In this document: piece by piece, positions 1 through 64,000 of the stretch | Position numbering within the stretch: the first letter of the stretch is position 1 | How the letters are laid out: every line of letters begins with the position of its first letter | IMG/VR virus record: IMGVR_UViG_3300042482_001698 | Location: 19,755-83,754 of that record | Strand: one strand, 5' to 3' | Origin: a virus | DNA: 64,000 nucleotides | Position numbers and translations under genes: made by a program | The notes under the pieces: model-generated | What the model was told of the DNA's origin: nothing | Seen by the model: only the letters and a program-made list of their open reading frames with translations | Databases searched by the model: none

Positions 1-117
1 AAGTAGTGCAAACTAAAATATTTTTTTTGAATATTATGAATCAGTGAGAAAAAATAAATATTCTTGGCCATTGCTTATTAATTGTTGGATTTTCCGTTTG
101 TCCAATAAATAGTTTAT

Positions 118-1644
118 ATGACAATTTACAATGATACAATGTCTGATGGCGTCTTGTTAGATGGCACTTCACTTGTTTCTAAGGAAACAAGTTTGGAAGC
201 ATCTGGAGGCGTACTTGCAAATGGAATTTTTAATTTTTATTTGATTTTTGACAAAATTTCAGAAGATGGCATTTCACTTGATGGCAGCATACTTCTTATT
301 CAAGAATTCAGCAATGATCAATTAATCACATATGCCACAGACGCACAGTTTGATTTTGATATTTCATTTGTTTGGACAACAGGTATTGTTGCTCAATATT
401 GGTATGTAGTAGAGGGTTATGTTTGGCCTCCAGATGACACTCAATGTCTTGACATAACTGTTCAGGAAAGACAAAATTTTATTCAAACAATTTTGGCAAC
501 AAATGTTTCTGATTTGTGTTCGCAATTTTCTCGTCAGGATTTGAACTGGGAAATTGTAAACATTAAGCGTTATGCTCGTCCTGCTGATTTTACTTTGCCT
601 CGTCCAGATTCATATTGTAATAATTTAACCAAATTAGTTTCAGCGACATGTCCTGAATTTTCAGTAAGTGTTAGAGCTTTGACGAAAATAGGCGCTCATT
701 CGGTAGCAATGACAGTTTTAAAATATAGTGGTTCAGGAACTGCTAAACTATCTGGCAATGCTGACACCATAATATCTAGCGGTGCTGTAACTCCAGTTGT
801 TGGAAGTTATTTATATGATCCTAGTTTTGATCCTATTTATACTGGCGGTTCTGCCGAAGTGAGTTCTTCTTGGGATGCAATTCTTTTGACATATGCTGGT
901 GTTTCTGCTACATTGTCACAAGAGCAAATTATTTTTGGTACTGGAGTATCTGTAAGTGATTTAGTGGCTCCCAAAAACACTATTGCAACTGCTTGTGGCT
1001 CATGTATAGCTTTCCCTTTGAATTTGTACATTGAACACAACATCAATAATCAAAGTGTTTTTTATAATTTTATTCAGCGAAATGGGTTGACTTTGCCTAT
1101 TTCTGTTTTAGTTTCGTATAATGCCAAACTAGGTATTTGGGTTGGTCATCAGCATTTTACTGGTTTATCTGATGATAATATAAATCAAGAAAATTGGAGA
1201 TTTACATTTGAATGGTCGTGTTTAAGTGAATATGGCGGTGAAGAAATTGGCACGCCAAATTTAAAGTTTGCTATTTCTGTCATCAAAAAGAATACTGGGA
1301 CAGCTGTTAATATTGAAAGTCGTATTGTGGTATTATTTCCTTCTGATGAAGTTTGTAATTTAGTTAGAAATTTTAAAGATAGTTTGTCTTTTAGCTTGAA
1401 CACTAAGACAAATTTTATTTATAATTCAAATGGCATTACTGCAAACAGTGTTTTTCTTAATGATAAGATTGGTTTGTTCAATTCTTTATATTGGACAAAT
1501 AATCCGGGTTTAAATATAAGAATTTCTAGCAGCGGACTCAGCACAAAGGTTGAAATGAAAGACATTAGTTCTATATTCCCAGCCCCCGATACTTTTTATC
1601 AGCAAGGTCAAGTGTTCGGCAATTCCAATACTTTGGTTAAATAG
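118..1644 (+). CDS. Possible virion structural protein, unknown function
   Basis: A 508-residue protein rich in Ser, Thr, Asn, Gly and aromatic residues, with no signal peptide or membrane segment. The N-terminal 65 residues contain two imperfect copies of a DGVLLDG/DGISLDG-type motif about 40 residues apart, as in beta-rich tail or surface proteins. I do not recognise a family, and a structural role is inference from composition only. There is no Shine-Dalgarno before the ATG. A TAAATA box ends 6 nt upstream, so the message may be leaderless. The next gene begins 8 nt after the stop, so the two are probably co-transcribed. Confidence 0.7.
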   Translation: MTIYNDTMSDGVLLDGTSLVSKETSLEASGGVLANGIFNFYLIFDKISEDGISLDGSILLIQEFSNDQLITYATDAQFDFDISFVWTTGIVAQYWYVVEGYVWPPDDTQCLDITVQERQNFIQTILATNVSDLCSQFSRQDLNWEIVNIKRYARPADFTLPRPDSYCNNLTKLVSATCPEFSVSVRALTKIGAHSVAMTVLKYSGSGTAKLSGNADTIISSGAVTPVVGSYLYDPSFDPIYTGGSAEVSSSWDAILLTYAGVSATLSQEQIIFGTGVSVSDLVAPKNTIATACGSCIAFPLNLYIEHNINNQSVFYNFIQRNGLTLPISVLVSYNAKLGIWVGHQHFTGLSDDNINQENWRFTFEWSCLSEYGGEEIGTPNLKFAISVIKKNTGTAVNIESRIVVLFPSDEVCNLVRNFKDSLSFSLNTKTNFIYNSNGITANSVFLNDKIGLFNSLYWTNNPGLNIRISSSGLSTKVEMKDISSIFPAPDTFYQQGQVFGNSNTLVK

Positions 1645-1652
1645 AGGGATTT

Positions 1653-1958
1653 ATGGAATTAATTATTTATTCGTTAGTTTTGTTGATTGTGATTGTTAAT
1701 TCAGTCTTCTTATTCTTTCTTGGTGTTTATCTTGTTAGATTGAGCGACAGAATAAATTTAATGATGTCTGATCTTATAGCAATTATTTCTCAGGAACCTT
1801 CAGTTGCGCCTCCTACTCCTTCTGTTGCAAAGAAAAAACCAACAACTTGGGATGAAAAATATGAAATGGAATTAGAATCAGTTCAAAGAAGATTGCGGAT
1901 TGATTCAGGTCTTTCTGATTTGCCAAACAGTCCGTCTTATGATTTACCGAACAAATAA
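1653..1958 (+). CDS. Small single-pass membrane protein
   Basis: A 101-residue protein with one hydrophobic helix at about residues 4-28, a Pro/Lys-rich linker (about 50-65) and an acidic, probably helical tail. It would be anchored with a short cytoplasmic tail. GAGGG lies 7 nt upstream of the ATG, overlapping the end of the preceding gene, which points to co-transcription. No family is recognised. The architecture is common among small phage membrane proteins. Confidence 0.7.
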   Translation: MELIIYSLVLLIVIVNSVFLFFLGVYLVRLSDRINLMMSDLIAIISQEPSVAPPTPSVAKKKPTTWDEKYEMELESVQRRLRIDSGLSDLPNSPSYDLPNK

Positions 1959-2027
1959 TAATCTTCAAAAAATTGCTTGCTTGTGCCGATCAAAATGGCT
2001 ATGATCCTGTGCATTCGGAGAAGTGAA

Positions 2028-3035
2028 GTGGATCAATTAAAATTGAAATACAAAAAATTTGATAGTCTCCGAAGATTCGGAGTCGAAATAGAGGTAGGCA
2101 GTGAAGTAAAAAAGAAAGTTGTGCAAACGGCTATTATGGCATCATCTAAATATGATGCTCATGTAAGCCGATACTCTCTTTCTACGAACAATCGTTACTG
2201 GCACATTAAAGATGATGCAACGTGTGGGATCAAGGGTCGTAAAGGTCCTAAAGGCGTAGAAATAGCTTCTTTTGTTGGCCATGGAATTAATGATATTAAT
2301 CATATATCTTTCATTGCTTCCAAGTTGTCAGAAATAGGATGTCGTGTTAATGAAAATTGCGGTCTTCATGTTCATGCGGAAGTCAGCGATCTTTCTGTTG
2401 AGCAAGTGAGTATTTTCATGGCTCATTGGATAAAATTAGAAAAAATTTTTAGTTTAATTTTACCGATGCGTAGAAATAAAAGCGAATATTGTAAGTTCAT
2501 ATTTCCAATTGATGTTGAAAAAAACGAAAATAATATTTGTCGGGACAAGTTTTACTCACCTGATAATTTATGGAGTATGCTTTCTCCGAAAAATTTGAGT
2601 TATTACGACAACGATGATCGTCGATACAATTTAAATCTTGTCAATTTAGTTCGAGCAATTAAGTATAATCACAATAATAGAAAAACAATTGAATTGAGAT
2701 GGCCAGAAGGAACTCTGGACCCTCGTGACATTCGTTGTTGGGTAAAATTGTTTTTGATTTTTATAGAAAATTGTAAAAATAAAAAAATGCCTACCAATTT
2801 AAAATCTTGCAATTTAAAAGAGGCGCTTGATTATTTCGGATTATTGAATACGAACAATAATTTTTCAATCATGAGTGCTTCAATTCAAGAAACTAAAACA
2901 TGGTTTCTTGAAAGAATTATTGATTATAACCCTGATGCAATCATTTTTCACAAAGATGAAAAATTGGTTAAAATAGCGGATGAGGCAAGATTGATCTTGA
3001 ATGAAATGTGGAGGCCAATTCGTGTTTATTCTTGA
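2028..3035 (+). CDS. Amidoligase-family protein (COOH-NH2 ligase fold)
   Basis: The 335-residue protein matches the putative amidoligase family, a branch of the glutamine-synthetase/COOH-NH2 ligase superfamily that is proposed to form amide bonds on peptides or cell-wall material. Visible motifs are FGVEIEVG (17-24), a WHIKDDATCG segment, GVEIASF, CGLHVHAEVSDLS and TIELRWPEGTLDP, the usual series of acidic and His residues for metal and ATP binding. The reading frame is open from a TTG at 1977. I prefer the GTG at 2028 because GGAG lies 7 nt before it and the conserved domain begins just after. The substrate is unknown. Relatives occur in phages and in mobile gene clusters. The next gene is a sigma factor with its own promoter. 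Confidence 0.75.
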   Translation: MDQLKLKYKKFDSLRRFGVEIEVGSEVKKKVVQTAIMASSKYDAHVSRYSLSTNNRYWHIKDDATCGIKGRKGPKGVEIASFVGHGINDINHISFIASKLSEIGCRVNENCGLHVHAEVSDLSVEQVSIFMAHWIKLEKIFSLILPMRRNKSEYCKFIFPIDVEKNENNICRDKFYSPDNLWSMLSPKNLSYYDNDDRRYNLNLVNLVRAIKYNHNNRKTIELRWPEGTLDPRDIRCWVKLFLIFIENCKNKKMPTNLKSCNLKEALDYFGLLNTNNNFSIMSASIQETKTWFLERIIDYNPDAIIFHKDEKLVKIADEARLILNEMWRPIRVYS

Positions 3036-3060
3036 TTTTTATTTAAAGCAACTATATAAT
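3032..3060 (+). promoter_or_regulatory. Sigma70-like promoter for the sigma factor gene
   Basis: TTGATT (3032-3037) and TATAAT (3055-3060) are separated by exactly 17 nt and lie 40 nt upstream of the ATG at 3100. The -35 overlaps the end of the amidoligase gene. Confidence 0.6.
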
Positions 3061-3099
3061 CTAACTAGTTAACTACCAACCTACTTTTAAGGAACTTTC

Positions 3100-3615
3100 A
3101 TGAACACAAAAGAAATTAACAATCTTATTGTTTCAAACATTGGTTATGCTGAAAAAATTGCTAAAATAAAAAAACGTAAAATAACTCATATACCATACGA
3201 TGACCTTCGTTCTGCTGCTTTTTTTGGTTTAGTTCAAGCAGCAAACCGCTTTAATCCAAAAAAAAATGATAATTTTTTGTTGTATGCTTATGCTCGAATA
3301 GTTGGCTCGATTAGTGATTATTTGCGTGAATTGAAGTGGTGTAAAAATAATTTGGAGAAAAAAGAAGTTGATTTTGAAATGATACAATCTCGTAATGTTT
3401 TCATTTCGGATAATTTTACAGAAGATTTTGAAAAATTGATAGGCAATGTTAATATTGTTAAATATAAAGAAATTTTAAGAGAATATTATTTAATGGGCAA
3501 AAACCTTCAATCAATTGCTTCTCAATATAATGTTAAAATATCAATGGCATCTCAAATGCTTTCAAGTGCTAGGGATAAGCTAAAAACTCAATTAGAGAAA
3601 AATCAAATAAACTAG
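3100..3615 (+). CDS. Sigma-70 family RNA polymerase sigma factor
   Basis: A 171-residue minimal sigma factor. Region 2 spans about residues 29-78 (YDDLRSAAFFGLVQAANRF followed by YAYARIVGSISDYLREL), the core-binding and -10-melting helices. Region 4 spans about 115-165 and carries a helix-turn-helix (NLQSIASQYNVKISMASQML). It is the size of FliA/ECF-type factors and lacks regions 1 and 3. It should redirect RNA polymerase to a phage promoter class. AAGGA lies 7 nt before the ATG. It is one of four sigma-like genes in the window. Confidence 0.85.
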   Translation: MNTKEINNLIVSNIGYAEKIAKIKKRKITHIPYDDLRSAAFFGLVQAANRFNPKKNDNFLLYAYARIVGSISDYLRELKWCKNNLEKKEVDFEMIQSRNVFISDNFTEDFEKLIGNVNIVKYKEILREYYLMGKNLQSIASQYNVKISMASQMLSSARDKLKTQLEKNQIN

Positions 3616-3654
3616 TGAGCAACTAAATAATTACAAATGTATTCAAGGTGAATT

Positions 3655-4527
3655 ATGAAAAAATCAATTTTTATATCATTAATTTTTATTCAATCTCTTA
3701 TTGCTCAAGATAATTTACCAGCGACAACTGCAATTGATGTTGTTGCTGATGATCCTGAAATAAAAAATTTAGAATGGAATCGGTATGTTACAAATAATTT
3801 TACAATTTTAAGCATTGATGATAAAAAAGGGAAAGAAATTAGCGAAAACATTGAATCGATAAAGGCATCAGCCTTGATTCGTTGGGGCTTCCCAGATGTG
3901 AAATTCAACAAAGAATGTCGTATTTTTTGTGTTCCCAATTATAGTCTTCTAAAGAAGTTGTTTAATATAAACACTGGAAAGGTGCAGCTTAGAAAAGAAA
4001 TCAATGTTATTTGGTGTATCGGTGATGACAATCCAAGCAGATCTCTTCTTCCTTTTGTTACTCAGGTTTGTTTGTCTGAATATGAAACATCTAAGTCAAC
4101 AGTTCTGCCATTTTGGTTTAAACGTGGATGCATCGCTATCAATAATTCTATTCCAGATGTTAAAGATTTATTGAAATCTTTCAATGATGTTGCTCGAAAA
4201 GAACAATTTACTTATTCTTCTGAGCAGATGTTTACAGTTGCCGAAGATGATTATAATAAGCAGAACACAGAAAGTAAAAAGATTTTTGATCAGCAGGCGG
4301 CTTGTTTATGTTTAATGCTCCGTAAGGAATTTGGGGAAGCTAAGCTTCAGGGCTTTATAAGGTTGCAAATAAAGAATAAACCAGAAGATGTCTTAAGACT
4401 CATTTATGGTTTCAGCAGTTTTTCAAATTTTGACAAACAATATGTTCGGTACATGAAAGATTTGTGTTCTGATATTGTTGACGAAAAAACGCCAGATTCG
4501 TATCTGGAAATAAAACCGTCCAATTAA
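3655..4527 (+). CDS. Secreted protein, possible inactive gluzincin-like peptidase
   Basis: A 290-residue protein with an N-terminal signal peptide (about 1-17, ending at IAQ). The pattern of NNFTILS, a long helix that aligns a 'WGFPDVKF' segment, and a C-terminal helical part resembles peptidase-MA/DUF1570-like domains. At the position expected for the zinc-binding HExxH I see only VCLSEYETS, so if the assignment is right it is not a zinc protease. This is a fold-level guess. AAGGTGA precedes the ATG. The gene stands alone between the sigma factor and a small membrane protein. Confidence 0.65.
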   Translation: MKKSIFISLIFIQSLIAQDNLPATTAIDVVADDPEIKNLEWNRYVTNNFTILSIDDKKGKEISENIESIKASALIRWGFPDVKFNKECRIFCVPNYSLLKKLFNINTGKVQLRKEINVIWCIGDDNPSRSLLPFVTQVCLSEYETSKSTVLPFWFKRGCIAINNSIPDVKDLLKSFNDVARKEQFTYSSEQMFTVAEDDYNKQNTESKKIFDQQAACLCLMLRKEFGEAKLQGFIRLQIKNKPEDVLRLIYGFSSFSNFDKQYVRYMKDLCSDIVDEKTPDSYLEIKPSN

Positions 4528-4620
4528 ACGTCTCTGCCGACTGATTCTATGTTTGATTTAGCAAGTTTTATGGTTGATGCAAGAATTGCACAATTTTACA
4601 CTTTTTAGAAAGCAGATTTT

Positions 4621-4920
4621 ATGTTTTTTATTTTTTCGTGGCTCATTTTTGGTTTAATTGTTGGATGTCTTGCAAAATCTTTGCATCCCGGCGATGAGCC
4701 GATTGGATATGTGCCAACTTTGGCTATTGGCGTTGTTGGTTCTTTTATTGGCGGTGGAATCAATTATGTTCTTGGAATGGGCCATAATCCCTTTCAGGCA
4801 TCAGGTCTTTTGATGTCAATTATTGGCGGAATTATTTTTTGTGCAGCATGGAGATACTATAAACTTAAAAGTTCAGATGGTGGTCCTAAAAGTTTTTTGA
4901 TGGGTAAAAAGATTCGATAA
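4621..4920 (+). CDS. GlsB/YeaQ/YmgE-family membrane protein
   Basis: A 99-residue protein with three hydrophobic helices (about 3-20, 30-52 and 62-80). It has the family pattern GLIVGCLAKSLHPGDEP near the first helix, GVVGSFIGGG in the second and GGIIFC in the third. This is the small inner-membrane family once called transglycosylase-associated; members are often stress-linked and their molecular role is unclear. The C-terminus is extended by about 18 basic residues. It is unusual in a phage. Confidence 0.8.
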   Translation: MFFIFSWLIFGLIVGCLAKSLHPGDEPIGYVPTLAIGVVGSFIGGGINYVLGMGHNPFQASGLLMSIIGGIIFCAAWRYYKLKSSDGGPKSFLMGKKIR

Positions 4921-4955
4921 TTTGTTTTCTTTCTTATAGATGAGTACAATTTTAT

Positions 4956-5180
4956 ATGCTTGATCAAACAGTTGTAGCGAAATTAAAAGAAACATATTCA
5001 CAATTGCATCCGCTTTTGTTCCATCGTTCTTTAGAGAGATCTAAAACCAATGGAGATTTATTTGATATCATCGATACGGTTCCAAAGGTTTATCCCTTGC
5101 TGTGGAACGAAAAGGACAATAGGTGGTCAACTGTGAGTGACCCTTATTTAATTGAACAGTTTTTAAGCGACTTTAAATAA
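4956..5180 (+). CDS. Hypothetical protein
   Basis: A 74-residue protein without signal or membrane segment and with no recognised family. It is the first gene of a tight run (next start 8 nt after its stop) leading to a metallophosphoesterase. There is no Shine-Dalgarno. A TACAAT box ends 5 nt before the ATG, compatible with a leaderless start. Confidence 0.55.
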   Translation: MLDQTVVAKLKETYSQLHPLLFHRSLERSKTNGDLFDIIDTVPKVYPLLWNEKDNRWSTVSDPYLIEQFLSDFK

Positions 5181-5188
5181 TAATCTAT

Positions 5189-5842
5189 ATGCGTTTATAT
5201 GAAGAATATTTAAGTAGACATCAAATTAATGATGTGCCAATGGTACACCATGCATTAAATTCTTGTATATTTTTTAAATTAAAAGATATAAATTTGTGGG
5301 CTGAATTAGTTAATCAATCTTCAATCCAAACATATAAGCCTTTATATGGAATTTTTCAAGTTCGATGGATTCAAAGTGATCACCATCCCGGCCATTACGA
5401 AGCCTCTATTTACAATCAAATTCACGATGGATATGCACAAGATAAAATACTAAACACTTGTCAAATAGCAAACTTGAAGTGGCATGAATATGAAAACTTC
5501 ATGCAGATTTATACAAAAAAATTCAAAAAATTTGAATTAATCAAAGGTCAAAACGAAACATTTTTGGCAGGATGGGAAATGTTCGTTGGTGCTTTTGATG
5601 GTTGGTTTGCCAAGCAAGGAGGAGATATAAAATATATGCTATTCCAATCTTTAGATGAAGATGTTCCAGTTAATTTCAGAATGGAATATGCAAGTGAAAT
5701 ATTAAGAAAAATTTCTCATTTTCACACATCAGTTATGAGAAGTTGGAAAAACGAAGTTTTTCAAAAGATACAAAATTACTCTGAATGGCTTGTTAAATTA
5801 ATTGAAAAAGATGAAAAAGAATTATTGCCCTGTAAAGATTAA
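5189..5842 (+). CDS. Hypothetical protein
   Basis: A 217-residue soluble protein, rich in aromatic residues in the middle and helical at the C-terminus. No family is recognised. Its last 32 nt overlap the ATG of the next gene, and the following two genes overlap or abut, so these form one operon. No clear Shine-Dalgarno is present. TAAATA lies upstream of the ATG. Confidence 0.6.
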   Translation: MRLYEEYLSRHQINDVPMVHHALNSCIFFKLKDINLWAELVNQSSIQTYKPLYGIFQVRWIQSDHHPGHYEASIYNQIHDGYAQDKILNTCQIANLKWHEYENFMQIYTKKFKKFELIKGQNETFLAGWEMFVGAFDGWFAKQGGDIKYMLFQSLDEDVPVNFRMEYASEILRKISHFHTSVMRSWKNEVFQKIQNYSEWLVKLIEKDEKELLPCKD

Positions 5843-6650
5843 GAACCCTAGTTCTAAAAATTCTTTGGTCCAATTGTTATCGGGCCAAAAAATGAATATA
5901 TTTTTTGATGGTAAAGACTATCAAGACTATAAAATTGATATTTTAGGTACATTTTTGAAAGTTGATGAAGTTTCTGAAACATCCAATGGTTGGATGACAT
6001 CAATATCTCAAAAAAAAGATATTATCAAATACAATGAAAGTACATTGTTCCTTGGTGGAATTAATTTTTTTGATGGTAATAATGAGAATAAGTCTTCTCT
6101 TTGTGTTGTAAGTAATCATAAAAACGATGATTATCTTAGAGTCATTAATCCTAAAAACATTAGTTGCAACTTAAGACCCAATCAGGTTTTAGATGTTGTT
6201 GTTCATAGCGACATAGCCGAAAAATGGCAATGTTTTATTTCTTGCGGTGATTTGCACCTTGAACTGATTCAAAATTCAACCAGAGTTGAACGAAACATAT
6301 GTGATGGTGAATTTGATTCACAACCTGCTTTTGAATATTTTTTTAGATTTAGATTTGATCAAAAAAGCATTGAATACTTGTCAGAATTACCTTTTTCTAA
6401 ATATGATGGCGGTCATATTATATTCATTAATTCAAATAATGAAAAAAGAATAATTAAAGTTTATTGTTCTTGGCGAGGTAAAAGTTCTATTTACAAGGCT
6501 TTACTTTTGCCTAAAATACCCACAACAAACATTAATTTTTTGGGCAAAAAACCTAAAAAATGTGTTCACTCAGTCGTTGTTGTAAGTAGAATTAAGTCAG
6601 AAGAATTAGAATTCGGATGCAATGTTTTATTTTCAAAGGTTGAAAAATGA
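5811..6650 (+). CDS. Hypothetical protein
   Basis: A protein of about 279 residues, probably beta-rich, with no recognised domain. The frame is open from a TTG at 5802. ATG 5811 inside the preceding gene or ATG 5892 could also be the start, and none has a strong ribosome binding site, so initiation is probably coupled to translation of the upstream gene. Its stop overlaps the next start as ATGA. Confidence 0.55.
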   Translation: MKKNYCPVKIKNPSSKNSLVQLLSGQKMNIFFDGKDYQDYKIDILGTFLKVDEVSETSNGWMTSISQKKDIIKYNESTLFLGGINFFDGNNENKSSLCVVSNHKNDDYLRVINPKNISCNLRPNQVLDVVVHSDIAEKWQCFISCGDLHLELIQNSTRVERNICDGEFDSQPAFEYFFRFRFDQKSIEYLSELPFSKYDGGHIIFINSNNEKRIIKVYCSWRGKSSIYKALLLPKIPTTNINFLGKKPKKCVHSVVVVSRIKSEELEFGCNVLFSKVEK

Positions 6651-7318
6651 AAACACAAGCCAAAGTTATAAAATTGCCAATTAGGAATATAACTTTGGCC
6701 TATTGCAATCCAGCAATAAGTAGCTTTGGTTTAGAATCAGAAAACCATAAAGTAAATCACTGGGATCATTGTAGAGAACAGTTTGCAGCTAAGTTTACTG
6801 AAAACACCAAAGGCTTTTATTTTTCTCATAAACCTGATATGGAAAAAGAAATTGTAGGACTAATCAAAAAATTTGAAAATGTTTTGCATAAAAGTAAAAA
6901 TTTCTCTAACTTCCAATACACTAAATTTGCAAAAACAAATGTTCAATCAATAATTTATATCGAGCCTTCGCCATTTTGGCTCGACTGCTACTTTAAGAGG
7001 TCAATTTACACTTTGATTGTAAGATGTGGTCATAATTATAAAATAAAAGAAGATAATTTCGATGAAGCTCTATTCGGCGTTCAATACAAAGAATCATCTT
7101 GTCTAATCGATACAAAGCCAGCCGTAATGAGATTTATGTTCGGCTTCACCAAATATACTGGAATCAGTCCTGTTGTCGGACAATCTACAGTAATAAAACA
7201 TGGATGGAAAGAAGAATTTTACAAATTAGATGAAAATGAAATTAAACAAAGATTAATTCTACCAGAAAATATAAAGAAAAAAATCAATATTGTTGGCGCA
7301 GATTCTCTGTGGGCTTAA
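6647..7318 (+). CDS. Hypothetical protein
   Basis: A 223-residue basic protein without signal or membrane segment. It starts in an ATGA overlap with the previous gene and is followed after 12 nt by the metallophosphoesterase. The linkage of three unknown proteins and a phosphoesterase hints at a shared process, but no function can be read from the sequence. Confidence 0.6.
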   Translation: MKTQAKVIKLPIRNITLAYCNPAISSFGLESENHKVNHWDHCREQFAAKFTENTKGFYFSHKPDMEKEIVGLIKKFENVLHKSKNFSNFQYTKFAKTNVQSIIYIEPSPFWLDCYFKRSIYTLIVRCGHNYKIKEDNFDEALFGVQYKESSCLIDTKPAVMRFMFGFTKYTGISPVVGQSTVIKHGWKEEFYKLDENEIKQRLILPENIKKKINIVGADSLWA

Positions 7319-7330
7319 CTGGAGACTTTT

Positions 7331-8104
7331 ATGTCGTGGTTTTTCACTGCTGATACTCATTTTGGACACGGAAATATAATTAAATACTGCAAAAGACCAT
7401 TTTTAAATAAAGAAGAATTAGATTTTTGCGATTTAATTAAGCGTGGCATTGTACCACATACTGAATTGAAAATTAGCAAAGAAACAATTGAATTGATGGA
7501 CGAGACAATTATTCAAAATATTAACTATTCTGTTGGCAAAGATGACAACCTAGTCATAATAGGAGATTTTTGCCATAATGGGAAAAAAGAAAAAATCAAA
7601 GAATATAGAAATCACATAAAATGTAAAAATGTATATCTGATTTTAGGAAATCATGATGATAGAAAAAATTCAATAGATGTTTTTAAATCTGTATATGAAA
7701 ATTATCTTTTTAACATTGATGGGCAAAGCATTTTCACCAGTCACTATCCAGCAAGATCTTGGGACAAAGCATCAAAAGGATCTTGGATGCTCTACGGACA
7801 CGTTCATAATGCTTACTATGAAGAAGACAATGGCAGAATTTCTTCTTATCACAGTAGGATTTTCAACGATGGATTTGCCTCTGTTCTTGAAAGACATGGA
7901 ATAAAAAATAAATTAATCATAAATGATCTGTTGGCAGTTTGTGCGTCAGTCAACGGAATTGATCTTACTCTCGATGTTGGCGTAGACAACATTCGTGAAG
8001 GTGTTGGATTTGGAACACCTTGGAGCATGAAAGACATTCGTGATTACATGGCAAATAAAATGACAATGTGGCTGGCAAGGAAAACTATGTCAAAGTTGAT
8101 TTAA
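7331..8104 (+). CDS. Calcineurin-like metallophosphoesterase
   Basis: A 257-residue protein with the complete binuclear-metal motif set: TADTHFGH (6-13), GDF (78-80), GNHD (106-109), SHYP (137-140) and GHVH (156-159). These residues bind two metals and hydrolyse phosphomono- or diesters. The C-terminal DVGVDN segment is typical of the phage branch of the family, where the substrate is unknown. GGAG lies 6 nt before the ATG. It is the last gene of the 4956-8104 run and is followed by a strong promoter for the next unit. Confidence 0.9.
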   Translation: MSWFFTADTHFGHGNIIKYCKRPFLNKEELDFCDLIKRGIVPHTELKISKETIELMDETIIQNINYSVGKDDNLVIIGDFCHNGKKEKIKEYRNHIKCKNVYLILGNHDDRKNSIDVFKSVYENYLFNIDGQSIFTSHYPARSWDKASKGSWMLYGHVHNAYYEEDNGRISSYHSRIFNDGFASVLERHGIKNKLIINDLLAVCASVNGIDLTLDVGVDNIREGVGFGTPWSMKDIRDYMANKMTMWLARKTMSKLI

Positions 8105-8123
8105 ATCTCACCTTGGTTTTTTC

Positions 8124-8152
8124 TTTACATTCATCGTCTACTGCTGTATAGT
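8124..8152 (+). promoter_or_regulatory. Sigma70-like promoter
   Basis: TTTACA (8124-8129), a 17-nt spacer and TATAGT (8147-8152). The CTTTACATTCA context of the -35 is repeated before the promoter at 43655. It drives the secreted-protein gene at 8228 after a leader of about 70 nt. Confidence 0.65.
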
Positions 8153-8227
8153 GTCTTTGCGTGTTGCAGAACACGGGGTTTAGCGTGAACCTGATATTAC
8201 GCTTTTTTGGTATGGAAGTGCCACGAG

Positions 8228-8572
8228 ATGATTAAGAACTTGATCGCTTTGACTTTGACTATGGTTGTTGTCACCACTAGCATTCAAGCTAGACCATTCA
8301 ATAAGACCACTAAGACAACCAATTCTAGTCGTCCTATTGCTAATGCTGTTTCTCACAGTCTTTCTTCTGCTCAAGCCGTAGCCAACCATATGTCTAAAAT
8401 TGGAAGGATTGGACACTTTGGAGGCAACCCGTATTCCCGTGAAGGAGTTGGCATGGGCGGAACTGCACAACAAGCCATTCGCAACTGTTGCTTCTATGGG
8501 CAATATTCCATCAAAGATCAAGGTGTAGCTCAAGGAAGTAATGGCATGTGGTATGCTTGCAATCGATATTAA
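8228..8572 (+). CDS. Small secreted protein with NCCFYG domain
   Basis: A 114-residue protein with a clear signal peptide (about 1-19, cleavage near IQA). The mature part has a basic Ser/Thr-rich stretch and a C-terminal domain with GVGMGGTAQQAIRNCCFYG followed by GVAQGSNGMWYACNRY. I recall similar EGVG...NCCF...GVA.G..GWYA.. domains in planctomycete secreted proteins. Their function is unknown. The frame is open from TTG 8207; ATG 8228 is chosen because it begins the signal peptide. It has its own promoter, and a structured RNA and a terminator follow it. Confidence 0.7.
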   Translation: MIKNLIALTLTMVVVTTSIQARPFNKTTKTTNSSRPIANAVSHSLSSAQAVANHMSKIGRIGHFGGNPYSREGVGMGGTAQQAIRNCCFYGQYSIKDQGVAQGSNGMWYACNRY

Positions 8573-8579
8573 TCGTATT

Positions 8580-8649
8580 GGGCCAGCAATACTGCATATT
8601 GTGTGTCTTGGGCAAGATGACATAGTGTGTTGTTAAGTGTTACTGGCCC
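8580..8649 (+). ncRNA. Possible structured 3'-UTR or small RNA
   Basis: Seven perfect base pairs (GGGCCAG at 8580-8586 with CTGGCCC at 8643-8649) close a loop that itself holds small hairpins: CAATA-CTGCA-TATTG, and TGTC-TTG with CAA-GAT-GACA. No TTC-type T-loop is present, so it is not a normal tRNA. It lies between a stop codon and a strong terminator and could be a stable 3' end of the upstream mRNA. Confidence 0.3.
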
Positions 8650-8659
8650 GATTTATCCT

Positions 8660-8689
8660 AAAGATCGGGACTTTTGTCCCGATCTTTTT
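8660..8689 (+). terminator. Intrinsic terminator
   Basis: A 12-bp stem AAAGATCGGGAC / GTCCCGATCTTT with a TTTT loop, followed by T residues. It ends the 8228 transcript. Confidence 0.85.
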
Positions 8690-8730
8690 CGTTTCATACT
8701 ATATTATTTTGTCAATCATCGAGGAATAAA

Positions 8731-9540
8731 ATGGAACCTAAATTTTTTATTGGTCAACGAGTTATTTTCCAAAATCAAATCTCAGTTATTCTTTCGCAAA
8801 AAGAAAATTCAGATGGCATCAATAAGTATTATTGTCAAATAGGAGAATCTGGACTCACAATGTGGGTTCTTGAAAATAATTTAGAAGATGGCAATCCTAC
8901 TGGACCACCTTTGACTCATTTTAATCGAAGAACACCTCACTTAATCATTGTTGATAGTTTTTATAAAAATCCTGATGAAATTCGTTCTTTTGCCATGGAA
9001 CAAGAATTTGAAGCTGATAATAGATTTTATAAGGGTAAGAGAACTAAAGAAAGATTCCTTTGGCCTTTCCTTAAAGAAGAATTTGAGCGTATTATCGGCA
9101 GGCCAATTATCGATTGGCTCAATCAGCCTGCTAACGGGTGCTTCCAAATTACAGGCTATAATGATCCACTTGTCTATCATAGCGATGCTCAAAGCTACGC
9201 AGCAGCAATTTATTTGACTCCATTTTCACCACCATCTGCTGGCACAAGTTTTTGGAGGGATAAAAAACATCATTCTCGTCGTCCAACAAATCATCCTTTA
9301 GAATTTGATAGATTCCAAACTGATGACCAACGCAGAGCAGCAGATGAAGAAATTTACAACGATTATAACATACTCCATCCAGATAATTGGGAATTAGTCG
9401 ATAAGGTTGGAGCCATTTATAACAGATTGGCAATTTGGGATGCGAAAATGATTCACTCAGCAAGCACCTATGAAGGACTACAAAGTGATGTCGTTGACAA
9501 GGCAAGAATGGTTCAACTTTTCTTCTTTACTGTTAGATGA
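8731..9540 (+). CDS. 2OG-Fe(II) oxygenase-like protein with N-terminal barrel
   Basis: A 269-residue protein. Residues 1-55 look like a small SH3/Tudor-type barrel. The rest has NGCFQITGYNDPLVYHSDAQ, YAAAIYLTPFSPPSAGTSFW and IWDAKMIHSAS followed by RMVQLFFF. This is a double-stranded beta-helix pattern with an H-x-D...H iron triad (HSD and the later H), typical of phage and bacterial 2-oxoglutarate dioxygenase-like proteins that hydroxylate proteins, sugars or nucleotides. The substrate is unknown. ATG 8731 has GAGGA 6 nt upstream; the longer frame from 8674 runs into the terminator and is rejected. Confidence 0.7.
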   Translation: MEPKFFIGQRVIFQNQISVILSQKENSDGINKYYCQIGESGLTMWVLENNLEDGNPTGPPLTHFNRRTPHLIIVDSFYKNPDEIRSFAMEQEFEADNRFYKGKRTKERFLWPFLKEEFERIIGRPIIDWLNQPANGCFQITGYNDPLVYHSDAQSYAAAIYLTPFSPPSAGTSFWRDKKHHSRRPTNHPLEFDRFQTDDQRRAADEEIYNDYNILHPDNWELVDKVGAIYNRLAIWDAKMIHSASTYEGLQSDVVDKARMVQLFFFTVR

Positions 9541-9568
9541 CGCTTTTGGTAATATTTTAATGTTAAAA

Positions 9569-9600
9569 TATCTCTCTTTATGGAGAGATATTTTTTTTTA
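9569..9600 (+). terminator. Intrinsic terminator
   Basis: TATCTCTC (9569-9576) pairs with GAGAGATA (9583-9590) and is followed by nine T residues. It separates the oxygenase gene from the lectin-fold operon. Confidence 0.85.
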
Positions 9601-9603
9601 ACA

Positions 9604-9614
9604 TATATAATATA
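9604..9614 (+). promoter_or_regulatory. TATATAATATA box, -35-less promoter
   Basis: An 11-nt TATATAATATA directly after the terminator and 28 nt before the GTG start at 9643, with no recognisable -35 (that position is inside the terminator stem). The same box occurs before 23562 and 49846. It is probably read with a phage sigma factor. Confidence 0.45.
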
Positions 9615-9642
9615 AGATAAAATTTTCCGTAGAGGAGTTTTC

Positions 9643-10350
9643 GTGGAAAATAATGAAGTACAAGCACAAGTTGAATTAATTCGTTCTGATGCATTGGCAG
9701 ATCAGAACATTGGCGATACACCAATTAAATGGGATAGCTGTATGGGTGACCCCGAAGCAGTCGCAAACGCTGAATTTGATGGCAATAATTTTACTGCATA
9801 TTATGATAATATAAATCAGGGCGTTTACCTAACAGAAGCCACAGCTGATACAAAAGGTTCTTTATATTGGGATAAAGATTTTGATTATACTAAAAACATT
9901 TATATTTCTGGTACATTTCTTGCTGGAGGAGAAGGAGCAGTAGATGATGGAGACGGAATAACTGTTTTTTTTGGTGTAGATGATAGTCTAACAGTTTCAA
10001 GTGACGCAACAAATGGAATAGCTGTATTTTTTGATGAATATAATGATGATGTTGTTAAAGTATACAAAAACGGAGTCTTGATTGACACAACATTTAACAC
10101 AAATTTGACGTTAGATGATCTTCAGTGGAGAAAATTTGAAATTATCTATGAATACATAGACAGTTCAAGCGCCTTTGTTCAAGTCCAAATAGATAATGTA
10201 TATGTTTGCCGTGTTGATGTTGGGTCTTGGGTAGGTGACGCAGGAACATATATCGGCGCAAGCGGTTGGTGCGGTGCAGCAGATAACAATCACCAATGTA
10301 AATCATTTGATGTCAAAAACGCAAATCCTTGGCTGGCACTAAACAGATAA
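9643..10350 (+). CDS. Lectin/glucanase-fold surface protein 1
   Basis: A 235-residue protein made mostly of one beta-rich domain (about 25-235). It starts at IGDTPIKWDSC and ends at FDVKNANPWLALN, with GSLYWDKDFDYTKNIYISG, FDEYNDDVVKVYKNG and WRKFEIIYEY inside. The pattern of aromatic strands and a central GD-G-I-VFF segment fits a concanavalin-A/L-type lectin fold. GTG start with AGAGGAG upstream. It is the first of three tandem paralogues, and no signal peptide is present. It is most likely a virion surface protein that binds host glycans; this is inference. Confidence 0.7.
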   Translation: MENNEVQAQVELIRSDALADQNIGDTPIKWDSCMGDPEAVANAEFDGNNFTAYYDNINQGVYLTEATADTKGSLYWDKDFDYTKNIYISGTFLAGGEGAVDDGDGITVFFGVDDSLTVSSDATNGIAVFFDEYNDDVVKVYKNGVLIDTTFNTNLTLDDLQWRKFEIIYEYIDSSSAFVQVQIDNVYVCRVDVGSWVGDAGTYIGASGWCGAADNNHQCKSFDVKNANPWLALNR

Positions 10351-10369
10351 TTTGATAAAGGAATAAATT

Positions 10370-11701
10370 ATGGAAAACAATCAAGAAGTCACTGCTCAGG
10401 GTGGCAAGATTGGTCATCGTAGCGGAAAAAGCAATCGTGATCCTCTTCGTCCTGTTAATATTGGAGATTCAAAAATATTTTGGAATGCTTGTCAAGGCGC
10501 TCCTTGGGATGTTGATCCCGATGCTAATTATGATGGAGATGCATCATACGATAATCATAATACAGGTTTAATTCTTACTCCTAATAGTGCCAACCAATCT
10601 GGTGCGGTTTACTGGGATAGACAATATGATCTGACAAAAGATATTTATCTCAAAGGAACATTTCTGGCTGGACTTGGAACTGGTGGCAATAATTGTGGAA
10701 TTTATGTTTGTGGTGTTTATGTTTATTTTAATGACACAGATAATTCCATATATGTAGAAACAAGTGGATTTACTAGCGATGGTTATGATTCTGGTGATAT
10801 TCTTGGCGATACCACTTGGCGTACTTTTGAAGTTATTTATGAATACAAGAAAAGCGATGTGATATATGTAACAGTTTTAATGAACGGAAAACATATTTGC
10901 AGAGTAGATATTGGTGGCGGATACACCACTGAACCAACTGTTGGAGTATTTGCCAACACAGCAACTTTAACCAATATTCATTATTGCAAGTCTTTTGAAG
11001 TAAGAAGCGCAATTCCTTGGTTTTCAATAAATGTACCGAAAATTACAAATAAAAATGATAAAATTTTTATTCTCATCAATGACACTTATGTTGATTATGT
11101 TGTTGGAGAATCGTTCTTTTCCAATGAACCAAACAATATTATTGCTTACTTAGATGCTAATACTATAGATTATGAAACATTTACAGATATATCTGAATCT
11201 GGATGGGATGATATATTTGTTTTAGGAAAAGCTGGTTATGTTATTATTCCCGAACTTGAAACTAGTGACATTCTTCCAGATTTGACTTCAGGTGCTAAAA
11301 ATAAAATTAACAATTTTGTTTCTTCTGGTGGTAATCTTTTGATGTTCAGCCCCGGAAATGGAGACTTGGTGCCTTTCTTGAATGATGTGTTTAGTTTTAG
11401 CATCACTGATGGTGGAGCTTCTGCGCCAATAAGCCTCACAGTTGATGGTTCTGGTCTTTTCCCAAGTGAAAGTGCTACTATTCCAAATCTCAGTGATACT
11501 AATTCTTTAGACACTACTAGTTTGCCAGTAAATTCTGTAACAATTTACGAGGGAAATGGTGCGGATGAATCTGTAGTAACCATGATTCCATATGGTTCTG
11601 GGAAAATATATGTTCTTGGCTGGGATTGGTATGATGCTGCGCCGATAGGTCCAGAAGATGGTGGTTGGCTACATTTGCTTGAGTCTATTTTGCAATCTTG
11701 A
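10370..11701 (+). CDS. Lectin-fold protein 2 with GATase/GIFT-like C-terminal domain
   Basis: A 443-residue protein. Residues about 25-225 are a second copy of the lectin-fold domain (IGDSKIFWNAC ... SFEVRSAIPWFSIN). Residues about 230-443 form a separate alpha/beta domain (DDIFVLGKAGYVIIPELE, INNFVSSGGNLLMFSP, YGSGKIYVLGWDWYD) like class-I-amidotransferase-fold or GIFT domains that bind ligands without catalysis. No catalytic Cys is seen at the nucleophile elbow. AAAGGA lies 7 nt before the ATG. The fusion suggests a bifunctional binding protein of the virion surface. Confidence 0.7.
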   Translation: MENNQEVTAQGGKIGHRSGKSNRDPLRPVNIGDSKIFWNACQGAPWDVDPDANYDGDASYDNHNTGLILTPNSANQSGAVYWDRQYDLTKDIYLKGTFLAGLGTGGNNCGIYVCGVYVYFNDTDNSIYVETSGFTSDGYDSGDILGDTTWRTFEVIYEYKKSDVIYVTVLMNGKHICRVDIGGGYTTEPTVGVFANTATLTNIHYCKSFEVRSAIPWFSINVPKITNKNDKIFILINDTYVDYVVGESFFSNEPNNIIAYLDANTIDYETFTDISESGWDDIFVLGKAGYVIIPELETSDILPDLTSGAKNKINNFVSSGGNLLMFSPGNGDLVPFLNDVFSFSITDGGASAPISLTVDGSGLFPSESATIPNLSDTNSLDTTSLPVNSVTIYEGNGADESVVTMIPYGSGKIYVLGWDWYDAAPIGPEDGGWLHLLESILQS

Positions 11702-11709
11702 GGAGTTAT

Positions 11710-12555
11710 ATGTTAAATATTGATGTATCAACGGATAAAATTGCAGATTTGAAAAAACTATTCAACGATGCTAATGTTTATCATCGAATAGTTGGCACAA
11801 GCTCTGATGGTTTGACCACCACTTTGAAATTCAACAAAAAAGTTGATTTTGAAAAAGCCAAAGAAATAATTGATGGCAAGGTTGCCATACAAGCAACTTT
11901 GAAACGTAGTAGCCCAGTTTCAAAAGTCAGTATTGGTGATACTCCAATTGACTGGTGTGCTGATCAGGGAGATCCATCCATTGTTGCTGATGCAACTATA
12001 TCTGACGATGCTTTTTATGACACTATAAATAATGGTGTTGTATTGACAGAAGATATTGATGAGCAGCTTGGATATCTTTATTGGGAAAAAAATTATGATT
12101 ACAATAAAAATATTTACATAAGGGCTACAACTTATTCTGGCGAAGGGGATGGCGCAGACAACATTACAATTTTCATGGGGTCAAATAGTGCTGGAGGTGG
12201 CGCTAATGGCTCAATATCTGTATACATCGATGAAGATGATGGTGATACTGTTAAGGTTTATAAAAATAACTCTTTAATAGAAGACGCAATCTCAACCAAT
12301 CAAACACTTGATGATGCGACTTATAGAGTTTGGGAAATTATTTACGAATATGCTTCTGCAACAGAGCAATATCTTCATGTTTGTATGAATAATGTTAAGA
12401 TTTTAAGATATAACATGTATCTTTCTGGTGGCGTGTGGATTCCCGGTGGCAATTATATTGGAATTTATGGTGTCACTGGTACAGATAATAATTTTCATAT
12501 TTGCAGGTCATTCAAGGTAATGAGTGCAAATCCTTGGCTTGCAATCAATGGTTGA
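11710..12555 (+). CDS. Lectin-fold protein 3 with N-terminal alpha/beta domain
   Basis: A 281-residue protein. Residues 1-70 form a small alpha/beta domain (two helices, VDFEKAKEIIDGK), absent from its two upstream paralogues. Residues about 78-281 are the third lectin-fold copy (IGDTPIDWCADQGDP ... VMSANPWLAING). AGGAG 4 nt before the ATG overlaps the stop of the previous gene, so the three genes are one operon that ends at the terminator at 12581. The small domain may be an attachment module. Confidence 0.7.
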   Translation: MLNIDVSTDKIADLKKLFNDANVYHRIVGTSSDGLTTTLKFNKKVDFEKAKEIIDGKVAIQATLKRSSPVSKVSIGDTPIDWCADQGDPSIVADATISDDAFYDTINNGVVLTEDIDEQLGYLYWEKNYDYNKNIYIRATTYSGEGDGADNITIFMGSNSAGGGANGSISVYIDEDDGDTVKVYKNNSLIEDAISTNQTLDDATYRVWEIIYEYASATEQYLHVCMNNVKILRYNMYLSGGVWIPGGNYIGIYGVTGTDNNFHICRSFKVMSANPWLAING

Positions 12556-12557
12556 TG

Positions 12558-12852
12558 TTAATCAATTTTGAATTGTTGTAATCCGCCTTCACAAGGCGGA
12601 TTTTCTTTTTTGATTCTTTCTTGTGCCATGATACAATAATCAGGATTAAGATCTATTCCAATAAAATTTCTTTTAAGTTTATTTGCAACTGCTGACGAAC
12701 TCTTCTGGAGTCTTCTCTGTTCCGAGTTGATCTTTCTGGCCATAATCTCTTAATTGCCAGTAAGGAGGAGATGTTATGCATGTTTGTACACTATTACGCT
12801 CGATTTGTTTTAATCCTTCGAGGCAATCTGAATTTATTATTTTTGATTCCAT
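12558..12852 (-). pseudogene. Internally deleted DNA N4/N6 methyltransferase
   Basis: Reading from 12852, the first 57 codons encode a beta-class DNA methylase N-terminus with a target motif TSPPYWQLRDYG, then stop at 12679. From 12743, in another frame, the C-terminus of the same kind of enzyme follows (FIGIDLNPDYCIMAQERI). The central roughly 150-200 residues, including the SAM-binding DPFxGxGT motif, are missing and the frame is shifted at the joint. It cannot be an active enzyme. The 3' end also overlaps the lectin-operon terminator. It is a deletion relic of a methylase like the intact gene at 18283. Confidence 0.8.
12581..12611 (+). terminator. Intrinsic terminator of the lectin operon
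   Basis: ATCCGCCTT (12581-12589) pairs with AAGGCGGAT (12593-12601), followed by TTTCTTTTTT. On the other strand the same bases code for the tail of the methylase relic. Confidence 0.8.
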
Positions 12853-12930
12853 AAAATATTGAAGTTAGATTTCTAAATATTTCAGAGCATTCGTGCTTCG
12901 ACACGCTGATGACAACCAGTCTTAGGATTA

Positions 12931-13407
12931 TTAAATTGTTTGTACTTCGGTGCTAAACAAGCTGGTCGAGGCGGTCTTTTCTTGATAGTTTCCAAGAATT
13001 GGTAATGTTAGATTTTTATTGTCATTTAGACTCCAAACAACATTCATCAAATTAGATTTTTGCAATGCTATTTCGCATTTGTAACATGGTTTTGCCAGTC
13101 TGAATTTTCCATGTCTATTTATTTTCATGCTAAGTATTGTTGTCTTTCTGTTGTAATACTTTTCATCAAGTTTGAGGAGAAGGTCTGCTTCAGCATGAAG
13201 GAATGGGTATTTTTTCCAGTGTGCGATATTAAATTTTTGAGCTAATTTATATGCTTTCGCTGACATCATGACGGGATTGTTCTTCCCCATTTCCATGATT
13301 CTATTTTTTCTTATTGCAAACGCATAGTGAAAACCAGTGCGGCTTTTGTCCTCTCCCCAATCTTCTAACATGAGGCAAACACATTTATGGAGAGTAGAGG
13401 CTTTCAT
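12931..13407 (-). CDS. Cytidine-deaminase-fold protein
   Basis: A 158-residue protein with the zinc site of the CDA/APOBEC superfamily: HAE (71-73) and PCYKC (107-111), with AFAIRKNRIMEMG before and MNVVWSLND after. It should deaminate a cytosine or adenine base in a nucleoside, nucleotide or RNA; the substrate cannot be read. No Shine-Dalgarno is present. A TATAAT lies 5 nt before the ATG, so it is probably leaderless. It is divergent from the tRNA-Arg gene. Confidence 0.75.
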   Translation of the reverse strand: MKASTLHKCVCLMLEDWGEDKSRTGFHYAFAIRKNRIMEMGKNNPVMMSAKAYKLAQKFNIAHWKKYPFLHAEADLLLKLDEKYYNRKTTILSMKINRHGKFRLAKPCYKCEIALQKSNLMNVVWSLNDNKNLTLPILGNYQEKTASTSLFSTEVQTI

Positions 13408-13412
13408 GAAAA

Positions 13413-13418
13413 ATTATA
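13413..13418 (-). promoter_or_regulatory. -10 box giving a leaderless start
   Basis: TATAAT on the minus strand ends 5 nt before the ATG at 13407, so the transcript would begin at or next to the start codon. No Shine-Dalgarno is present. Confidence 0.4.
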
Positions 13419-13429
13419 ACCACATTCAA

Positions 13430-13458
13430 TTGACATGGCCAACACTTCTTTGTAAAAT
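13430..13458 (+). promoter_or_regulatory. Promoter of tRNA-Arg
   Basis: TTGACA (13430-13435), a 17-nt spacer and TAAAAT (13453-13458). The predicted start site lies just before the mature tRNA at 13469. Confidence 0.7.
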
Positions 13459-13468
13459 TGAATGTATT

Positions 13469-13549
13469 GCCGCTGACCCAGAAATGGAACTGGATTGCTC
13501 TTCTAAAGCAACGGCGAAAGCCATGTGGGTTCGACTCCCGCCAGCGGTA
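13469..13549 (+). tRNA. tRNA-Arg(UCU), long variable arm
   Basis: Cloverleaf: acceptor GCCGCTG/CAGCGGT (a G-T pair at the end), D stem CCAG/CTGG with an 8-nt loop, anticodon stem TTGCT/AGCAA, loop CTTCTAA, and T arm GTGGG-TTCGACT-CCCGC. The anticodon TCT (13502-13504) reads AGA/AGG. The variable region is 13 nt and forms a GGC-GAAA-GCC hairpin, which is unusual for Arg and recalls class II tRNAs, so its identity should be treated as probable. CCA is not encoded. It has its own promoter and abuts an HNH endonuclease gene on the other strand. Confidence 0.85.
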
Positions 13550-14338
13550 TTATTTTAGATCATAAAATTTAACCCATTTTCTTATGGAACTATCAGTAAC
13601 TCCAAACATTATTCCCAATTGTGAAAAATTGTGTTTTTCTAAAAGTTTTTTTAATTCATCTCTTGTTGGACGATCAACTTTTCTTTTACTTGCAGCAGCA
13701 CATTGAACAGAGCAATGTTTCGTGTTGTAGACATCAGTTTGACAATTTGGACATTTTCCTGTTGGTTTCAAAGTATTAGTTAACAATGGGTTGGCTTCTC
13801 TTGTCTGTATCAATGATGCATCTGGATTGTGTGTTTCTCGATGACAATTGGCACAAAGAAGAACACATTTTTTAAGTTCTTCAATAGTTTTATTCCACTT
13901 CATTTCTCTTGCTTTTACCCATGTCATTTCTTTAACTGATGGATCTAAATGGTGAAATTCCATTGCCGCATAGTTTTTGCAATATCCACAAATAACACAC
14001 TTTCCTCCCATTAATTTTATTGCTTCCATTTTACGATCTAACCATCTATTTTTTTGTATTTCATACAAACAAACCTTGCAATAAGAATAATATTTTCTTT
14101 TTCCCTTTATCTTGTGAAAATAATTGACACATTTATATTCATTACATTTAATACATTTTCTTTTTATTTCATTATTTTCTATTATTTGCTTTGCTTTTCC
14201 TGTTTCTAATTTTTTGGTATTGTGTTCCCCATATGGCGAGCAATCAAGACAATAACTTCTGTTGCCGAGATTTTTTTCTTTACCATCTATTTTGATGCGA
14301 TTGGGGAAATTAGCTTGACACTTCTTGCATGTTGGCAT
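13550..14338 (-). CDS. HNH homing-type endonuclease with zinc fingers and C-terminal HTH
   Basis: A 262-residue protein. Several CxxC pairs form zinc fingers at about 4-35, 60-90 and 195-215. A central HNH nuclease core (CVICGY ... MEFHHLDP ... CVLLCANCHRETH) spans about 112-170. A C-terminal helix-turn-helix (SQLGIMFGVTDSSIRKWVKF) probably binds DNA. This layout is that of free-standing phage homing endonucleases. AGGA lies 6 nt before the ATG. Its stop directly abuts the tRNA-Arg gene, a typical insertion context. Confidence 0.85.
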   Translation of the reverse strand: MPTCKKCQANFPNRIKIDGKEKNLGNRSYCLDCSPYGEHNTKKLETGKAKQIIENNEIKRKCIKCNEYKCVNYFHKIKGKRKYYSYCKVCLYEIQKNRWLDRKMEAIKLMGGKCVICGYCKNYAAMEFHHLDPSVKEMTWVKAREMKWNKTIEELKKCVLLCANCHRETHNPDASLIQTREANPLLTNTLKPTGKCPNCQTDVYNTKHCSVQCAAASKRKVDRPTRDELKKLLEKHNFSQLGIMFGVTDSSIRKWVKFYDLK

Positions 14339-14497
14339 GATAATCCTGTATCTTAATTGTTTTGTTACAATTATATATCCAACTGAGAAACAATTAGTAA
14401 AAATTAAAAATTATTTCTGCTTTTCTTGCCTTGCATTAACGATTCAAAAGTTTTAGAATCAAATTGATTTGAATTACCAACCCATTTTGGTGGCACG

Positions 14498-14749
14498 ATG
14501 AAAAAAGACATGGATGAAGACGATAAGATTGAAAAGATTCTTACTCCAGCAGGATCTTTTGTAATTGGCATTACTGCTGTTTTTTGCATGGCCTGTATTA
14601 TGGCTTTCCCTTTTCAATATGCTTGGAATAATATTTGTGTTGAAGTTTTGACTTGTTGCAAGGAAATAAATTATTGGCAAAGCACAGGTATGATTTTTTT
14701 GATTTTCTTTACAGGAAGAATATTTAATTTCCCAATAGCTAAAGATTAA
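14498..14749 (+). CDS. Small two-helix membrane protein
   Basis: An 83-residue protein with hydrophobic segments at about 17-40 and 61-78 and an acidic N-terminus. Four Cys residues lie in and between the helices. No family is recognised. A weak GGTGG precedes the ATG. Confidence 0.55.
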   Translation: MKKDMDEDDKIEKILTPAGSFVIGITAVFCMACIMAFPFQYAWNNICVEVLTCCKEINYWQSTGMIFLIFFTGRIFNFPIAKD

Positions 14750-14809
14750 CTTCTTGAATATGCAACGATTTTGCTTTGAATTATATATTATGTGTTTATA
14801 TATAAGTTC

Positions 14810-15226
14810 ATGGAAAGACTATGTTCTTTTGATGAATTTGTTTTGCTTAAAGAAGGTAATAGCCGCACGGCATTGAAGTCTTTGCTTTACCCACTTTCTT
14901 ATGGTGGGCTGGGTAATTATCCTCCTGCTCACTATCTTCCTCAAGCTGCTGATGCCATTCTATATGTATCGCAGGATGAGAGATTATGGTGTAATGGAGA
15001 TGGAGCTCCTTGGGACATCACACATCTACCCGGACATAAGCAATATGGCGATAAAATAAATAATGGTGAAGGTGAGCCGTGGAACATAAATGTTCTTCCC
15101 GGCAAATCTAAAAAACCATTAGATCATAATGTTCTCGGTAAAGAAGTGCCATATAAGGGATTTTTAAGGCTTGTGACTAAGATCAAATGTATAAGTCCTG
15201 AGTATTCAAACCTGCCACCTATTTGA
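14810..15226 (+). CDS. Hypothetical protein with capsid-targeting-like N-terminus
   Basis: A 138-residue protein with no recognised domain. Its N-terminus (SFDEFVLLKE then G at residue 16) resembles the T4 capsid-targeting peptide, ending in an LxE site as cut by T4-type prohead protease. The rest contains two similar GEPWNINVLPG / GAPWDITHLPG segments about 22 residues apart. The frame opens at GTG 14792, but ATG 14810 follows a TATATATAAG box by 3 nt and is the likelier, perhaps leaderless, start. It may be a protein packaged in the head; this is inference. Confidence 0.55.
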   Translation: MERLCSFDEFVLLKEGNSRTALKSLLYPLSYGGLGNYPPAHYLPQAADAILYVSQDERLWCNGDGAPWDITHLPGHKQYGDKINNGEGEPWNINVLPGKSKKPLDHNVLGKEVPYKGFLRLVTKIKCISPEYSNLPPI

Positions 15227-15241
15227 CTTTAATTTTTAATT

Positions 15242-15261
15242 CCTTAATAATTGAATTAAGG
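15242..15261 (+). repeat. Inverted repeat covering a ribosome binding site
   Basis: CCTTAAT (15242-15248) and ATTAAGG (15255-15261) with a 6-nt loop. The right arm overlaps the AAGGGG ribosome binding site of the gene at 15272, so the hairpin could limit its translation. Confidence 0.45.
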
Positions 15262-15271
15262 GGAAAACATT

Positions 15272-15499
15272 ATGAATGATAAACATATTCGCACCATTGC
15301 CGCATTTGAACAAGTTGGAGCATTTCTCAATATCTTTGCCAATTTTCTTTATTCTTATCATAAGGATTTGGTAAACGCTGGTTTTCAGCGTGATGAGGCT
15401 TTGAAGCTTGTTCGAGAGCTTCAAGCGACTATTTTCAAGGAATCTTTCAACAGCAGCACATCGTCTGAGAATAATGATCTTGAAAATGATGAAGAATAG
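15272..15499 (+). CDS. Small conserved phage-type protein
   Basis: A 75-residue helical protein with a central NAGFQRDEALKLVRELQATI helix like that in many small phage proteins of unknown role, and a Ser/Asn/Glu-rich tail. AAGGGG lies upstream of the ATG within a small hairpin. Confidence 0.65.
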   Translation: MNDKHIRTIAAFEQVGAFLNIFANFLYSYHKDLVNAGFQRDEALKLVRELQATIFKESFNSSTSSENNDLENDEE

Positions 15500-15586
15500 T
15501 GTTTTTGGGAAAAATATTTCTGTAGGCATCAAACATATAAAAATAGTTCGCCTTCAATGTCTTAGATAGATTAAGCGGAGGTGCTT

Positions 15587-16174
15587 GTGTTGGCCGAGAG
15601 AAAAGTTCTTGTCCTTAACAAATCATGGCGTGCTATTGCGATTATTACTCTTGAGAAGGCCCTTAGCAAGGTTTTTTCGACATATGATGATGGAACACCA
15701 AAAGCAAAAATTATTGATCCTAGCAATGATTTTATGATGTTTGAATGGCATGAGTGGTCACAGATCATGCCAGATGATGACGAGTTAAAAATTAGGACTG
15801 TAAGTGCGTCCTATAAGGTTCCAGAGGTTATATTATACACAAAATATGATAAAGTTCCATGTACTAAGGCGCAGTTTAACAGAAGAAGTATTTATCGAAG
15901 AGACAATAGTACTTGCCAATATTGTGGCGAGAAAAAAAAGAACGATGAATTATCCTTGGATCATATTGTCCCTCGTTGTCAGGGCGGCAAAACTAATTGG
16001 GAAAACATTGTTGTTGCTTGTGTTGACTGTAATTCCCAAAAAGCTGGCAGAACGCCAAAGCAAGCTGGTATGAAGCTTCTTTGCGAACCCAAAAAACCTT
16101 TGTCTAACTTGCATTTGGATGAATCAAGGGCTGAATCTTGGGTTCATTTTCTTGTTGCAGAAGATGTTGCTTGA
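15587..16174 (+). CDS. HNH endonuclease family protein
   Basis: A protein of about 195 residues of the widespread bacterial/phage HNH family. It has an N-terminal domain (VLVLNKSWRAIAIITLEKAL), then FNRRSIYRRDNSTCQYCG, DHIVPRCQGG, and NIVVACVDCNSQKAGRTP, which give the two zinc CxxC pairs and the H-N-H catalytic residues. GGAGG (15577-15581) sets the start at GTG 15587 or TTG 15590; the longer GTG at 15581 overlaps the binding site. It may be a host-like nuclease rather than a homing enzyme because it lacks a DNA-binding tail. Confidence 0.85.
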   Translation: MLAERKVLVLNKSWRAIAIITLEKALSKVFSTYDDGTPKAKIIDPSNDFMMFEWHEWSQIMPDDDELKIRTVSASYKVPEVILYTKYDKVPCTKAQFNRRSIYRRDNSTCQYCGEKKKNDELSLDHIVPRCQGGKTNWENIVVACVDCNSQKAGRTPKQAGMKLLCEPKKPLSNLHLDESRAESWVHFLVAEDVA

Positions 16175-16228
16175 TTAAATTCTTATTTTGACTACAATTG
16201 ATTTGTTCGTTAATTTTTATTTTTTTTC

Positions 16229-16257
16229 AAAGAAATTCGTCCTCTGTTGACGGACGG
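16229..16257 (+). repeat. Dispersed CCGTTGACGG-type leader element, copy 1
   Basis: AAAGAAATTCGTC, CTCTGTT, then GACGGACGG. CGTC and GACG can pair around a 7-nt loop. It lies 16 nt before the ATG at 16273. Related copies are at 17833, 18238 (inverted), 25208, 29459 and 31046. Confidence 0.65.
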
Positions 16258-16272
16258 GAAAGCAGTTTTTAT

Positions 16273-16521
16273 ATGTGGTTGAAATTGTCGAATCAATGGG
16301 TTAACATGTCTCATATTGTGCGAGTTGAATTTAAGGTTGAAGGCAACACTAAGGTAGCCACCTTTTATTCTACAAAAACAGGTGGTCAGGATCGAACATT
16401 TGTACAAGGTCCAGACGCAGATCTTGTAGAAAAATGGCTTAATGATCAGATTGTGCCTCCTGTAGAAATCAAGGCTGTCAAGACCAAGACCAAGGGGTTT
16501 TTTAGTTCTGTCAAAAAGTGA
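16273..16521 (+). CDS. Small hypothetical protein
   Basis: An 82-residue protein. Residues 1-60 look like a PH-like or small beta domain (WVNMSHIVRVEFKVEGN), with a basic tail. The frame is open from an ATT-region start at 16198, but that would place the repeat element in coding sequence; ATG 16273 is preferred. The dispersed leader element with an ACGGAC-type motif lies immediately upstream, so translation may be controlled there. Confidence 0.6.
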   Translation: MWLKLSNQWVNMSHIVRVEFKVEGNTKVATFYSTKTGGQDRTFVQGPDADLVEKWLNDQIVPPVEIKAVKTKTKGFFSSVKK

Positions 16522-16601
16522 TTGGATTTTTGTGTTTTTCGTCTATGATTGCTAGGTGAATATGTCTCACGTTGACAGATAGGAAGGAAGGAGATTGTGA
16601 T

Positions 16602-17063
16602 ATGGCATTTCAGCCTATTGAAGAAAAGATTGCTGAAAGACGATTAATTACAGACTTTGCAGAAAAAATCAAAGCTAAGGTAGTTAAATTACAAGAAGAT
16701 GACGATGATGGTGAAACAGATGGTTTTATTGAATATGAAGGTAAGCCAAAAAGAGTTGAAGCAAGGCGGAAAGGATATCCTAACCATAGAGGAAGGACTT
16801 TCTTTTTTAGTAAAGGTTGGGAAACTAATTTTTTAATTAATGATGGTGGAATATTTCTTAATGAATTGACTATAAGAAAAAGCAAAGATAAGGGTTTTAT
16901 TTTTGTGGTTGATATTATGGGAGATAAAAGGGCTGCTGTTATAAATTCATCAAGGGTCGATGAATTGTTGAAACAGCCTCGTAGGGAAATGAAAAGCACA
17001 AATAGTGGGGTAATGCAATCTGTGAAAACAGTGCCATTAGCTTGGTTCAAGCTTAAATTTTAG
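16602..17063 (+). CDS. Hypothetical protein
   Basis: A 153-residue soluble protein. An acidic stretch (QEDDDDGETD at about 31-40) is followed by a basic region (KPKRVEARRKGYPNHRGR) and a beta-rich half. AAGGAG lies upstream of ATG 16602, and this is chosen over an in-frame start at 16572. No family is recognised. A degenerate CGTTGACAGAT lies in the leader. Confidence 0.65.
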   Translation: MAFQPIEEKIAERRLITDFAEKIKAKVVKLQEDDDDGETDGFIEYEGKPKRVEARRKGYPNHRGRTFFFSKGWETNFLINDGGIFLNELTIRKSKDKGFIFVVDIMGDKRAAVINSSRVDELLKQPRREMKSTNSGVMQSVKTVPLAWFKLKF

Positions 17064-17090
17064 ACTGTTTCAAATGCATATTGAGGTTTC

Positions 17091-17786
17091 ATGATGTTGC
17101 ATCCGTTTTTTTCATACTTTGGCTCAAAATATAGAATGGCAAAACATTATCCAAAGCCATTATATGATATTGTCATTGAGCCATTTGCTGGCGCTGCTGG
17201 ATATTCTTTATTATACCCAGAAAAAAAAATAATCTTATATGATAATTACGAACCAATAGTTGAGCTATGGGACTATTTAATTAAAGTAAAAAAGGAGGAA
17301 ATACTAAGTCTTCCTCTTGACAATAATGGTCACCAGTTTTCTAAAGAGTATCCCGTTTCTGATTGCAATATTGCAGCAGAAGCCAAGCTCTTAATTGGCT
17401 TTTGGCTAACAGAATCTCAAACTTCTTCTTCTCGTTATCCTTTGTCAAAGTCAAGAGGCGGTAATTGGACGGAACGCAAAAGAAATATGATTGCAAATCA
17501 AGTTAATTGCATAAAACACTGGGAAGTAAAAAATAAGTCTTATGATGAAATAGATTTCAACCAAAAATGCACTTGGTTTATTGATCCTCCATATTCACAG
17601 GCTGGTAAACGATACAGAAACAATAACATAAATTATGAACAACTTGCTTCGTGGTGCAAAGAAAGACATGGACAAACAATTGTGTGTGAACAAAGTGGAG
17701 CCAACTGGTTGGAGTTTTCTACTTTTCAAAAAACTTCTAATGCCAGTAACAAAAAATATGAAGAAGTCATATGGACCAATTTGTGA
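17091..17786 (+). CDS. D12-class (Dam-like) adenine-N6 DNA methyltransferase
   Basis: A 231-residue enzyme that should transfer methyl from SAM to N6 of adenine. It has FSYFGSKYRMA at the N-terminus, EPFAGAAGYS (30-39, SAM-binding motif I) and IDPPYSQAGKRY (catalytic DPPY at 165-168). It is a little shorter than Dam (about 270 residues), with a reduced target domain. A second ATG follows the first directly. No endonuclease partner is adjacent, so it probably protects or marks phage DNA. Confidence 0.88.
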   Translation: MMLHPFFSYFGSKYRMAKHYPKPLYDIVIEPFAGAAGYSLLYPEKKIILYDNYEPIVELWDYLIKVKKEEILSLPLDNNGHQFSKEYPVSDCNIAAEAKLLIGFWLTESQTSSSRYPLSKSRGGNWTERKRNMIANQVNCIKHWEVKNKSYDEIDFNQKCTWFIDPPYSQAGKRYRNNNINYEQLASWCKERHGQTIVCEQSGANWLEFSTFQKTSNASNKKYEEVIWTNL

Positions 17787-17832
17787 GAATCATAGTCAAA
17801 TTAAATTCTGTTAAAAATTTATTTGATTCTTG

Positions 17833-17857
17833 AAAAAAATTTTCCTCCGTTGACGGG
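17833..17857 (+). repeat. Dispersed leader element, copy 2
   Basis: AAAAAAATTTTCCTCCGTTGACGGG. It shares CTCCGTTGACGG with the other copies but the outer stem is weaker. It lies 47 nt before the intron-containing tRNA. Confidence 0.5.
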
Positions 17858-17864
17858 ATTGTTC

Positions 17865-17892
17865 TTGTATTTTTTTTTATTATGTGTATTAT
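17865..17892 (+). promoter_or_regulatory. Possible promoter of tRNA-Ile
   Basis: TTGTAT (17865-17870) and TATTAT (17887-17892) with a 16-nt spacer, 12 nt before the tRNA. Confidence 0.4.
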
Positions 17893-17903
17893 TAAATTGT
17901 TAA

Positions 17904-18225
17904 GGGCCTCTAGCTCAACTGGTTAGAGCAAACGACTTAGAAAGGAAGGCAACCTAAACAAGTTAAATCTTGCATGGTTGACTTCTATAGGGTTGCTAAT
18001 TGTTTTCATATAATTATGTGGAAGCTATTAGTAGAATCTGTCAAATTCGGTGAACCCTGTAAAATGGGAATACCGAGCCAAGCCTGAGAAATCGGGAAGG
18101 TGTAGAGACTAGACGGCAGACCCGAAAGGGAAGGTATAGTCCAGACCACAAACCCGAAAGGGGCAACGAAAGTTGTAGTGGTAAGCATAATCGTTCGGTT
18201 CTGAGTTCAAGTCTCAGGAGGCCCA
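17904..18225 (+). tRNA. tRNA-Ile(CAU) interrupted by a group I intron
   Basis: The 5' exon (17904-17937) has acceptor GGGCCTC, D arm GCTC-AACTGGTTA-GAGC, anticodon strand AACGA and C32-U33. The 3' exon (18186-18225) begins CATAA, then TCGTT, T arm CTGAG-TTCAAGT-CTCAG, acceptor GAGGCCC and A73. All stems pair perfectly once the 248-nt insert is removed, giving loop CTCATAA. The exons closely match the bacterial minor tRNA-Ile(CAU), whose C34 is changed to lysidine by TilS so that it reads AUA. No tilS is seen here, so the host must supply it. CCA is not encoded. Confidence 0.92.
17938..18185 (+). ncRNA. Group I self-splicing intron (248 nt, no endonuclease)
   Basis: It is inserted between U33 and C34 of the anticodon loop. 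The upstream exon ends in U and the intron ends in G, as group I chemistry needs. A guide GGTTG (17976-17980) can pair with exon CGACT with the U-G pair at the splice site. The core shows GACTA (18107-18111) paired with TAGTC (18137-18141) as P7, CCC-GAAA-GGG (18121-18130) as P8 and CCC-GAAA-GGG (18153-18162) in P9. It encodes no protein. Phage tRNA introns of this class are rare; similar insertions are known in bacterial tRNA genes. Confidence 0.88.
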
Positions 18226-18237
18226 TTTCAGAATTTT

Positions 18238-18254
18238 GTCCGTCAACAGAGGAC
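18238..18254 (-). repeat. Dispersed leader element, inverted copy
   Basis: On the minus strand it reads TTGTCCTCTGTTGACGGAC, matching copy 1 at 16229 over GTCCTCTGTTGACGGAC. It lies between the tRNA and the methylase at 18283. Confidence 0.6.
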
Positions 18255-18282
18255 AAACTGAAAGGATTAAGGAAGGACAAGA

Positions 18283-19107
18283 ATGAAGTACCCAGAGGAC
18301 TTTCTAAACAAAATCATCCACGGCGACTGCTTGGATTTGATGCAGACGATGCCAGAAAACTGCATTGATCTGATAGTTACCAGCCCACCGTATAACATCG
18401 GCAAGCCGTATTCTGGGTACAACGATAGTCTGGATTTTGCCGACTACCACCAATGGCTCAGGAAGATGTGCCATGCGATGTACAGGGTCATCAAGCCCAA
18501 CAGCAACATCTTCGTGAACATCTGTGACGTTGGCATTTCCAACAAAGATGCGAAAGGCGAGCATAGGATTGGCGAGCGGGGAAACTTTTACGTTGTTCCC
18601 AATCACACGGTTGTCATCGGTGAAATGATTGCTTTGGGCGGTCAGTACCTCAATCCGATCATCTGGAAGAAGCCAAGTAACCACAACGCTCAGTTTGGTG
18701 CGAATGCTCGGTTCTGTGGTACTTATCCATATCCCAAGAACTGCCATGTCCCATCGGAGATAGAGTACATTCTGCATTTCCGAAAGAACGGCTTGTACGA
18801 GAAGGTTGACAAACAAAAGAAGGAGCAGAGCAAAATTACCAAGGAACGGTGGATGCAGTTGTCGGGGCAGATTTGGGAGTTCAACGGAGTCGTCGGAAGT
18901 AAGGGCCATCCCGCACAGTTTCCGATGGAACTACCACTTCGTTGTATTGAGGGTTGGAGTTTCATTGAAGATGTAGTCCTTGATCCGTTTTTGGGTGTGG
19001 GGACGACTGCTTTGGCTTGCAAAAAGATGAACAGGCAATACATCGGCATGGATATTTCCAAAGAGTATTGCGATATGGCGATCAAGCATTTGGAAGAGGC
19101 TGTATGA
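18283..19107 (+). CDS. Beta-class DNA N4-cytosine/N6-adenine methyltransferase
   Basis: A 274-residue enzyme with catalytic TSPPYN (33-38) near the N-terminus and SAM-binding DPFLGVGTT (234-242) near the C-terminus, followed by YIGMDISKEYC. The motif order IV-then-I marks the beta class (DpnA/CcrM/N4 group). GGAAGGA lies 7 nt before the ATG. Base and codon use is visibly richer in G and C than in neighbouring genes, which suggests recent acquisition. The end overlaps a truncated ORF as ATGA. It is the intact counterpart of the deleted methylase at 12558. Confidence 0.9.
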   Translation: MKYPEDFLNKIIHGDCLDLMQTMPENCIDLIVTSPPYNIGKPYSGYNDSLDFADYHQWLRKMCHAMYRVIKPNSNIFVNICDVGISNKDAKGEHRIGERGNFYVVPNHTVVIGEMIALGGQYLNPIIWKKPSNHNAQFGANARFCGTYPYPKNCHVPSEIEYILHFRKNGLYEKVDKQKKEQSKITKERWMQLSGQIWEFNGVVGSKGHPAQFPMELPLRCIEGWSFIEDVVLDPFLGVGTTALACKKMNRQYIGMDISKEYCDMAIKHLEEAV

Positions 19108-19178
19108 TACAGGTCATTCACGGCGAGATTTGGGGTGAAGCCTTCCTGCAAGAACTGCTCGCAGGGAGCAAAACTTAG
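19104..19178 (+). pseudogene. Truncated ORF fused to the methylase cassette
   Basis: A 24-codon ORF starts in an ATGA overlap with the methylase stop and has the same GC-rich codon use. The tight coupling suggests it is the start of a former second gene of the acquired cassette (for example a partner nuclease), cut off after 24 codons. Its identity cannot be read. Confidence 0.35.
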
Positions 19179-19212
19179 GTTTGTAGCCCTTGAAAGAGGG
19201 CGATTTTGGAGT

Positions 19213-19233
19213 CCCATGATTTTCATGGGTTTT
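19213..19233 (+). terminator. Hairpin terminator before the AAA gene
   Basis: CCCATGA (19213-19219) and TCATGGG (19223-19229) pair around TTT and are followed by TTTT. It ends 8 nt before the ATG at 19241 and could act as terminator or attenuator. Confidence 0.5.
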
Positions 19234-19240
19234 AGAAAGC

Positions 19241-20419
19241 ATGATGTTTTCCACTATTTTAACTTTGGCTGCATCTTTTTTAGGAATATGGGCTTTCTGT
19301 AAGTATGTTGTTTTCATTGAAATGAGAGTAGACGGTAACACGTTCAAGACTCTTTATGATTATTTTAAGGATGAAAATAAATTTGTTTTGTATGAGGAAT
19401 TTACTTCAGAAGCACAATATCCTGTTTTCTATTCTGTTTTCTGTTTGCCCAAGTCAGTTCCATTTTTTTTCTTGACTCGTAATGAGCGTCTATTTCAAGC
19501 AGGTTGGCAGAGCAAAGACTATTTAACGGTGATCACTTGTTTAAGGTGGGATTATAATAGATTCAAGAATTTTTTAAATGTTGGTTTGAAAGATGCCAGC
19601 TTCAAAATAAGTGGTGTTCCAATTCGATTGTTGTTGCCTTTTGGAACTGATAAGATTGGTTCTCTGAAAATAAGAATGAATGAACCAATGATAGATCCTG
19701 TTTTATGGCGGGACTTCGACAATGAAGTTGGTGAAATGCTTGCTGGCAAGAGGATGAAGACAAGCGCACTTCTTCATGGTTTGCCGGGAACTGGTAAAAC
19801 ATCTTTAGTCAAATATTTGTCAACGAAATATGATTTGCCAATTATGATTTTTACTTTGAATCCAGAGTGGAACAACCATGACCTTTTGTTTATGTTTTCA
19901 AACATTCCATCAAAATGCATAGTTCTTATGGAAGATTTTGATAATTATTTTAATAAAAGACAATGCACTATGGGTAATGACAGGAATTATATTAAATTTA
20001 CTTTTGATATAATTCTTAATGGTTTAGATGGCGTTTATAACACTTATGATAAAGTCGTTTTCATTATGACTGTTAATGATATCGATAAGGTTGATGATGC
20101 TTTGAAGAATAGACCGAGTCGTTTCAAATTCGTCAAGCATTTTGACAATCCATCTTTTGAGGCTAGGGACAGGATATTGGGAAGAGATTGGGCTGATTTG
20201 ACAGCAGGAATGAATTTGGATCAAATCTATCGGATTAAGGAATACCAAGATCAAGGACTGACTTTCAAAGAAGTTATGCTGAAATTAGGAAAAAATATTG
20301 ATTGTACGCAAATCAATAGAATTGCTGAAAACATTTATCGGCGTAGAATGGCGTTTAATTTGCCCGGAAACGACAGAGAAGATTGGTTTGCTGCCGAGAA
20401 TATAATCACATCAAAGTAA
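19241..20419 (+). CDS. BCS1-like membrane-anchored AAA ATPase
   Basis: A 392-residue protein. One N-terminal membrane helix (about 3-24) is followed by a beta-rich region and an AAA module with Walker A GLPGTGKTS (180-188), Walker B IVLMEDFDNY (227-236), sensor TVND (277-280) and arginine finger RPSR (291-294). The order TM, beta domain, AAA is that of BCS1-type ATPases, which in mitochondria translocate a folded protein; bacterial and phage versions have unknown substrates. The last 14 nt overlap the convergent methyltransferase gene. Confidence 0.8.
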   Translation: MMFSTILTLAASFLGIWAFCKYVVFIEMRVDGNTFKTLYDYFKDENKFVLYEEFTSEAQYPVFYSVFCLPKSVPFFFLTRNERLFQAGWQSKDYLTVITCLRWDYNRFKNFLNVGLKDASFKISGVPIRLLLPFGTDKIGSLKIRMNEPMIDPVLWRDFDNEVGEMLAGKRMKTSALLHGLPGTGKTSLVKYLSTKYDLPIMIFTLNPEWNNHDLLFMFSNIPSKCIVLMEDFDNYFNKRQCTMGNDRNYIKFTFDIILNGLDGVYNTYDKVVFIMTVNDIDKVDDALKNRPSRFKFVKHFDNPSFEARDRILGRDWADLTAGMNLDQIYRIKEYQDQGLTFKEVMLKLGKNIDCTQINRIAENIYRRRMAFNLPGNDREDWFAAENIITSK

Positions 20420-21353
20420 AATCTACATATTCTATTTCCATTATTTCTCTTGGAAATTTCTTACCGTTTGCTAAATCTTGATCATCACTTTTTTGCCATT
20501 TTTCTTTAATGCGGCGAAGAATTCTTGGGTTATGTGCGAAGAATAATTCCACATCATGTTTGATGATATTTTCACGCATGATTGTTAGGCCAACGCTTTG
20601 AAACATTTTTTTATAACTTTTTATTGGATTTAGAAATGCTTGTGTTTTCAATGATTTTATTCCCATTTCGTATAATTCATTTTCTGTAAAAACGAGATGT
20701 ATAAATGCTTTGTTTAGTGTTGTGTGAGTGTGGCATCCATGTCTGCTCGTCCATGGATGGCAGCGGATGAATATTCGACCAGCCTCTGATTTTATTTCAT
20801 TTATTTTTTTGAGTGAATTTTCAAAATCTTGTGCATGATCTAAAACATCATTTATCACAATCACGTCATATGGACCATTTTCTATAATTTCTGACCATTT
20901 GGTTGTATAGATTAGATTGGGGTCTTTTTTAAAATTGGTCCATTTTTTTTCTTCAATATCATATCCAACAACTTTTTTAGTTCCGAATAGATTATTAGCA
21001 ACATAACAGAGATGGCCTTCTCCGCAGCCAAAATCTAAAACTTTTTTATCTGTTATGTCAGTTGTGACTAATGAGTTTAATATTGCTGCTGCCTTGTGTA
21101 ATTTTTCTTCATCATTGTCTCCAACAATTTCTGATTCATCAATTGCTTCGGGCCATGCGCCAGTTTTTGATAAAATTCTCAGTTCTGTTAATTCTCGAAG
21201 TTTTTCATCATTCGATTCTGGTTCGGCGATCAAAGCATTTTCTTGTTCAAGAAATCGATTCATAAAAACCAACATATTTTCAAGTGTGCTTATGAATTGC
21301 TTAACATTTTTTATTTCCATTGATACCTTTTGATTTGTTGGATTATTTTTCAT
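20406..21353 (-). CDS. Class I SAM-dependent methyltransferase
   Basis: A 315-residue protein. Residues 1-95 are helical with a Glu/Asn-rich coiled-coil-like segment. A Rossmann methyltransferase follows, with motif I VLDFGCGEGHL, motif II VVGYDIEEKK and motif IV YDVIVINDVLDH, then RIFIRCHPW. The C-terminal part has a HDVELFFAHNPRIL segment. The substrate is unknown, but the LDHAQ...F...RIFIRCHPWTSRHG pattern is of the small-molecule or protein-modifying kind rather than DNA methylase. Convergent with the AAA gene. Confidence 0.8.
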   Translation of the reverse strand: MKNNPTNQKVSMEIKNVKQFISTLENMLVFMNRFLEQENALIAEPESNDEKLRELTELRILSKTGAWPEAIDESEIVGDNDEEKLHKAAAILNSLVTTDITDKKVLDFGCGEGHLCYVANNLFGTKKVVGYDIEEKKWTNFKKDPNLIYTTKWSEIIENGPYDVIVINDVLDHAQDFENSLKKINEIKSEAGRIFIRCHPWTSRHGCHTHTTLNKAFIHLVFTENELYEMGIKSLKTQAFLNPIKSYKKMFQSVGLTIMRENIIKHDVELFFAHNPRILRRIKEKWQKSDDQDLANGKKFPREIMEIEYVDFTLM

Positions 21354-21400
21354 GATTTACACTCATATAGAAGTGATATAATTAATTTTATATAATATTT

Positions 21401-21406
21401 TATAAT
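21401..21406 (+). promoter_or_regulatory. -10 box close to a start codon
   Basis: TATAAT ends 9 nt before the ATG at 21416; a second TATAAT lies at 21391-21396. No -35 and no Shine-Dalgarno are visible. Confidence 0.4.
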
Positions 21407-21415
21407 TGGCAAATC

Positions 21416-21682
21416 ATGAAAAAAATTGAATTAATGAAAATTTATAGTGAAGATTTTCAAAAAGAAGTCACAATGGTTTCTGTTGATGGAGAGGTTTTTG
21501 ATTGGGGTATAGACCCTAATGCATTAGTTCAAGCGAAAGCAACTATTTCTAATCATAATGAATTATCTGAGTCTATAGTTTTATCTATGATAGATCATTT
21601 TCTTGAATGTTTTTCAGAATTTATTGGAAGAGATATAAATCTTGAAGAATTCAATAATGCTGTGAGAGAGGGAAAATTATAA
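21416..21682 (+). CDS. Small hypothetical protein
   Basis: An 88-residue acidic protein with two predicted helices (about 42-65 and 74-86). No family is recognised. It shares one base with the next gene (TAATG), so it is the first gene of the SET/vWA/glycosyltransferase operon. Confidence 0.6.
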   Translation: MKKIELMKIYSEDFQKEVTMVSVDGEVFDWGIDPNALVQAKATISNHNELSESIVLSMIDHFLECFSEFIGRDINLEEFNNAVREGKL

Positions 21683-22215
21683 TGATTATTTTTGAAGAAA
21701 ATGACGATAGATTTTACATCAAGGAATCAACCATAAAGACGGCGGGGAAAGGTCTTTTTGCTAAAAGAAAAATTGAAAAAGATGAATATTTGCCAATTAG
21801 TGGCATTATGGTCAAAAGAAATTCTATTGCTGATGAATGCACATATTTTTTCAATTCATATAAATTCGCAGCTAATATGAAGAAAAAAGGTGATTTGGTT
21901 GATATTGGAGAATATGTTATTGTTCCTCTTGGCTATGCTGGAATTGTCAATCATATTGACAGTTTAACATTACAAGGTGTTGAAATTCGTTATTGTGGTG
22001 ATCAATATCCGCAGAAAACTCCACATGCTGGCAAAGCTGTTTATTGGTTTTTACGAGACATTGAAAAGGATGAGGAAATATTTGGTAATTATGGACAAGG
22101 ATGGAATAATGTTTTAGATTGGGTTAATGAAGTTCACAATAAAACTGGCTATGCTAAAAAGTCTTGGCAAGAATTTTTAGATTTTGATTTGTACAATATG
22201 AAAGAATTAATTTAG
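21682..22215 (+). CDS. SET-domain protein
   Basis: A 177-residue protein with the SET fold: KTAGKGLFAKRKIEKDEYL (about 14-32), a central GYAGIVNHIDS (the NH of the active-site knot) and RDIEKDEEIFGNYG at the end. SET proteins methylate lysines; viral members that modify host chromatin-like or other proteins are known. No pre- or post-SET zinc clusters are present. It overlaps the upstream gene and is followed after 15 nt by a vWA-like gene. Confidence 0.78.
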   Translation: MIIFEENDDRFYIKESTIKTAGKGLFAKRKIEKDEYLPISGIMVKRNSIADECTYFFNSYKFAANMKKKGDLVDIGEYVIVPLGYAGIVNHIDSLTLQGVEIRYCGDQYPQKTPHAGKAVYWFLRDIEKDEEIFGNYGQGWNNVLDWVNEVHNKTGYAKKSWQEFLDFDLYNMKELI

Positions 22216-22230
22216 CTTAAGGCAAAATTT

Positions 22231-22752
22231 ATGGAAACATTTGATTTTGGGAAAACAAAGCTTATTGCTTTGGTTTTTGATTTATCTATAGCTCATGATA
22301 AAAAAGGGCGAAGAATTATCGATGGAATCAAAAGTCAAATTGTTAAAAAAATATCAAAAAGCAATGAAGAGGTTTTATTTTTTTTGAATAAAATACCAAA
22401 ACATTGTGGGGAAAGTGTTCAAGAAGTTGCTTCATATCAAGATCCAATTGATTTTAATATTGGTGAAACTGTTAAGAAAATAACTAAAATTATTGGAGAA
22501 ACATCTGAAGATAAAGAAAAGTATGTTTTATTTATTACTGATCGATTTAAGGATAAATTCAAAGGTCACTACAAGTCAATTTTTAATTTGAAGAAATATA
22601 AAAATTATGATTTTACCATTTCATTTGTCGGTTTTGGTAAAAACTATGACCGTTCAATTTTAGAATCATTAGTATTAGAATGTGAAGGAAATTTTCAACA
22701 TATTGATTTAGCAGAAGATTTGTCTTTTATTTTTGAAAAGATGGGAGTTTAA
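22231..22752 (+). CDS. Possible von Willebrand A-like protein
   Basis: A 173-residue alpha/beta protein. The strand-helix order (KLIALVFDLSIAHDKKG, EEVLFFLNKI, KYVLFITDRF, FTISFVGFGKNYD, IDLAEDLSFIFEK) fits a vWA fold. The metal-site DxSxS is altered to DLSIAH, so metal binding is doubtful. The next start, GTG, directly follows its TAA stop. It would act in protein-protein contacts. Confidence 0.5.
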   Translation: METFDFGKTKLIALVFDLSIAHDKKGRRIIDGIKSQIVKKISKSNEEVLFFLNKIPKHCGESVQEVASYQDPIDFNIGETVKKITKIIGETSEDKEKYVLFITDRFKDKFKGHYKSIFNLKKYKNYDFTISFVGFGKNYDRSILESLVLECEGNFQHIDLAEDLSFIFEKMGV

Positions 22753-23538
22753 GTGGTAGATAAAATTTTTGTTGGTAAGCCGATTGAAAATAAACCGTTT
22801 TACATGTCGCCAGTTGAAATAATTATTCCTTTTCACAATGAGCAATCAAAAGTAATTGACCTTATTAATGATATATTTATTACTGTGCAAAAGAACATGT
22901 ATGTTATTACGCTTGTTGATGATGGTTCGGATAATAAGAATTTTTTAAAACAATTGCGAGAAAAAAAGGTTGAGGGTCTTCGTTTTTTGAGTCATGATAA
23001 ATGCAAGGGTTTTGGAGCATCTGTAAATACTGCTTTGAGAAATCCTCACAATAAAAACATTCCCTTTGTTGTTATTATGCATTCTGACGTTAGAGTCAAA
23101 GATAACAACTGGTTGTTTAATCTTGGCCAAACACTTGTTTCAATGAAAAATAACGGCGTGAAAATGATTTCATCTTTGACAGATAATCCTATGGCTGATG
23201 TCGCAGCGTTATGTGGCGAAAAAGGTGTTGTGAAAAATGATGTTGTTTTGTCAAATGGTTATTTGCCTATGTATTGTGTTATTGCAAATAGAGAATTATT
23301 TAACAGAATCGGTTTTCTAAAAGAATTTCCATATGCTGGAACAGAAGCAGAAGAATTTGCCTACAGAATGCGATCCAAGGGGTTTAAACAAGGAGTTTGC
23401 GGCAGTAGTTGGGTTCATCACATTGGCGGCGCAACATTGAAACAATATGAAAATGATAAGAAAGTTAACAAAATATTGCGAAATACATATGAAGAGTATT
23501 TGCTGACACACAAAAACACAAACGATAATAATATATAA
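22753..23538 (+). CDS. Family 2 glycosyltransferase
   Basis: A 261-residue GT-A enzyme: EIIIPFHNEQ (22-31), LVDDGSDN (55-62), a GFGASVNTALRN donor-site helix, VIMHSDVRV (the D-x-D region as HSD) and GTEAEEFAYRMRSKGFK with SSWVHHIGG. It should move a sugar from a nucleotide donor to an unknown acceptor, perhaps DNA, a virion protein or host surface. GTG start directly after the previous stop; fourth and last gene of this operon. Confidence 0.85.
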   Translation: MVDKIFVGKPIENKPFYMSPVEIIIPFHNEQSKVIDLINDIFITVQKNMYVITLVDDGSDNKNFLKQLREKKVEGLRFLSHDKCKGFGASVNTALRNPHNKNIPFVVIMHSDVRVKDNNWLFNLGQTLVSMKNNGVKMISSLTDNPMADVAALCGEKGVVKNDVVLSNGYLPMYCVIANRELFNRIGFLKEFPYAGTEAEEFAYRMRSKGFKQGVCGSSWVHHIGGATLKQYENDKKVNKILRNTYEEYLLTHKNTNDNNI

Positions 23539-23542
23539 TGTA
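23532..23542 (+). promoter_or_regulatory. TATATAATGTA box
   Basis: TATATAATGTA overlaps the stop of the glycosyltransferase and lies 19 nt before the small Cys-rich gene at 23562. No -35 is visible. Confidence 0.45.
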
Positions 23543-23561
23543 TCTTACATAGGAGGTTTTC

Positions 23562-23717
23562 ATGCGTTGCAAAAAAGAAGACAACACTTATACCACTACG
23601 ACTTGGAAATACTACACTGCTCAGTGTACTAGAAATCAACAGGCTCTTGGCATTTGTTCAGGAGTTTCTGGCGCATGGGTTGCAGCGACCGTCGTCTGTA
23701 GCTTAAGGCTTTTTTGA
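23562..23717 (+). CDS. Small cysteine-containing protein (51 aa)
   Basis: Starts at an ATG 5 nt after a perfect AGGAGG (23551-23556), among the strongest ribosome binding sites in the window. The peptide starts MRCKKEDNTYTTTTW, has four Cys residues and ends in a short hydrophobic stretch (SGVSGAWVAATVVCSLRLF). The -10 box upstream and terminator downstream make it a stand-alone transcript. Function unknown; strong expression is expected. Confidence 0.65.
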   Translation: MRCKKEDNTYTTTTWKYYTAQCTRNQQALGICSGVSGAWVAATVVCSLRLF

Positions 23718-23743
23718 TTGATTTTAAAATAATTTTTTAAACG

Positions 23744-23774
23744 ATGACTGGCTTTATGCCAGTCATTTTTTTTT
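23744..23774 (+). terminator. Intrinsic terminator
   Basis: ATGACTGGC (23744-23752) pairs with GCCAGTCAT (23758-23766) around TTTAT, followed by eight T residues. Confidence 0.9.
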
Positions 23775-23777
23775 GTC

Positions 23778-23806
23778 TTGACAATTAATTTAAATATTTG
23801 TAATAT
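23778..23806 (+). promoter_or_regulatory. Sigma70-like promoter for the SprT-like gene
   Basis: TTGACA (23778-23783), a 17-nt spacer and TAATAT (23801-23806), directly after a terminator. It rules out the in-frame TTG at 23778 as a start codon. Confidence 0.65.
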
Positions 23807-23831
23807 AAAAAAATCAACACGGAGAAGACTT

Positions 23832-24470
23832 GTGATTGACCTGATTAAGAAAATTTTTGCCGATCTAAATCAATTTTGTTTTTCAAATAAAATTATAATG
23901 CCTGAATTTCAATTGGACGTTGTGAGAAAATTTAATTTTCGTTGGATTAGTGATGATGAAGTTTTATGTATTGGTTCAGCGTCAATTGACATGAATAAGC
24001 GTGAAATTTGTGTGGCTATGTTGCACGAAATGATTCACATGTATAATTATTCACTTCGCATTCAAGATGTTAACGAAAATCAATATCATAACAAAAAATT
24101 TATGAATATGGCTATAAATTTGGGATTGGGAATATTTAAAGATAAAAACCAAGGATGGTCAATTACTACGCTCGATCAATCTAATGATAAAGATGTTAAG
24201 ATTGATACTGCCAAGAATAAAGAACTTATTAATTATATAGAAAAGATTAATATTGATACACACAAATTGTCTCTTGATTATAATGCTATGCGTGAATCAA
24301 TTGCTTCCTTGAAGCCTTCAAAGGTTTTCTTTTTAAAGTACGAATGTCGTTGTCCCGCTCCTTTCAACAGTATTCGTTCTGGGAGAAGGCCAGACGGTAA
24401 TAATGCTCCAGAGATTACATGTGAGCGATGCAAAAGTAAATTTACTTGTGTTTCCCCGCTTGATGATTAG
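23832..24470 (+). CDS. SprT-like zinc metalloprotease
   Basis: A 212-residue protein. HEMIH (65-69) with a downstream YHNKKF gives the HExxH...H zinc site, and the C-terminal half ends in a zinc ribbon (YECRCP ... ITCERCKSKF). This is the SprT/Spartan architecture; relatives degrade DNA-crosslinked proteins, but the phage role is unknown. GTG 23832 is chosen because GGAGAAG lies 4 nt upstream and the promoter precedes it. The last 29 nt overlap the convergent MscL-like gene. Confidence 0.85.
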   Translation: MIDLIKKIFADLNQFCFSNKIIMPEFQLDVVRKFNFRWISDDEVLCIGSASIDMNKREICVAMLHEMIHMYNYSLRIQDVNENQYHNKKFMNMAINLGLGIFKDKNQGWSITTLDQSNDKDVKIDTAKNKELINYIEKINIDTHKLSLDYNAMRESIASLKPSKVFFLKYECRCPAPFNSIRSGRRPDGNNAPEITCERCKSKFTCVSPLDD

Positions 24471-24849
24471 CATGAGGCAATTCCAATTCTGCTTCTGGAT
24501 CGATTCTTTTGATTATTTTCTGAAAAACTAAATATAGCAATATTGTGATGATTGTGAATTCAAGAAATGAATTGAGAATTTTTCCTATTTCTATTTCCAT
24601 GCCTTCCAAAGGAATAAAAATTAAGCTGCGCCAATTGCCATTCGTAGCAGATAGCGTGTAATTGATAATAGGCATAAGTAATGATTCTGTGATACAAGAT
24701 GCAAACTTTTGTGTTTGAGTAGCAAGTATTAGTGCTAAAGCCATTACAAAAAAGTTCTTCTTGTAAGCAAATTTCTTATAATCTTTAAATTCTTGTTGGA
24801 TTTGTTCGCTTTTTATAAAATTTTTCTGATCCAATTCACATTCTTTCAT
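24442..24849 (-). CDS. MscL-like mechanosensitive channel
   Basis: A 135-residue protein with the MscL order: an N-terminal amphipathic part, FAYKKNFFVMALALILA (TM1), ASCITESLLMPIINYTLS, a periplasmic loop of about 30 residues, EIGKILNSFLEFTIITILL (TM2) and a charged C-terminal helix. The GxxxG-type packing of TM1 is poorly conserved, so gating may differ. MscL forms pentameric pores that open on membrane tension. AAGGA precedes the ATG. The end overlaps the SprT-like gene. Confidence 0.7.
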   Translation of the reverse strand: MKECELDQKNFIKSEQIQQEFKDYKKFAYKKNFFVMALALILATQTQKFASCITESLLMPIINYTLSATNGNWRSLIFIPLEGMEIEIGKILNSFLEFTIITILLYLVFQKIIKRIDPEAELELPHANHQAGKHK

Positions 24850-24909
24850 GGAATATCCTTAAAATTTTATCTATTTTTATTTTGCGAAATATTGGCAAAT
24901 GGTTGTCTT

Positions 24910-24926
24910 GACTAATTAAATTAGTC
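24910..24926 (+). promoter_or_regulatory. Palindromic operator candidate
   Basis: GACTAAT-TAA-ATTAGTC, a perfect 7-bp inverted repeat in the divergent region between the MscL-like gene and the leader of the ParB-like gene. Confidence 0.4.
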
Positions 24927-25014
24927 GCCATTAAAAAATTTTAAAATTTTCTCAAACCAAATCACATATAGTGTCTAGAAGAAAATGATCGACCAATCTG
25001 AGGAGGTAAGACAT

Positions 25015-25110
25015 ATGTTTGTATATGGGTTTATATCAAAAGTTTCCCAAAATATTATTTCTTTGGACGATTTTTTTTGTCGTTTGGGACTAGCTTTGAG
25101 GAAGTTTTGA
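25015..25110 (+). CDS. 31-aa ORF, possible leader peptide
   Basis: An ATG 8 nt after a perfect AGGAGG (25001-25006) opens a 31-codon frame with a hydrophobic/aromatic start (MFVYGFISKV). It sits in the long leader of the ParB-like gene, about 180 nt before that start, so it may be a leader peptide or a small independent protein. Confidence 0.4.
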   Translation: MFVYGFISKVSQNIISLDDFFCRLGLALRKF

Positions 25111-25207
25111 GTATACAACAAACACATGGTTTTTCGCCAAGGTGTTCGGGCAATCTTCTTGAATGTTTTGGCAAAGCCACTATGAAGCCATTGACGGGAC
25201 TCATAGG

Positions 25208-25236
25208 AAAGAAATCCGTCTTCCGTTGACGGACGG
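25208..25236 (+). repeat. Dispersed leader element, copy 3, with ACGGA tract
   Basis: AAAGAAATCCGTC, TTCCGTT, GACGGACGG: CCGTC pairs with GACGG around a 7-nt loop. It is followed by more ACGGA units up to 25256 (four or five in all). It lies about 55 nt before the ParB-like start. ACGGA fits the ANGGA core bound by CsrA. Confidence 0.65.
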
Positions 25237-25290
25237 ACGGACGCATAGACGGATCGTTATGGTTTGTTTCCTTTACAGCGAGGTTTTATC

Positions 25291-26520
25291 ATGTCGAAGA
25301 TCAAGGAAGATTTATCTGTGAGCAATTTACCTTTGCCAGAAGGTAGTCAGCATCTGACTGGGAATCTTTTCATGGTTCCGTTTTCCAGTATTAGGGCACC
25401 AGAAGGGAACCCTAGACTTTTGACAGAGAGTGGTCTTGCCAACATCATTGATAAGCAGTTGGCGAATGAGCTTCGAGAAAGCATTAAGAATAATACACTG
25501 CTCAATCCTTTGGTTTGTCGTTGGACTAAAGACGAAAACGGTAATTTGTTTCCGATTGTCGAAGGCGGTGATCGTCGATATCGTTCGTTAGATTATTTGA
25601 TCCGTCGCAAGGAAATTGTTGTTGATCCTCGCAACATCAAGGTGGATGAAAATGGACAATGGCATCGAAGTATGGTCCCAGCCAACGAAGCTTACGAGTT
25701 TGTTCCGTGTCAAGTATTTTTCTGCAACAACGATTTAGAGGCTTTGGCACTAGCTTGGGCAGATAATAAAAATCGTGTAAATTTGACGGAAGGACATGAG
25801 ATTGCTGAAGTTATTAAGCTTCGTGATGTAGGCGCTAAAGATGCTGATATTATGAACATTCTTCAGCGAGATCAGAAATGGTTGGCCGATACTGATCGGT
25901 TAATCGGCTCTCTTGATCACAGTAGTTTGGCCGATCTCATCGAGGGTAGGCTTGATCGAAATGCAGCGATTGAACTTGCAGCAATCAATGATATAGAGAT
26001 TAGGGACAAGGTAAGAATTGCTGCCAATGAATCCTCGACAGAGACATGGGGTCGTAAGATTTATCGTTTGCAGCGGAGAATCACCCAAGTTGTTGAGGAG
26101 AACGAAAAGGCAAAGGGTGATCTTGTTTTTTCTGAAACATCTGAAGAAAAGCAAGAGGCACAAGAGCGGATTGATCAGACAGAAGCGCAAAGTCGGGCCA
26201 TTGCTCGACAACGAGATGAAACTAGGCCTGTCACGACTTCGAGAGCGGTTATTGATGCCAGTAATCAAATTGCTGGCACAAGACCTCGCCCTGTAGGAAA
26301 ACGAGGCCCTAAGGGTGGTCCTCGTCGCATGAGAGAAATCAAGATTAAAGAGGGTCGTGATCTTTTTGTTGAGCTTTTGAAAAACAATGGCGAAGCACCT
26401 GATGGTTCTTTTACAGCCAGTGTTGAATCACTCAAATTGTTAATCAAGGTCATAAACGACAATATTTTAAACAATAATCCTGATTGGGCTGCAACAATTA
26501 GAAAGCATTATTCTGCTTAA
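25291..26520 (+). CDS. ParB/Spo0J-like DNA-binding protein
   Basis: A 409-residue protein. The N-terminal ParB domain shows LLNPLVCRW and the nucleotide-binding EGGDRRYRSL (91-100), then a helical DNA-binding part (TEGHEIAEVIKLRDVGAKD, WLADTDRLIGSLD). A central Glu/Gln-rich coiled coil (about 265-325) and a basic GKRGPKGGPRRMRE segment follow. ParB proteins use CTP and bind specific sites for partition or transcription control; phage forms may act as regulators. ATG 25291 has GCGAGG upstream. The long leader has an ORF and the dispersed element. Codon use suggests good expression. Confidence 0.8.
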   Translation: MSKIKEDLSVSNLPLPEGSQHLTGNLFMVPFSSIRAPEGNPRLLTESGLANIIDKQLANELRESIKNNTLLNPLVCRWTKDENGNLFPIVEGGDRRYRSLDYLIRRKEIVVDPRNIKVDENGQWHRSMVPANEAYEFVPCQVFFCNNDLEALALAWADNKNRVNLTEGHEIAEVIKLRDVGAKDADIMNILQRDQKWLADTDRLIGSLDHSSLADLIEGRLDRNAAIELAAINDIEIRDKVRIAANESSTETWGRKIYRLQRRITQVVEENEKAKGDLVFSETSEEKQEAQERIDQTEAQSRAIARQRDETRPVTTSRAVIDASNQIAGTRPRPVGKRGPKGGPRRMREIKIKEGRDLFVELLKNNGEAPDGSFTASVESLKLLIKVINDNILNNNPDWAATIRKHYSA

Positions 26521-26538
26521 AACATAGCTTTTAACAAA

Positions 26539-26580
26539 AACAACACTGCTTTTTTTAAAAAGCAGTGTTGTTTTATTTTT
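26539..26580 (+). terminator. Intrinsic terminator
   Basis: A long stem AACAACACTGCTTTTT / AAAAAGCAGTGTTGTT, followed by a T-rich run. It ends the ParB-like transcript. Confidence 0.88.
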
Positions 26581-26599
26581 TTATTGCATAAATATATCA

Positions 26600-26908
26600 A
26601 TGATTATCGCTTGTCCACATTGTGGTCATGATTTACACGAAAAGCTTAATGACGGTTTATCTAACTGTGATAAATGTCATCAATTTTTTGATTCTAGCGA
26701 TTTAAATCAACTTCTTTCGGCAGGATGGCTAATACGAAAGCATCACTATAATCTTGAGCAATTGAAATGGCACACTAAAATAGAAGATGATATGGCAATA
26801 TTAGTTTTTGCATATGTATTAGACAATGACTACTCTCATCAAGAATTTTTTACAATCTTGACAAAACTAGGTGTCGCAAACAAATGTTACATTAATTACG
26901 AAAAATAA
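26600..26908 (+). CDS. Zinc-ribbon protein
   Basis: A 102-residue protein. CPHC (5-8) and CDKC (23-26) form an N-terminal zinc ribbon; the rest is helical (LNQLLSAGWLIRKHHYNLEQ). It could bind nucleic acid or act as an adaptor. There is no Shine-Dalgarno; a TAAATA-type box ends close to the ATG, as for other putative leaderless genes. Its stop abuts the csrA stop. Confidence 0.65.
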   Translation: MIIACPHCGHDLHEKLNDGLSNCDKCHQFFDSSDLNQLLSAGWLIRKHHYNLEQLKWHTKIEDDMAILVFAYVLDNDYSHQEFFTILTKLGVANKCYINYEK

Positions 26909-27154
26909 TCAATTTGATTGATCATCATCATCAGATGTAATTGCTGAAATTTGGCCAGTTGGCGCACGAGAATCAATCTCTACGACATTTGTTTCCAGTT
27001 CAGAACGAAGTACAGTTACCTCTTTCTGAGCCTGAATACCCAATCTGACTTTGTTCCTGTTGTCAATTCTTACAACCGTGATCCTTATGTCTTCTTTTAG
27101 ACCCGGAACTTTTAGGATGATTTCTTCGTCCTTCTTTCGACTTAGCACTAGCAT
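26909..27154 (-). CDS. csrA: CsrA carbon storage regulator
   Basis: An 81-residue CsrA: MLVLSRKKDEEIIL, DIRITVVRIDNRNKVRLGIQA and ITVLR-type strand end (EVTVLRSELE), with the RNA-contacting R6-type and R44-type basic residues conserved. A 20-residue acidic/Ser tail extends beyond the usual 60-65 residues. CsrA dimers bind GGA motifs in mRNA leaders to block translation. The frame is open 38 codons further upstream, but AAAGGA sits before this Met and the fold begins here. The phage copy may retune host or phage mRNAs. Confidence 0.9.
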   Translation of the reverse strand: MLVLSRKKDEEIILKVPGLKEDIRITVVRIDNRNKVRLGIQAQKEVTVLRSELETNVVEIDSRAPTGQISAITSDDDDQSN

Positions 27155-27338
27155 TTTACGTCCTTTCGTTGCTTTCCATGTGTTGTCGTAGACCATATTA
27201 ATTGAGTCGATCTTTTGAAATTTTTTGTTCTTTTTAAAATATTTCCCAAAATAGGGCTTTACAACCAAAAAGGATTTATATATTAATTACTTACTGGCAT
27301 TAAAAATTAACAACGCCAGCTTTAACAGGAGCAGAGTG

Positions 27339-27818
27339 ATGAAGATTAATGTATGGTCTGTTGAACTGAATAACCTTCGAGCCGAACATTCCAAGATTTC
27401 CAAGAAGATTTCGTTGCTGGAAGATCTTATTGAATTAGAAAACGAACATGCATTTGATGCTCCCACATCAAATGAAAATCAATCGACTTCACATAGGCAT
27501 GAAAATAATCCTCGAATTGTTGCAAATAATGATGGTAGCGAACCTCGTCGTCGTGGTCGTCCTCGCAAAAATCCATCGGATGAAGTTGCCGTGAAATCAC
27601 TCAAGCTTCCAAATTTGCTTGAAACAATTGGTCAACAACATGGCAAATCGATGAGGTATGATGATTTGGCCATATTGGTAAAATCTTCTGGCTATAAGAC
27701 CAATAGTAAAGATTTTAACAACATGGTTTATCAGTGCCTCCAAAAGTTGTGCAAGAAGGGTGTGTTCGTCAGGAATCCAGAAACTCAAGAGTATCATTAC
27801 GCTGGTAATAATGATTGA
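27339..27818 (+). CDS. AT-hook and winged-helix-like DNA-binding protein
   Basis: A 159-residue protein. N-terminal coiled coil (about 10-40), then an acidic/polar linker, an AT-hook RRRGRPRKNP (about 70-80) and a winged-helix-like C-terminal domain (LLETIGQQHGKSMRYDDLAI, GYKTNSKDFNNMVYQCLQKL). I recall related AT-hook plus helical-domain proteins in planctomycetes. It should bind AT-rich DNA, perhaps as a nucleoid or regulatory protein. AGGAG lies upstream of the ATG pair. Divergent from csrA. Confidence 0.7.
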   Translation: MKINVWSVELNNLRAEHSKISKKISLLEDLIELENEHAFDAPTSNENQSTSHRHENNPRIVANNDGSEPRRRGRPRKNPSDEVAVKSLKLPNLLETIGQQHGKSMRYDDLAILVKSSGYKTNSKDFNNMVYQCLQKLCKKGVFVRNPETQEYHYAGNND

Positions 27819-27833
27819 TGTCGATTTAATTTT

Positions 27834-27871
27834 TTACCAACAACCCTTTCTTAACAAAGGGTTGTTGGTAA
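27834..27871 (+). terminator. Intrinsic terminator
   Basis: A 16-bp perfect stem (27834-27849 with 27856-27871, CAACCCTTT core) with loop CTTAAC, followed by ATATTTTT. It separates the AT-hook gene from clpX. Confidence 0.8.
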
Positions 27872-27965
27872 ATATTTTTACAGTTATCGATAGATATATG
27901 ACACACATTTTTTTCGACAGTTGTATTTTTTAATATTCATTTCGAGAATAAATTTTGGAAATTAT

Positions 27966-27994
27966 TTTATAAAAGCTGTTTTTTAATGTAAACT
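27966..27994 (+). promoter_or_regulatory. Promoter of clpX
   Basis: TTTATA (27966-27971), a 17-nt spacer and TAAACT (27989-27994) within TAATGTAAACTAGAG. The same TAATGTAAA sequence is found at 56851 and 62617, both also in promoters. Confidence 0.55.
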
Positions 27995-28030
27995 AGAGTT
28001 AGACGAGTCATCCACATCAAGGAGATTGTC

Positions 28031-29305
28031 ATGGCCAAGCGTAAGCAGACCTGTTGTGATTATTGTGGTAAAAGCAGCGCAGAAGTAAATGTTCTGGTCG
28101 AAGGACCAGTTACTGAACATGAGCAAAATGGCAGGCCTGTGGGCAGCAGAGTTTATATCTGCTCTGAATGTATTAACCTTTGCAAATCAATGGTTGATAA
28201 GCAAACAAAATCTCCATCACTAGTAAATCTTGCCAAAGGGATTCCAACGCCAAAGCAACTTGTTGAGCATCTGGACAAAAGCATCATCGGTCAAGATAAG
28301 GCCAAGCGCACCCTTGCTGTTGCTATTACGAACCATTATAAGCGTTTGATGCAAAACACAATTAAATCTGATGACAATCCATTTTCTGATGTTAATATTG
28401 AGAAATCTAATATTTTGCTGATAGGTCCAACTGGTTCTGGTAAAACTTCATTGGCTCGAACACTTGCTAAAATGCTTCAAGTGCCATTTGCAATTGGCGA
28501 TGCTACGACTTTGACGGAAGCTGGTTATGTTGGTGAAGATGTTGAGAATTTGATCCTTAAATTGCTCCGTGAAGCTAGCTTTGAAGTCGAAGCGGCTCAG
28601 ACAGGAATTATTTTTCTTGATGAAATAGATAAGATTGGCAAGACAAGTCAGAATGTAAGCATCACCCGTGATGTCAGCGGCGAAGGTGTTCAACAGGCTC
28701 TGCTTAAGATGATTGAAGGCACGATATGCAATGTGCCTCCCGGCGGTGGAAGAAAGCATCCAGAACAGCAATTTGTTCAGGTTGACACAACTAATGTTCT
28801 ATTTATTTGTGGCGGTGCATTTGTTGGTTTGGAAGAAATAATTAAGCGTCGAATTGGTAAGAATGTCATGGGTTTTGGTGGTGTTAACAGCAAGCAAGAT
28901 GACGATGAATGGATTTTAGAACACATTACCCATGACGACTTGATTGAATTTGGTATGATTCCAGAAATTGTTGGTCGCCTGCCAGTAATTACGCCATTAA
29001 AAGGACTTGACCAAGAAGCATTGCTTAAGATTTTGACCGAACCAAAAGATGCTTTGGTGAAGCAGTACCAGAAGATGTGTTGGCAAGACAATGTTAAGTT
29101 ACTGTTCACCAATGAAGCGTTGGTTCAAATTGCAAGCAAGGCAATGGAAAAGGGTACAGGCGCTCGTGGACTTAGAACAGTCATAGAAGGATTCATGATT
29201 GACATTATGTACAATCTAACGGATCATAGTGGCGAAGAGATCACTGTGACTAAGGATGTGGTTCTTGGACAGCCTGCTGTTTTTAACAAGAAGTTTGCAG
29301 CCTAG
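28031..29305 (+). CDS. clpX: ClpX unfoldase
   Basis: A 424-residue protein, near full length. N-terminal zinc domain with C9-x2-C12 and C44-x2-C47, Walker A GPTGSGKT (132-139), pore-1 loop GYVGED (165-170), Walker B IIFLDEID (193-200), RKH loop (241-243), a ClpP-docking loop MGFG (280-283, [LIVM]GF type) and sensor-2 GARGLR. All parts needed for ATP-driven unfolding are intact. The ClpP-docking tripeptide suggests it can use host ClpP; no clpP is seen here. AAGGAG lies 8 nt before the ATG. It could remodel host or phage proteins. Confidence 0.95.
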
Positions 29306-29319
29306 TCTGTATGGATACT

Positions 29320-29386
29320 GGTCAACTACCTTACTGGCGCACAATACTTGAGAAGTTGACGGTCAGGTAGTTGACCAATTTTTCTT
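29320..29386 (+). terminator. Terminator of clpX
   Basis: GGTCAACTACCT (29320-29331) pairs with AGGTAGTTGACC (29365-29376) around a 33-nt loop, followed by AATTTTTC. Confidence 0.7.
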
Positions 29387-29454
29387 CTAATTTTCTTAAA
29401 TTTATTATTGTAAATTATGTTAATTATAGTTAGACTTGAATGATTATGACTTTT

Positions 29455-29474
29455 ATAATCCGTTGACAAACGGA
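29455..29474 (+). promoter_or_regulatory. TATAAT box abutting a TCCGTT...AACGGA palindrome
   Basis: TATAAT (29455-29460) runs into the palindrome TCCGTT-GACA-AACGGA (29459-29474), placing it at the expected start site of the 29489 transcript. This fits an operator, or a 5' leader hairpin with an ACGGA. It is a variant of the dispersed CCGTTGACGG element. Confidence 0.5.
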
Positions 29475-29488
29475 AGAGGTATTTTTAC

Positions 29489-30085
29489 ATGAATTATATT
29501 GTCTCTACTTTTTTTGATGAGGAAGATTGGAATAAGTTCGGTTTGAATTGGGTTCGCAATGCTAAATCCGCATCACTCGACGCTATAATTATAGGTAAGG
29601 ATCTGCCAGAAGACGCAATTGCAAAAATCGCAGAATTAAATTTTCTTTATTTTCCTGTTTTAGACAAATTTAAAAAAAATTGCAATGCAATGCACACACT
29701 GGTATGCAATCTACCAAAAAATAGTAGATGTTTGTGGACAAAACCTGAAATTTTACCAAAAGCTGGTATTATAGGAGAAGCAGATTTGATATGTGGTCTT
29801 TCTGATTCCCCTATAAGTAAAATAGTCAGTTCTGTTATCAATCTCTATGACAGAGCGGCGATGATAGAATCGTTGTCTCAACACATTGAGTCAGTTCATA
29901 ATAAGTATTTGTCTGCCAATTATATGTTGGGAACGACAGATTTTTGGAACGGTTTTTTTGGTTGTAAGTCTTATTTGCACGAACGAGGTTATTTGGTTGA
30001 AAATTCAGAAGACGACGATCTCGTTTTAAACTTTTTTGTTGCATTCGCACATTCTTTTTCAGTAGAAATAAAGGACTATTGTTGA
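29489..30085 (+). CDS. Hypothetical protein, possibly glycosyltransferase-like
   Basis: A 198-residue soluble protein. The start (YIVSTFFDEEDW, SLDAIIIGKDLP) resembles the first strands of a GT-A fold and the middle SANYMLGTTDFWNGFFG resembles acceptor regions, but no D-x-D is seen. A firm call is not possible. AGAGG lies 9 nt before the ATG. A dispersed-element palindrome lies at its promoter. Confidence 0.5.
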   Translation: MNYIVSTFFDEEDWNKFGLNWVRNAKSASLDAIIIGKDLPEDAIAKIAELNFLYFPVLDKFKKNCNAMHTLVCNLPKNSRCLWTKPEILPKAGIIGEADLICGLSDSPISKIVSSVINLYDRAAMIESLSQHIESVHNKYLSANYMLGTTDFWNGFFGCKSYLHERGYLVENSEDDDLVLNFFVAFAHSFSVEIKDYC

Positions 30086-30089
30086 AACT

Positions 30090-30221
30090 ATGGAATTAAT
30101 ACTCTATCACTTTGGTTCTTTTATGTTTTTCATGTTAAGCATGTTTGTAATTTGTGCTTTCATGGTTGCTCTTACAAGAACTAATAAAGAAGAAACAACA
30201 AGAATTAAGGAAGATGAATGA
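30090..30221 (+). CDS. Small single-pass membrane protein (43 aa)
   Basis: One hydrophobic helix (about 10-29, rich in Phe and Met), then a basic/acidic tail. It begins 4 nt after the previous stop and ends in an ATGA overlap with the GGCT-like gene. Coupling on both sides supports that it is translated. Confidence 0.55.
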   Translation: MELILYHFGSFMFFMLSMFVICAFMVALTRTNKEETTRIKEDE

Positions 30222-30646
30222 ACATATTGCTTTTTGTTTATGGAACTCTAAAAATGGGGTTCTCTAGAAACTACGCTTTGAATGGACAGATTTATTTGGG
30301 TACTGCTAAAACAAAGCCCGAATACAGCATGTATGCACTAAATGGTTATCCAGCTTTGGTTGATCAAAGAATGGCTGAAAAAAATAAACTTCAAGTTTCT
30401 ACTTCTGTATTTGGTGAAATTTGGGAGGTAGACGAAGAAGCAATTACTAAAATCGATAAAATAGAAAGCACAGATATTGATTTGTTTGAAAGGAAAGCAA
30501 TAAATATTGATGAGTTTACGCTTTCAAGATTGCCTCTTGATAAATCTGTATGGCGTTCAATAGAAGATAAAATAGCATTATCTTATATTTACAAACAGAA
30601 TATATATGGTGCTGCTATCTGTGGTTCCTTTTGGCATAAAAGGTAG
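30218..30646 (+). CDS. Gamma-glutamylcyclotransferase-like protein
   Basis: A 142-residue GGCT/AIG2-fold protein: FVYGTLKMGFSRN (6-18, the YGTLxxG signature) and VFGEIWEVDEEAITKID with the expected acidic residue in the substrate pocket. Family members cyclise gamma-glutamyl peptides or act in related amine chemistry. The amidoligase at 2028 is an enzyme of a pathway class often found with GGCT-like genes, but here the two are 27 kb apart. ATGA start overlap with the upstream gene. Confidence 0.75.
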   Translation: MNILLFVYGTLKMGFSRNYALNGQIYLGTAKTKPEYSMYALNGYPALVDQRMAEKNKLQVSTSVFGEIWEVDEEAITKIDKIESTDIDLFERKAINIDEFTLSRLPLDKSVWRSIEDKIALSYIYKQNIYGAAICGSFWHKR

Positions 30647-30653
30647 TGAAATA

Positions 30654-31022
30654 ATGAATATGAATTATTTATTATCTGGTTTTATTTTAGGTGTGTCGGT
30701 ATTAACAATTTTTTTATTGATATATCGTTCTATTATGCTGCGTAAAATTGAATCATTACAGTCACAAGCTGTTTTGGATGATTTGGAATTAGCAACGAAA
30801 GAACAGCTTCTTAATGAATTCCGCAAACGTCCCAATAATTCTTACATTCTTTTGTTGCCAATGTCTAATAAAGATGAACAAGGAATAAAAATAGAATTAA
30901 ATAGATTCACACCTTATGATAGTGTAGGATTATTACACTTGGCTACCAGTCTTATTTTTCGTCAAATGAAAAATAAAGGTATGTCTTTACCTGAACTGCC
31001 ATCTATTATTGACGAAGATTGA
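30654..31022 (+). CDS. Membrane-anchored hypothetical protein
   Basis: A 122-residue protein with one N-terminal hydrophobic helix (about 6-24), then a coiled-coil-like segment and a soluble domain (NNSYILLLPMSNKDEQGIK). No family is recognised. ATG 30654 is chosen over an in-frame start within the previous gene. The stop is followed by a dispersed element copy. Confidence 0.6.
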   Translation: MNMNYLLSGFILGVSVLTIFLLIYRSIMLRKIESLQSQAVLDDLELATKEQLLNEFRKRPNNSYILLLPMSNKDEQGIKIELNRFTPYDSVGLLHLATSLIFRQMKNKGMSLPELPSIIDED

Positions 31023-31045
31023 CATTCAAAGTTTATTTCTTTGGG

Positions 31046-31070
31046 AAAGAAATCCGTCATCCGTTGACGG
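31046..31070 (+). repeat. Dispersed leader element, copy 4
   Basis: AAAGAAATCCGTC, ATCCGTT, GACGG: a 5-bp CCGTC/GACGG stem around a 7-nt loop, 18 nt before the ATG at 31088. It is nearly identical to the copy at 25208. Confidence 0.65.
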
Positions 31071-31087
31071 CGAATAAGGATTGTATA

Positions 31088-32221
31088 ATGCTCAAGAAAG
31101 TAAAAATCTGTTTGAATACAATGGTTGCCAACGAGGCACATGTTATTCACAGAATGCTAGAATCTTGTTACAAGTTTATTGATTATTGGGTCATTCAAGA
31201 TAATGGATCTAATGATGGCACTCAAGATATAATTCGTAATTTTTTTAAAGAGAAAAATATACCCGGGTTCATTTATGAAATTCCTTGGCAATATCCCGGC
31301 TACAATCGTGATCATGCTCTACAAAAAGCTTTACAGGCCTCACATAATTGCGATTGGATTTTAAGAATAGATGCCGACGAAATTATTCTAGTTGATGATG
31401 ATTTCGATTGGACACCAATCAACGATACATCAAATCAAAGCTTTAATATTACTGCACAACAAAACAATTGCGTTTATTATAGATGTTGGCTATGGAATTC
31501 TAAATTACCATGGAAATTTAAACACGATAAACGACATGAAACCATTTACATGGAAGAAGTTGGAGAAGATTTTGTCAGGAACAGTCTTTCATCAAAATTT
31601 AGACATGTTATTTATGGAGATGGCAAAACTTGGTTTAGTCCTTATAAATTTTATAGTGATGCTCTAGAAATTGAAAAAGATCTTTTGCTAGAAAATAAAA
31701 TGAATATTGACATATATCATTTGTTTTATATTGCCAAAAGTTACCGAGATGCAGTTGTTGATAAAAAAAGCATATGGCCATTTGGTGACTCACACATGAA
31801 AGAATGTGCCAGAAGAGCTATTTTCTTTTTCCAACAATATCTTAATATTGTTCACAATTTCAACAACACATCAAAAGCAGATCGCTTAGATGAAATGGGC
31901 TACATGGTCTTGGTTTTCATTTCTGAGTGCCAAAGAAAACTGGGGGATGATGAATCGGCTCTTTTGTCTTTGATGCAAGCAGAGCCTTTTTGCCCCGAAA
32001 GAAATGAACATCTTCTTGAAATTGCACAAATTTATTCCGATCATGGGCAAAAAATTGGATTTCTTAATACGACAGCAAAACTCGTTGATCCATTAAGAAA
32101 AAATCCATTTCCAAAATTTTGCTTCTTCATCAATAATGAAGCATATTATGACACAGGAGAATATGTGAAATACCTTCATAATATCTCTTGCATATTCAAT
32201 AATATTTCTACAGCTACTTGA
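31088..32221 (+). CDS. Family 2 glycosyltransferase with helical C-terminus
   Basis: A 377-residue protein. The N-terminal GT-A domain shows ICLNTMVANEAHVIHRMLES, WVIQDNGSNDGT, ILRIDADEIILVDDD (the metal-binding D-x-D-E) and a later KRHETIYMEE acceptor region. The C-terminal third is helical and TPR-like (ECQRKLGDDESALLSLMQAE), as in SunS-like or tetratricopeptide glycosyltransferases that modify proteins or carbohydrate. ATG 31088 has AAGGA upstream. The dispersed element lies just before it. Confidence 0.8.
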   Translation: MLKKVKICLNTMVANEAHVIHRMLESCYKFIDYWVIQDNGSNDGTQDIIRNFFKEKNIPGFIYEIPWQYPGYNRDHALQKALQASHNCDWILRIDADEIILVDDDFDWTPINDTSNQSFNITAQQNNCVYYRCWLWNSKLPWKFKHDKRHETIYMEEVGEDFVRNSLSSKFRHVIYGDGKTWFSPYKFYSDALEIEKDLLLENKMNIDIYHLFYIAKSYRDAVVDKKSIWPFGDSHMKECARRAIFFFQQYLNIVHNFNNTSKADRLDEMGYMVLVFISECQRKLGDDESALLSLMQAEPFCPERNEHLLEIAQIYSDHGQKIGFLNTTAKLVDPLRKNPFPKFCFFINNEAYYDTGEYVKYLHNISCIFNNISTAT

Positions 32222-32288
32222 CAAATCGTTGAATTTTTTACTAATGATGCTATTGTCTAAAAAACAATAAATCATTATAGATAATTGT

Positions 32289-32849
32289 ATGGAAATTAGT
32301 TTTAGAAAATATATTGAATCGTATACTGATATGGGTTTACATATGGGGTCCAATAACATATTGGATGCTTGGGAAGAATTGGCAGCAGAAAAGCATATTA
32401 AAAAGGCATTGAGTTACGGCGAAAAAACTTTAAAAATAGCAGAAAAATTAGATAAATTTATAGGGATGAAGAAGATGTTTTTTCTTTTGGGTCCCACAAC
32501 ACATGTTTTGGTTAGCAGTGGAATTTCTTTGTCAAAGATATTAAATGAACCGAAAAAAATTTCAAATTGGATTGAATTGAAAGATCAACTTATTGAATTA
32601 GTCAAATTGGCAGCAATTAATCCATTAATTGCGGGACCAGCAGCAATTGGAATAGCGCATTTGACAGGTTTTGCGGCAAATCAAGAAGCCATATTGCTAG
32701 TTGCCAAATTAGCATCGTCTGTTTATTTTTACTTAGAAAGCATTCTGAAGATCATGCAAACTAGCAAATTAGACTATGTTCAGAAAATTGCCGAATCATT
32801 AAAAGACAAATTAAAAATTTTAATGCCTAAGACTCAATTACCGAATTGA
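32289..32849 (+). CDS. Hypothetical helical protein, CTS-like N-terminus
   Basis: A 186-residue all-helical protein with a long non-charged region (NPLIAGPAAIGIAHLTGFAA at about 118-137), possibly membrane-inserting. The N-terminus MEISFRKYIESYTD resembles the capsid-targeting peptides of other genes here, although an LxE cut site is not clear. No Shine-Dalgarno; a TATAGAT box ends 8 nt before the ATG. The end overlaps the HAD gene. Confidence 0.5.
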   Translation: MEISFRKYIESYTDMGLHMGSNNILDAWEELAAEKHIKKALSYGEKTLKIAEKLDKFIGMKKMFFLLGPTTHVLVSSGISLSKILNEPKKISNWIELKDQLIELVKLAAINPLIAGPAAIGIAHLTGFAANQEAILLVAKLASSVYFYLESILKIMQTSKLDYVQKIAESLKDKLKILMPKTQLPN

Positions 32850-33311
32850 TGTTAATGCTTTGATAGTGCTTTCTGCATTAACATGCAATATTCCATTCCC
32901 ACCCCAATCACGCCATTCTTGAATGTTGATGTGAAGATCATCTATTAGTATTTTCCCTGCACTAGCGTAATATTTTTTCACCTTGCTTTTCTCGACACAG
33001 ATGATTCTTTTACCAGAAACACCAATATGATTCTGGCACCATATGTTTTTCCCATCACATGCTTCCTTTGATTCCGAACATGATGTCAGGATATAAGGTT
33101 TATATTTTTTTATATAATTCCATAGAATTTGACAGTCTTTTGTTTCAGGTAAATTTGCCCAAAAATCAATTTTTTCTTTGCTTGTAAGCTTGTCAATATA
33201 ATTGTTAAAATAATCTATAAATGTTTCTCCATTGTTAAGTTTAAATCCATATATCTCACTTAGCTTTCCAACTAAATCAACAAGAACACCATCTAAATCA
33301 CAATATATCAT
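32838..33311 (-). CDS. HAD-superfamily 5'-nucleotidase-like phosphatase
   Basis: A 157-residue protein: DLDGVLVD (5-12, nucleophile and acid Asp), LTSC (75-78), a Lys near 110 and LIDD (122-125). All four HAD motifs are present, so it should be an active phosphatase, probably on a nucleotide such as dNMP. Phages use such enzymes in nucleotide turnover. It overlaps the convergent gene at 32849 by 12 nt. No clear Shine-Dalgarno. Confidence 0.85.
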   Translation of the reverse strand: MIYCDLDGVLVDLVGKLSEIYGFKLNNGETFIDYFNNYIDKLTSKEKIDFWANLPETKDCQILWNYIKKYKPYILTSCSESKEACDGKNIWCQNHIGVSGKRIICVEKSKVKKYYASAGKILIDDLHINIQEWRDWGGNGILHVNAESTIKALTSIR

Positions 33312-33389
33312 AATTTTTTTTCATTTTCTGTTTACAAATTACCTTAAATTCTATAAGTTAATAGGGGATAAAACAAACTATCGAAGGGA

Positions 33390-33659
33390 ATGGATAAAAT
33401 GAAAAACCCATTAGGCAAAAATGTCGATCTGAGATTATGCTTGGTTGACAGCACCTATGACAAGGAAGTCGATGAATGGATGATAGACAAGATTTCCGAC
33501 ACTGATTCAATCTTGCAAATTTCAAGTCCAAGTCAAGAAGAAATATGCAGCAAGGTTAAACTTTGCAGGAAGAAGCATATTGCCTATATTTCCAAGAATG
33601 ACATATTTGTCGTTCATCGTAATAGCAATAAACCAATAGTATGCTTGAGAAAAGTTTGA
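33390..33659 (+). CDS. Small hypothetical protein
   Basis: An 89-residue soluble protein with no recognised family. The first ATG is only 1 nt after AAGGGA, so the second Met (residue 4) may be the actual start. A TTTACA at 33331 upstream with a TATAAG at 33352 (15-nt spacer) may be its promoter. Confidence 0.55.
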   Translation: MDKMKNPLGKNVDLRLCLVDSTYDKEVDEWMIDKISDTDSILQISSPSQEEICSKVKLCRKKHIAYISKNDIFVVHRNSNKPIVCLRKV

Positions 33660-33745
33660 TTTTTAGCAGAAGAATTTTATGAAATAACTGAGATTCAATC
33701 CGAATAAGAGATGTGGAGATCAGGGTAACAGACGGAGAACTGGAA

Positions 33746-34534
33746 ATGAACGTCAAGAAAGTTTGGTTTTACATCCATCGTTTCGATGCCGCCAAGACCG
33801 CACATGTGGCTAGCATAATTCTCAGGAAGTATCCGTTCATCAAGCCTACTGTCGAAGGTGACAAGTGCATCCTGTTGTGCAGTGATATGGGTAAAGACCC
33901 ATCCTCTTGGGTCATCGAGAAGCTCGTTGAAAACAAAAAGTTTCTGGGTCATTTCCACTCAGGAAGCAAGCGATATAATGCCGAAAGGCATGAATATTTG
34001 ACAGAAAAGCATCATGCTGCTGTCTGTCGGTTTGGTTTTTTTGACTTATATGATGTTCCCGATGATTTACAGTTTGCTAATTTTATTCTTGGGAAGTTGC
34101 AAAACACTCTTTCGGGACAGCCTGCTTATCTCGCTGAAGAGAATGCTTCTATCAGCAGTGGCCATAAATTGAATTTCTCAAATGAGATCAAAGTGGAAAG
34201 GAGGAAGATGTATATTTATAACCTCGTAAAATTCCACAATTATTCTAAGGAATTAGCAACATTGGTGATTGATCGAAGATTTCCAGAATGGAAAGACATA
34301 AAAATCGAGAAGAAAAAGATCATTCTTCGTGATGAAAGAAAAAGGGCTAGAGATGAGTACAGGAAAGCTTTAGAACTTGCTAAGAAGTTGGCTTTTATGT
34401 CACCTAAGAAGAGAAAGATTTATCTAGAAAGTGATAATTTTTTTGAATATATACTTTTTATGATGCTCTGTAAGGTAAAGGGTAAAGAGTGGATTTTAGA
34501 GAATATTGGACCTGTACCCGGAATTGTCGAGTGA
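33746..34534 (+). CDS. Hypothetical protein with basic helical C-terminus
   Basis: A 262-residue protein. The first third (KKVWFYIHRFDAAKTAHVAS) is alpha/beta and its codons are richer in G and C than the rest; the last third is long, basic and helical (DERKRARDEYRKALELAKKL). No family is recognised. ATG 33746 has GGAG 8 nt upstream and is preferred to GTG 33713. A strong terminator follows. Confidence 0.6.
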   Translation: MNVKKVWFYIHRFDAAKTAHVASIILRKYPFIKPTVEGDKCILLCSDMGKDPSSWVIEKLVENKKFLGHFHSGSKRYNAERHEYLTEKHHAAVCRFGFFDLYDVPDDLQFANFILGKLQNTLSGQPAYLAEENASISSGHKLNFSNEIKVERRKMYIYNLVKFHNYSKELATLVIDRRFPEWKDIKIEKKKIILRDERKRARDEYRKALELAKKLAFMSPKKRKIYLESDNFFEYILFMMLCKVKGKEWILENIGPVPGIVE

Positions 34535-34540
34535 TAATGA

Positions 34541-34571
34541 AAAGGCCAGCTAAAAAGCTGGCCTTTTTTAT
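34541..34571 (+). terminator. Intrinsic terminator
   Basis: AAAGGCCAGCT (34541-34551) pairs with AGCTGGCCTTT (34556-34566), followed by T residues. Confidence 0.92.
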
Positions 34572-34589
34572 TCACTCTAAAAATTTCCA

Positions 34590-34928
34590 TTAGTTAATCA
34601 TGTGGCCAATTTTCATGATTATTAAGCCTATAAACATTGTTATCATTCCAAAAATTCCCCAATAGTCTAGTTTTACGTTGAAGAAAATTAAAGGGGTAAA
34701 GTAAAAAACCGCTATATAAACCAAGTCCCACATTAAAACAAATATGAAGAATTCTTCTTTATTGTCAACAATTTTGGTGGACCAATACCAAAGTAGACTG
34801 TAAAAAAAACCTATGATCATGCAAATCGTAAAATAATTATAACTGTTTTTATCAAAAAAATCATTAAATGCTATGTATGCATAAGAAAAATATACAATGC
34901 TAGCTAGAAATAAAAGTAAACATTCCAT
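34590..34928 (-). CDS. Four-helix membrane protein
   Basis: A 112-residue protein with four hydrophobic segments (about 2-20, 29-47, 58-78 and 84-105), in size like small multidrug or EamA-type half transporters, but no transporter signature is clear. ATG 34928 lies 4 nt after a strong AAGGAGG, so the longer frame to 34970 is rejected. Confidence 0.65.
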   Translation of the reverse strand: MECLLLFLASIVYFSYAYIAFNDFFDKNSYNYFTICMIIGFFYSLLWYWSTKIVDNKEEFFIFVLMWDLVYIAVFYFTPLIFFNVKLDYWGIFGMITMFIGLIIMKIGHMIN

Positions 34929-35046
34929 ATACCTCCTTGTTATGGACACTGGGCGAAAAATTCCATTCAACCATGATATTTATGCTTTTGACTGACAAAA
35001 ACATAACATTTTGGCTTAAATTTGTGGCAGTTGCTTGGAAAATTGC

Positions 35047-35075
35047 TTTACAACTGGATCTTAATACCATATTAT
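35047..35075 (+). promoter_or_regulatory. Sigma70-like promoter
   Basis: TTTACA (35047-35052), a 17-nt spacer and TATTAT (35070-35075), 48 nt before the ATG at 35124. Confidence 0.6.
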
Positions 35076-35123
35076 CTTATTGTTGAGCTTTAGCTCCGAC
35101 AGACACAAGATGAGGTTAGAGTC

Positions 35124-36140
35124 ATGACGCAAGACGAAAAGCAAGGCAATGATCGAACAATGATTTTTTGCAAGTTTTTGCAAACTTCTGGCATTCCTTC
35201 CTCTGGTGATATTGGATCTTTGGAACACGCTGCATTGCAGTGGATTAAAAATATTCGTAAAAATTGCAATAATTTGTTTGCATCTGATTTGAATATTATT
35301 CGCAAGCATGGTCTTTTTAACAAAATATTTGTTGATCAAATTAGACAGAACAAGGTCGAAGAATTAGAAAAACAAATGCTTGAATTGTCTCATCAGCTTA
35401 GAGCCATTAAAGAAGGCATTCCTTCTGTTCCAGTTCCAAAAATTACAGTTCCAAAAATTACCATTAAAAAAGATGTAGAAAAAAGTTTTAGCGAAAATCA
35501 TAATAGATTTATAGCGGCCTACAAAGCAAATAGGAAAAAATATCGTATGAAGTTATTGAGAGCAATTTCTGGAAACAAAGATGGTTTGTCAAAAGGAGAA
35601 ATGCATATTGTGCTAGGTGGACACGCAACTGGAAAAATACTTCAGGACTGTATCAGTTTTCTCGAAAATAAAAATTTGATTTTTATGAAGGCAGTTGAGA
35701 AGAGAACTGCAAAAGGTTGCAAGTCTGTTGTTCGTCATTGGTTTTCTGTTAAAGGCAACAATGAATTAGAAACAACAGAAAAAGCAGTTGTTCAAAAGCA
35801 GCTTTTTGATAATTTGCCTATTGCAGATAACTTTATTATCAATAAAAGGCCATACACATATAACCCCGAATGTGTTTGGGCGAAGAATGTTGAAGTATTT
35901 TCTTCGAGGTTGAATGAAGAAGATTTGATTGGCGCTGCAAAAATCAAAAGCATTAAAACTGGTTTAGTTAGAGATTGTGGCCTAGAAAACTATTGCATTT
36001 ATCCAAGTGGCGCAATTAAGTATTATCTTCGCTGGCGTAGCCATGACGGTAGCTTTGGCTACGCTTTTTGGAGATGGAGTACCTCCAAAGATATTGTTGA
36101 AATTAATCTCAAGCCAGAATTCGATTTTGGCGGCAACTAA
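35124..36140 (+). CDS. Hypothetical protein, possible DNA-binding
   Basis: A 338-residue protein. Residues 1-75 are helical, followed by a coiled coil (ELEKQMLELSHQLRAIKE) and a short direct repeat (VPKITVPKITI). A winged-helix-like part (KLLRAISGNKDGLSKGEMHI, ILQDCISFLENKNLIFMK) lies at about 148-205. The C-terminal part is beta-rich. It has its own promoter. No family is recognised. Confidence 0.6.
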   Translation: MTQDEKQGNDRTMIFCKFLQTSGIPSSGDIGSLEHAALQWIKNIRKNCNNLFASDLNIIRKHGLFNKIFVDQIRQNKVEELEKQMLELSHQLRAIKEGIPSVPVPKITVPKITIKKDVEKSFSENHNRFIAAYKANRKKYRMKLLRAISGNKDGLSKGEMHIVLGGHATGKILQDCISFLENKNLIFMKAVEKRTAKGCKSVVRHWFSVKGNNELETTEKAVVQKQLFDNLPIADNFIINKRPYTYNPECVWAKNVEVFSSRLNEEDLIGAAKIKSIKTGLVRDCGLENYCIYPSGAIKYYLRWRSHDGSFGYAFWRWSTSKDIVEINLKPEFDFGGN

Positions 36141-36165
36141 CAGCGGCTAGTAAAGAAATACGTCC

Positions 36166-37779
36166 TCACCTGTTCGTATTCCAATCGCCTATTGTGGGTG
36201 GAAGACCAGCCCATTTGCGAGCATCCTTCCATGTTTTGGGTTTGAAATCTTTAGGGAAAAAGCTGGCTGGTTCTTTTTTCGTATCTTTAGATGGTTCACG
36301 CTGAATTACAGGTTCAGGTTCAACAATGCTTTGGAAGTACTCTGCATGAGGAATAAATTCGTCAAACATGTATATTTTGTTGTTAAAAAACACAATAGTT
36401 TTTAATGGGTCACGAAGTTCTCCATCTTCTTTTAATTTTTTGCAAGCTGCTGCTGCAACTGATATGGGTGTTTGAGGCCCCTGATAAATTGATATTAAAT
36501 CAATTTGATCGAAAATTCTTTTGACCTTATTGGAAATAGCGTAAAAATTTATAGTTTCAGGCCAATTTGTCTGATCATCTCCATATAAAAACTTTTTTAA
36601 ATTATTTTCTGTAACTGTGAATTTTAATTGATCAAAATCAGTCCTATAGCCTATCCTGCCAACAGCAGAAACAACATCGCCAAATCTAGAATAAATTCCA
36701 TTATAAGCTTTGATAAGTTTTCTTCCTATATTTTCGTCTTTACGGGTTTCATTGTCAATTAATTGTCTGTGATATGTTTTATTTTCTCCTAAGTAATTTG
36801 TGTCTGTGGATTCAAGATAAATAAATGGTTTATGAGCCGCTGTAAGCTCCCCATCTATAATTTCAGCAGCTGAAATATCAATGATTTCGTCTGGTTTTTT
36901 GAATATTTCTAAACCATTTTCTATAGTAGGAAAATATTCATCAGCTTCTCGCAAATTAAACCATTTCTGATGGTTTGTGTTCCAATCACCTATTGTGGGT
37001 GGAAGACCTACCCATTTTTTGGCTTGTGGCCATGTTTCTGGCTTGAAATCCTTCGGATAAAGACTCATAGGTTTTTTAATATCTTTAGGTGGTTCAACAT
37101 TAATTACAGGTTCTGGTTTATAAGGAGGCACATAATAAGAAATAAATTCACTGAATATGTATGCTTTATTACCAAAAACAACAATGGTTTTTAATGGATC
37201 AATAATTTTACCATCTTGTTCTAATTTTTTACATGCTGCTGCACCAACTGAGATGGTAGGGTGTCTAGAGGTAGCATAAATTGCTATTAAATCAATTTGA
37301 TTGAATATTCTTTTGAATGAATCGCCTATAGCGTCTAAATTCACACGTTCAGGCCAATTTGTCTGATCCTCTCCATATAAAAATCTTTTGATATTATCAT
37401 TTGGAAGCCTTCTTTTTAATTTATCAAAATTAATCCTATAACCTATCCTGCCAACAGCAGCAACCACATCAGGACGTGTTTGGTAAATTCCATCATAAGC
37501 TTTTCTAAGTTGTAGACCTATATTTGCGTCTTCTCGAATTTTTGCATAAATTAAATTATCATGATAACCTTCAGTTATGCCCGAATAAATCGTGTCTGTA
37601 GATTCTAGATAAATAAATGGAACATGGGTATCTGTAAGATTTCCATCTATAATCGAAGCGGCTGAAATCATAACATTGTCATCTGGCTTCATGAATATTT
37701 CTAAACCATTTTTTATATCAGGGGAATACTCATCAGCTTCTCTTAGATCAAACCATTTATAAAAAGATAGATTATTCAT
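36166..37779 (-). CDS. Two-copy internally duplicated protein
   Basis: A 537-residue protein of two tandem units of about 265 residues. Both carry WFxLREADEY, NGLEIF.KPD, FIYLESTDT, VGRIGYR, FLYG.DQTNWPE, AACKKL and a Pro-rich hinge ending in PPTIGDWNTN. The identity is about half, so the duplication is old. The N-terminus NLSFYKWFDLREA also fits a capsid-targeting-like pattern, but the second unit has the same motif internally. No enzyme family is recognised. GAGG precedes the ATG. It heads a run of minus-strand genes that includes the shared C-terminal module. Confidence 0.7.
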   Translation of the reverse strand: MNNLSFYKWFDLREADEYSPDIKNGLEIFMKPDDNVMISAASIIDGNLTDTHVPFIYLESTDTIYSGITEGYHDNLIYAKIREDANIGLQLRKAYDGIYQTRPDVVAAVGRIGYRINFDKLKRRLPNDNIKRFLYGEDQTNWPERVNLDAIGDSFKRIFNQIDLIAIYATSRHPTISVGAAACKKLEQDGKIIDPLKTIVVFGNKAYIFSEFISYYVPPYKPEPVINVEPPKDIKKPMSLYPKDFKPETWPQAKKWVGLPPTIGDWNTNHQKWFNLREADEYFPTIENGLEIFKKPDEIIDISAAEIIDGELTAAHKPFIYLESTDTNYLGENKTYHRQLIDNETRKDENIGRKLIKAYNGIYSRFGDVVSAVGRIGYRTDFDQLKFTVTENNLKKFLYGDDQTNWPETINFYAISNKVKRIFDQIDLISIYQGPQTPISVAAAACKKLKEDGELRDPLKTIVFFNNKIYMFDEFIPHAEYFQSIVEPEPVIQREPSKDTKKEPASFFPKDFKPKTWKDARKWAGLPPTIGDWNTNR

Positions 37780-37786
37780 ATTTACC

Positions 37787-38041
37787 TCAAATTAATTCAA
37801 GAACTTTTGGTTCTTTGCCAATATAAGTTTCATAACATCTTATTGCCTTACTTCCATTAAGGGTGAATACATCACCATGTTTTAATGGTTTGTTCCAATA
37901 AGGAATAAGAACTTCAGCATTTTTTAATCCCAAAATAATATTCTCCATGCTGTTCGGCAATGTTTGACTCGCCAAAGCAACAGGATCAATAGTATTGACA
38001 CGAAAAGTGTATTCAGGAAAATTATCCATATTTTTAATCAT
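37787..38041 (-). CDS. Stand-alone copy of a shared C-terminal module
   Basis: An 84-residue protein equal to the end of the proteins at 39605 and 40683: YTFRVN.ID..A..SQ.LP...E.I.L.L, P...KPLKHGD.FTL.G.KAI.C...YIGK.PK.LE. The stand-alone form would be a small structural protein; in the others it is a C-terminal anchor. AAGG precedes the ATG. It lies directly before the duplicated protein in the same operon. Confidence 0.7.
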   Translation of the reverse strand: MIKNMDNFPEYTFRVNTIDPVALASQTLPNSMENIILGLKNAEVLIPYWNKPLKHGDVFTLNGSKAIRCYETYIGKEPKVLELI

Positions 38042-38138
38042 TAAAAACCTTGAAACACAATTTGTTTTAAAAAATTATTTTTTTTACTAGCTTCACAATA
38101 CAATATTATGTATCACAACAAAAATATTTTGGTCAAAA

Positions 38139-38588
38139 ATGAAAGCAAATCAAGAGTATTGGCGTAGCCCACAACCTCATCCACTTAATCCTAATACGAA
38201 TGATGCAAAAATATATAAAGAATATATGCTTGATGGATCTACATTGCTTCTTGGATGCACAAAAAAGCTGGTTTCCATATCAGATTATCAGATGGATTTA
38301 GATCCTTGGCTCAAAGGTCCAAATGTCATAAAGGGCGATTGGATAGAGAACAATCAAGATTTTGTCAATATTATCGGCGATGGAGTTATGAATCTCACCA
38401 AAGATTTAGCAAATGGTCTTTTGAAAATGGCAAAAAAACATTCTAAAAACTTAGTCGTCAGAAGCTTCAAAAGAAAAGAATCTTGGATGAGAGTTGCAGA
38501 TTATTTTCCCGAAGCTAAAGATTTTAAGATAACTCCATATATCTCAAGACAACTAATTGATTATAATTTTTATGTTTGGAGATTTTGA
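38139..38588 (+). CDS. SAM-methyltransferase-like protein
   Basis: A 149-residue protein with a small Rossmann-like layout: LLLGCTKKLVSI (motif-I-like), DLDPW, VIKGDW, and FVNIIGDGVMNLTKDLANGL followed by NLVVRSF. It is shorter than usual (about 200-250) and the glycine-rich loop is altered (LGCTK), so SAM binding is uncertain. Its stop overlaps the start of the adenylate-forming enzyme (TGATG), so the two are coupled. Confidence 0.6.
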   Translation: MKANQEYWRSPQPHPLNPNTNDAKIYKEYMLDGSTLLLGCTKKLVSISDYQMDLDPWLKGPNVIKGDWIENNQDFVNIIGDGVMNLTKDLANGLLKMAKKHSKNLVVRSFKRKESWMRVADYFPEAKDFKITPYISRQLIDYNFYVWRF

Positions 38589-39622
38589 TGCATAATCCGA
38601 ATGTTGATGTTAAGAATATAATAGACAAATTTGAAAAAAGCCAATGGATTTACAGCCCCAATTTTGATTCAATTAAACATTTCCCTGTTATTACGAGAGA
38701 AGAATTAAGAAATATGCCAATGGAAAAAGGCATGTTTGAATGTAGCACTTCAGGCTCAACAGGCGAATCTCTTAAAGTACAAAAAAGTTATGCAGATTAT
38801 GTCTGGTACACGGCTACGAACGTAAGGGAAATGATCTGGAGGAAATGGGATTTCACAAAGAATATTGCCGTGATAAGGCCTGATTCAAAAATAAGAGACT
38901 TGAGTGGGTGGGGCATTCCACAAAACATTGCTCCAATACAAGGGAATACATATCAAATAAATTTTGCACCTATTTCTCAAATCCAATCTTGGCTTGAGGA
39001 AAAGAATCCTCACTACATTCACAGTAGGCCATCTATTCTTGCTGAACTAGATTTGACTAAAATACCAAACCTTATTGATGTTAAAAGCACAGGTGAACTC
39101 GGTGGGACAATGTTCAGCAGCGAAGAGTGCGGAACGATTTCAATTCAATGTCCTGACAATCCTTCCGTCCATCATGTGATGGAAAACCAAATCGTCGAAG
39201 TAGACGAATCTGGAAACATGATCATTACGACTATGACAAACAAATACGTCAAAAGATATAAAAATGGCGATTGCATTGAGCTTGGAGAATGTAATTGTGG
39301 TAGAAAATTACAAACAATCAAAAAAATAAATGGTCGTGTAAGAAATATGTTCGTTCTGCCAAATGGTGACAAAAAGTGGCCATTGATTGGAAGTAAAGTC
39401 TATTATGAACAATTTGGCATTAAAAGGTATAAAGTAATTCAAAAATCAATCGAAGAATTAGAGCTTCATATTATTGCGGAAAATCTTGGAGAAAGAGAAA
39501 AAGAGCTTCAAGCCGTTGTTAAAAAATGGCTTGAAGCAGAAGTAAATGTGACAATTAAATATGTTGAATCATTCCCTAATTATAAGCATGAAGAATTCAT
39601 CAGCTTAGTCAACTATCTCTAA
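38588..39622 (+). CDS. PaaK/CapK-like adenylate-forming enzyme
   Basis: A 344-residue member of the phenylacetate-CoA ligase (PaaK/CapK) branch: phosphate loop STSGSTGES (53-61), a GECNCGRKLQTIKKINGRVR segment (A8-like CGR...I.GR) and a C-terminal lid domain (NPLP-like IKRYKVIQKS, VESFPNYKHEEF). It is shorter than PaaK (about 430). It should activate a carboxylic acid as an acyl-AMP, then transfer it to CoA or another acceptor. CapK-type proteins act in polysaccharide synthesis. It overlaps the SAM-like gene, and an enzyme of this class is rare in phages. Confidence 0.7.
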   Translation: MHNPNVDVKNIIDKFEKSQWIYSPNFDSIKHFPVITREELRNMPMEKGMFECSTSGSTGESLKVQKSYADYVWYTATNVREMIWRKWDFTKNIAVIRPDSKIRDLSGWGIPQNIAPIQGNTYQINFAPISQIQSWLEEKNPHYIHSRPSILAELDLTKIPNLIDVKSTGELGGTMFSSEECGTISIQCPDNPSVHHVMENQIVEVDESGNMIITTMTNKYVKRYKNGDCIELGECNCGRKLQTIKKINGRVRNMFVLPNGDKKWPLIGSKVYYEQFGIKRYKVIQKSIEELELHIIAENLGEREKELQAVVKKWLEAEVNVTIKYVESFPNYKHEEFISLVNYL

Positions 39623-40609
39623 TATTTTTGGCAATTTACCAATATATTGCTGACTGCACTTAATTGCTTTTTGACCATACAAAGTAAATGTATCACCATG
39701 CTTCAAAGGCTTATCGACATAAGGAACATAAACACTTTGATTTTCAAGATTAAGAATAATATGTTCTAAACTGTCTGGAAGATTTTGACTGACTATAGCC
39801 GTGTAATCTATAACATTAACTCTAAATGTAATTGTTGGATTAAGATAGGTTAGCCTGCTTGGTTCAACAATAAGGTCTAAAAAAGCCTGAGCAATAATTT
39901 GCCGCTCAGAATTGTCCATGTATTCGTTTTCGTCTTTTGCAATTAGTAGAAAATAAATTTCATCAATTCCAGTTAAATTTTGCAAACAATGATCATCATG
40001 CTCATTGTCGGCATCATAAAGATGAACAATTCCACTTCCGTTTCCGGGTACAAAAATAAAATGATTGATAGATGGATCGTTAGAGTCATAAACTTGCTTA
40101 TTAAAACATGTAAATTGGCGACCTTTACTTGTCAAAGTAAACACATTAACTTCATAATCACCATTGCCATCAGCGCCAATATCTCCTGTGATTGAAAATT
40201 CTTCAATATCAATACCAGTTGCCGCCATCACAAACATGTCTGGATACATATTTGTAAAATATTGGCTCCCAGCACCAAAATATGAACTGCCATCGGCAAT
40301 TATTCCATCCATGGGAGGATCAGTGTAATCTCCACTTCCTTCTGCAACTGCAACAGTATGAGTGTATGGAATGGAATTAGCACGGGCAGTATCATTATCT
40401 ACACCATCATTATCCATATTGGCATAAAGCTGAGTTAGATTTGTATTTAGGCAATTTGCATCATCATACATGTCACCGCCACCATCAGAAATGTTGGTGT
40501 TAACTCCATCATCTTCTGGTTCGTCGCTGAAATAATATGGATTGATAATGTTTTCAGTGATTGTTTGATATCCAAGATTCAATCTTGTCAAAACTGCTTC
40601 AATACCCAT
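39605..40609 (-). CDS. Surface protein with shared C-terminal module
   Basis: A 334-residue protein. The first ~240 residues are acidic and beta-rich (DGGGDMYDDANC, GSGIVHLYDADNEHDDH), like a phage appendage or decoration protein. The last ~80 residues are the shared module (TFRVNVIDYTAIVSQNLPD ... IGKLPKILEIVD). No signal peptide. AAAGGA precedes the ATG. It is convergent with and slightly overlaps the PaaK-like gene. Confidence 0.65.
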   Translation of the reverse strand: MGIEAVLTRLNLGYQTITENIINPYYFSDEPEDDGVNTNISDGGGDMYDDANCLNTNLTQLYANMDNDGVDNDTARANSIPYTHTVAVAEGSGDYTDPPMDGIIADGSSYFGAGSQYFTNMYPDMFVMAATGIDIEEFSITGDIGADGNGDYEVNVFTLTSKGRQFTCFNKQVYDSNDPSINHFIFVPGNGSGIVHLYDADNEHDDHCLQNLTGIDEIYFLLIAKDENEYMDNSERQIIAQAFLDLIVEPSRLTYLNPTITFRVNVIDYTAIVSQNLPDSLEHIILNLENQSVYVPYVDKPLKHGDTFTLYGQKAIKCSQQYIGKLPKILEIVD

Positions 40610-40682
40610 AATATTCCTTTTTCAATGTGATTTACAAATTCACTGTCTCAATATTTTTTGCAATGATTAATAATTCATCAGC

Positions 40683-41999
40683 TTAGTTAACTAGCTCTAG
40701 TATTTTCGGTAACTTGCCAATATACTGCTGATAACACTTAATTGCTTTTTGTCCATACAAGGTAAATGTATCGCCATGCTTCAAAGGTTTATCAACATAA
40801 GAAACATAAACAGTTTGATTTTCAAGATTAAGAACAATATGTTCTATTCTATCTGGAAGATTCTGACTGACTATAGCCGTGTAATCTATAACATTAACTC
40901 TAAATGTGTAAGCTGGTAATGGATAATTTGTACTTGTATCATCCGTTATGGCCATAGTACTGCCGTAGCCTCCGGCTGAAACGAATTTCCAATTTTTGTC
41001 TGAAGCAATTTGAATTGGTGAAGAACTGTCATTTTCAGTTCCGTTTCCTAATTTACCGCTGTAGTTGTCTCCCCATACCCATAAAGTACCATTAGACTTT
41101 AATGCGACAACACTACTGGTTCCAGCAGAAGCACTTGCCCAATTAGAAGCATTTCCGACTTGAACTGGAGACGATACTATTGCTGTATATCCGTTCCCTA
41201 ATGCTCCGCTGTCTCCCTCGCCCCATGCCCAGAGAGTGCCATTTTCTTTCAGTGCTACTGCATTATATAAACTGACAGAAACACTTGACCAATTACTTAG
41301 ACTTCCAACTTGAGCAGGCGAAGACAAACTAATGGTATCGCCGTTTCCCAAAATTCCAAAATTTCCTTCTCCCCAAGACCAAAGAGTTCCATTGTTTTTT
41401 ATGGCAAAAGAAGATAAAGCTGAAGCAGAAATTTGCTTCCAATCATTATCTGTTGTTATTTGAACTGGGGAAGAATATGTAAATGTGTCATTTTGACCCA
41501 ATTGTCCACTACTACCTTCTCCCCATCCCCAAAGAGTTCCATCTGTTTTGATTGCTAATGCATGGGCACCTGTATTTGAAATTTGATCCCAATTAGAATC
41601 ACTTCCAACCTGCACAGGAGATGATCTAGCATCGGTATCATTTAATCCAAGAATACCAGAATAATTAACTCCCCATGTCCACAAAGTGCCATCTGATCTA
41701 ATAGCAGAATTATTGAAAAATCCTGCTGAAATTTCTTTCCATGAAAAACTTCCTATTTGAACTGGAGATGAATAACTAATGTTTTCGTTATTTCCAATTG
41801 ATCCTCCTGAGCCTTCGCCCCAAGACCAAAGTGTTCCATTTGTTTTAATGCCAAGAGTATGAGTGGAACTGGTAGAAACTTTTGCCCAAACGCCTCCAGA
41901 TAGTATGTTTTGAACTGGAGAAGATCTGTTAATAACAGTTCCATCTCCTAATACACCAGAATTGTTAATCCCCCACGCCCAAAGCTCATTGCCAGCCAT
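40683..41999 (-). CDS. RCC1-repeat beta-propeller with shared C-terminal module
   Basis: A 438-residue protein. Residues about 5-350 hold seven RCC1 repeats of about 48 residues (each GTLW.WG...GxLG.....SSPVQ.....W), a closed seven-bladed propeller. Residues about 355-438 are the shared module (YTFRVNVIDYTAIVSQNLP ... IGKLPKILELV). Phage RCC1 propellers are often tail or surface receptor-binding parts. The same C-terminal module in two unlike proteins points to a common docking partner on the virion. AAAGGAG precedes the ATG. Confidence 0.82.
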   Translation of the reverse strand: MAGNELWAWGINNSGVLGDGTVINRSSPVQNILSGGVWAKVSTSSTHTLGIKTNGTLWSWGEGSGGSIGNNENISYSSPVQIGSFSWKEISAGFFNNSAIRSDGTLWTWGVNYSGILGLNDTDARSSPVQVGSDSNWDQISNTGAHALAIKTDGTLWGWGEGSSGQLGQNDTFTYSSPVQITTDNDWKQISASALSSFAIKNNGTLWSWGEGNFGILGNGDTISLSSPAQVGSLSNWSSVSVSLYNAVALKENGTLWAWGEGDSGALGNGYTAIVSSPVQVGNASNWASASAGTSSVVALKSNGTLWVWGDNYSGKLGNGTENDSSSPIQIASDKNWKFVSAGGYGSTMAITDDTSTNYPLPAYTFRVNVIDYTAIVSQNLPDRIEHIVLNLENQTVYVSYVDKPLKHGDTFTLYGQKAIKCYQQYIGKLPKILELVN

Positions 42000-42008
42000 A
42001 ATGCTCCT

Positions 42009-42587
42009 TTACTTTATTTTCTTGAAAACAGAATATGGATAATTTTCATTATATTTCTTGTTATCTTTTCCAAATTTTACAAATGTGCCGCTATCATTTT
42101 TCACTGATAATGGTTCAAATGAATCAGCAATACTTGTATCTGTCATCTTGAAATTTGAATTATAAATTACAAAATAACCATCCTTGTTGAGCTTATTGGA
42201 CAATTCAATAACAGCTTTCTCAAATTTAGAGAAAGGATAAATTTCACTGCAATCTTCTTTATTTTCCAATTGTGGATATCGACAGAAAACAGATAATGCA
42301 AAAATAAAATCAAATGTACCATGACCTTCAACCGTTGTATCATAAGATATTTTATCACTATTTTTCATTCTATTAGCAACTTTTATAAGTCTTTTATTAA
42401 TATCAACTCCAACAATTTCCGATTCTGGGAAGTAATTTTTTAATGTTTTGCATTCTAATCCAATTGAACATCCGAAAGACATAATTCGGATTTTTCCTGT
42501 TTTTAATTTTGAACAGTAATCAAACAAATCAGGATAACGATTGTTTTTCGTTATTCCAATATATTGATGTGTTTTATTTCTATCCAT
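42009..42587 (-). CDS. Class I SAM methyltransferase
   Basis: A 192-residue protein: motif I IRIMSFGCSIGLECKTL, motif II EIVGVDINKRLI and motif IV DFIFALSVFCRY, with a GYFVIYNSN strand later. It looks like a small-molecule or CheR-like methyltransferase; the substrate is unknown. AAGGA precedes the ATG. Its stop is 10 nt before the RCC1 gene ATG, so they are probably one operon. Confidence 0.8.
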   Translation of the reverse strand: MDRNKTHQYIGITKNNRYPDLFDYCSKLKTGKIRIMSFGCSIGLECKTLKNYFPESEIVGVDINKRLIKVANRMKNSDKISYDTTVEGHGTFDFIFALSVFCRYPQLENKEDCSEIYPFSKFEKAVIELSNKLNKDGYFVIYNSNFKMTDTSIADSFEPLSVKNDSGTFVKFGKDNKKYNENYPYSVFKKIK

Positions 42588-42678
42588 AATATTCCTTAAA
42601 ATAAGTTTTAATTCACTTCTTTATCCTAAATGCATAAAAAATCACCTATGTATTTATAAAATTTTCTTCAGATTTAAT

Positions 42679-42707
42679 TTGACAACAGACTTTATTGGTA
42701 ATATTTT
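42679..42707 (+). promoter_or_regulatory. Possible sigma70-like promoter
   Basis: TTGACA (42679-42684) with TATTTT 17 nt later (42702-42707), 36 nt before the second sigma factor gene. Confidence 0.4.
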
Positions 42708-42743
42708 ATGTATATGGCTATTTATTTTTGATCAGAGGCATCT

Positions 42744-43646
42744 ATGAATAAGTCTGATTTTTCTCACGAAAAAATTAAATTCTTTCATCATGTTAGTTTT
42801 GATGACATTAATCAACGTATGAAAATAATGGGAATAATTCCCGAACACAAAGAATTCCAGAAAAGTCTAAACAAAGTTCAAAAAATCAAGACTGATAAAA
42901 TAAACCCAGAAATGCTTCCATGTTATCAATCTGCTCTCCTCAACTTCCCACAAGAACAACATCTTTTCAGAAAACTTAATTTTTTGAAATATCGTGCAAA
43001 GAATTTATTTGCTAATACAGACGTAAAATACCCAGAAGCGAAAAAAAAACTTGCAAATCATATTCATCGAAAATCTCTCGAAGTCAGAAACCAAATTGCT
43101 GAATGCAATTTCCGTTTAGCAACGCAAATCATGAAACATAAAAATGCAATGCAAGATGGCAACAGCACTGAACAAATGCTAAGTGATGCTTATTTCGATG
43201 TTTTGAAAGCTGTTGATTACTTCAACTGGACACTTGGCCACAGGTTTTCAACATATGCTACTTGGGTAGTGAAAAAGAATTTCTTTCGAGACGCTAAGAC
43301 CAAAATGAATCAGGCTGAAAAAGTTGCCTACCTCGATGATTCCCGTGCGGAAATGATCGAGGACAGAGGAACTGGAGAAGCTGATGAAAAGAACCATGAG
43401 TCGAGACAATGTCTAATTAAACGACTGATTGGAATGCTGGTTCGTGAGAATATTGGCACAGACAGAGTGAGACAGGCATATGTGCTTGAAAAATACTTCG
43501 GGGTTAACGGTCGTGATAAAATGACGCTTGAACAAATCAGCGAAGAAGTAGGAGTCACGAAAGAAAGAGTCCGACAGTTAAAAGAAAAAGGCTTAGAATG
43601 GATTAGGGAAAAGGTGCTGGAATTAGGACTTTCTATTGATGATTAG
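42744..43646 (+). CDS. RpoD-like sigma-70 factor
   Basis: A 300-residue sigma factor. Region 2 (about 128-195) shows NFRLATQIMKHK, DAYFDVLKAVDYFNW, RFSTYATWVVKKNFFRDA; region 4 (about 245-290) shows YFGVNGRDKMTLEQISEEVG and TKERVRQLKEKGLEWIREKV, the -35-reading HTH. There is no region 1.1. The N-terminal 90 residues are unusual and lysine-rich. It is the most typical of the four sigma-like proteins and may read the TTTACA/TATAAT class. AGAGG precedes the ATG. Confidence 0.9.
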   Translation: MNKSDFSHEKIKFFHHVSFDDINQRMKIMGIIPEHKEFQKSLNKVQKIKTDKINPEMLPCYQSALLNFPQEQHLFRKLNFLKYRAKNLFANTDVKYPEAKKKLANHIHRKSLEVRNQIAECNFRLATQIMKHKNAMQDGNSTEQMLSDAYFDVLKAVDYFNWTLGHRFSTYATWVVKKNFFRDAKTKMNQAEKVAYLDDSRAEMIEDRGTGEADEKNHESRQCLIKRLIGMLVRENIGTDRVRQAYVLEKYFGVNGRDKMTLEQISEEVGVTKERVRQLKEKGLEWIREKVLELGLSIDD

Positions 43647-43654
43647 ATTTTTGC

Positions 43655-43683
43655 TTTACATTCAATAAAAAGACGAGTATACT
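43655..43683 (+). promoter_or_regulatory. Strong sigma70-like promoter
   Basis: TTTACA (43655-43660), a 17-nt spacer and TATACT (43678-43683). The -35 context GCTTTACATTCA matches that of the promoter at 8124. It drives the gene at 43779. Confidence 0.7.
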
Positions 43684-43778
43684 GATTTTGTTGACGCAAA
43701 CGATGTGGTCCTGACTCACAATGTGTGGTAAGTCAGGTCAACCTTCGCAAAGTATGTGTCAGCAAAGGGTTAGATGAC

Positions 43779-44672
43779 ATGTCAACTAAGCGTGCTGTTT
43801 CTTCGCAACAGATTTCCTCTACTGTTGCCTCTGTGGGTGTCAAAAAAACTGGTCTGGCTGGTCTTGCCAATATTGCCAGTAAGTCATCGTCGTCAAACAA
43901 CAAGCCCCAGAAATGGGAAATGCCTTTGACTCCTGAGTCTCAATTGCAGGCTCAACGATGGATCGCCGCCAAAAGCGTCCTTGAGCCTGTGATGGCTCGT
44001 GTCGAGAACAGCAAGGACGAATTCGTCCAATATGCCATGGGTGTGATGGCCCAGAAGCTTTTCGACAGCAAGAGCAAACCCTCCAACCCAGTTGTTGTCA
44101 TCCGCAAAGAGGATGGGAGCATCGATAGCACTTTTCAGTTTTTGATGACAGACAAGTTCAAAGTGAAGCTGCCTGAAGCTCCAGTTGATCAGGATGTAGC
44201 AGAATTTTACGCTACCATCTTTTCTGATTTGGGTTTGCATCCTCACGATGCTAACAATTTGGTTGAAAGCGAACTCGATCTTTCGCCAAGCATTGAATTC
44301 CGCAGTCCCAAAGAATTGACTTCGGGTCGTTACGGCGAGAACAGGGAATGGGTCGAATCCACTCCAGCAGAAAAGTTGGCAGGTGAAAAAATGACTGCCC
44401 TTGTCTTGTGGAATGGACAAGGTAAAGCTCCTGCTGCTTTGACCGATGAAGAGAAGGCTTTGGTGGTTGTGAGTTCAGCTTCCGTGAAAATCAGGGCTGG
44501 GTTCTTTGATCGTCTCTCAACCTATTGCCGTTCTGTGGATCAGGTTGTGGCAGTTTTAGGCTTGATCCAACCTGTAGTCTATCCAGCGTATGCTAAGTTT
44601 GCCACGAATGATTCTGTGACAGTGCAGGCACAGCGAAAAATCACGGCTGCTGCGGAAATTTTAGGTGGATAA
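43779..44672 (+). CDS. Probable highly expressed protein of unknown function
   Basis: A 297-residue protein with codon use richer in G and C than most neighbours, as in strongly expressed genes. The N-terminal 45 residues are Ser/Lys/Ala-rich (SSQQISSTVASVG), the rest is mixed alpha/beta with an acidic, Pro-rich middle. No family is recognised; structural or nucleic-acid-binding roles are both possible. ATG 43779 is chosen after a weak GGGTTAG. It is flanked by a strong promoter and a stable hairpin. Confidence 0.6.
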   Translation: MSTKRAVSSQQISSTVASVGVKKTGLAGLANIASKSSSSNNKPQKWEMPLTPESQLQAQRWIAAKSVLEPVMARVENSKDEFVQYAMGVMAQKLFDSKSKPSNPVVVIRKEDGSIDSTFQFLMTDKFKVKLPEAPVDQDVAEFYATIFSDLGLHPHDANNLVESELDLSPSIEFRSPKELTSGRYGENREWVESTPAEKLAGEKMTALVLWNGQGKAPAALTDEEKALVVVSSASVKIRAGFFDRLSTYCRSVDQVVAVLGLIQPVVYPAYAKFATNDSVTVQAQRKITAAAEILGG

Positions 44673-44691
44673 TAAAACCTAAAGTTGTTAA

Positions 44692-44726
44692 TATAAGGGG
44701 GAAGGCTCAATGCTTTCCCCCTTATA
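44692..44726 (+). terminator. Hairpin terminator
   Basis: A 12-bp stem TATAAGGGGGAA / TTCCCCCTTATA with an 11-nt loop. There is only a short T run, so it may also protect the mRNA 3' end. Confidence 0.7.
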
Positions 44727-44741
44727 ATTTGCTGGTGAATT

Positions 44742-45323
44742 ATGACAATTGATTTTTCAGAAAATAGTTACAAGTTAACTGAATCATTAAGTTTGTGTAA
44801 ATCAGTTAAGCAAAAAGCATGTTTGATTATTGATTTTTACAATTCAAGGCGTATCAATGGATCATTAGAGCCAAGATGGATTCATCGTGCTTACGAATTA
44901 TTGCAAGAATATATTGATGACAAAATAGACAAAAAAGATTATTCTATTTGTGCAGAATTAATTCGTAGCCATGAAATGGCTGATGGTTCAGAGGTTCCTG
45001 CATTTCCGAATGTTCCTAGCAGTCCTGTAAGGATTATTCATGAGGGGTGGAAAATTGGCACACCAACTTGGATATTTCTTGGGAGGAATTATCCTGATGC
45101 AGCGCATGAAGTTGGATATGGTTGGGTTGTAGTTAAGCGTCAGGTTCCCAGTGATTTTTATAAATTATTTGATTCTTCTATTTCAGACACAGTTTGGATT
45201 GGGTATCATTTAAATGATCAGATGGGTTTTGATGCTACGAATGCCAATTGCATAGGGCCAGCAATTAATTATGAAGATTTGATTGCTGCAATAAAAAGGC
45301 AAACAATAAGTAATGGAAAATAA
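44742..45323 (+). CDS. Hypothetical protein
   Basis: A 193-residue soluble protein, helical in the first half and beta-rich with Trp/Gly in the second (GTPTWIFLGRNYPDAAHEVG, SDTVWIGYHLNDQMG). No family is recognised. GGTGA precedes the ATG. Confidence 0.6.
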   Translation: MTIDFSENSYKLTESLSLCKSVKQKACLIIDFYNSRRINGSLEPRWIHRAYELLQEYIDDKIDKKDYSICAELIRSHEMADGSEVPAFPNVPSSPVRIIHEGWKIGTPTWIFLGRNYPDAAHEVGYGWVVVKRQVPSDFYKLFDSSISDTVWIGYHLNDQMGFDATNANCIGPAINYEDLIAAIKRQTISNGK

Positions 45324-45414
45324 ATATAACTTGATAGGTAGAATTGTTTTCATTTTTTCTTAGAAATATATTAACTGTCAGTGGTGTTTATTTTGTTGTC
45401 AATGGAATTTCATA

Positions 45415-45600
45415 ATGGAAATTGAAATTAACAAAGATGATATTTTGGATTATTTTGATGATGGGAAATCCATTCTTTTGTCTTACAGAAATATTTACAA
45501 GGAAATTAAAATTTTAACTCAAGTTAAAATTGAGGAAAACAAACATTCTATAGAAAATGTTTGTTTTGTTAAAAATAGAATTTTGCTCAACATTTCTTGA
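45415..45600 (+). CDS. Small hypothetical protein
   Basis: A 61-residue protein of beta/alpha composition. It has only a weak GGAA before the ATG and no family, so it is the least certain of this group. Confidence 0.4.
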   Translation: MEIEINKDDILDYFDDGKSILLSYRNIYKEIKILTQVKIEENKHSIENVCFVKNRILLNIS

Positions 45601-45624
45601 TATTTTCTAAATCTAGAATCATGA

Positions 45625-46302
45625 GTGGAAAGCTATTATATTTTCATGTATTATTGCACTGATAAAATTATTGTAAATCGCCATCTTGCTGGATGTTTTG
45701 CTGGGTCTTATTCAAATCATATAATATATATTTTTCAGCATAATTCAAAAGGTGCAATTGGTCTTTTGCTTAATGGCGGAAAGATCGGAAACATTACTAG
45801 CAATCAGTTGAAGGACATATTCAATACTAAGGAAGGAAAATATGAAAAATTTAAGGACATGTTGATTAATGGCAATTTGTCTGATATCCCTCTTTTCCTT
45901 GGCGGTAATGAAACGACCAAGGGAATTTATTTTATTCATTCCTATCCAGAATACAGTCAAATAATTGATTCACATGAAAACAAAGAAAAAATTACGTTAA
46001 ATTCGGTTATTGGTGAAGAGAAAAATAAGAATAAACTGAGAGAAGGAGTTTATTTCGGCACTCCTTTCACTTTTGCTGAAATTGTCGAGTCAGAAAAAAT
46101 TGATGTAAATAGGTTTCGTTTTTATTTTGGTCAGCAGTCTTGGGTTTCTGGCCAACTTGAATCAGAGATTCAGGCAGGTTATTGGTCAGTTATTGACGCT
46201 GATGAAGAATATTTTTTTAGTGAATCTAAATGTGAAAATCTTGCTTCTTTAAATCAAAAGCGGCCAGATTTTTTTTCTATGATAGCGCCAAGTCTTAATT
46301 AA
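45625..46302 (+). CDS. YqgE/AlgH (UPF0301) family protein
   Basis: A protein of about 225 residues with family motifs: HNSKGAIGLLLN (about 39-50), an internal YFIHSYPEY, GVYFGTPFTFAEIV and RFYFGQQSWVSGQLESEIQ with WSVIDADEEYFF. These are the usual UPF0301 hallmarks. The family's biochemical role is not established. The frame begins at a GTG (45625); an ATG at 45646 (MYYCTDKIIVN) is closer to the normal family start. No Shine-Dalgarno. Such proteins are unusual in phages. Confidence 0.85.
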   Translation: MESYYIFMYYCTDKIIVNRHLAGCFAGSYSNHIIYIFQHNSKGAIGLLLNGGKIGNITSNQLKDIFNTKEGKYEKFKDMLINGNLSDIPLFLGGNETTKGIYFIHSYPEYSQIIDSHENKEKITLNSVIGEEKNKNKLREGVYFGTPFTFAEIVESEKIDVNRFRFYFGQQSWVSGQLESEIQAGYWSVIDADEEYFFSESKCENLASLNQKRPDFFSMIAPSLN

Positions 46303-46367
46303 AAGAAATTTTGATTCATTTGTTTTATATTTTTTGCTTCCTTAAAATTATCTAGGAGGCAATTTTC

Positions 46368-46799
46368 ATGGACTTATCCTTTTTGAATAAATGTCTTGAT
46401 AAAGATTATTCTATTTGTTTTCGTTTGCCATGTCATAATTATGTTCCACGTCATTTCCACATAACAGAAGCTGCTGTTGTGGAGAAAAAATTCACGGACT
46501 GTGGTGGTAATAAGCATCAAGAAAAATATATTAGCTTACAGATTTGGGTATCAGATGATACAGATCATCAATTGACATCTGAAAAAATGCGTAAATTATT
46601 ATCAACGATTGATAAGGGCAATGAATGTTTGCCTGTAAAAATTGAATATGAAGAAAAAACTTTAGTTTTTTATGATATTTGTGAGGCACAATATAGTTCT
46701 GATCACTTGATCTTTAATTTGGGTCGGATTGTTGCTAAGTGTCTTGCTGAAGATCAATGCAAGCCAAAAACTAATTGTTGTAATTCTAACTGTTGTTGA
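46368..46799 (+). CDS. DUF6428-like protein with Cys-rich tail
   Basis: A 143-residue protein: HFHITEAAVVEKKFTDCGG (29-47), LQIWVSDDTDHQLTSEK and a beta-rich end, as in the DUF6428 family of unknown function. The tail CKPKTNCCNSNCC has five Cys and looks metal-binding. AGGAGG 6 nt before the ATG gives strong translation. Confidence 0.7.
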   Translation: MDLSFLNKCLDKDYSICFRLPCHNYVPRHFHITEAAVVEKKFTDCGGNKHQEKYISLQIWVSDDTDHQLTSEKMRKLLSTIDKGNECLPVKIEYEEKTLVFYDICEAQYSSDHLIFNLGRIVAKCLAEDQCKPKTNCCNSNCC

Positions 46800-46809
46800 G
46801 GACATTCGC

Positions 46810-47067
46810 ATGTTTGAGCCTATGTTGCCTTTAGTCCAGCCTGAGACATGTTTTTCTATTGAAAAAGAATGCATGAATGTCAATGATATTGATCTTGTTA
46901 AAAAATTGTATAAACAAGTAAAGAAGAAAAACCCTGTTATTGCAACTTGGATTAATGCATGGGCCAAGAAGACCAAAGACAGATTTGGCGCTATGGCCTG
47001 TGCTCTGATTGTTTATCGTCTCCTTGAGAGTCAAGACGAGGCTGACATGATGAATGAACTTTTGTGA
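46810..47067 (+). CDS. Small helical protein
   Basis: An 85-residue helical protein (LVKKLYKQVKKKNPVIATWI, RFGAMACALIVYRLLESQ). GAGGA overlaps the previous stop 7 nt before ATG 46810, so the two are co-translated. No family is recognised. Confidence 0.6.
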   Translation: MFEPMLPLVQPETCFSIEKECMNVNDIDLVKKLYKQVKKKNPVIATWINAWAKKTKDRFGAMACALIVYRLLESQDEADMMNELL

Positions 47068-47141
47068 AATTCTTGGTTGTGGGTCATTTTTGCTTATTGA
47101 TTGTCTAAATAAGTTAAAATGACTCATAACCAAGGAGCATG

Positions 47142-47570
47142 ATGGAAAAAGATTGTCGCACCTTGGGTGAAAAGGTAAGTGATTCAGTTGCTAGATTTGG
47201 AGGTTCTTGGAACTTTATCCTTTCTGGTTTTGCTATTATTTTAGCATGGGGCATAATTAACAATATTTATTTTCTTCCTCACTGGGATGAATATCCATTT
47301 ATTTTGTTAAATTTATTTCTTTCTCTCATAGCAGCTTTTCAAGCGCCATTTATTCTAATGGCACAGAAAAGAGTTGAAGTAAAACAAGACGCCATTTATA
47401 GGACTCTTTTCAGGGAAATCAAAGAATTAGTGGAAATTGATTTGAGTTTAGAGCATGAAGTTCTTGAGACAAATAAAAAGTTAGAACAAGAAATTCAACT
47501 CATTAAACAAATTTTAGAAAAGCCGCAAGATGAAGAAAGAAAAGATGAAGAGAAAAAAACAGTTTTCTAA
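47142..47570 (+). CDS. DUF1003-family membrane protein
   Basis: A 142-residue protein with the DUF1003 pattern: LGEKVSDSVARFGGSWNFIL, one TM helix (about 22-42), WDEYPFILLNLFLSLIAAFQ with a second helix and APFILMAQKR, then a long charged coiled coil. Function is not known. AAGGAG sets the start at the second ATG (47142). The 3' end leads into an HNH gene. Confidence 0.8.
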   Translation: MEKDCRTLGEKVSDSVARFGGSWNFILSGFAIILAWGIINNIYFLPHWDEYPFILLNLFLSLIAAFQAPFILMAQKRVEVKQDAIYRTLFREIKELVEIDLSLEHEVLETNKKLEQEIQLIKQILEKPQDEERKDEEKKTVF

Positions 47571-47627
47571 GGAGGGGGCATTCCTGCTCGACCCTAAAAA
47601 GGTCAAGGTACATTACGCCACAATATC

Positions 47628-48527
47628 ATGAAGTATCGTGCAACTTGCACTATAATTTTTAATTTTGAATCTAATTTGCCATATGAAAAATCTATGGAAT
47701 TAGCTAAAAAATATTTGGAAGAAATTCCAATAAAAGAAGGTGTGGAGGATATTCGCACAATTCTTTCTTTGGACAAAATGAAGGAAAAAGTAGAAAAGAT
47801 TAATTTAGGAGAATTTCTTTTTGAAGAAGTAATGCCCTATATCACTCACGATCCAATTAAGCGTGAATACAAGAATAACAATGACATCTATCAAGTAAAG
47901 ATGAACACTGACAGGTATCATGTGTTTAGAGATAATATTGCTTGTGTTTCATGTGGGCTGAAAGCTACAAAAATTTTACTAGAATGTCATCCATCTGATA
48001 TGGTGCCACATTTTAATTTTTATGGCGAAGAAGATAAGAAAATGATTCTTTTCACTAAAGACCACATAAAGGCGAAAGCATTTGGCGGCGAAGATCAATT
48101 AGACAATTATCAAACCATGTGCTGTATTTGTAACAATTTGAAAGCACACAGTAATTTAACTTTAGAATCAGTTTGTAAATTAAGAAAATTATATAACAAC
48201 AATAAAAGAAAACTAGGAAAGAAAAAACTTCACGATCTAATTGAAAAAGAAAGATCAAGAATTGAACAGCCTTGGCCACACCTAATCATTAAATCAACAT
48301 ACAAACCAAATAATGCTGTTCAATGTTTAGTTGATTTAGTCATCATAGAGAAAGATGGAAACTTAGTTTGCATCCATGCTCAAAACTTAAAAGAAACGCT
48401 AATAAGTAAGGGATTTATTGAAAAAGGAACTTACTTAGAAGAAATACTTGAAATAAATGATGATGTCGCTTGCAATTTACCTAATGGAAAAACAATATTA
48501 ATATACAAAGGAGATGTTGTAAAATGA
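47628..48527 (+). CDS. HNH endonuclease
   Basis: A 299-residue protein. N-terminal helical part (1-95), then HNH core: NIACVSCGLKATKI, LFTKDHIKAKAFGG, LDNYQTMCCICNNLKAHSN (two CxxC zinc pairs and the DH and N residues). The C-terminal ~80 residues form a separate alpha/beta domain that may give DNA specificity. It could be a free-standing homing enzyme. AAGG is distant, so start efficiency may be low. Confidence 0.8.
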   Translation: MKYRATCTIIFNFESNLPYEKSMELAKKYLEEIPIKEGVEDIRTILSLDKMKEKVEKINLGEFLFEEVMPYITHDPIKREYKNNNDIYQVKMNTDRYHVFRDNIACVSCGLKATKILLECHPSDMVPHFNFYGEEDKKMILFTKDHIKAKAFGGEDQLDNYQTMCCICNNLKAHSNLTLESVCKLRKLYNNNKRKLGKKKLHDLIEKERSRIEQPWPHLIIKSTYKPNNAVQCLVDLVIIEKDGNLVCIHAQNLKETLISKGFIEKGTYLEEILEINDDVACNLPNGKTILIYKGDVVK

Positions 48528-48569
48528 AAAAATAATGATAAATAATATAAAGTAGAACAGAGGAGACAA

Positions 48570-49157
48570 ATGGCACTAGAAGATTGGGAAAATGAATTAA
48601 GAAAACAATTTGAAGAAACTGAAGAAAAATCAGCATCAGAAAAATATGTTGATTCAGTTCCACAACAAAAAAATAAAATTGAAGTCCCTTCTCCCGTTAT
48701 CGTTCCCGTCACAGAAAATAAAGACAGTAGCACTTTTGTTTTTTTTGTGCTTCTTGTAATAATTGGCTTGGCTACAATTTTAGTTTATGATAATAAAACT
48801 GGTAATCATTTTAAAAATTGGATTTTTTCCAGTTTTCAAACTAAACAATCTGTTTCAGTCGTAAAAGAAGAAACCTTTGACCCTGAACTTGTTAAATTGA
48901 AAAGCGATATAGATAAATTTAAATTAGAAAACAAATCTTCATTGGATGCAATTAATGCAAAATTAAATGTTAATTCTTCTAAAATTGGTCTGATGGGATT
49001 GTTATTGAATGAAAACTTTTCAATGATTATGAAAGGTGCTGATGCAAGTGACTTTATTTTCTTCAATCGTGATTGGACTCTTGATAGAATGCCCAAATAT
49101 ATTGAACTCACAGAAGATGACAAGGAATATTTGAAAAAGTTTGTTAGGCCCAATTAG
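48570..49157 (+). CDS. Membrane-anchored coiled-coil protein
   Basis: A 195-residue protein. Acidic helix at the N-terminus, a single hydrophobic segment (about 53-72, FVFFVLLVIIGLATILVY), then a charged coiled coil and a small C-terminal domain (DFIFFNRDWTLDRMP). GAGGAG 7 nt before the ATG. It could be an inner-membrane or virion-associated protein. The end overlaps the convergent amidohydrolase-like gene by 4 nt. Confidence 0.65.
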   Translation: MALEDWENELRKQFEETEEKSASEKYVDSVPQQKNKIEVPSPVIVPVTENKDSSTFVFFVLLVIIGLATILVYDNKTGNHFKNWIFSSFQTKQSVSVVKEETFDPELVKLKSDIDKFKLENKSSLDAINAKLNVNSSKIGLMGLLLNENFSMIMKGADASDFIFFNRDWTLDRMPKYIELTEDDKEYLKKFVRPN

Positions 49158-49846
49158 TATAATTTAAAAGCATCATTTCCTGTATAACCACTTGCAACAC
49201 TTGTGTCGTTTATTACTGTGGCCATATAATCAGCAGTAATTATTGCTAAGTCTTTATCTTGTCTTAATTCATAAATAACTTCTATTTGCATCGATGAGAC
49301 ATTTGGATCATAATCCCATTTGCGAAAATATTGATTTAAGTTATTTTTAGACCAACCACTCATCTGACCACCAGCTTTTCCTTCATACGATGTGATTCCA
49401 TTTAAATTTAAATAATTTAAAAAAAGGTTCTTTTGCCAAATATCACAAGATAAACTATTTGGCTTTCCTGCGCCATAGCCGACAACAACATCGAGAAGAG
49501 GATCTTGGGCTATTTTCCTGTGGCGATTGCTCATTCCATGTAAATAAAAGATGTAGACAATTGGATTTGTTTTCAGTATTTTATTTTTAAAGCGAATGAT
49601 TGGGTCTAGAAATTCTTCACGGACAACATCTTCTAAACAATGGTAGACATTATTGCAGTCGGCCTTGTCTCTCATGAAGTCAACGGTTTCGCTTCTTTCC
49701 CATCCTTTATTAATAACTGCATAGGCATCAATTGACTTGGCAATATGATCAGCCATTATGTCAGTATTTTCATCGTCTCCACTATAGCCATGTGGGGCTA
49801 CAATGATTACAGGAATCTTGCCTTCAATAATGCTTACTCTTTCCAT
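49154..49846 (-). CDS. N-formylglutamate-amidohydrolase-like protein
   Basis: A 230-residue protein: PVIIVAPHGYSGDDENTD (12-29), a GWERSETVDFMRDKADCNN segment, YIFYLHGMSN and GGQMSGWSKNNLNQYF before SMQIEVIYELR. These fit the zinc-hydrolase fold of HutG/poly-gamma-glutamate hydrolases, with PHG and LHG as likely metal ligands. It would hydrolyse a small amide or a peptide bond. No Shine-Dalgarno: a TATATAATATA box ends 3 nt before the ATG. Confidence 0.7.
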   Translation of the reverse strand: MERVSIIEGKIPVIIVAPHGYSGDDENTDIMADHIAKSIDAYAVINKGWERSETVDFMRDKADCNNVYHCLEDVVREEFLDPIIRFKNKILKTNPIVYIFYLHGMSNRHRKIAQDPLLDVVVGYGAGKPNSLSCDIWQKNLFLNYLNLNGITSYEGKAGGQMSGWSKNNLNQYFRKWDYDPNVSSMQIEVIYELRQDKDLAIITADYMATVINDTSVASGYTGNDAFKLY

Positions 49847-49849
49847 GTT

Positions 49850-49860
49850 TATATTATATA
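49850..49860 (-). promoter_or_regulatory. TATATAATATA box abutting a start codon
   Basis: On the minus strand TATATAATATA lies 3 nt before the ATG at 49846, so the transcript would start at or inside the start codon. It is identical to the box at 9604. Confidence 0.45.
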
Positions 49861-49962
49861 TTATTCAATAGAAAATCACGACATTTTTAATTGAATAATT
49901 TTCATAAAATAGTAAATAGTATCTATGCCTAACAAGTGGGCCTAAATTTAAGGAGGTGGACG

Positions 49963-50136
49963 ATTAAGTATAATAAATTTCATTTGGACTTATCATCAAA
50001 AAATTTCGAGGAAGTAAATTTGTATCTTGAGGCTATTTTCGATGTTTGCTGTAAATTGAATAAAATGGGAATTACAACCAATATTAAAAAAATTAAGCCA
50101 AATCGCAAGAAAAACTCACACAATTTACCTAAATAA
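49963..50136 (+). CDS. Small protein with a possible AUU start
   Basis: A perfect AGGAGG (49951-49956) is followed not by ATG but by ATT at 49963, in frame with a 58-residue basic protein (KYNKFHLDLSSKNFEE..., KKIKPNRKKNSH). The nearest GTG after the site reads only three codons. The only in-frame GTG is at 49936, before the site. An AUU start, as in infC, is the simplest reading. Function unknown. Confidence 0.45.
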   Translation: MKYNKFHLDLSSKNFEEVNLYLEAIFDVCCKLNKMGITTNIKKIKPNRKKNSHNLPK

Positions 50137-50161
50137 TTTAGATTCAAAAATGGAGAAAAAA

Positions 50162-50578
50162 ATGAGCAATAACAACCTGATGCCACCTATCGGATATAAC
50201 GAAGCAGCATCATCGGGTGAAAAATCAATATCAATTCTTTTCAGCAAACTCTTTGAATCTCGTGATTTTGCTCATTATGCACATTTGCAATCAAAGTCTT
50301 ATAGCCAGCACAAAGCACTCGGCGGCTTTTATGAATCAATTGTTGATCTTGCCGACACAATTTTTGAAACATATTCTGGGAAATATGGACTTGTTTCATT
50401 CAAAATGAATTCTGTGCCAGCCAATCAGGATGTAATATCTTATTTTGAATCATTCGCTAAATTTGTAGAAGGCTTTCATAACACGATTGATAAAAAAGAT
50501 ACATTTATTCATAATCAATTAGATGAAATTTCTACCGAAGTTTATCATCTAATTTATAAGCTTAAGAATCTTAAGTAA
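50162..50578 (+). CDS. Helical phage protein, DUF5856-like
   Basis: A 138-residue helical protein: LFESRDFAHYAHLQSKSYSQ, HKALGGFYESIVDLADTIFE, TYSGKYG. The H...Y.H.ALG.FY..I.DL.D...E.Y.G.YG pattern recalls the DUF5856/ferritin-like family of phages, of unknown function. GGAGA lies 6 nt before ATG 50162, and it is chosen over 50150. Confidence 0.65.
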   Translation: MSNNNLMPPIGYNEAASSGEKSISILFSKLFESRDFAHYAHLQSKSYSQHKALGGFYESIVDLADTIFETYSGKYGLVSFKMNSVPANQDVISYFESFAKFVEGFHNTIDKKDTFIHNQLDEISTEVYHLIYKLKNLK

Positions 50579-50579
50579 A

Positions 50580-51608
50580 TCATTCGGCTTCGTAATAATA
50601 AACTGTATGAAGAGGTGTTGGACACAAGTTTAAATCTGCTGCCTCTTTGATGAATAAAACAATAGCAGGCAAGCTTTTTTCTACAGATGGTCCAACTTCT
50701 GTGTATTCGACAAATTGGCGGCTTTTCTTGCCCCACATCATCTTGATACTTGCTGATCCAGCAGAATAGAACCAGTCAACATCTGTTCCAGAACCTTGAG
50801 CATTTTCAAGTCTTTCAGTTTTATAACCATTTATCCCAATCATCTTAGCAATAAGATTATTTATCTTGTCGCCATCTTCTTTTTGACAAATCTCAGGAGC
50901 ATAAATTGATTCTCCAAATGTGTGCATGTTCATAACAGCTTTGAACTTCATGTGATTCATTAGACACATTACAAGCTTAATTGGTGAAGGAGAAGGATTG
51001 TTGGGTCTTTTAGGGTAAGGGAAACTAATCGAAGGATTGTAACCCTCAATCTTGTCAGATTTCAAATATGTATCTGGCGACATTGTTGGAATGAAATAAA
51101 TATCACGATTATTAAGAATCCATGTTATGTCATCGTTTTTTCCATAACCATTCAAAAGCTTTTCTATTGTGTGCATCGTAGCAAGTATCGCATACTCTTC
51201 ATCACCATATAAACCTGCGTTGATAAGAACCTTTGGTTTGTCTTTTGTTCCTATCCTAAAATAATGACATTCTGTTCCATTGGCAGTTTTACCATATGTT
51301 GCAATGTCAGTGAAATCTGGTGCTTCTTTGTTCCACTTCTCAAGCTGGTCAATTATATCACTTTGTTTTTTATAATTTAAGGCCACATTGCTTACTTGAA
51401 AAGATTTATCTGAAACTTTTTTTGGCAAATATTTATCAATAATTTTGTTTGTAATTTTTTCTATTTTATTTTTAACATAATCTTTAGTTTCGTGTTTAAC
51501 CACACTTATGGCAAATTTTTGCAATATATTTTTTTTATATAAAAGAATTACGTCTGCCACGAAGAGCAGAGAAATAGTGGCCAAAACAATTAACCTGAAA
51601 TTTCTCAT
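50580..51608 (-). CDS. Membrane-anchored M14 carboxypeptidase-like protein, probably altered active site
   Basis: A 342-residue protein with an N-terminal anchor helix (about 4-23) and an M14 domain: INAGLYGDEE (where the zinc-binding HxxE would lie), NNRDIYFIPTMSPD, NMHTFGES (second zinc His) and EYTEVGPS (catalytic Glu region). In active M14 enzymes the first motif is HGxE; here His is Tyr (YGDE), so one zinc ligand is missing. It may bind but not cut peptides. ATG 51608 is preferred because a TATATAATGAT box abuts it. No Shine-Dalgarno. Confidence 0.7.
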   Translation of the reverse strand: MRNFRLIVLATISLLFVADVILLYKKNILQKFAISVVKHETKDYVKNKIEKITNKIIDKYLPKKVSDKSFQVSNVALNYKKQSDIIDQLEKWNKEAPDFTDIATYGKTANGTECHYFRIGTKDKPKVLINAGLYGDEEYAILATMHTIEKLLNGYGKNDDITWILNNRDIYFIPTMSPDTYLKSDKIEGYNPSISFPYPKRPNNPSPSPIKLVMCLMNHMKFKAVMNMHTFGESIYAPEICQKEDGDKINNLIAKMIGINGYKTERLENAQGSGTDVDWFYSAGSASIKMMWGKKSRQFVEYTEVGPSVEKSLPAIVLFIKEAADLNLCPTPLHTVYYYEAE

Positions 51609-51619
51609 ATCATTATATA
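51609..51619 (-). promoter_or_regulatory. TATATAATGAT box abutting a start codon
   Basis: On the minus strand TATATAATGAT is directly before the ATG at 51608, another leaderless-type arrangement. Confidence 0.4.
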
Positions 51620-51731
51620 TGATTTGAACAGGTAAAAGACTTAAATTCATTTTGCCAAACGTCAATTGCATAGATTTTTTAGAAGCAAATTACTTCAATA
51701 AAGTGCCGCCAGAATTAATTTTTGGATTAAC

Positions 51732-51737
51732 TATAAT
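51732..51737 (+). promoter_or_regulatory. -10 box near a start codon
   Basis: TATAAT ends 9 nt before the ATG at 51747, with no -35 and no Shine-Dalgarno. Confidence 0.4.
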
Positions 51738-51746
51738 ATAAAAATT

Positions 51747-52151
51747 ATGAAAAATCCATGGAAGAAACTTATTTCAAACGTAAAAATATCTGGTCGTGTC
51801 GGCTTGGCCTATGCTGCTTTACATGGCAATGAGGAAAGAAATTCATTGCATAAAATATCTATAACTTGGCAGGACTTACAGAAAAAATTCGCTGAACAAA
51901 AAAATAAGTGTTTCTGGCTAGGTGTGCCAATTGATCCAAATTGGATATTTAAGTCTTGGTTCCCTATGGCTCCTAGTGTCGATAGAATTGATAATCTACA
52001 AGAATATACATATGAAAACATTGTCATTTGCACTCGTTTCGCAAATTTGGCAAGAGGAAGTTGCGAAGCTTCCAAATTTGCCAAGATAATTGTTGCTTTG
52101 AAAAATAAAGGAATTAATCCAGACATGGATGGATTCAATAAGTTATTTTAA
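51747..52151 (+). CDS. HNH-like phage nuclease
   Basis: A 134-residue protein: CFWLGVPIDPNWIF, SVDRIDNLQEYTYENIVICTRFANLARG. The C-W-x5-P, SVDRID and NIVICTRFANL order is typical of a compact phage HNH-like family. The catalytic H is replaced by an S-V-D context, so activity is not certain. Probably leaderless from the box at 51732. Confidence 0.65.
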   Translation: MKNPWKKLISNVKISGRVGLAYAALHGNEERNSLHKISITWQDLQKKFAEQKNKCFWLGVPIDPNWIFKSWFPMAPSVDRIDNLQEYTYENIVICTRFANLARGSCEASKFAKIIVALKNKGINPDMDGFNKLF

Positions 52152-52167
52152 AAATATCTTTTGTGAT

Positions 52168-52377
52168 TTATTGCGTTTCCACTTCCATTATGAATTCTTT
52201 GCCACCTTCTCCAAATGGCCAAGGATCGTGAATACAACTTGTTATTTCAACCGAACCTGTTGATGGCCAATCATTTTGTTTTAAATCAAATTCTGGCAAT
52301 CTTGGATGCCATAAAATTCTTCCGTTAAGACCTTTGGTTATGTGACCGGGATACAAGAAAATTATTTTTCTTCTCAT
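52168..52377 (-). CDS. Small hypothetical protein
   Basis: A 69-residue protein (IFLYPGHITKGLNGRILWHP, PWPFGEGGKEFIMEVE) of beta-rich type; no family. GAGG precedes the ATG by 7 nt. Convergent with the HNH-like gene. Confidence 0.55.
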   Translation of the reverse strand: MRRKIIFLYPGHITKGLNGRILWHPRLPEFDLKQNDWPSTGSVEITSCIHDPWPFGEGGKEFIMEVETQ

Positions 52378-52482
52378 TGCGATGCCTCAATTAAAACAAA
52401 ATTGTAACACAAAATTATTGATCAGTCAATTTTTTAATCTTCAAATCAATAAATATACTTGTCACATCAAGTAAGGAGGCTT

Positions 52483-52650
52483 ATGTGGATTTATCTATTA
52501 ATCATTAATATTATTGCTGTTCATGTTTGTTTTTTAGTGTTAATTTTTTTATTAATCAAAATAATCACTGATGATAATCATGATTACATGATCCGAGAAG
52601 TTCATGAATTTTATATTCACCTATTAAAAAGAATGATTAGGAAAAAATGA
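52483..52650 (+). CDS. Small membrane protein (55 aa)
   Basis: One long hydrophobic helix (about 2-24), then a polar, basic helical tail. AAGGAGG 4 nt before ATG 52483 is decisive over the upstream in-frame start at 52459. Confidence 0.6.
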   Translation: MWIYLLIINIIAVHVCFLVLIFLLIKIITDDNHDYMIREVHEFYIHLLKRMIRKK

Positions 52651-52908
52651 TTATTCTGTGATGCGATAAAGAAATAGCGGTGTATTTGGACCCATCCAAG
52701 CACCGCTTACATTGAATTCAAAATATTCTTCTGCTTCTTCATAACTCATATCTTTGGCAAGTATTTTAATACATTTTTCACGATCATAAATTGCTAGAGA
52801 AGGTTGGCTACATCTTCTGGCAACACCAATCAAAGCTTCCTCAAATCCATCAGCAAAAAGAGCATCAGGATTCTCATCAGCAAGTTGAATTTTAATCTCT
52901 TCGTACAT
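52651..52908 (-). CDS. Small conserved phage protein
   Basis: An 85-residue protein: DGFEEALIGVARRCSQPSLA, YDREKCIKILAKDMSYEEAE, EYFEFNVSGAWMGPNTPLFL. This layout recurs in many phage genomes; the function is not known. GGGGGAAAG precedes the ATG. Its stop directly abuts the previous convergent gene's stop. Confidence 0.75.
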   Translation of the reverse strand: MYEEIKIQLADENPDALFADGFEEALIGVARRCSQPSLAIYDREKCIKILAKDMSYEEAEEYFEFNVSGAWMGPNTPLFLYRITE

Positions 52909-53029
52909 GGTCTTTCCCCCTTGATTAAAACATACAATAACTTAAAAAAATGAAAAAACAATAGTGATTTTCATTTTTTGTAAGTTACAATCAATTTTAG
53001 AAACATGAAGTAATCTTAGAGGTTTGACA

Positions 53030-53125
53030 ATGAGTGAAGCTGGTGTGTTGGCGTTGATAATGGGTTTTATAATGATCACTGTTTTTATAATTGTTAAAGT
53101 TTGGTACGATCTAACAGAAACATAG
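53030..53125 (+). CDS. Small membrane protein (31 aa)
   Basis: A 31-residue peptide that is nearly all one hydrophobic helix (GVLALIMGFIMITVFIIVKV). AGAGG lies 8 nt before the ATG, and a long hairpin terminator follows. Confidence 0.5.
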   Translation: MSEAGVLALIMGFIMITVFIIVKVWYDLTET

Positions 53126-53130
53126 AAATC

Positions 53131-53172
53131 AAATTTTAAAGCCTCGCCATAAATGACGAGGCTTTAAAATTT
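53131..53172. terminator. Bidirectional terminator
   Basis: A 16-bp perfect stem AAATTTTAAAGCCTCG / CGAGGCTTTAAAATTT with a 10-nt loop between two convergent genes. A-rich and T-rich sides let it act in both directions. Confidence 0.88.
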
Positions 53173-53190
53173 AATGGGTTTTCAAATTAA

Positions 53191-53874
53191 TTAGTTTGTT
53201 TCATCAGGTACAGTTACTGTATTAATTCTTTTTATCTTGAAGCCGGGAATTGAATCATCTTCAGTTTCAACTAAAATCTGCCTTGTCCGCACAGGTGGCT
53301 TTTTCGGTGGAATTACCGCTTTGACCTCCATAAGATTGTTGCTGCTTTCACGAGGGTTTCTTTTGCGAGAAACAGATTCATCTGGACTCACTTTTTCAGA
53401 AGAATTGTCAGGGATGCGATTTTTTGCGTAAAATATACGCCAAAGATTAGCAGCATCGGCTCTGTGCGCTGGATCTGAATTTGGGAATGGGCCAAAATCA
53501 ACTCGCCTGTTCAGTTGGACCATGGCGATATGAGTTAATGCCTCCCTAGCAGCTTGTGATACCAAAGGCTCAGGATCATCAAGCAACATATACAACGACT
53601 CATTAGGCTTATAGCTCATTCCAGAAGCGAAAGCTGCTGCAACACGGTAAGTTGGATCGCTCGACACAATAGCTGGTGCAATCATATCGCTGTTCGTGTT
53701 TAGGTTACGAGCTAAATTAGTGGCGTGAAGCCTCATCTGGACGATACTGGCGGGTGTATTTAGGTAACTGCTGCGAGTTGGAGAGCAATTAGATCCATGG
53801 CCACAACCAACAGCTTGACACATCGACTCCAGCCCATTTTGGCTGAATGTAAGTAAAACAATCATAGTGAGCAT
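53191..53874 (-). CDS. Secreted HEAT-like protein
   Basis: A 227-residue protein with a signal peptide (about 1-18, MLTMIVLLTFSQNGLES). The mature part has a Cys-containing start, a HEAT-like helical region (RVAAAFASGMSYKPNESLYM, PLVSQAAREALTHIAM) and a long basic/Ser/Pro tail. I recall a similar YMLLDDPEPLVSQAARE repeat in planctomycete proteins; this is tentative. GGAAG precedes ATG 53874. Confidence 0.6.
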   Translation of the reverse strand: MLTMIVLLTFSQNGLESMCQAVGCGHGSNCSPTRSSYLNTPASIVQMRLHATNLARNLNTNSDMIAPAIVSSDPTYRVAAAFASGMSYKPNESLYMLLDDPEPLVSQAAREALTHIAMVQLNRRVDFGPFPNSDPAHRADAANLWRIFYAKNRIPDNSSEKVSPDESVSRKRNPRESSNNLMEVKAVIPPKKPPVRTRQILVETEDDSIPGFKIKRINTVTVPDETN

Positions 53875-53967
53875 TTTTTGCTTCCATCCTATATTAGAAA
53901 AGTTGACACACTTGTTAATATAGACAACCAATCCATTGTTGTAAAGAAAAAATCAGGATTGTTTTTC

Positions 53968-55899
53968 TCAAATTTCTAAAAGTATTTTTAATTTAACTTT
54001 TATATCTTCAGATATCTTTTTAGCATGTTCATTTTCGACAAGGGCATCTGAAATTTGTGACAAGTAAAAATATATTAATGATTTAAACTTATTGTCTCTG
54101 GCGTATTTGATCCAATCATCATGAGTTGAGCTAAAAGAAATCTTTTTGTCCAATGAGCTTTTGAATGATTCTTTAGAAATTGTCAAAAGATTTTCAATAA
54201 TTTCCTTTAATCTTCTGAGTTTACATTCTTCCCTGTCATTGGAAAGCTCATGTAAAAATTCAAATAAGGCCAAGCTGGTTGCTGCGTCTGATCCTATAAG
54301 TGTAATCATTTTCTCATAGCCAGAAAAAAAGCTATCACTTTTAAGTTCTTTTCTAATGGATGGATTTTCAGTTGCGTTCAGATAAATGTTTGACATCTTA
54401 GAATTCACTAAAAAGTTTTCTTTTAATTTTTTTATTACATCCATATTTGACGCTTTGCGACTTATTTCGCTGTAAGATTCAGGCAAAGAAATTATTTTGT
54501 TGCGTTTTAAGCTTCTTGGTTTTGGCAATTGATAAATAGCATCAATTTCTCTTCTAATTTGTGGATCTACTTTAACGCCACTGGCTCTACGAACATGGTG
54601 TCCGATAATGTCTTGGAATTTATCTGTATTAATTCCTTCTGGTGAAAGTGCCGTTGTGAATCCATATTTTACTGCTCTTGGCAAGTCTCCTCTGAGATTT
54701 ACCGATCTCGCCCAATCTTCTGGTTCTTTTGTAGATGGATCAACATGTCTTTGTAATTGTCTGAGCATTTCTTCTGGTTTTTTTGCCGCTAATATGTGAG
54801 TAAGACTTGCTCCTCCTCCCTCTGGAGATCCTACAGCCAAAGGAACCTCCCATTTTCTGTTTTTCTGGGTTTTGGGGATTTTCATGCCTTGCATCATTGC
54901 ATATTCAGGACTATTGGGGTCAAGAGCCGCTCCCATTTGAGCGTAAGGTCCACCGGGTTTATTTACAGAAGCATTCATTTTGTAAAAATTAGCCACGAAA
55001 TCAACCCAAACATCCCATAATTGTTGGCTACCAATATTTCTTTTTGCTAATTTATTAATTGTTCCAAGATAATCTCTTATTGGCTTTACTGCTTTGCTTG
55101 GAACATCCAGTCCCATTTTTATATCTTTTTTTGTAAATTTTTTATCAATGTTCCATAGTTCTGGGTCTATTTCACTGACTAAGTCTGGAAAAACTTTTCT
55201 ATATATATCAACATTATGAGTATCTATACAACCAATTCTACCGAATATTAGTTGTGCCATAAAACCAGCCTTAACTGGCCCTGCTCCGGGTATCATGGCT
55301 AATATACGAATCAATGTTTCATCATCATCATTCTTAGCAGCCATTAATCTTTCATATAGTTCGTGTCTATTGTTCCAAATATGAACAATAGTATCATATT
55401 TCCATCCAGCGACAGTCTCAAGAACCTTTGCGTCTTCAACATTTAAAGTGTGGAATATTGCTGAAAGTATTTCAGCAGGATCATTTGGCCACTCGTCATA
55501 AATTGTTTTTCTACTGTCATCTCCTGTTCCCTTTATGTCTAGTGGTATGTTTTTAAGAGATGTTTTCATGATATTTTCTTTTGAGATTTTATCAGGAAAT
55601 AATGTTTTTAAAATATTCATTATAATCGGGAAATTGTCCCAATGAGCACTAAAACTTACATTCGCAGTAAGTGGACTAAACATAAGAACTTGTGCCATTT
55701 GGTCGGCATTTGTTTGAGCAAAAGCTTTGATAAATTCTATTTCACGAAGATAAGCACTGATTGGAGTTTTAACACATACTTCTCCACTAGATGGATTAGC
55801 ATCTGTGTTTTCGTTTAGTGGACGTGTGCATAGTCCAAATAAAAAATAACTTTGAAATGCTTCTTTTAAATATAGCCAATCAGAAAATGAATTTAACAT
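53968..55899 (-). CDS. Helix-hairpin-helix protein with capsid-targeting-like N-terminus
   Basis: A 643-residue protein. The N-terminus SFSDWLYLKE then A fits the capsid-targeting pattern with an LxE cut site at residue 13. A HhH-GPD-like segment (LAMIPGAGPVKAGFMAQLI, then GCIDTHNVDIYRKVF) at about 200-235 resembles DNA-glycosylase/RadC-type DNA-binding hairpins. The C-terminal ~180 residues are helical and charged. It may be a packaged DNA-binding or DNA-modifying protein. It overlaps the exostosin-like gene by 7 nt. Confidence 0.7.
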   Translation of the reverse strand: MLNSFSDWLYLKEAFQSYFLFGLCTRPLNENTDANPSSGEVCVKTPISAYLREIEFIKAFAQTNADQMAQVLMFSPLTANVSFSAHWDNFPIIMNILKTLFPDKISKENIMKTSLKNIPLDIKGTGDDSRKTIYDEWPNDPAEILSAIFHTLNVEDAKVLETVAGWKYDTIVHIWNNRHELYERLMAAKNDDDETLIRILAMIPGAGPVKAGFMAQLIFGRIGCIDTHNVDIYRKVFPDLVSEIDPELWNIDKKFTKKDIKMGLDVPSKAVKPIRDYLGTINKLAKRNIGSQQLWDVWVDFVANFYKMNASVNKPGGPYAQMGAALDPNSPEYAMMQGMKIPKTQKNRKWEVPLAVGSPEGGGASLTHILAAKKPEEMLRQLQRHVDPSTKEPEDWARSVNLRGDLPRAVKYGFTTALSPEGINTDKFQDIIGHHVRRASGVKVDPQIRREIDAIYQLPKPRSLKRNKIISLPESYSEISRKASNMDVIKKLKENFLVNSKMSNIYLNATENPSIRKELKSDSFFSGYEKMITLIGSDAATSLALFEFLHELSNDREECKLRRLKEIIENLLTISKESFKSSLDKKISFSSTHDDWIKYARDNKFKSLIYFYLSQISDALVENEHAKKISEDIKVKLKILLEI

Positions 55900-56828
55900 A
55901 TTTTATTTAGCGTTTTAATTAAAAATTTACCTATTTTTTTCGGAGCAAACCAATTTTCCCAAACCGATCTAGCTTTAACTGACATTTCAGAAAGATTGTA
56001 TTCTTGCTTGTAATCTTTTATTCTTTTTTCGATTGATTCTATATTGTCTTCTTCAATTCTAATCAAAAAATTATAATCTATCTCATCTTCTAACGGTAGT
56101 TTTGCCTCATCAGAAATAACTATTGGTATTCTACCAAATGACATTGCCTCAAATAATCTTATCGATGAAACACCAAAGCCTTGTGGACATAAAATAAATT
56201 TTGACATGTTCATCAAGCCAGAATAATATGACTCCAAAGAACTTGTGTCTCTTTCAAAATAACGCTCTAGCCAAAATCTAATATTAATAATGACAAATTT
56301 CATTTCAGTACAAGTCATCCTTTTGACCATTTTTTTTCTAATATCATTACATGCGTAGCCCATAAATGAATAATCATACAAAGCAAGATCTATTGGCGTC
56401 ACTGTCTCTGGAGGTGATACAATCGGTTGATAAGCCATGCAAAACATGTTGCTGCTTTTTTTAACAGAAAAAGAAAAAACAATTGATTCAGACACAAGGA
56501 AATTGATTTCTACATCAGTGTCAGATCCAATAAAGAAAATATGCTTTCCTTTGTTTTTTTCATAATATGGTAATATTTCTTTTATTACTTGTTGTAATTC
56601 CAATTGATCAACAAACCGATGAGTGTGTCTTATCAAAAGTGGCACAATTAAAAAATCACATTCCAACCAAGAATTTATGGTTGGAATTGAATCATAATCA
56701 CCTATCACATGAAATGCATTGTTCATAACAGGCTTCGACTTGTCGAAGAAATCTGTCATCGGTGTGATCGACCATTCTTTTCCTGTTATTTCAACAAAAG
56801 ATTCTACTGGATAAATAAAAAATTTCAT
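55893..56828 (-). CDS. Exostosin-type (GT47-like) glycosyltransferase
   Basis: A 311-residue GT-B protein. The C-terminal donor-site segment SKFILCPQGFGVSSIRLFEA followed by MSFGRIPIVISDEAKLPLED is the GT47/exostosin signature. The N-terminal half has NSWLECDFLIVPLLIRHTHRF. It should transfer a sugar to a glycan. It has no Shine-Dalgarno. It lies upstream of the HhH gene in one operon. Confidence 0.78.
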   Translation of the reverse strand: MKFFIYPVESFVEITGKEWSITPMTDFFDKSKPVMNNAFHVIGDYDSIPTINSWLECDFLIVPLLIRHTHRFVDQLELQQVIKEILPYYEKNKGKHIFFIGSDTDVEINFLVSESIVFSFSVKKSSNMFCMAYQPIVSPPETVTPIDLALYDYSFMGYACNDIRKKMVKRMTCTEMKFVIINIRFWLERYFERDTSSLESYYSGLMNMSKFILCPQGFGVSSIRLFEAMSFGRIPIVISDEAKLPLEDEIDYNFLIRIEEDNIESIEKRIKDYKQEYNLSEMSVKARSVWENWFAPKKIGKFLIKTLNKIC

Positions 56829-56839
56829 TATTTTATGAC

Positions 56840-56868
56840 TTGAAAATTTGTAATGTAAACACTAAAAT
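56840..56868 (+). promoter_or_regulatory. Promoter of tRNA-Ile(UAU)
   Basis: TTGAAA (56840-56845), a 17-nt spacer and TAAAAT (56863-56868), 8 nt before the tRNA. The spacer contains TAATGTAAA as in two other promoters. Confidence 0.65.
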
Positions 56869-56876
56869 TGATTTAA

Positions 56877-56948
56877 CGAGCCGACGCATCCGGTGATGCA
56901 CCAATTCTTATACAGTTGTACAGTTTGGTTCGACTCCAAACGGCTCGA
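56877..56948 (+). tRNA. tRNA-Ile(UAU)-like
   Basis: Acceptor CGAGCCG/CGGCTCG, D arm GCAT-CCGGTG-ATGC (6-nt loop), anticodon stem CAATT/AGTTG, loop CTTATAC, V loop TACAG, and T arm TTTGG-TTCGACT-CCAAA. Anticodon TAT (56909-56911) reads AUA. One extra nucleotide lies between the D and anticodon stems and C38 is atypical, so it is a slightly degenerate tRNA. CCA is not encoded. Its promoter is directly upstream. Confidence 0.75.
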
Positions 56949-56975
56949 TAAAAAAATCATATGATTTCTATTGTT

Positions 56976-58187
56976 TTACCATTTTCGCATTGCTGCTCTT
57001 CTAGCATATGTCACGTTTGCGGCAAATGGATTATCAGTTGACCTGATGATGTTTTGTTCTGGGGGAACAGTATCTGCAACAGGCATTGGCCTATTAGCAT
57101 TTCCATCTGGATTTAGACCAACTCGTTTGTAATAAGCTGCTTTTTGTTCTGGGCTAAGACCAGAACCACTAGAAGGACTAGAAGCGGTTTGTCTTTCAAT
57201 TCCATCAAGACTGCGTGGTGTTGCTTCAGATGGTGAATTAAAACTAGTTAATTGATTTGAAGATGAACCTATTTCTGGATTGTATGACATTTTGTCATTG
57301 CCAAAACTCATAGTTGATCCTGTTCCTGATCCTGTATCGGCTACTGGTGCAATCTTTCCTTTACCGCTCATTCTTTGTTGATAAGCTGCTATTTGTTCTG
57401 GGCTAAGTCCAGTTCTAGTATTACCCATTAATGATCCACCTGCACCATCAGTGTTGAATCCAGATCCCATTGACAACATTTTACTTGTGTCTGATGGGGT
57501 AGAAGAAAAATTGTAATCTCCTCCAGATTGACCTTTGCCTGCCATATAAGTTGGCTTTCCTCTTTGTTGTAAGCCTACAGAGCCAGATTGATCTCCTCCA
57601 GAATCGAGTTTTGTTCCTGTGCTGCCTACTTGTCCAAGTCCTACTTGTCCACGAGATACTGGTTGTCCAAGAGATTTTGATTTTAGCATAGCAATCATTT
57701 CTTTGACTTTTTCTTTTTGTATATTTTTTGGAAAACTTAATATTTTAAATACTGTTCTTTTCATCGTCTCATCACTGTATTTGGAATCATTTATCCCATT
57801 TTTCCTAAGATGATCACGCAAAATTTCTATTTGCTTTTGAATGTTATTTGTATTTGGCTTGGCAGAGAGTTCTTTTTGTTTTTCTCGTGCTTGAATGTCT
57901 GATGCAATTGCGTTCAAATCATAACTTGGTTTTGGTTTAGGTCTTGGTTCATATGGCTTATCTTTAAAAGGATTAGAAGAACTATCGTACCCTGCTGATC
58001 TTGATCCAACATCTTTGGAAATTAACTCTAAATCATAGTCTGGAGTTGGAACTCTTTTACCAAAGCCCCACAGTTCGTCTATTCTATTAAATTCCTCTTC
58101 ATCAAACACATTTTCATTAATCATTGAACTATTATTGATTAATGAAAATTTATTTTTATGTTCAATGAATTCAAAATAACTTCGCAT
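56976..58187 (-). CDS. Low-complexity repeat protein, CTS-like N-terminus
   Basis: A 403-residue protein with a possible capsid-targeting start (SYFEFIE; an INE site at about 25). The middle has a helical domain (IEILRDHLRKNGINDSKYSD) and the second half is Gly/Ser/Gln-rich with two LSPEQxAAYxxR units followed by PVADT. These are disordered, scaffold-like features. GAGG precedes the ATG. Nothing suggests an enzyme. Confidence 0.6.
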   Translation of the reverse strand: MRSYFEFIEHKNKFSLINNSSMINENVFDEEEFNRIDELWGFGKRVPTPDYDLELISKDVGSRSAGYDSSSNPFKDKPYEPRPKPKPSYDLNAIASDIQAREKQKELSAKPNTNNIQKQIEILRDHLRKNGINDSKYSDETMKRTVFKILSFPKNIQKEKVKEMIAMLKSKSLGQPVSRGQVGLGQVGSTGTKLDSGGDQSGSVGLQQRGKPTYMAGKGQSGGDYNFSSTPSDTSKMLSMGSGFNTDGAGGSLMGNTRTGLSPEQIAAYQQRMSGKGKIAPVADTGSGTGSTMSFGNDKMSYNPEIGSSSNQLTSFNSPSEATPRSLDGIERQTASSPSSGSGLSPEQKAAYYKRVGLNPDGNANRPMPVADTVPPEQNIIRSTDNPFAANVTYARRAAMRKW

Positions 58188-58296
58188 ATTTACCTCATAA
58201 AATAATTACTTGCTTTATTTATTCATTTTTTTTAAATAATTATCATTAAAAAATGAATTTAGCAATACAACTTCATAATGATTCTGTCACGAAAGC

Positions 58297-58304
58297 TATA
58301 AATA
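58297..58304 (+). promoter_or_regulatory. TATAAATA late-type box
   Basis: TATAAATA, the T4 late-promoter consensus, 6 nt before the ATG at 58311, with no -35 and no Shine-Dalgarno. Confidence 0.45.
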
Positions 58305-58310
58305 ATTATT

Positions 58311-59036
58311 ATGCAAAGTTTTTTTTCATTTTTAGTCGAGCGGGAGACAACTCTTCAATATCATGACGAGTTGAACCCCAAATTGTGGAAGAACAATAAT
58401 TTGGATCAGGAAGTAAGAAAACATCTTTTGAAAATAGCTGAATTTTTCCGTGATTTTGCGAAAATTCCCAAAGAAGCCATCAAAGATATTATTTTCACGG
58501 GTGGAAATGCAAATTTTAATTACACGGAATTATCTGATATTGACGTGCATTTGATAATTGATAAGAAAAAACTTAAAGTTTGTAGTCCAGAAATAATGGA
58601 TGATTACCTTTCTAACAAGAAGGCACTTTGCTCTTTAACTCATGATATTAAGGTTAAGGGTTATCCTGTTGAACTTTACGCTCAAGGAACTGATGACAAG
58701 TCAAGTAGCGATCAAGGTGTTTTCAGTTTAATGCAAAATAAATGGATCAAAGACCCAAAGAAAGTAAAAGTTGATTACAAAGATCCTTATCTTCAGAAAA
58801 AGATTAAGGAAATAGCAAGCAACATGGAAAAGTTCATGAAGCATAAAGGCAATAAAGTTGCACAGATGAAAGCTTACAAGGAAAGAATTCGTTCACTTCG
58901 TGGAATAGCTCTTCAAAAGGGAGGAGAATTCAGTTTAGAAAACTTAGCTTTCAAAGAACTCAGAAACAGAGGACTTATTGACAAGTTCTCAAATTACATC
59001 AAAAATATTGAAGATCATGAACTAGGTTTAGACTAA
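58311..59036 (+). CDS. Nucleotidyltransferase with capsid-targeting-like N-terminus
   Basis: A 241-residue protein. Residues 1-10 (MQSFFSFLVE) fit the capsid-targeting pattern with an LVE cut before R11. A nucleotidyltransferase core follows: FTGGNANFNYTELSDIDVHL (62-81) with D76 and D78 as metal ligands, then PVELYAQG with the third acidic position. It should transfer an NMP to a nucleic acid, protein or small molecule. Phage relatives are frequent but unassigned. A probable late promoter precedes it. Confidence 0.78.
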   Translation: MQSFFSFLVERETTLQYHDELNPKLWKNNNLDQEVRKHLLKIAEFFRDFAKIPKEAIKDIIFTGGNANFNYTELSDIDVHLIIDKKKLKVCSPEIMDDYLSNKKALCSLTHDIKVKGYPVELYAQGTDDKSSSDQGVFSLMQNKWIKDPKKVKVDYKDPYLQKKIKEIASNMEKFMKHKGNKVAQMKAYKERIRSLRGIALQKGGEFSLENLAFKELRNRGLIDKFSNYIKNIEDHELGLD

Positions 59037-59093
59037 TAATTATTCAGCAACTGAATAAAGCGCACTATAATTAAGCTGTGGTCATAGAGAGGT

Positions 59094-59114
59094 CGGAGTT
59101 TTTGCTCCGTTTTT
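59094..59114 (+). terminator. Terminator-like hairpin at a start codon
   Basis: CGGAG (59094-59098) pairs with CTCCG (59105-59109), followed by TTTTT, ending one base before the ATG at 59116. It may end upstream transcription or control the next gene. Confidence 0.45.
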
Positions 59115-59115
59115 G

Positions 59116-59958
59116 ATGAAAGTTGTCTACATTGTTAATGAGTCTCCATTTTACATGGTTTTAGTTTATTTTAGCCTTATTTCTTTGAGGCGATATAATC
59201 CTAAAATTCCAGTGGAAATTCTATGCATTCGTGATAAAAATCAACATAGCCGTCAAATTTCTGGTTACAAAGAAAAAAAACTTGGTGTTCCATGGTTTAA
59301 TTTTAGTCAATTTGTTCATGAATGCAGCAAAATGAATGTAATTTTCAATATAGTTGAAGATTTAGACATGGGCGAGGAACAAGGATTTACTCCAATTCAG
59401 AGAAAAGAATTTGTAAGAGTGGACGGTGAAAATATTCTTTTGTTGGACGCAGATACATTTATTTTTGCTGATATTACATCATTGTTTGATTCGTACAAAA
59501 ACTATGACATTGTTGGCGATAAAAACAATATGAAAAAGAATGGTGTTAATTTACCAATTTGTGAAAAACATTTCTATCCTTTTAATTCTGGAGTAATTTT
59601 GTTTCGCAATGGAACATTCCAAGAGTATGGAAGAAAGGTTTATGATTTATGCGTCAATATAAAGAGAGAAAATCATTCTGTTGGTAAGTATTTTTCAAAT
59701 TTGGCAAATAAAATAAACGAAAGTGTTGTTAAGTGTATGGGGTTTAGAGAAGAATTAGCTTTCACCACATTTGTTATTGAAAATAATTTTAAAAGCACAT
59801 ATTTTGATTCGACAGAAGTGCAAACGTATAAATTAAATGGTCCAACTAAAATATTTCACACAATAACTCCAAACTGGTATGCAACATGGCTAAAATTTCA
59901 TAGAGCAGGAAAATGGCATGGGCCAAAGAAGATTAAATGCAAGTTTTTCAACCGCTAA
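59116..59958 (+). CDS. GT8-like glycosyltransferase
   Basis: A 280-residue GT-A protein: VVYIVNESPFYMVLVYFSLI start, ILLLDADTFIFADITSLFD with D-x-D, FNSGVILFRNG, REELAFTTFVIENN and a C-terminal TPNWYATW. This fits GT8/glycogenin-like enzymes. It should transfer a sugar from UDP-sugar. ATG 59116 directly follows a hairpin. The end overlaps the convergent sigma-like gene by 4 nt. Confidence 0.78.
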   Translation: MKVVYIVNESPFYMVLVYFSLISLRRYNPKIPVEILCIRDKNQHSRQISGYKEKKLGVPWFNFSQFVHECSKMNVIFNIVEDLDMGEEQGFTPIQRKEFVRVDGENILLLDADTFIFADITSLFDSYKNYDIVGDKNNMKKNGVNLPICEKHFYPFNSGVILFRNGTFQEYGRKVYDLCVNIKRENHSVGKYFSNLANKINESVVKCMGFREELAFTTFVIENNFKSTYFDSTEVQTYKLNGPTKIFHTITPNWYATWLKFHRAGKWHGPKKIKCKFFNR

Positions 59959-60803
59959 CGCAAATCTCCTTGTCGTGTTTTACACACAACAAAATCATGA
60001 GGAACAATATTGTTTCTGCGTAAATATTTTGCAATCTTGTTTTGAATGTAATTAAGCTGATTATAAATTGTTTGTCTACTTAATGGCGTGTCAACTTTGG
60101 GACTTTTATAAATTCTTCTGTATTCATCATACCAATTAGATCCATCCTCAAGACCTCTGTTGATATAACTAATTAACATAAATGATTCTTGTTCGCTAAG
60201 ACGACATTCCTTAATAACACACTGAATATCATTTTCAAAATTTGAGTAATCTTCCGAATAGTTTTTTGGGAAAACAGTCAGATCAAATTTATTTTCTTTG
60301 TAGTCTGATTCATTATAAATGTTGATTTTTGAGCGTCTTGCAATTTTCAATCGCTCTTTATGCATTTTCCCACGAATTCTCATAAAGATTGCTTTGTGAA
60401 CAAATGTTGTGAATTTAGCTTCAATTTTATATGTTCGATATTGCCAAGTGGCAGAGCGAATAGCTAAATAACCATCAGTTACATATTGATCATATTGATC
60501 TATGGTTAAATTAAATTTACGCATGATGTTGAAAATCATGGCGCTATATTGTTCTAATAATATATTTTCAATTTCAGCCGCATAAAACATCACCTTGAGA
60601 TCTTTTGATAATTGAGACCTAAAGTTTTTTTCTGTAATGCTTTTGTAATGGCTGGAATCTCTCCTGAGAATTTGAATGAACTTCATGTAATCACGTTTTT
60701 TAATGTTGAAATATCTTGACCACTTATAGCCAAGATCATTGGCTGTTTTTAGTTTTTGAAAATCAACTAGCTCGTTAATGTTATTACGCATCTTGCTGAT
60801 CAT
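59955..60803 (-). CDS. Sigma-70-like factor, paralogue B
   Basis: A 282-residue protein. Region-2-like segment YDQYVTDGYLAIRSATWQYR, then AKFTTFVHKAIFMRIRGKMH, at about 108-157. A region-4-like end: LSEQESFMLISYINRG, then LSRQTIYNQLNYIQNKIAKY. It differs strongly from the other sigma factors, so promoter reading may be specialised. It overlaps its paralogue (60800) by ATGA and is about half identical to it. Confidence 0.72.
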   Translation of the reverse strand: MISKMRNNINELVDFQKLKTANDLGYKWSRYFNIKKRDYMKFIQILRRDSSHYKSITEKNFRSQLSKDLKVMFYAAEIENILLEQYSAMIFNIMRKFNLTIDQYDQYVTDGYLAIRSATWQYRTYKIEAKFTTFVHKAIFMRIRGKMHKERLKIARRSKINIYNESDYKENKFDLTVFPKNYSEDYSNFENDIQCVIKECRLSEQESFMLISYINRGLEDGSNWYDEYRRIYKSPKVDTPLSRQTIYNQLNYIQNKIAKYLRRNNIVPHDFVVCKTRQGDLR

Positions 60804-61642
60804 GTCTTTATCTTTCTGCTAATATCGAAATTTTTTGGTAACATATCATTTTTTTCAAAGAACTTTAGAAGTTTTTTATGAAGAATCTCAAGTTGATTGT
60901 AAATTGCCTGACGACTATAGGGCAGGCCTATTTTTTCATTTATATATTTTTTTCTATATTCATCATACCATCTTCCATTATCCATCTTATGATTTGCAAA
61001 ACTACGAAGCATCATCGCTTCCTGATCATTTAATTTATTTTGAATAATAACATTTTCTATGTCTGACTCAAGTTCTCGTTCAGAATCAGAATATTGTTTG
61101 CAATTAACATGATTGTTAATGTTGAAAGATCCTTCGTCGTAATCACTTTCAAAACTTATCCTCAAATTATGACGACGATCTCTTTTTTCTTTCTCTTTGC
61201 AAAGCTTACCTTTAATTCTCATGAATATTGCCCTATGGGCATAAGTTGTGAATGATGCTTTCACTTTATATGTTCTGTACTGCCAAGTAGCAGCACGAAT
61301 TGCCATGAAACCGTCTGTGACATATTCATCGAAATCATTCTGATCAATCCTGAATTTCTTCATAATGTTGAATATCATGGCGTGATATTGCTTGATAAGA
61401 ACATTTTCAACTTCTGCTGCGTAAAACATCACCTTACAGTCTTTTGTAAACTGTGACCTGTATTTTACTTCAAGTTGTTTTTTAACTGATTCTGGATTTT
61501 TAAAGATATTATACATGAATCTCATGTATTCTCTTTTGCCAATACCAAATCTTGTTGACCATTTATGACAAATGTCATTGCATTTTTTAAGTTTTTCAAA
61601 ATCCACAAGTTTTTTTATATCGTCATGCATCTTGCTGATCAT
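60800..61642 (-). CDS. Sigma-70-like factor, paralogue A
   Basis: A 280-residue protein, same layout as the following gene: FDEYVTDGFMAIRAATWQYR and ASFTTYAHRAIFMRIKGKLC (region 2), LNDQEAMMLRSFANHK and YSRQAIYNQLEILHKKLLKF (region 4). The two are tandem duplicates that have diverged. AAGGAAG 6 nt before the ATG. It may pair with the -35-less TATATAAT or TAAATA class; this is inference. Confidence 0.72.
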   Translation of the reverse strand: MISKMHDDIKKLVDFEKLKKCNDICHKWSTRFGIGKREYMRFMYNIFKNPESVKKQLEVKYRSQFTKDCKVMFYAAEVENVLIKQYHAMIFNIMKKFRIDQNDFDEYVTDGFMAIRAATWQYRTYKVKASFTTYAHRAIFMRIKGKLCKEKEKRDRRHNLRISFESDYDEGSFNINNHVNCKQYSDSERELESDIENVIIQNKLNDQEAMMLRSFANHKMDNGRWYDEYRKKYINEKIGLPYSRQAIYNQLEILHKKLLKFFEKNDMLPKNFDISRKIKT

Positions 61643-61656
61643 GATAACTTCCTTAT

Positions 61657-62085
61657 TTATATTATTTCTTCCAATCCGAAATTAAAATTCCAATGTCTGT
61701 TTGTTGATTCTATTTCATCTACAATTTTTTTCAAGAAGTTTCTTTTGTCAGTGTAATGTTTAATTCCATTATTTATCTGATCTTCTCTTGGTCCATCAAC
61801 ATCTCCATAAACTAACATCTCAGAAATCATACCTATCGGATCTCTATTTCTTGAATCAACTGTTGATGTAACATGATTCGTGATATATTCATCTGTAAGA
61901 TATGCTTGTTTTTTCATTGACTCATAATCGAAGCAACGAGTCAGACTGATTACTTGTTTGAGATTCAACTCCATTTTAATTAAAACTTTGGGATCAGATC
62001 TTTCTATTATGATATTTTTTTCGTCAAAACATTCTTGATAAATATGGACCACCCCGTCCCAATACATACTGCATTTCGTTGACAT
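61657..62085 (-). CDS. Hypothetical protein
   Basis: A 142-residue soluble protein. No family is recognised; YDESM-type helices lie at the end. ATG 62085 has GGAG 7 nt before it and shares a base with the upstream stop (TAATG). It is part of a short minus-strand operon of small genes leading into the two sigma-like genes. Confidence 0.6.
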   Translation of the reverse strand: MSTKCSMYWDGVVHIYQECFDEKNIIIERSDPKVLIKMELNLKQVISLTRCFDYESMKKQAYLTDEYITNHVTSTVDSRNRDPIGMISEMLVYGDVDGPREDQINNGIKHYTDKRNFLKKIVDEIESTNRHWNFNFGLEEII

Positions 62086-62267
62086 TACTTGCTCCAACGA
62101 TACTTTGTTTCATTTCTCAACTCGTCAATTATTTTACATTTATCAACAATCTGATGCAATAGATAAAAAATTAAATTCGCTTCTTTTTCATTACCTGATT
62201 CACGCATTTTTATAGCATCGTCAAAAAGATGTTGATTATTTTCATGAAAATCTGAAACTTCACTCAT
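62085..62267 (-). CDS. Small helical protein
   Basis: A 60-residue acidic helical protein (HLFDDAIKMRESGNEKEANL). GGAG precedes the ATG; the stop overlaps the next gene start. No family is recognised. Confidence 0.55.
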   Translation of the reverse strand: MSEVSDFHENNQHLFDDAIKMRESGNEKEANLIFYLLHQIVDKCKIIDELRNETKYRWSK

Positions 62268-62281
62268 TTTTTCTCCAATAT

Positions 62282-62563
62282 CTAATCAAGACTTTCTCTC
62301 AATAATTCTGATTCTTGCAAAAAATTAATTATTGTTTTAGATTTTTCACCATCAAGCAAAATTTCGTCATAAGAAAAGACCTGATGACCAAAGATATATT
62401 TAATTGCAATCCATATTCTTCTAAAAAATGATCTCTCTGGATTTAAATAGATATCTATTGAAACATCTAGATCGCAAATCTTACCATCTTTTTCCCATTT
62501 GTTCATCGACAGTCTGACAATGTGATCTGGGCTTCCACACTTACATGTGATGAACTTTTCCAT
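62282..62563 (-). CDS. Small conserved phage protein
   Basis: A 93-residue protein: MEKFITCKCGSPDHIVRLSM, LDVSIDIYLNPERSFFRRIW and IAIKYIFGHQ. The CKCGSPDH...RIW.AIKYIFG pattern recurs in many phage genomes; role unknown, and the CxC..H could bind metal. AAAGGAG precedes the ATG. First gene of the minus-strand operon. Confidence 0.75.
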   Translation of the reverse strand: MEKFITCKCGSPDHIVRLSMNKWEKDGKICDLDVSIDIYLNPERSFFRRIWIAIKYIFGHQVFSYDEILLDGEKSKTIINFLQESELLRESLD

Positions 62564-62598
62564 TCTTTTCTCCTTTGGAACAAAAAACTGTAAAGATT

Positions 62599-62627
62599 TT
62601 TACCATTACCATTTTCTAATGTAAAAT
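62599..62627 (+). promoter_or_regulatory. Sigma70-like promoter
   Basis: TTTACC (62599-62604), a 17-nt spacer and TAAAAT (62622-62627) in TAATGTAAAATAGAG, shared with the clpX promoter. Confidence 0.6.
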
Positions 62628-62636
62628 AGAGGTGTT

Positions 62637-62653
62637 GACAAAATTGTTTTGTC
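62637..62653 (+). promoter_or_regulatory. Palindromic operator at a start site
   Basis: GACAAAA-TTG-TTTTGTC, a perfect inverted repeat at about +4 from the promoter, well placed for a repressor. Confidence 0.5.
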
Positions 62654-62685
62654 CACATGCTGAATTTTCTTAAAAGGCGGAAGTC

Positions 62686-63039
62686 ATGTCAGAAAAGGAA
62701 TGTTACGAAAAAGCAAGAAACAATTTGATTAAAAAATGCAAAAGAATCATCGCTTTGGCCAATCTGAATGCCCCAGAGATTATTATTTGCAATGAGATCA
62801 AAGGCATCCATACTATGATGCCTATGTTTGAAAAAGGATACCGTTATTTTCTGGAACGTGAAATCGAAGACAAAATGAAATTAGAGAAAAATAAACTTGG
62901 ATTATGCATTGAAATTAACTGTAAAAATGAAATTTTAAAGGCTAGTAAATATGATTTTGGCCACATAATGTGCTATATGTGTCAAAATAAATATGATAAC
63001 TCCCTTGAAACACAAATAAATGATGAGAAAAATTTGTAA
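62686..63039 (+). CDS. Hypothetical protein with possible zinc site
   Basis: A 117-residue helical protein with a possible zinc site near the C-terminus (LGLCIEINC ... HIMCYMCQNKY). No family is recognised. AAGGCGG precedes the ATG. Its promoter has a clear operator. Confidence 0.6.
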   Translation: MSEKECYEKARNNLIKKCKRIIALANLNAPEIIICNEIKGIHTMMPMFEKGYRYFLEREIEDKMKLEKNKLGLCIEINCKNEILKASKYDFGHIMCYMCQNKYDNSLETQINDEKNL

Positions 63040-63073
63040 AACAATCTAAATAATTTAAGCAATGGGGAGAACT

Positions 63074-64000
63074 ATGAGAAATTTTGATAATTGGTTATTT
63101 GGTCGTGATCGTAATCTTTACGAAACAATGTCTAGAGAGAATATGTCAGACGATGATATGGATGCCCTGAAAGCGGCTCACCGTCAGGCCAAGGAAGAAG
63201 ACGAACTTGAAGAAAAAGCTCGTTCTATTAGGTATCTTGCAAACATTAAGAAGAAAATTGAAGGATGGGTAGACTCTCATCGCAAGGGAACTAAGAGTCT
63301 GAAATTTATAGCCGCAGCATTAGTTAATCACGCTAAAACCAAAGAGGGAATTCGCAGCAATCTTCGTCAAGTCTATAATCATGAATTTAAAAATTTGAAG
63401 GACTTACAGCATGTGTTCTCTCACGAAAGCCTGATTAAACATTTGACTAATATTGATTCTCTTCACGCATTGAATATGATTGTCAACTCCGATTTCGATG
63501 ATCAACTCTTGAGTCTTGAAAAAGATCCAATGCATCACAAGACAGATCATTCTCACGGAGATCTTGGCAAGAAGTTTGCTAATTTTGTTGTAAGCCACAT
63601 TAAACACGCTACCGATGATGTTCTAGGAATTTTACTTGGCGGTCATCATAATAAAGAAGATGATAACAAAGATAAACCAGAATCACCAGAAGGGGCAGAC
63701 CAGTTTAATATGGCAAACGCTGGCGGTCCCCAATCACAAGACGCAAATAATATGAACGCTGCTCCACCTCCTCCGCAAATTGGACAAGGTGGCCAAAATC
63801 AAATGGGAATGATGCCTGACGATCCAATGGGAGCAAGCCCTCAAATGGGAGCAAGCCCTCAAATGGGAGGTGACCCTCAAATGGGAGCAAGCCCTCAAAT
63901 GGGAGCAAGCCCTCAAATGGGAGCAAGCCCTCAAATGGGAGCAAGCCCTCAAATGGGAGCAAGCCCTCAAATGGGAGCAAGCCCTCAAATGGGAGCAAGC
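63074..64000 (+). CDS. Repeat-rich protein, 5' part (runs off window)
   Basis: At least 309 codons without a stop. N-terminal helical region with a Glu-rich segment (about 25-50), a basic centre (KKKIEGWVDSHRKGTKSLKF), a helical domain to about residue 190, then a His/Asp/Pro/Gln-rich low-complexity part and QMGASP hexapeptide repeats. GGGGAG precedes the ATG at 63074. A scaffold or disordered virion role is possible; the C-terminus is not seen. Confidence 0.7.
   Translation, partial: MRNFDNWLFGRDRNLYETMSRENMSDDDMDALKAAHRQAKEEDELEEKARSIRYLANIKKKIEGWVDSHRKGTKSLKFIAAALVNHAKTKEGIRSNLRQVYNHEFKNLKDLQHVFSHESLIKHLTNIDSLHALNMIVNSDFDDQLLSLEKDPMHHKTDHSHGDLGKKFANFVVSHIKHATDDVLGILLGGHHNKEDDNKDKPESPEGADQFNMANAGGPQSQDANNMNAAPPPPQIGQGGQNQMGMMPDDPMGASPQMGASPQMGGDPQMGASPQMGASPQMGASPQMGASPQMGASPQMGASPQMGAS
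63842..64000 (+). repeat. 18-bp tandem repeat (QMGASP)
   Basis: Nine 18-bp units of CAAATGGGAGCAAGCCCT (the last cut at the window end); the second unit is variant (QMGGDP). A half-matching PMGASP unit precedes it at 63824. It codes in frame. Confidence 0.9.

Follow-up and report, generated by a model that had tools for sequence, protein, structure and literature searches.

Group I introns in bacterial tRNA genes have been described in cyanobacterial tRNA-fMet (Biniszkiewicz 1994 and Paquin 1997, as cited in PMC8450103) and in the Ile2 of Acidovorax and Burkholderia (PMC8450103). In phages, the group I introns of T4 (td and nrdB), Twort, SPO1 and the Bastillevirinae interrupt protein genes and often come with HNH or GIY-YIG genes. 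According to a 2014 review, the phage introns observed to date were all located in protein-coding genes, despite the many tRNA genes of phages (PMC3984707). Two surveys of tRNA genes in phages or viruses are silent on introns, as is the paper on phage Atu_ph07, and no description of a group I intron in a phage tRNA gene came up in full-text searches of the open-licence literature. The intron considered here is, like the known phage introns, a phage-borne element of the self-splicing type, but it interrupts a tRNA gene. Based on its sequence, we conclude that a phage tRNA-Ile2(CAU) gene is very probably interrupted by a group I intron that is intact, lacks an endonuclease gene and belongs to the bacterial tRNA type.

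An interrupted tRNA-Ile(CAU) gene and the fold of its insert

The window, i.e., the whole stretch of 64,000 nucleotides analysed, is part of the 83,754-base virus record IMGVR_UViG_3300042482_001698. The record encodes a virion structural protein (PHROG 1645, E 1.4e-99), PhoH, HNH and other phage genes, and the virion protein, PhoH and HNH place the tRNA gene in a Caudoviricetes phage genome. The gene consists of three parts:

17904 to 17937, plus strand: 5' exon of tRNA-Ile(CAU), with acceptor strand, D arm, 5' half of the anticodon stem and C32-U33; all stems pair with the 3' exon (ARAGORN on the spliced form)
17938 to 18185, plus strand: group I intron of 248 nt with a terminal G (RF00028 match; covariation over 34 introns)
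18186 to 18225, plus strand: 3' exon of tRNA-Ile(CAU), with CAUAA, anticodon stem, variable loop, T arm, acceptor strand and discriminator A

The insertion point lies between U33 (17937) and C34 (18186). In-silico splicing (17904-17937 joined to 18186-18225) results in a 74-nt tRNA(cat), in which ARAGORN finds every stem paired; CCA is not encoded at the 3' end of the gene (18225). In situ, the interrupted tRNA at 17904-18225 was missed by ARAGORN and by Rfam at gathering level, and the intron mode of ARAGORN misplaces the intron and reads Ser(aga). Using an E-value threshold, RF00028 was found to match 17997-18166 with 42.5 bits, which is below the curated Rfam gathering score of 50 (E 1.1e-9 for the local segment, 1.8e-7 for the entire window). 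When the complete record was searched for split tRNAs, 17904-18225 ranked first with a score of 42; the best of five dinucleotide shuffles of the record reached 33.

Within the intron, the following elements were assigned:

17939 to 17987, plus strand: hairpin extending P1 and containing a CCTAAAC / GCATGG element (17953-17959, 17972-17977), shared with beta- and gammaproteobacterial tRNA-Ile introns (alignment)
17991 to 17995, plus strand: internal guide sequence GGUUG, forming P1 with exon CGACU (17933-17937); the pair at the splice site is a U-G wobble
17996 to 18031, plus strand: P2 stem-loop (fold; covariation test weak owing to poor alignment)
18037 to 18120, plus strand: P3, 18037-18042 pairing with 18115-18120 (95.6% of cells paired, compensatory changes in 6 of 6 pairs)
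18047 to 18101, plus strand: P4-P5-P6-P6a domain (RF00028 match; covariation)
18107 to 18141, plus strand: P7 guanosine-site helix (GACUA 18107-18111 / UAGUC 18137-18141; 100% paired) and P8 (18121-18130; 99% paired)
18145 to 18182, plus strand: P9, P9a and P9b with GAAA tetraloops (fold; P9 98.8%, P9b 100% paired)

The element in the P1 extension resembles the 11-nt tetraloop receptor. The fold has an MFE z-score of -5.83 against shuffles, none of which was as good. For covariation, 34 same-site introns from phages and bacteria were aligned and 52 pairs counted. Across this set, 90.1% of pair cells form, and in 294 cells both sides have changed in a compensatory manner, compared to a shuffled mean of 94 (0 of 500 shuffles as high); sliding the pairing partners drops pairing to 28-42%. 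P3, P4, P6, P7 and P8 are 95-100% paired, each with compensatory changes. The columns of P1 and P2 are about 50% paired, because the alignment is poor there, and P1 was therefore tested separately by comparing the guide with the tRNA class. The guide varies with the class (Ile GGGU, fMet GGGC, Leu GAGU, Asn GCAG, Lys GAAG), and at least three Watson-Crick pairs with the own exon are formed in 84 of 196 cases; exchanging exons between classes lowers this number to 26-39. A P10 pairing requires a bulged A.

The sequence hallmarks of a group I intron were found together, namely a P3-P8 core with the P7 guanosine site, the U-G wobble of P1, a terminal G and exons that join into a tRNA in silico. 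The original prediction of such an intron in a phage tRNA-Ile(CAU) gene had been made from the sequence alone and is backed by the Rfam match, by covariation, by the pairing of guide and exon and by the related introns. Its 248-nt insert at U33|C34 has precisely the coordinates given above, exon 2 starting at C34, and the exon-final U, the intron-final G, the GGTTG guide and the P7, P8 and P9 stems it named are all present. Its nearly perfect spliced tRNA was reproduced by ARAGORN, and the Rfam covariance-model search it proposed as a check returned the RF00028 match.

Related introns in phages and bacteria

Relatives in other phages, which the original prediction had suggested looking for, were indeed found. 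Two IMG/VR pattern scans supplied the loci, which were read with an in-house parser; IMG/VR may include some cellular contigs. Among the matches listed, phage or viral records hold at least 139 interrupted tRNA genes with at least 97 distinct introns. The main classes are Leu-UAA after U34 (at least 55), CAU after U33 (at least 21) and Asn-GUU after U35 (at least 7); Arg-UCU (at least 5), Lys-UUU (at least 3) and single others follow among the matches listed, although errors are possible in such rare classes. An intron interrupts the tRNA-Leu(UAA) of the isolated Agrobacterium phage Atu_ph07, and the genomes LR756501 (735 kb) and LR756511 (595 kb) carry an intron in tRNA-Leu. In Microcoleus phage My-WqHQDG (OR578706; L289, 1314-1599), an annotated 286-base tRNA-Arg was parsed as CCU with an intron after U36; this is the sole GenBank annotation of such kind met in the analysis. 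BLAST matches in HTVC120P, cr116_1, pYD6-A and RHph_N3_13 lie among protein genes, without a split tRNA.

In some phage contigs (L033, L054, L136, L293), introns occur in a pair of tRNA genes per contig (Ile and Leu; Arg and Lys). LAGLIDADG-type ORFs occur within phage tRNA-Asn and tRNA-Leu introns (L149, L157); the ORF of L149 matches Pfam LAGLIDADG_2 and that of L157 looks alike, and other long Leu introns contain HNH genes.

Five further IMG/VR contigs carry the region of the window at 99.96-100% identity with the intron unchanged. In an unrelated phage (contig L026), tRNA and intron are 97.9% identical over 329 bases, with unrelated flanks; the cassette therefore appears to have moved recently. 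In a related phage (L307), the methyltransferase gene from upstream of the tRNA is present, and no tRNA was detected downstream of it. The methyltransferase start beside the tRNA (18277 onward) is identical in L316 (2495-2618), where the upstream sequence is wholly different; this is either a sharp mosaic joint or the end of a chimeric contig.

A scan of bacterial genomes gave at least 116 stretches, and 102 of those listed were parsed as U33|C34 introns. Among the matches listed, they interrupt tRNA-Ile(CAU) in Burkholderiales, Rhodocyclales, Opitutia and Acidobacteria, and tRNA-fMet in cyanobacteria, Omnitrophota and Bacteroidota. The position is therefore an old bacterial site, and the idea of a unique insertion site was rejected. 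On a tree of 168 intron cores, the phage Ile introns require 11 label changes, at least six of them forced, and several transfers must therefore be assumed. The intron of the window falls in the company of Ile introns from phages and Rhodocyclales and of fMet introns, a placement lacking starred support. A tree-based origin was rejected for it, since the core is too short and its nearest kin lack support.

HNH genes inside and beside tRNA genes

The insert at 17938-18185 contains no ORF of endonuclease size, which a mobile, endonuclease-encoding intron would have, and the original prediction was right in this respect. Its further claim, that the intron needs other factors or is on its way to being lost, is only partly plausible. 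In its favour, one syntenic pair of phages has an endonuclease-bearing and an endonuclease-free allele, but the window's intron, as judged from its letters, keeps the structured P1 extension common to bacterial introns and lacks signs of decay.

In two related introns (L032, L144), an HNH gene is located in the P1 loop on the opposite strand, and L296 also has an HNH gene inside its intron. Between L295 (the contig of L144) and L296, tRNA, intron and HNH are 97.8% identical over 717 bases, and the match stops at the tRNA ends, save one further short match elsewhere. L098, which is syntenic with L296, has lost the HNH gene and retains a fused stub (MLKCHTPEHTNT, then a stop, versus MLTC...PEHNNT, then a stop). 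An endonuclease remnant was also considered for the P1 loop of the window, where the reverse strand (MQDLTCLGCLPF, then a stop) resembled the start of the L144 HNH gene. This was rejected because proteobacterial introns of similar length, which have no room for an HNH gene, conserve the CCTAAAC...GCATGG hairpin as well; the remnant reading holds for L098 only.

A search with the intron HNH detected seven loci. Two lie inside an intron, and in the other five the distance to a tRNA gene is at most about 60 bases. The latter are free-standing HNH genes near phage tRNA genes (L297, L298, L299, L300, L301). The window itself contains a member of this family:

13550 to 14338, minus strand: HNH endonuclease whose family also occurs within related tRNA-Ile(CAU) introns; it abuts tRNA-Arg(UCU) at 13468-13550

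It is related to the intron HNH (45% over 84 residues). The cassette of HNH and tRNA-Arg (window 13468-14338) recurs at 88% identity over 933 bases in L324 and L325 (1442-2374), with unrelated flanks. Nucleases of this tRNA-linked family may have tRNA genes as their cleavage targets or may mobilise introns in trans, and the HNH at 13550-14338 is a possible partner in trans of the window's intron. More speculatively, phage tRNA anticodon loops could be a contested homing site, with one HNH family residing beside phage tRNA genes and having entered some tRNA-Ile(CAU) introns. Endonuclease-free introns would then either be spread in trans by free-standing HNH genes (13550-14338) or shield tRNA genes by destroying the nuclease target. 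We consider this scenario conceivable but rather doubtful.

The tRNA-Arg(UCU) at 13468-13550 has a long variable arm of class-II type (GGCGAAAGCC) and in part resembles phage tRNA-Leu genes. This is unusual for a tRNA-Arg; AGA makes up 41% of Arg codons. A tRNA-Ile(tat) reported by ARAGORN at 56877-56948 has an odd D arm, lacks Rfam support and is probably a false call.

Alternative readings and comparison with known systems

The spliced tRNA combines the anticodon CAU with C4-G69 and C5-G68, which are the TilS-positive pairs of E. coli Ile2. A tRNA-Ile2(CAU) reads AUA once TilS makes lysidine at C34. ARAGORN names the spliced form Met(cat), and if it were an elongator tRNA-Met, lysidine would be unnecessary. 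However, the program cannot separate CAU tRNAs, and besides the two pairs, the nearest intron-bearing bacterial tRNAs among the matches listed are GGGCCTNTAGCTCA tRNAs from Burkholderiales and Opitutus, of the Burkholderiales Ile2 type. The reported Ile2 introns of Acidovorax and Burkholderia (PMC8450103) likewise argue against Met. The two pairs and the closest bacterial tRNAs thus support Ile2 as the predicted identity, and a Met product is unlikely. No TilS gene was found in the phage record, so TilS of the host would be needed; AUA accounts for 443 of the 1681 Ile codons of the phage (26%).

It might be argued that only a dead or slow remnant of an intron is left, with the tRNA gene effectively a pseudogene and AUA decoded by the host, as the intron has no endonuclease gene, its RF00028 score is under the cut-off and the syntenic pair shows that such introns lose endonuclease genes. 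Nevertheless, the core helices and both exons are all intact, RF00028 matches in spite of the AT-rich context, and the near-identical copy in an unrelated phage differs mainly in the P1 extension; we regard decay as quite improbable. An assembly artefact or cellular contamination, which the metagenomic origin of the record might suggest, has a negligible probability given the five other near-identical assemblies, the virion protein, PhoH and other phage genes of the record, and the same kind of gene in the isolated phage Atu_ph07.

For an intact intron at 17938-18185, splicing, lysidine formation and mobility would be expected to proceed as follows. The transcript folds into the group I core, as sequence and covariation show. 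According to the chemistry of the family, guanosine bound in P7 would attack just downstream of U33, which P1 holds in a U-G wobble; U33, once released, would then be joined to C34 beyond the terminal G. The product would be a normal 74-nt tRNA, in which the host's TilS would convert C34 to lysidine for reading AUA. Intron and tRNA gene most likely came as a cassette from another phage or bacterium and not via an endonuclease of their own.

The many natural pairs of phage and bacterial tRNA introns at the same site make it possible to test which way the introns were transferred and what part the tRNA-linked HNH genes play. Further, standard tRNA finders miss such interrupted phage tRNA genes, as ARAGORN did in the window.

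SegB belongs to a nuclease family different from that of the window's HNH. The free-standing, tRNA-targeting homing endonucleases of the SegB type in T4-like phages (PMC13096335) are likewise encoded beside phage tRNA genes, but an intron is not involved in that system. The 205-nt intron of the Azoarcus pre-tRNA-Ile shares with the window's intron the tRNA-Ile(CAU) host, the IC3 type and the absence of an endonuclease, but its guide, GUG, pairs with exon CAU, which places it elsewhere in the anticodon loop. The introns of bacterial tRNA-Ile2(CAU) and tRNA-fMet agree with that of the window in the U33|C34 site, the core and a similar P1 extension, and are mostly endonuclease-free as well; they are located in cellular chromosomes, whereas the window's intron resides in a phage tRNA gene. 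The insertion site is thus already known, while its phage host is apparently undescribed and widespread.
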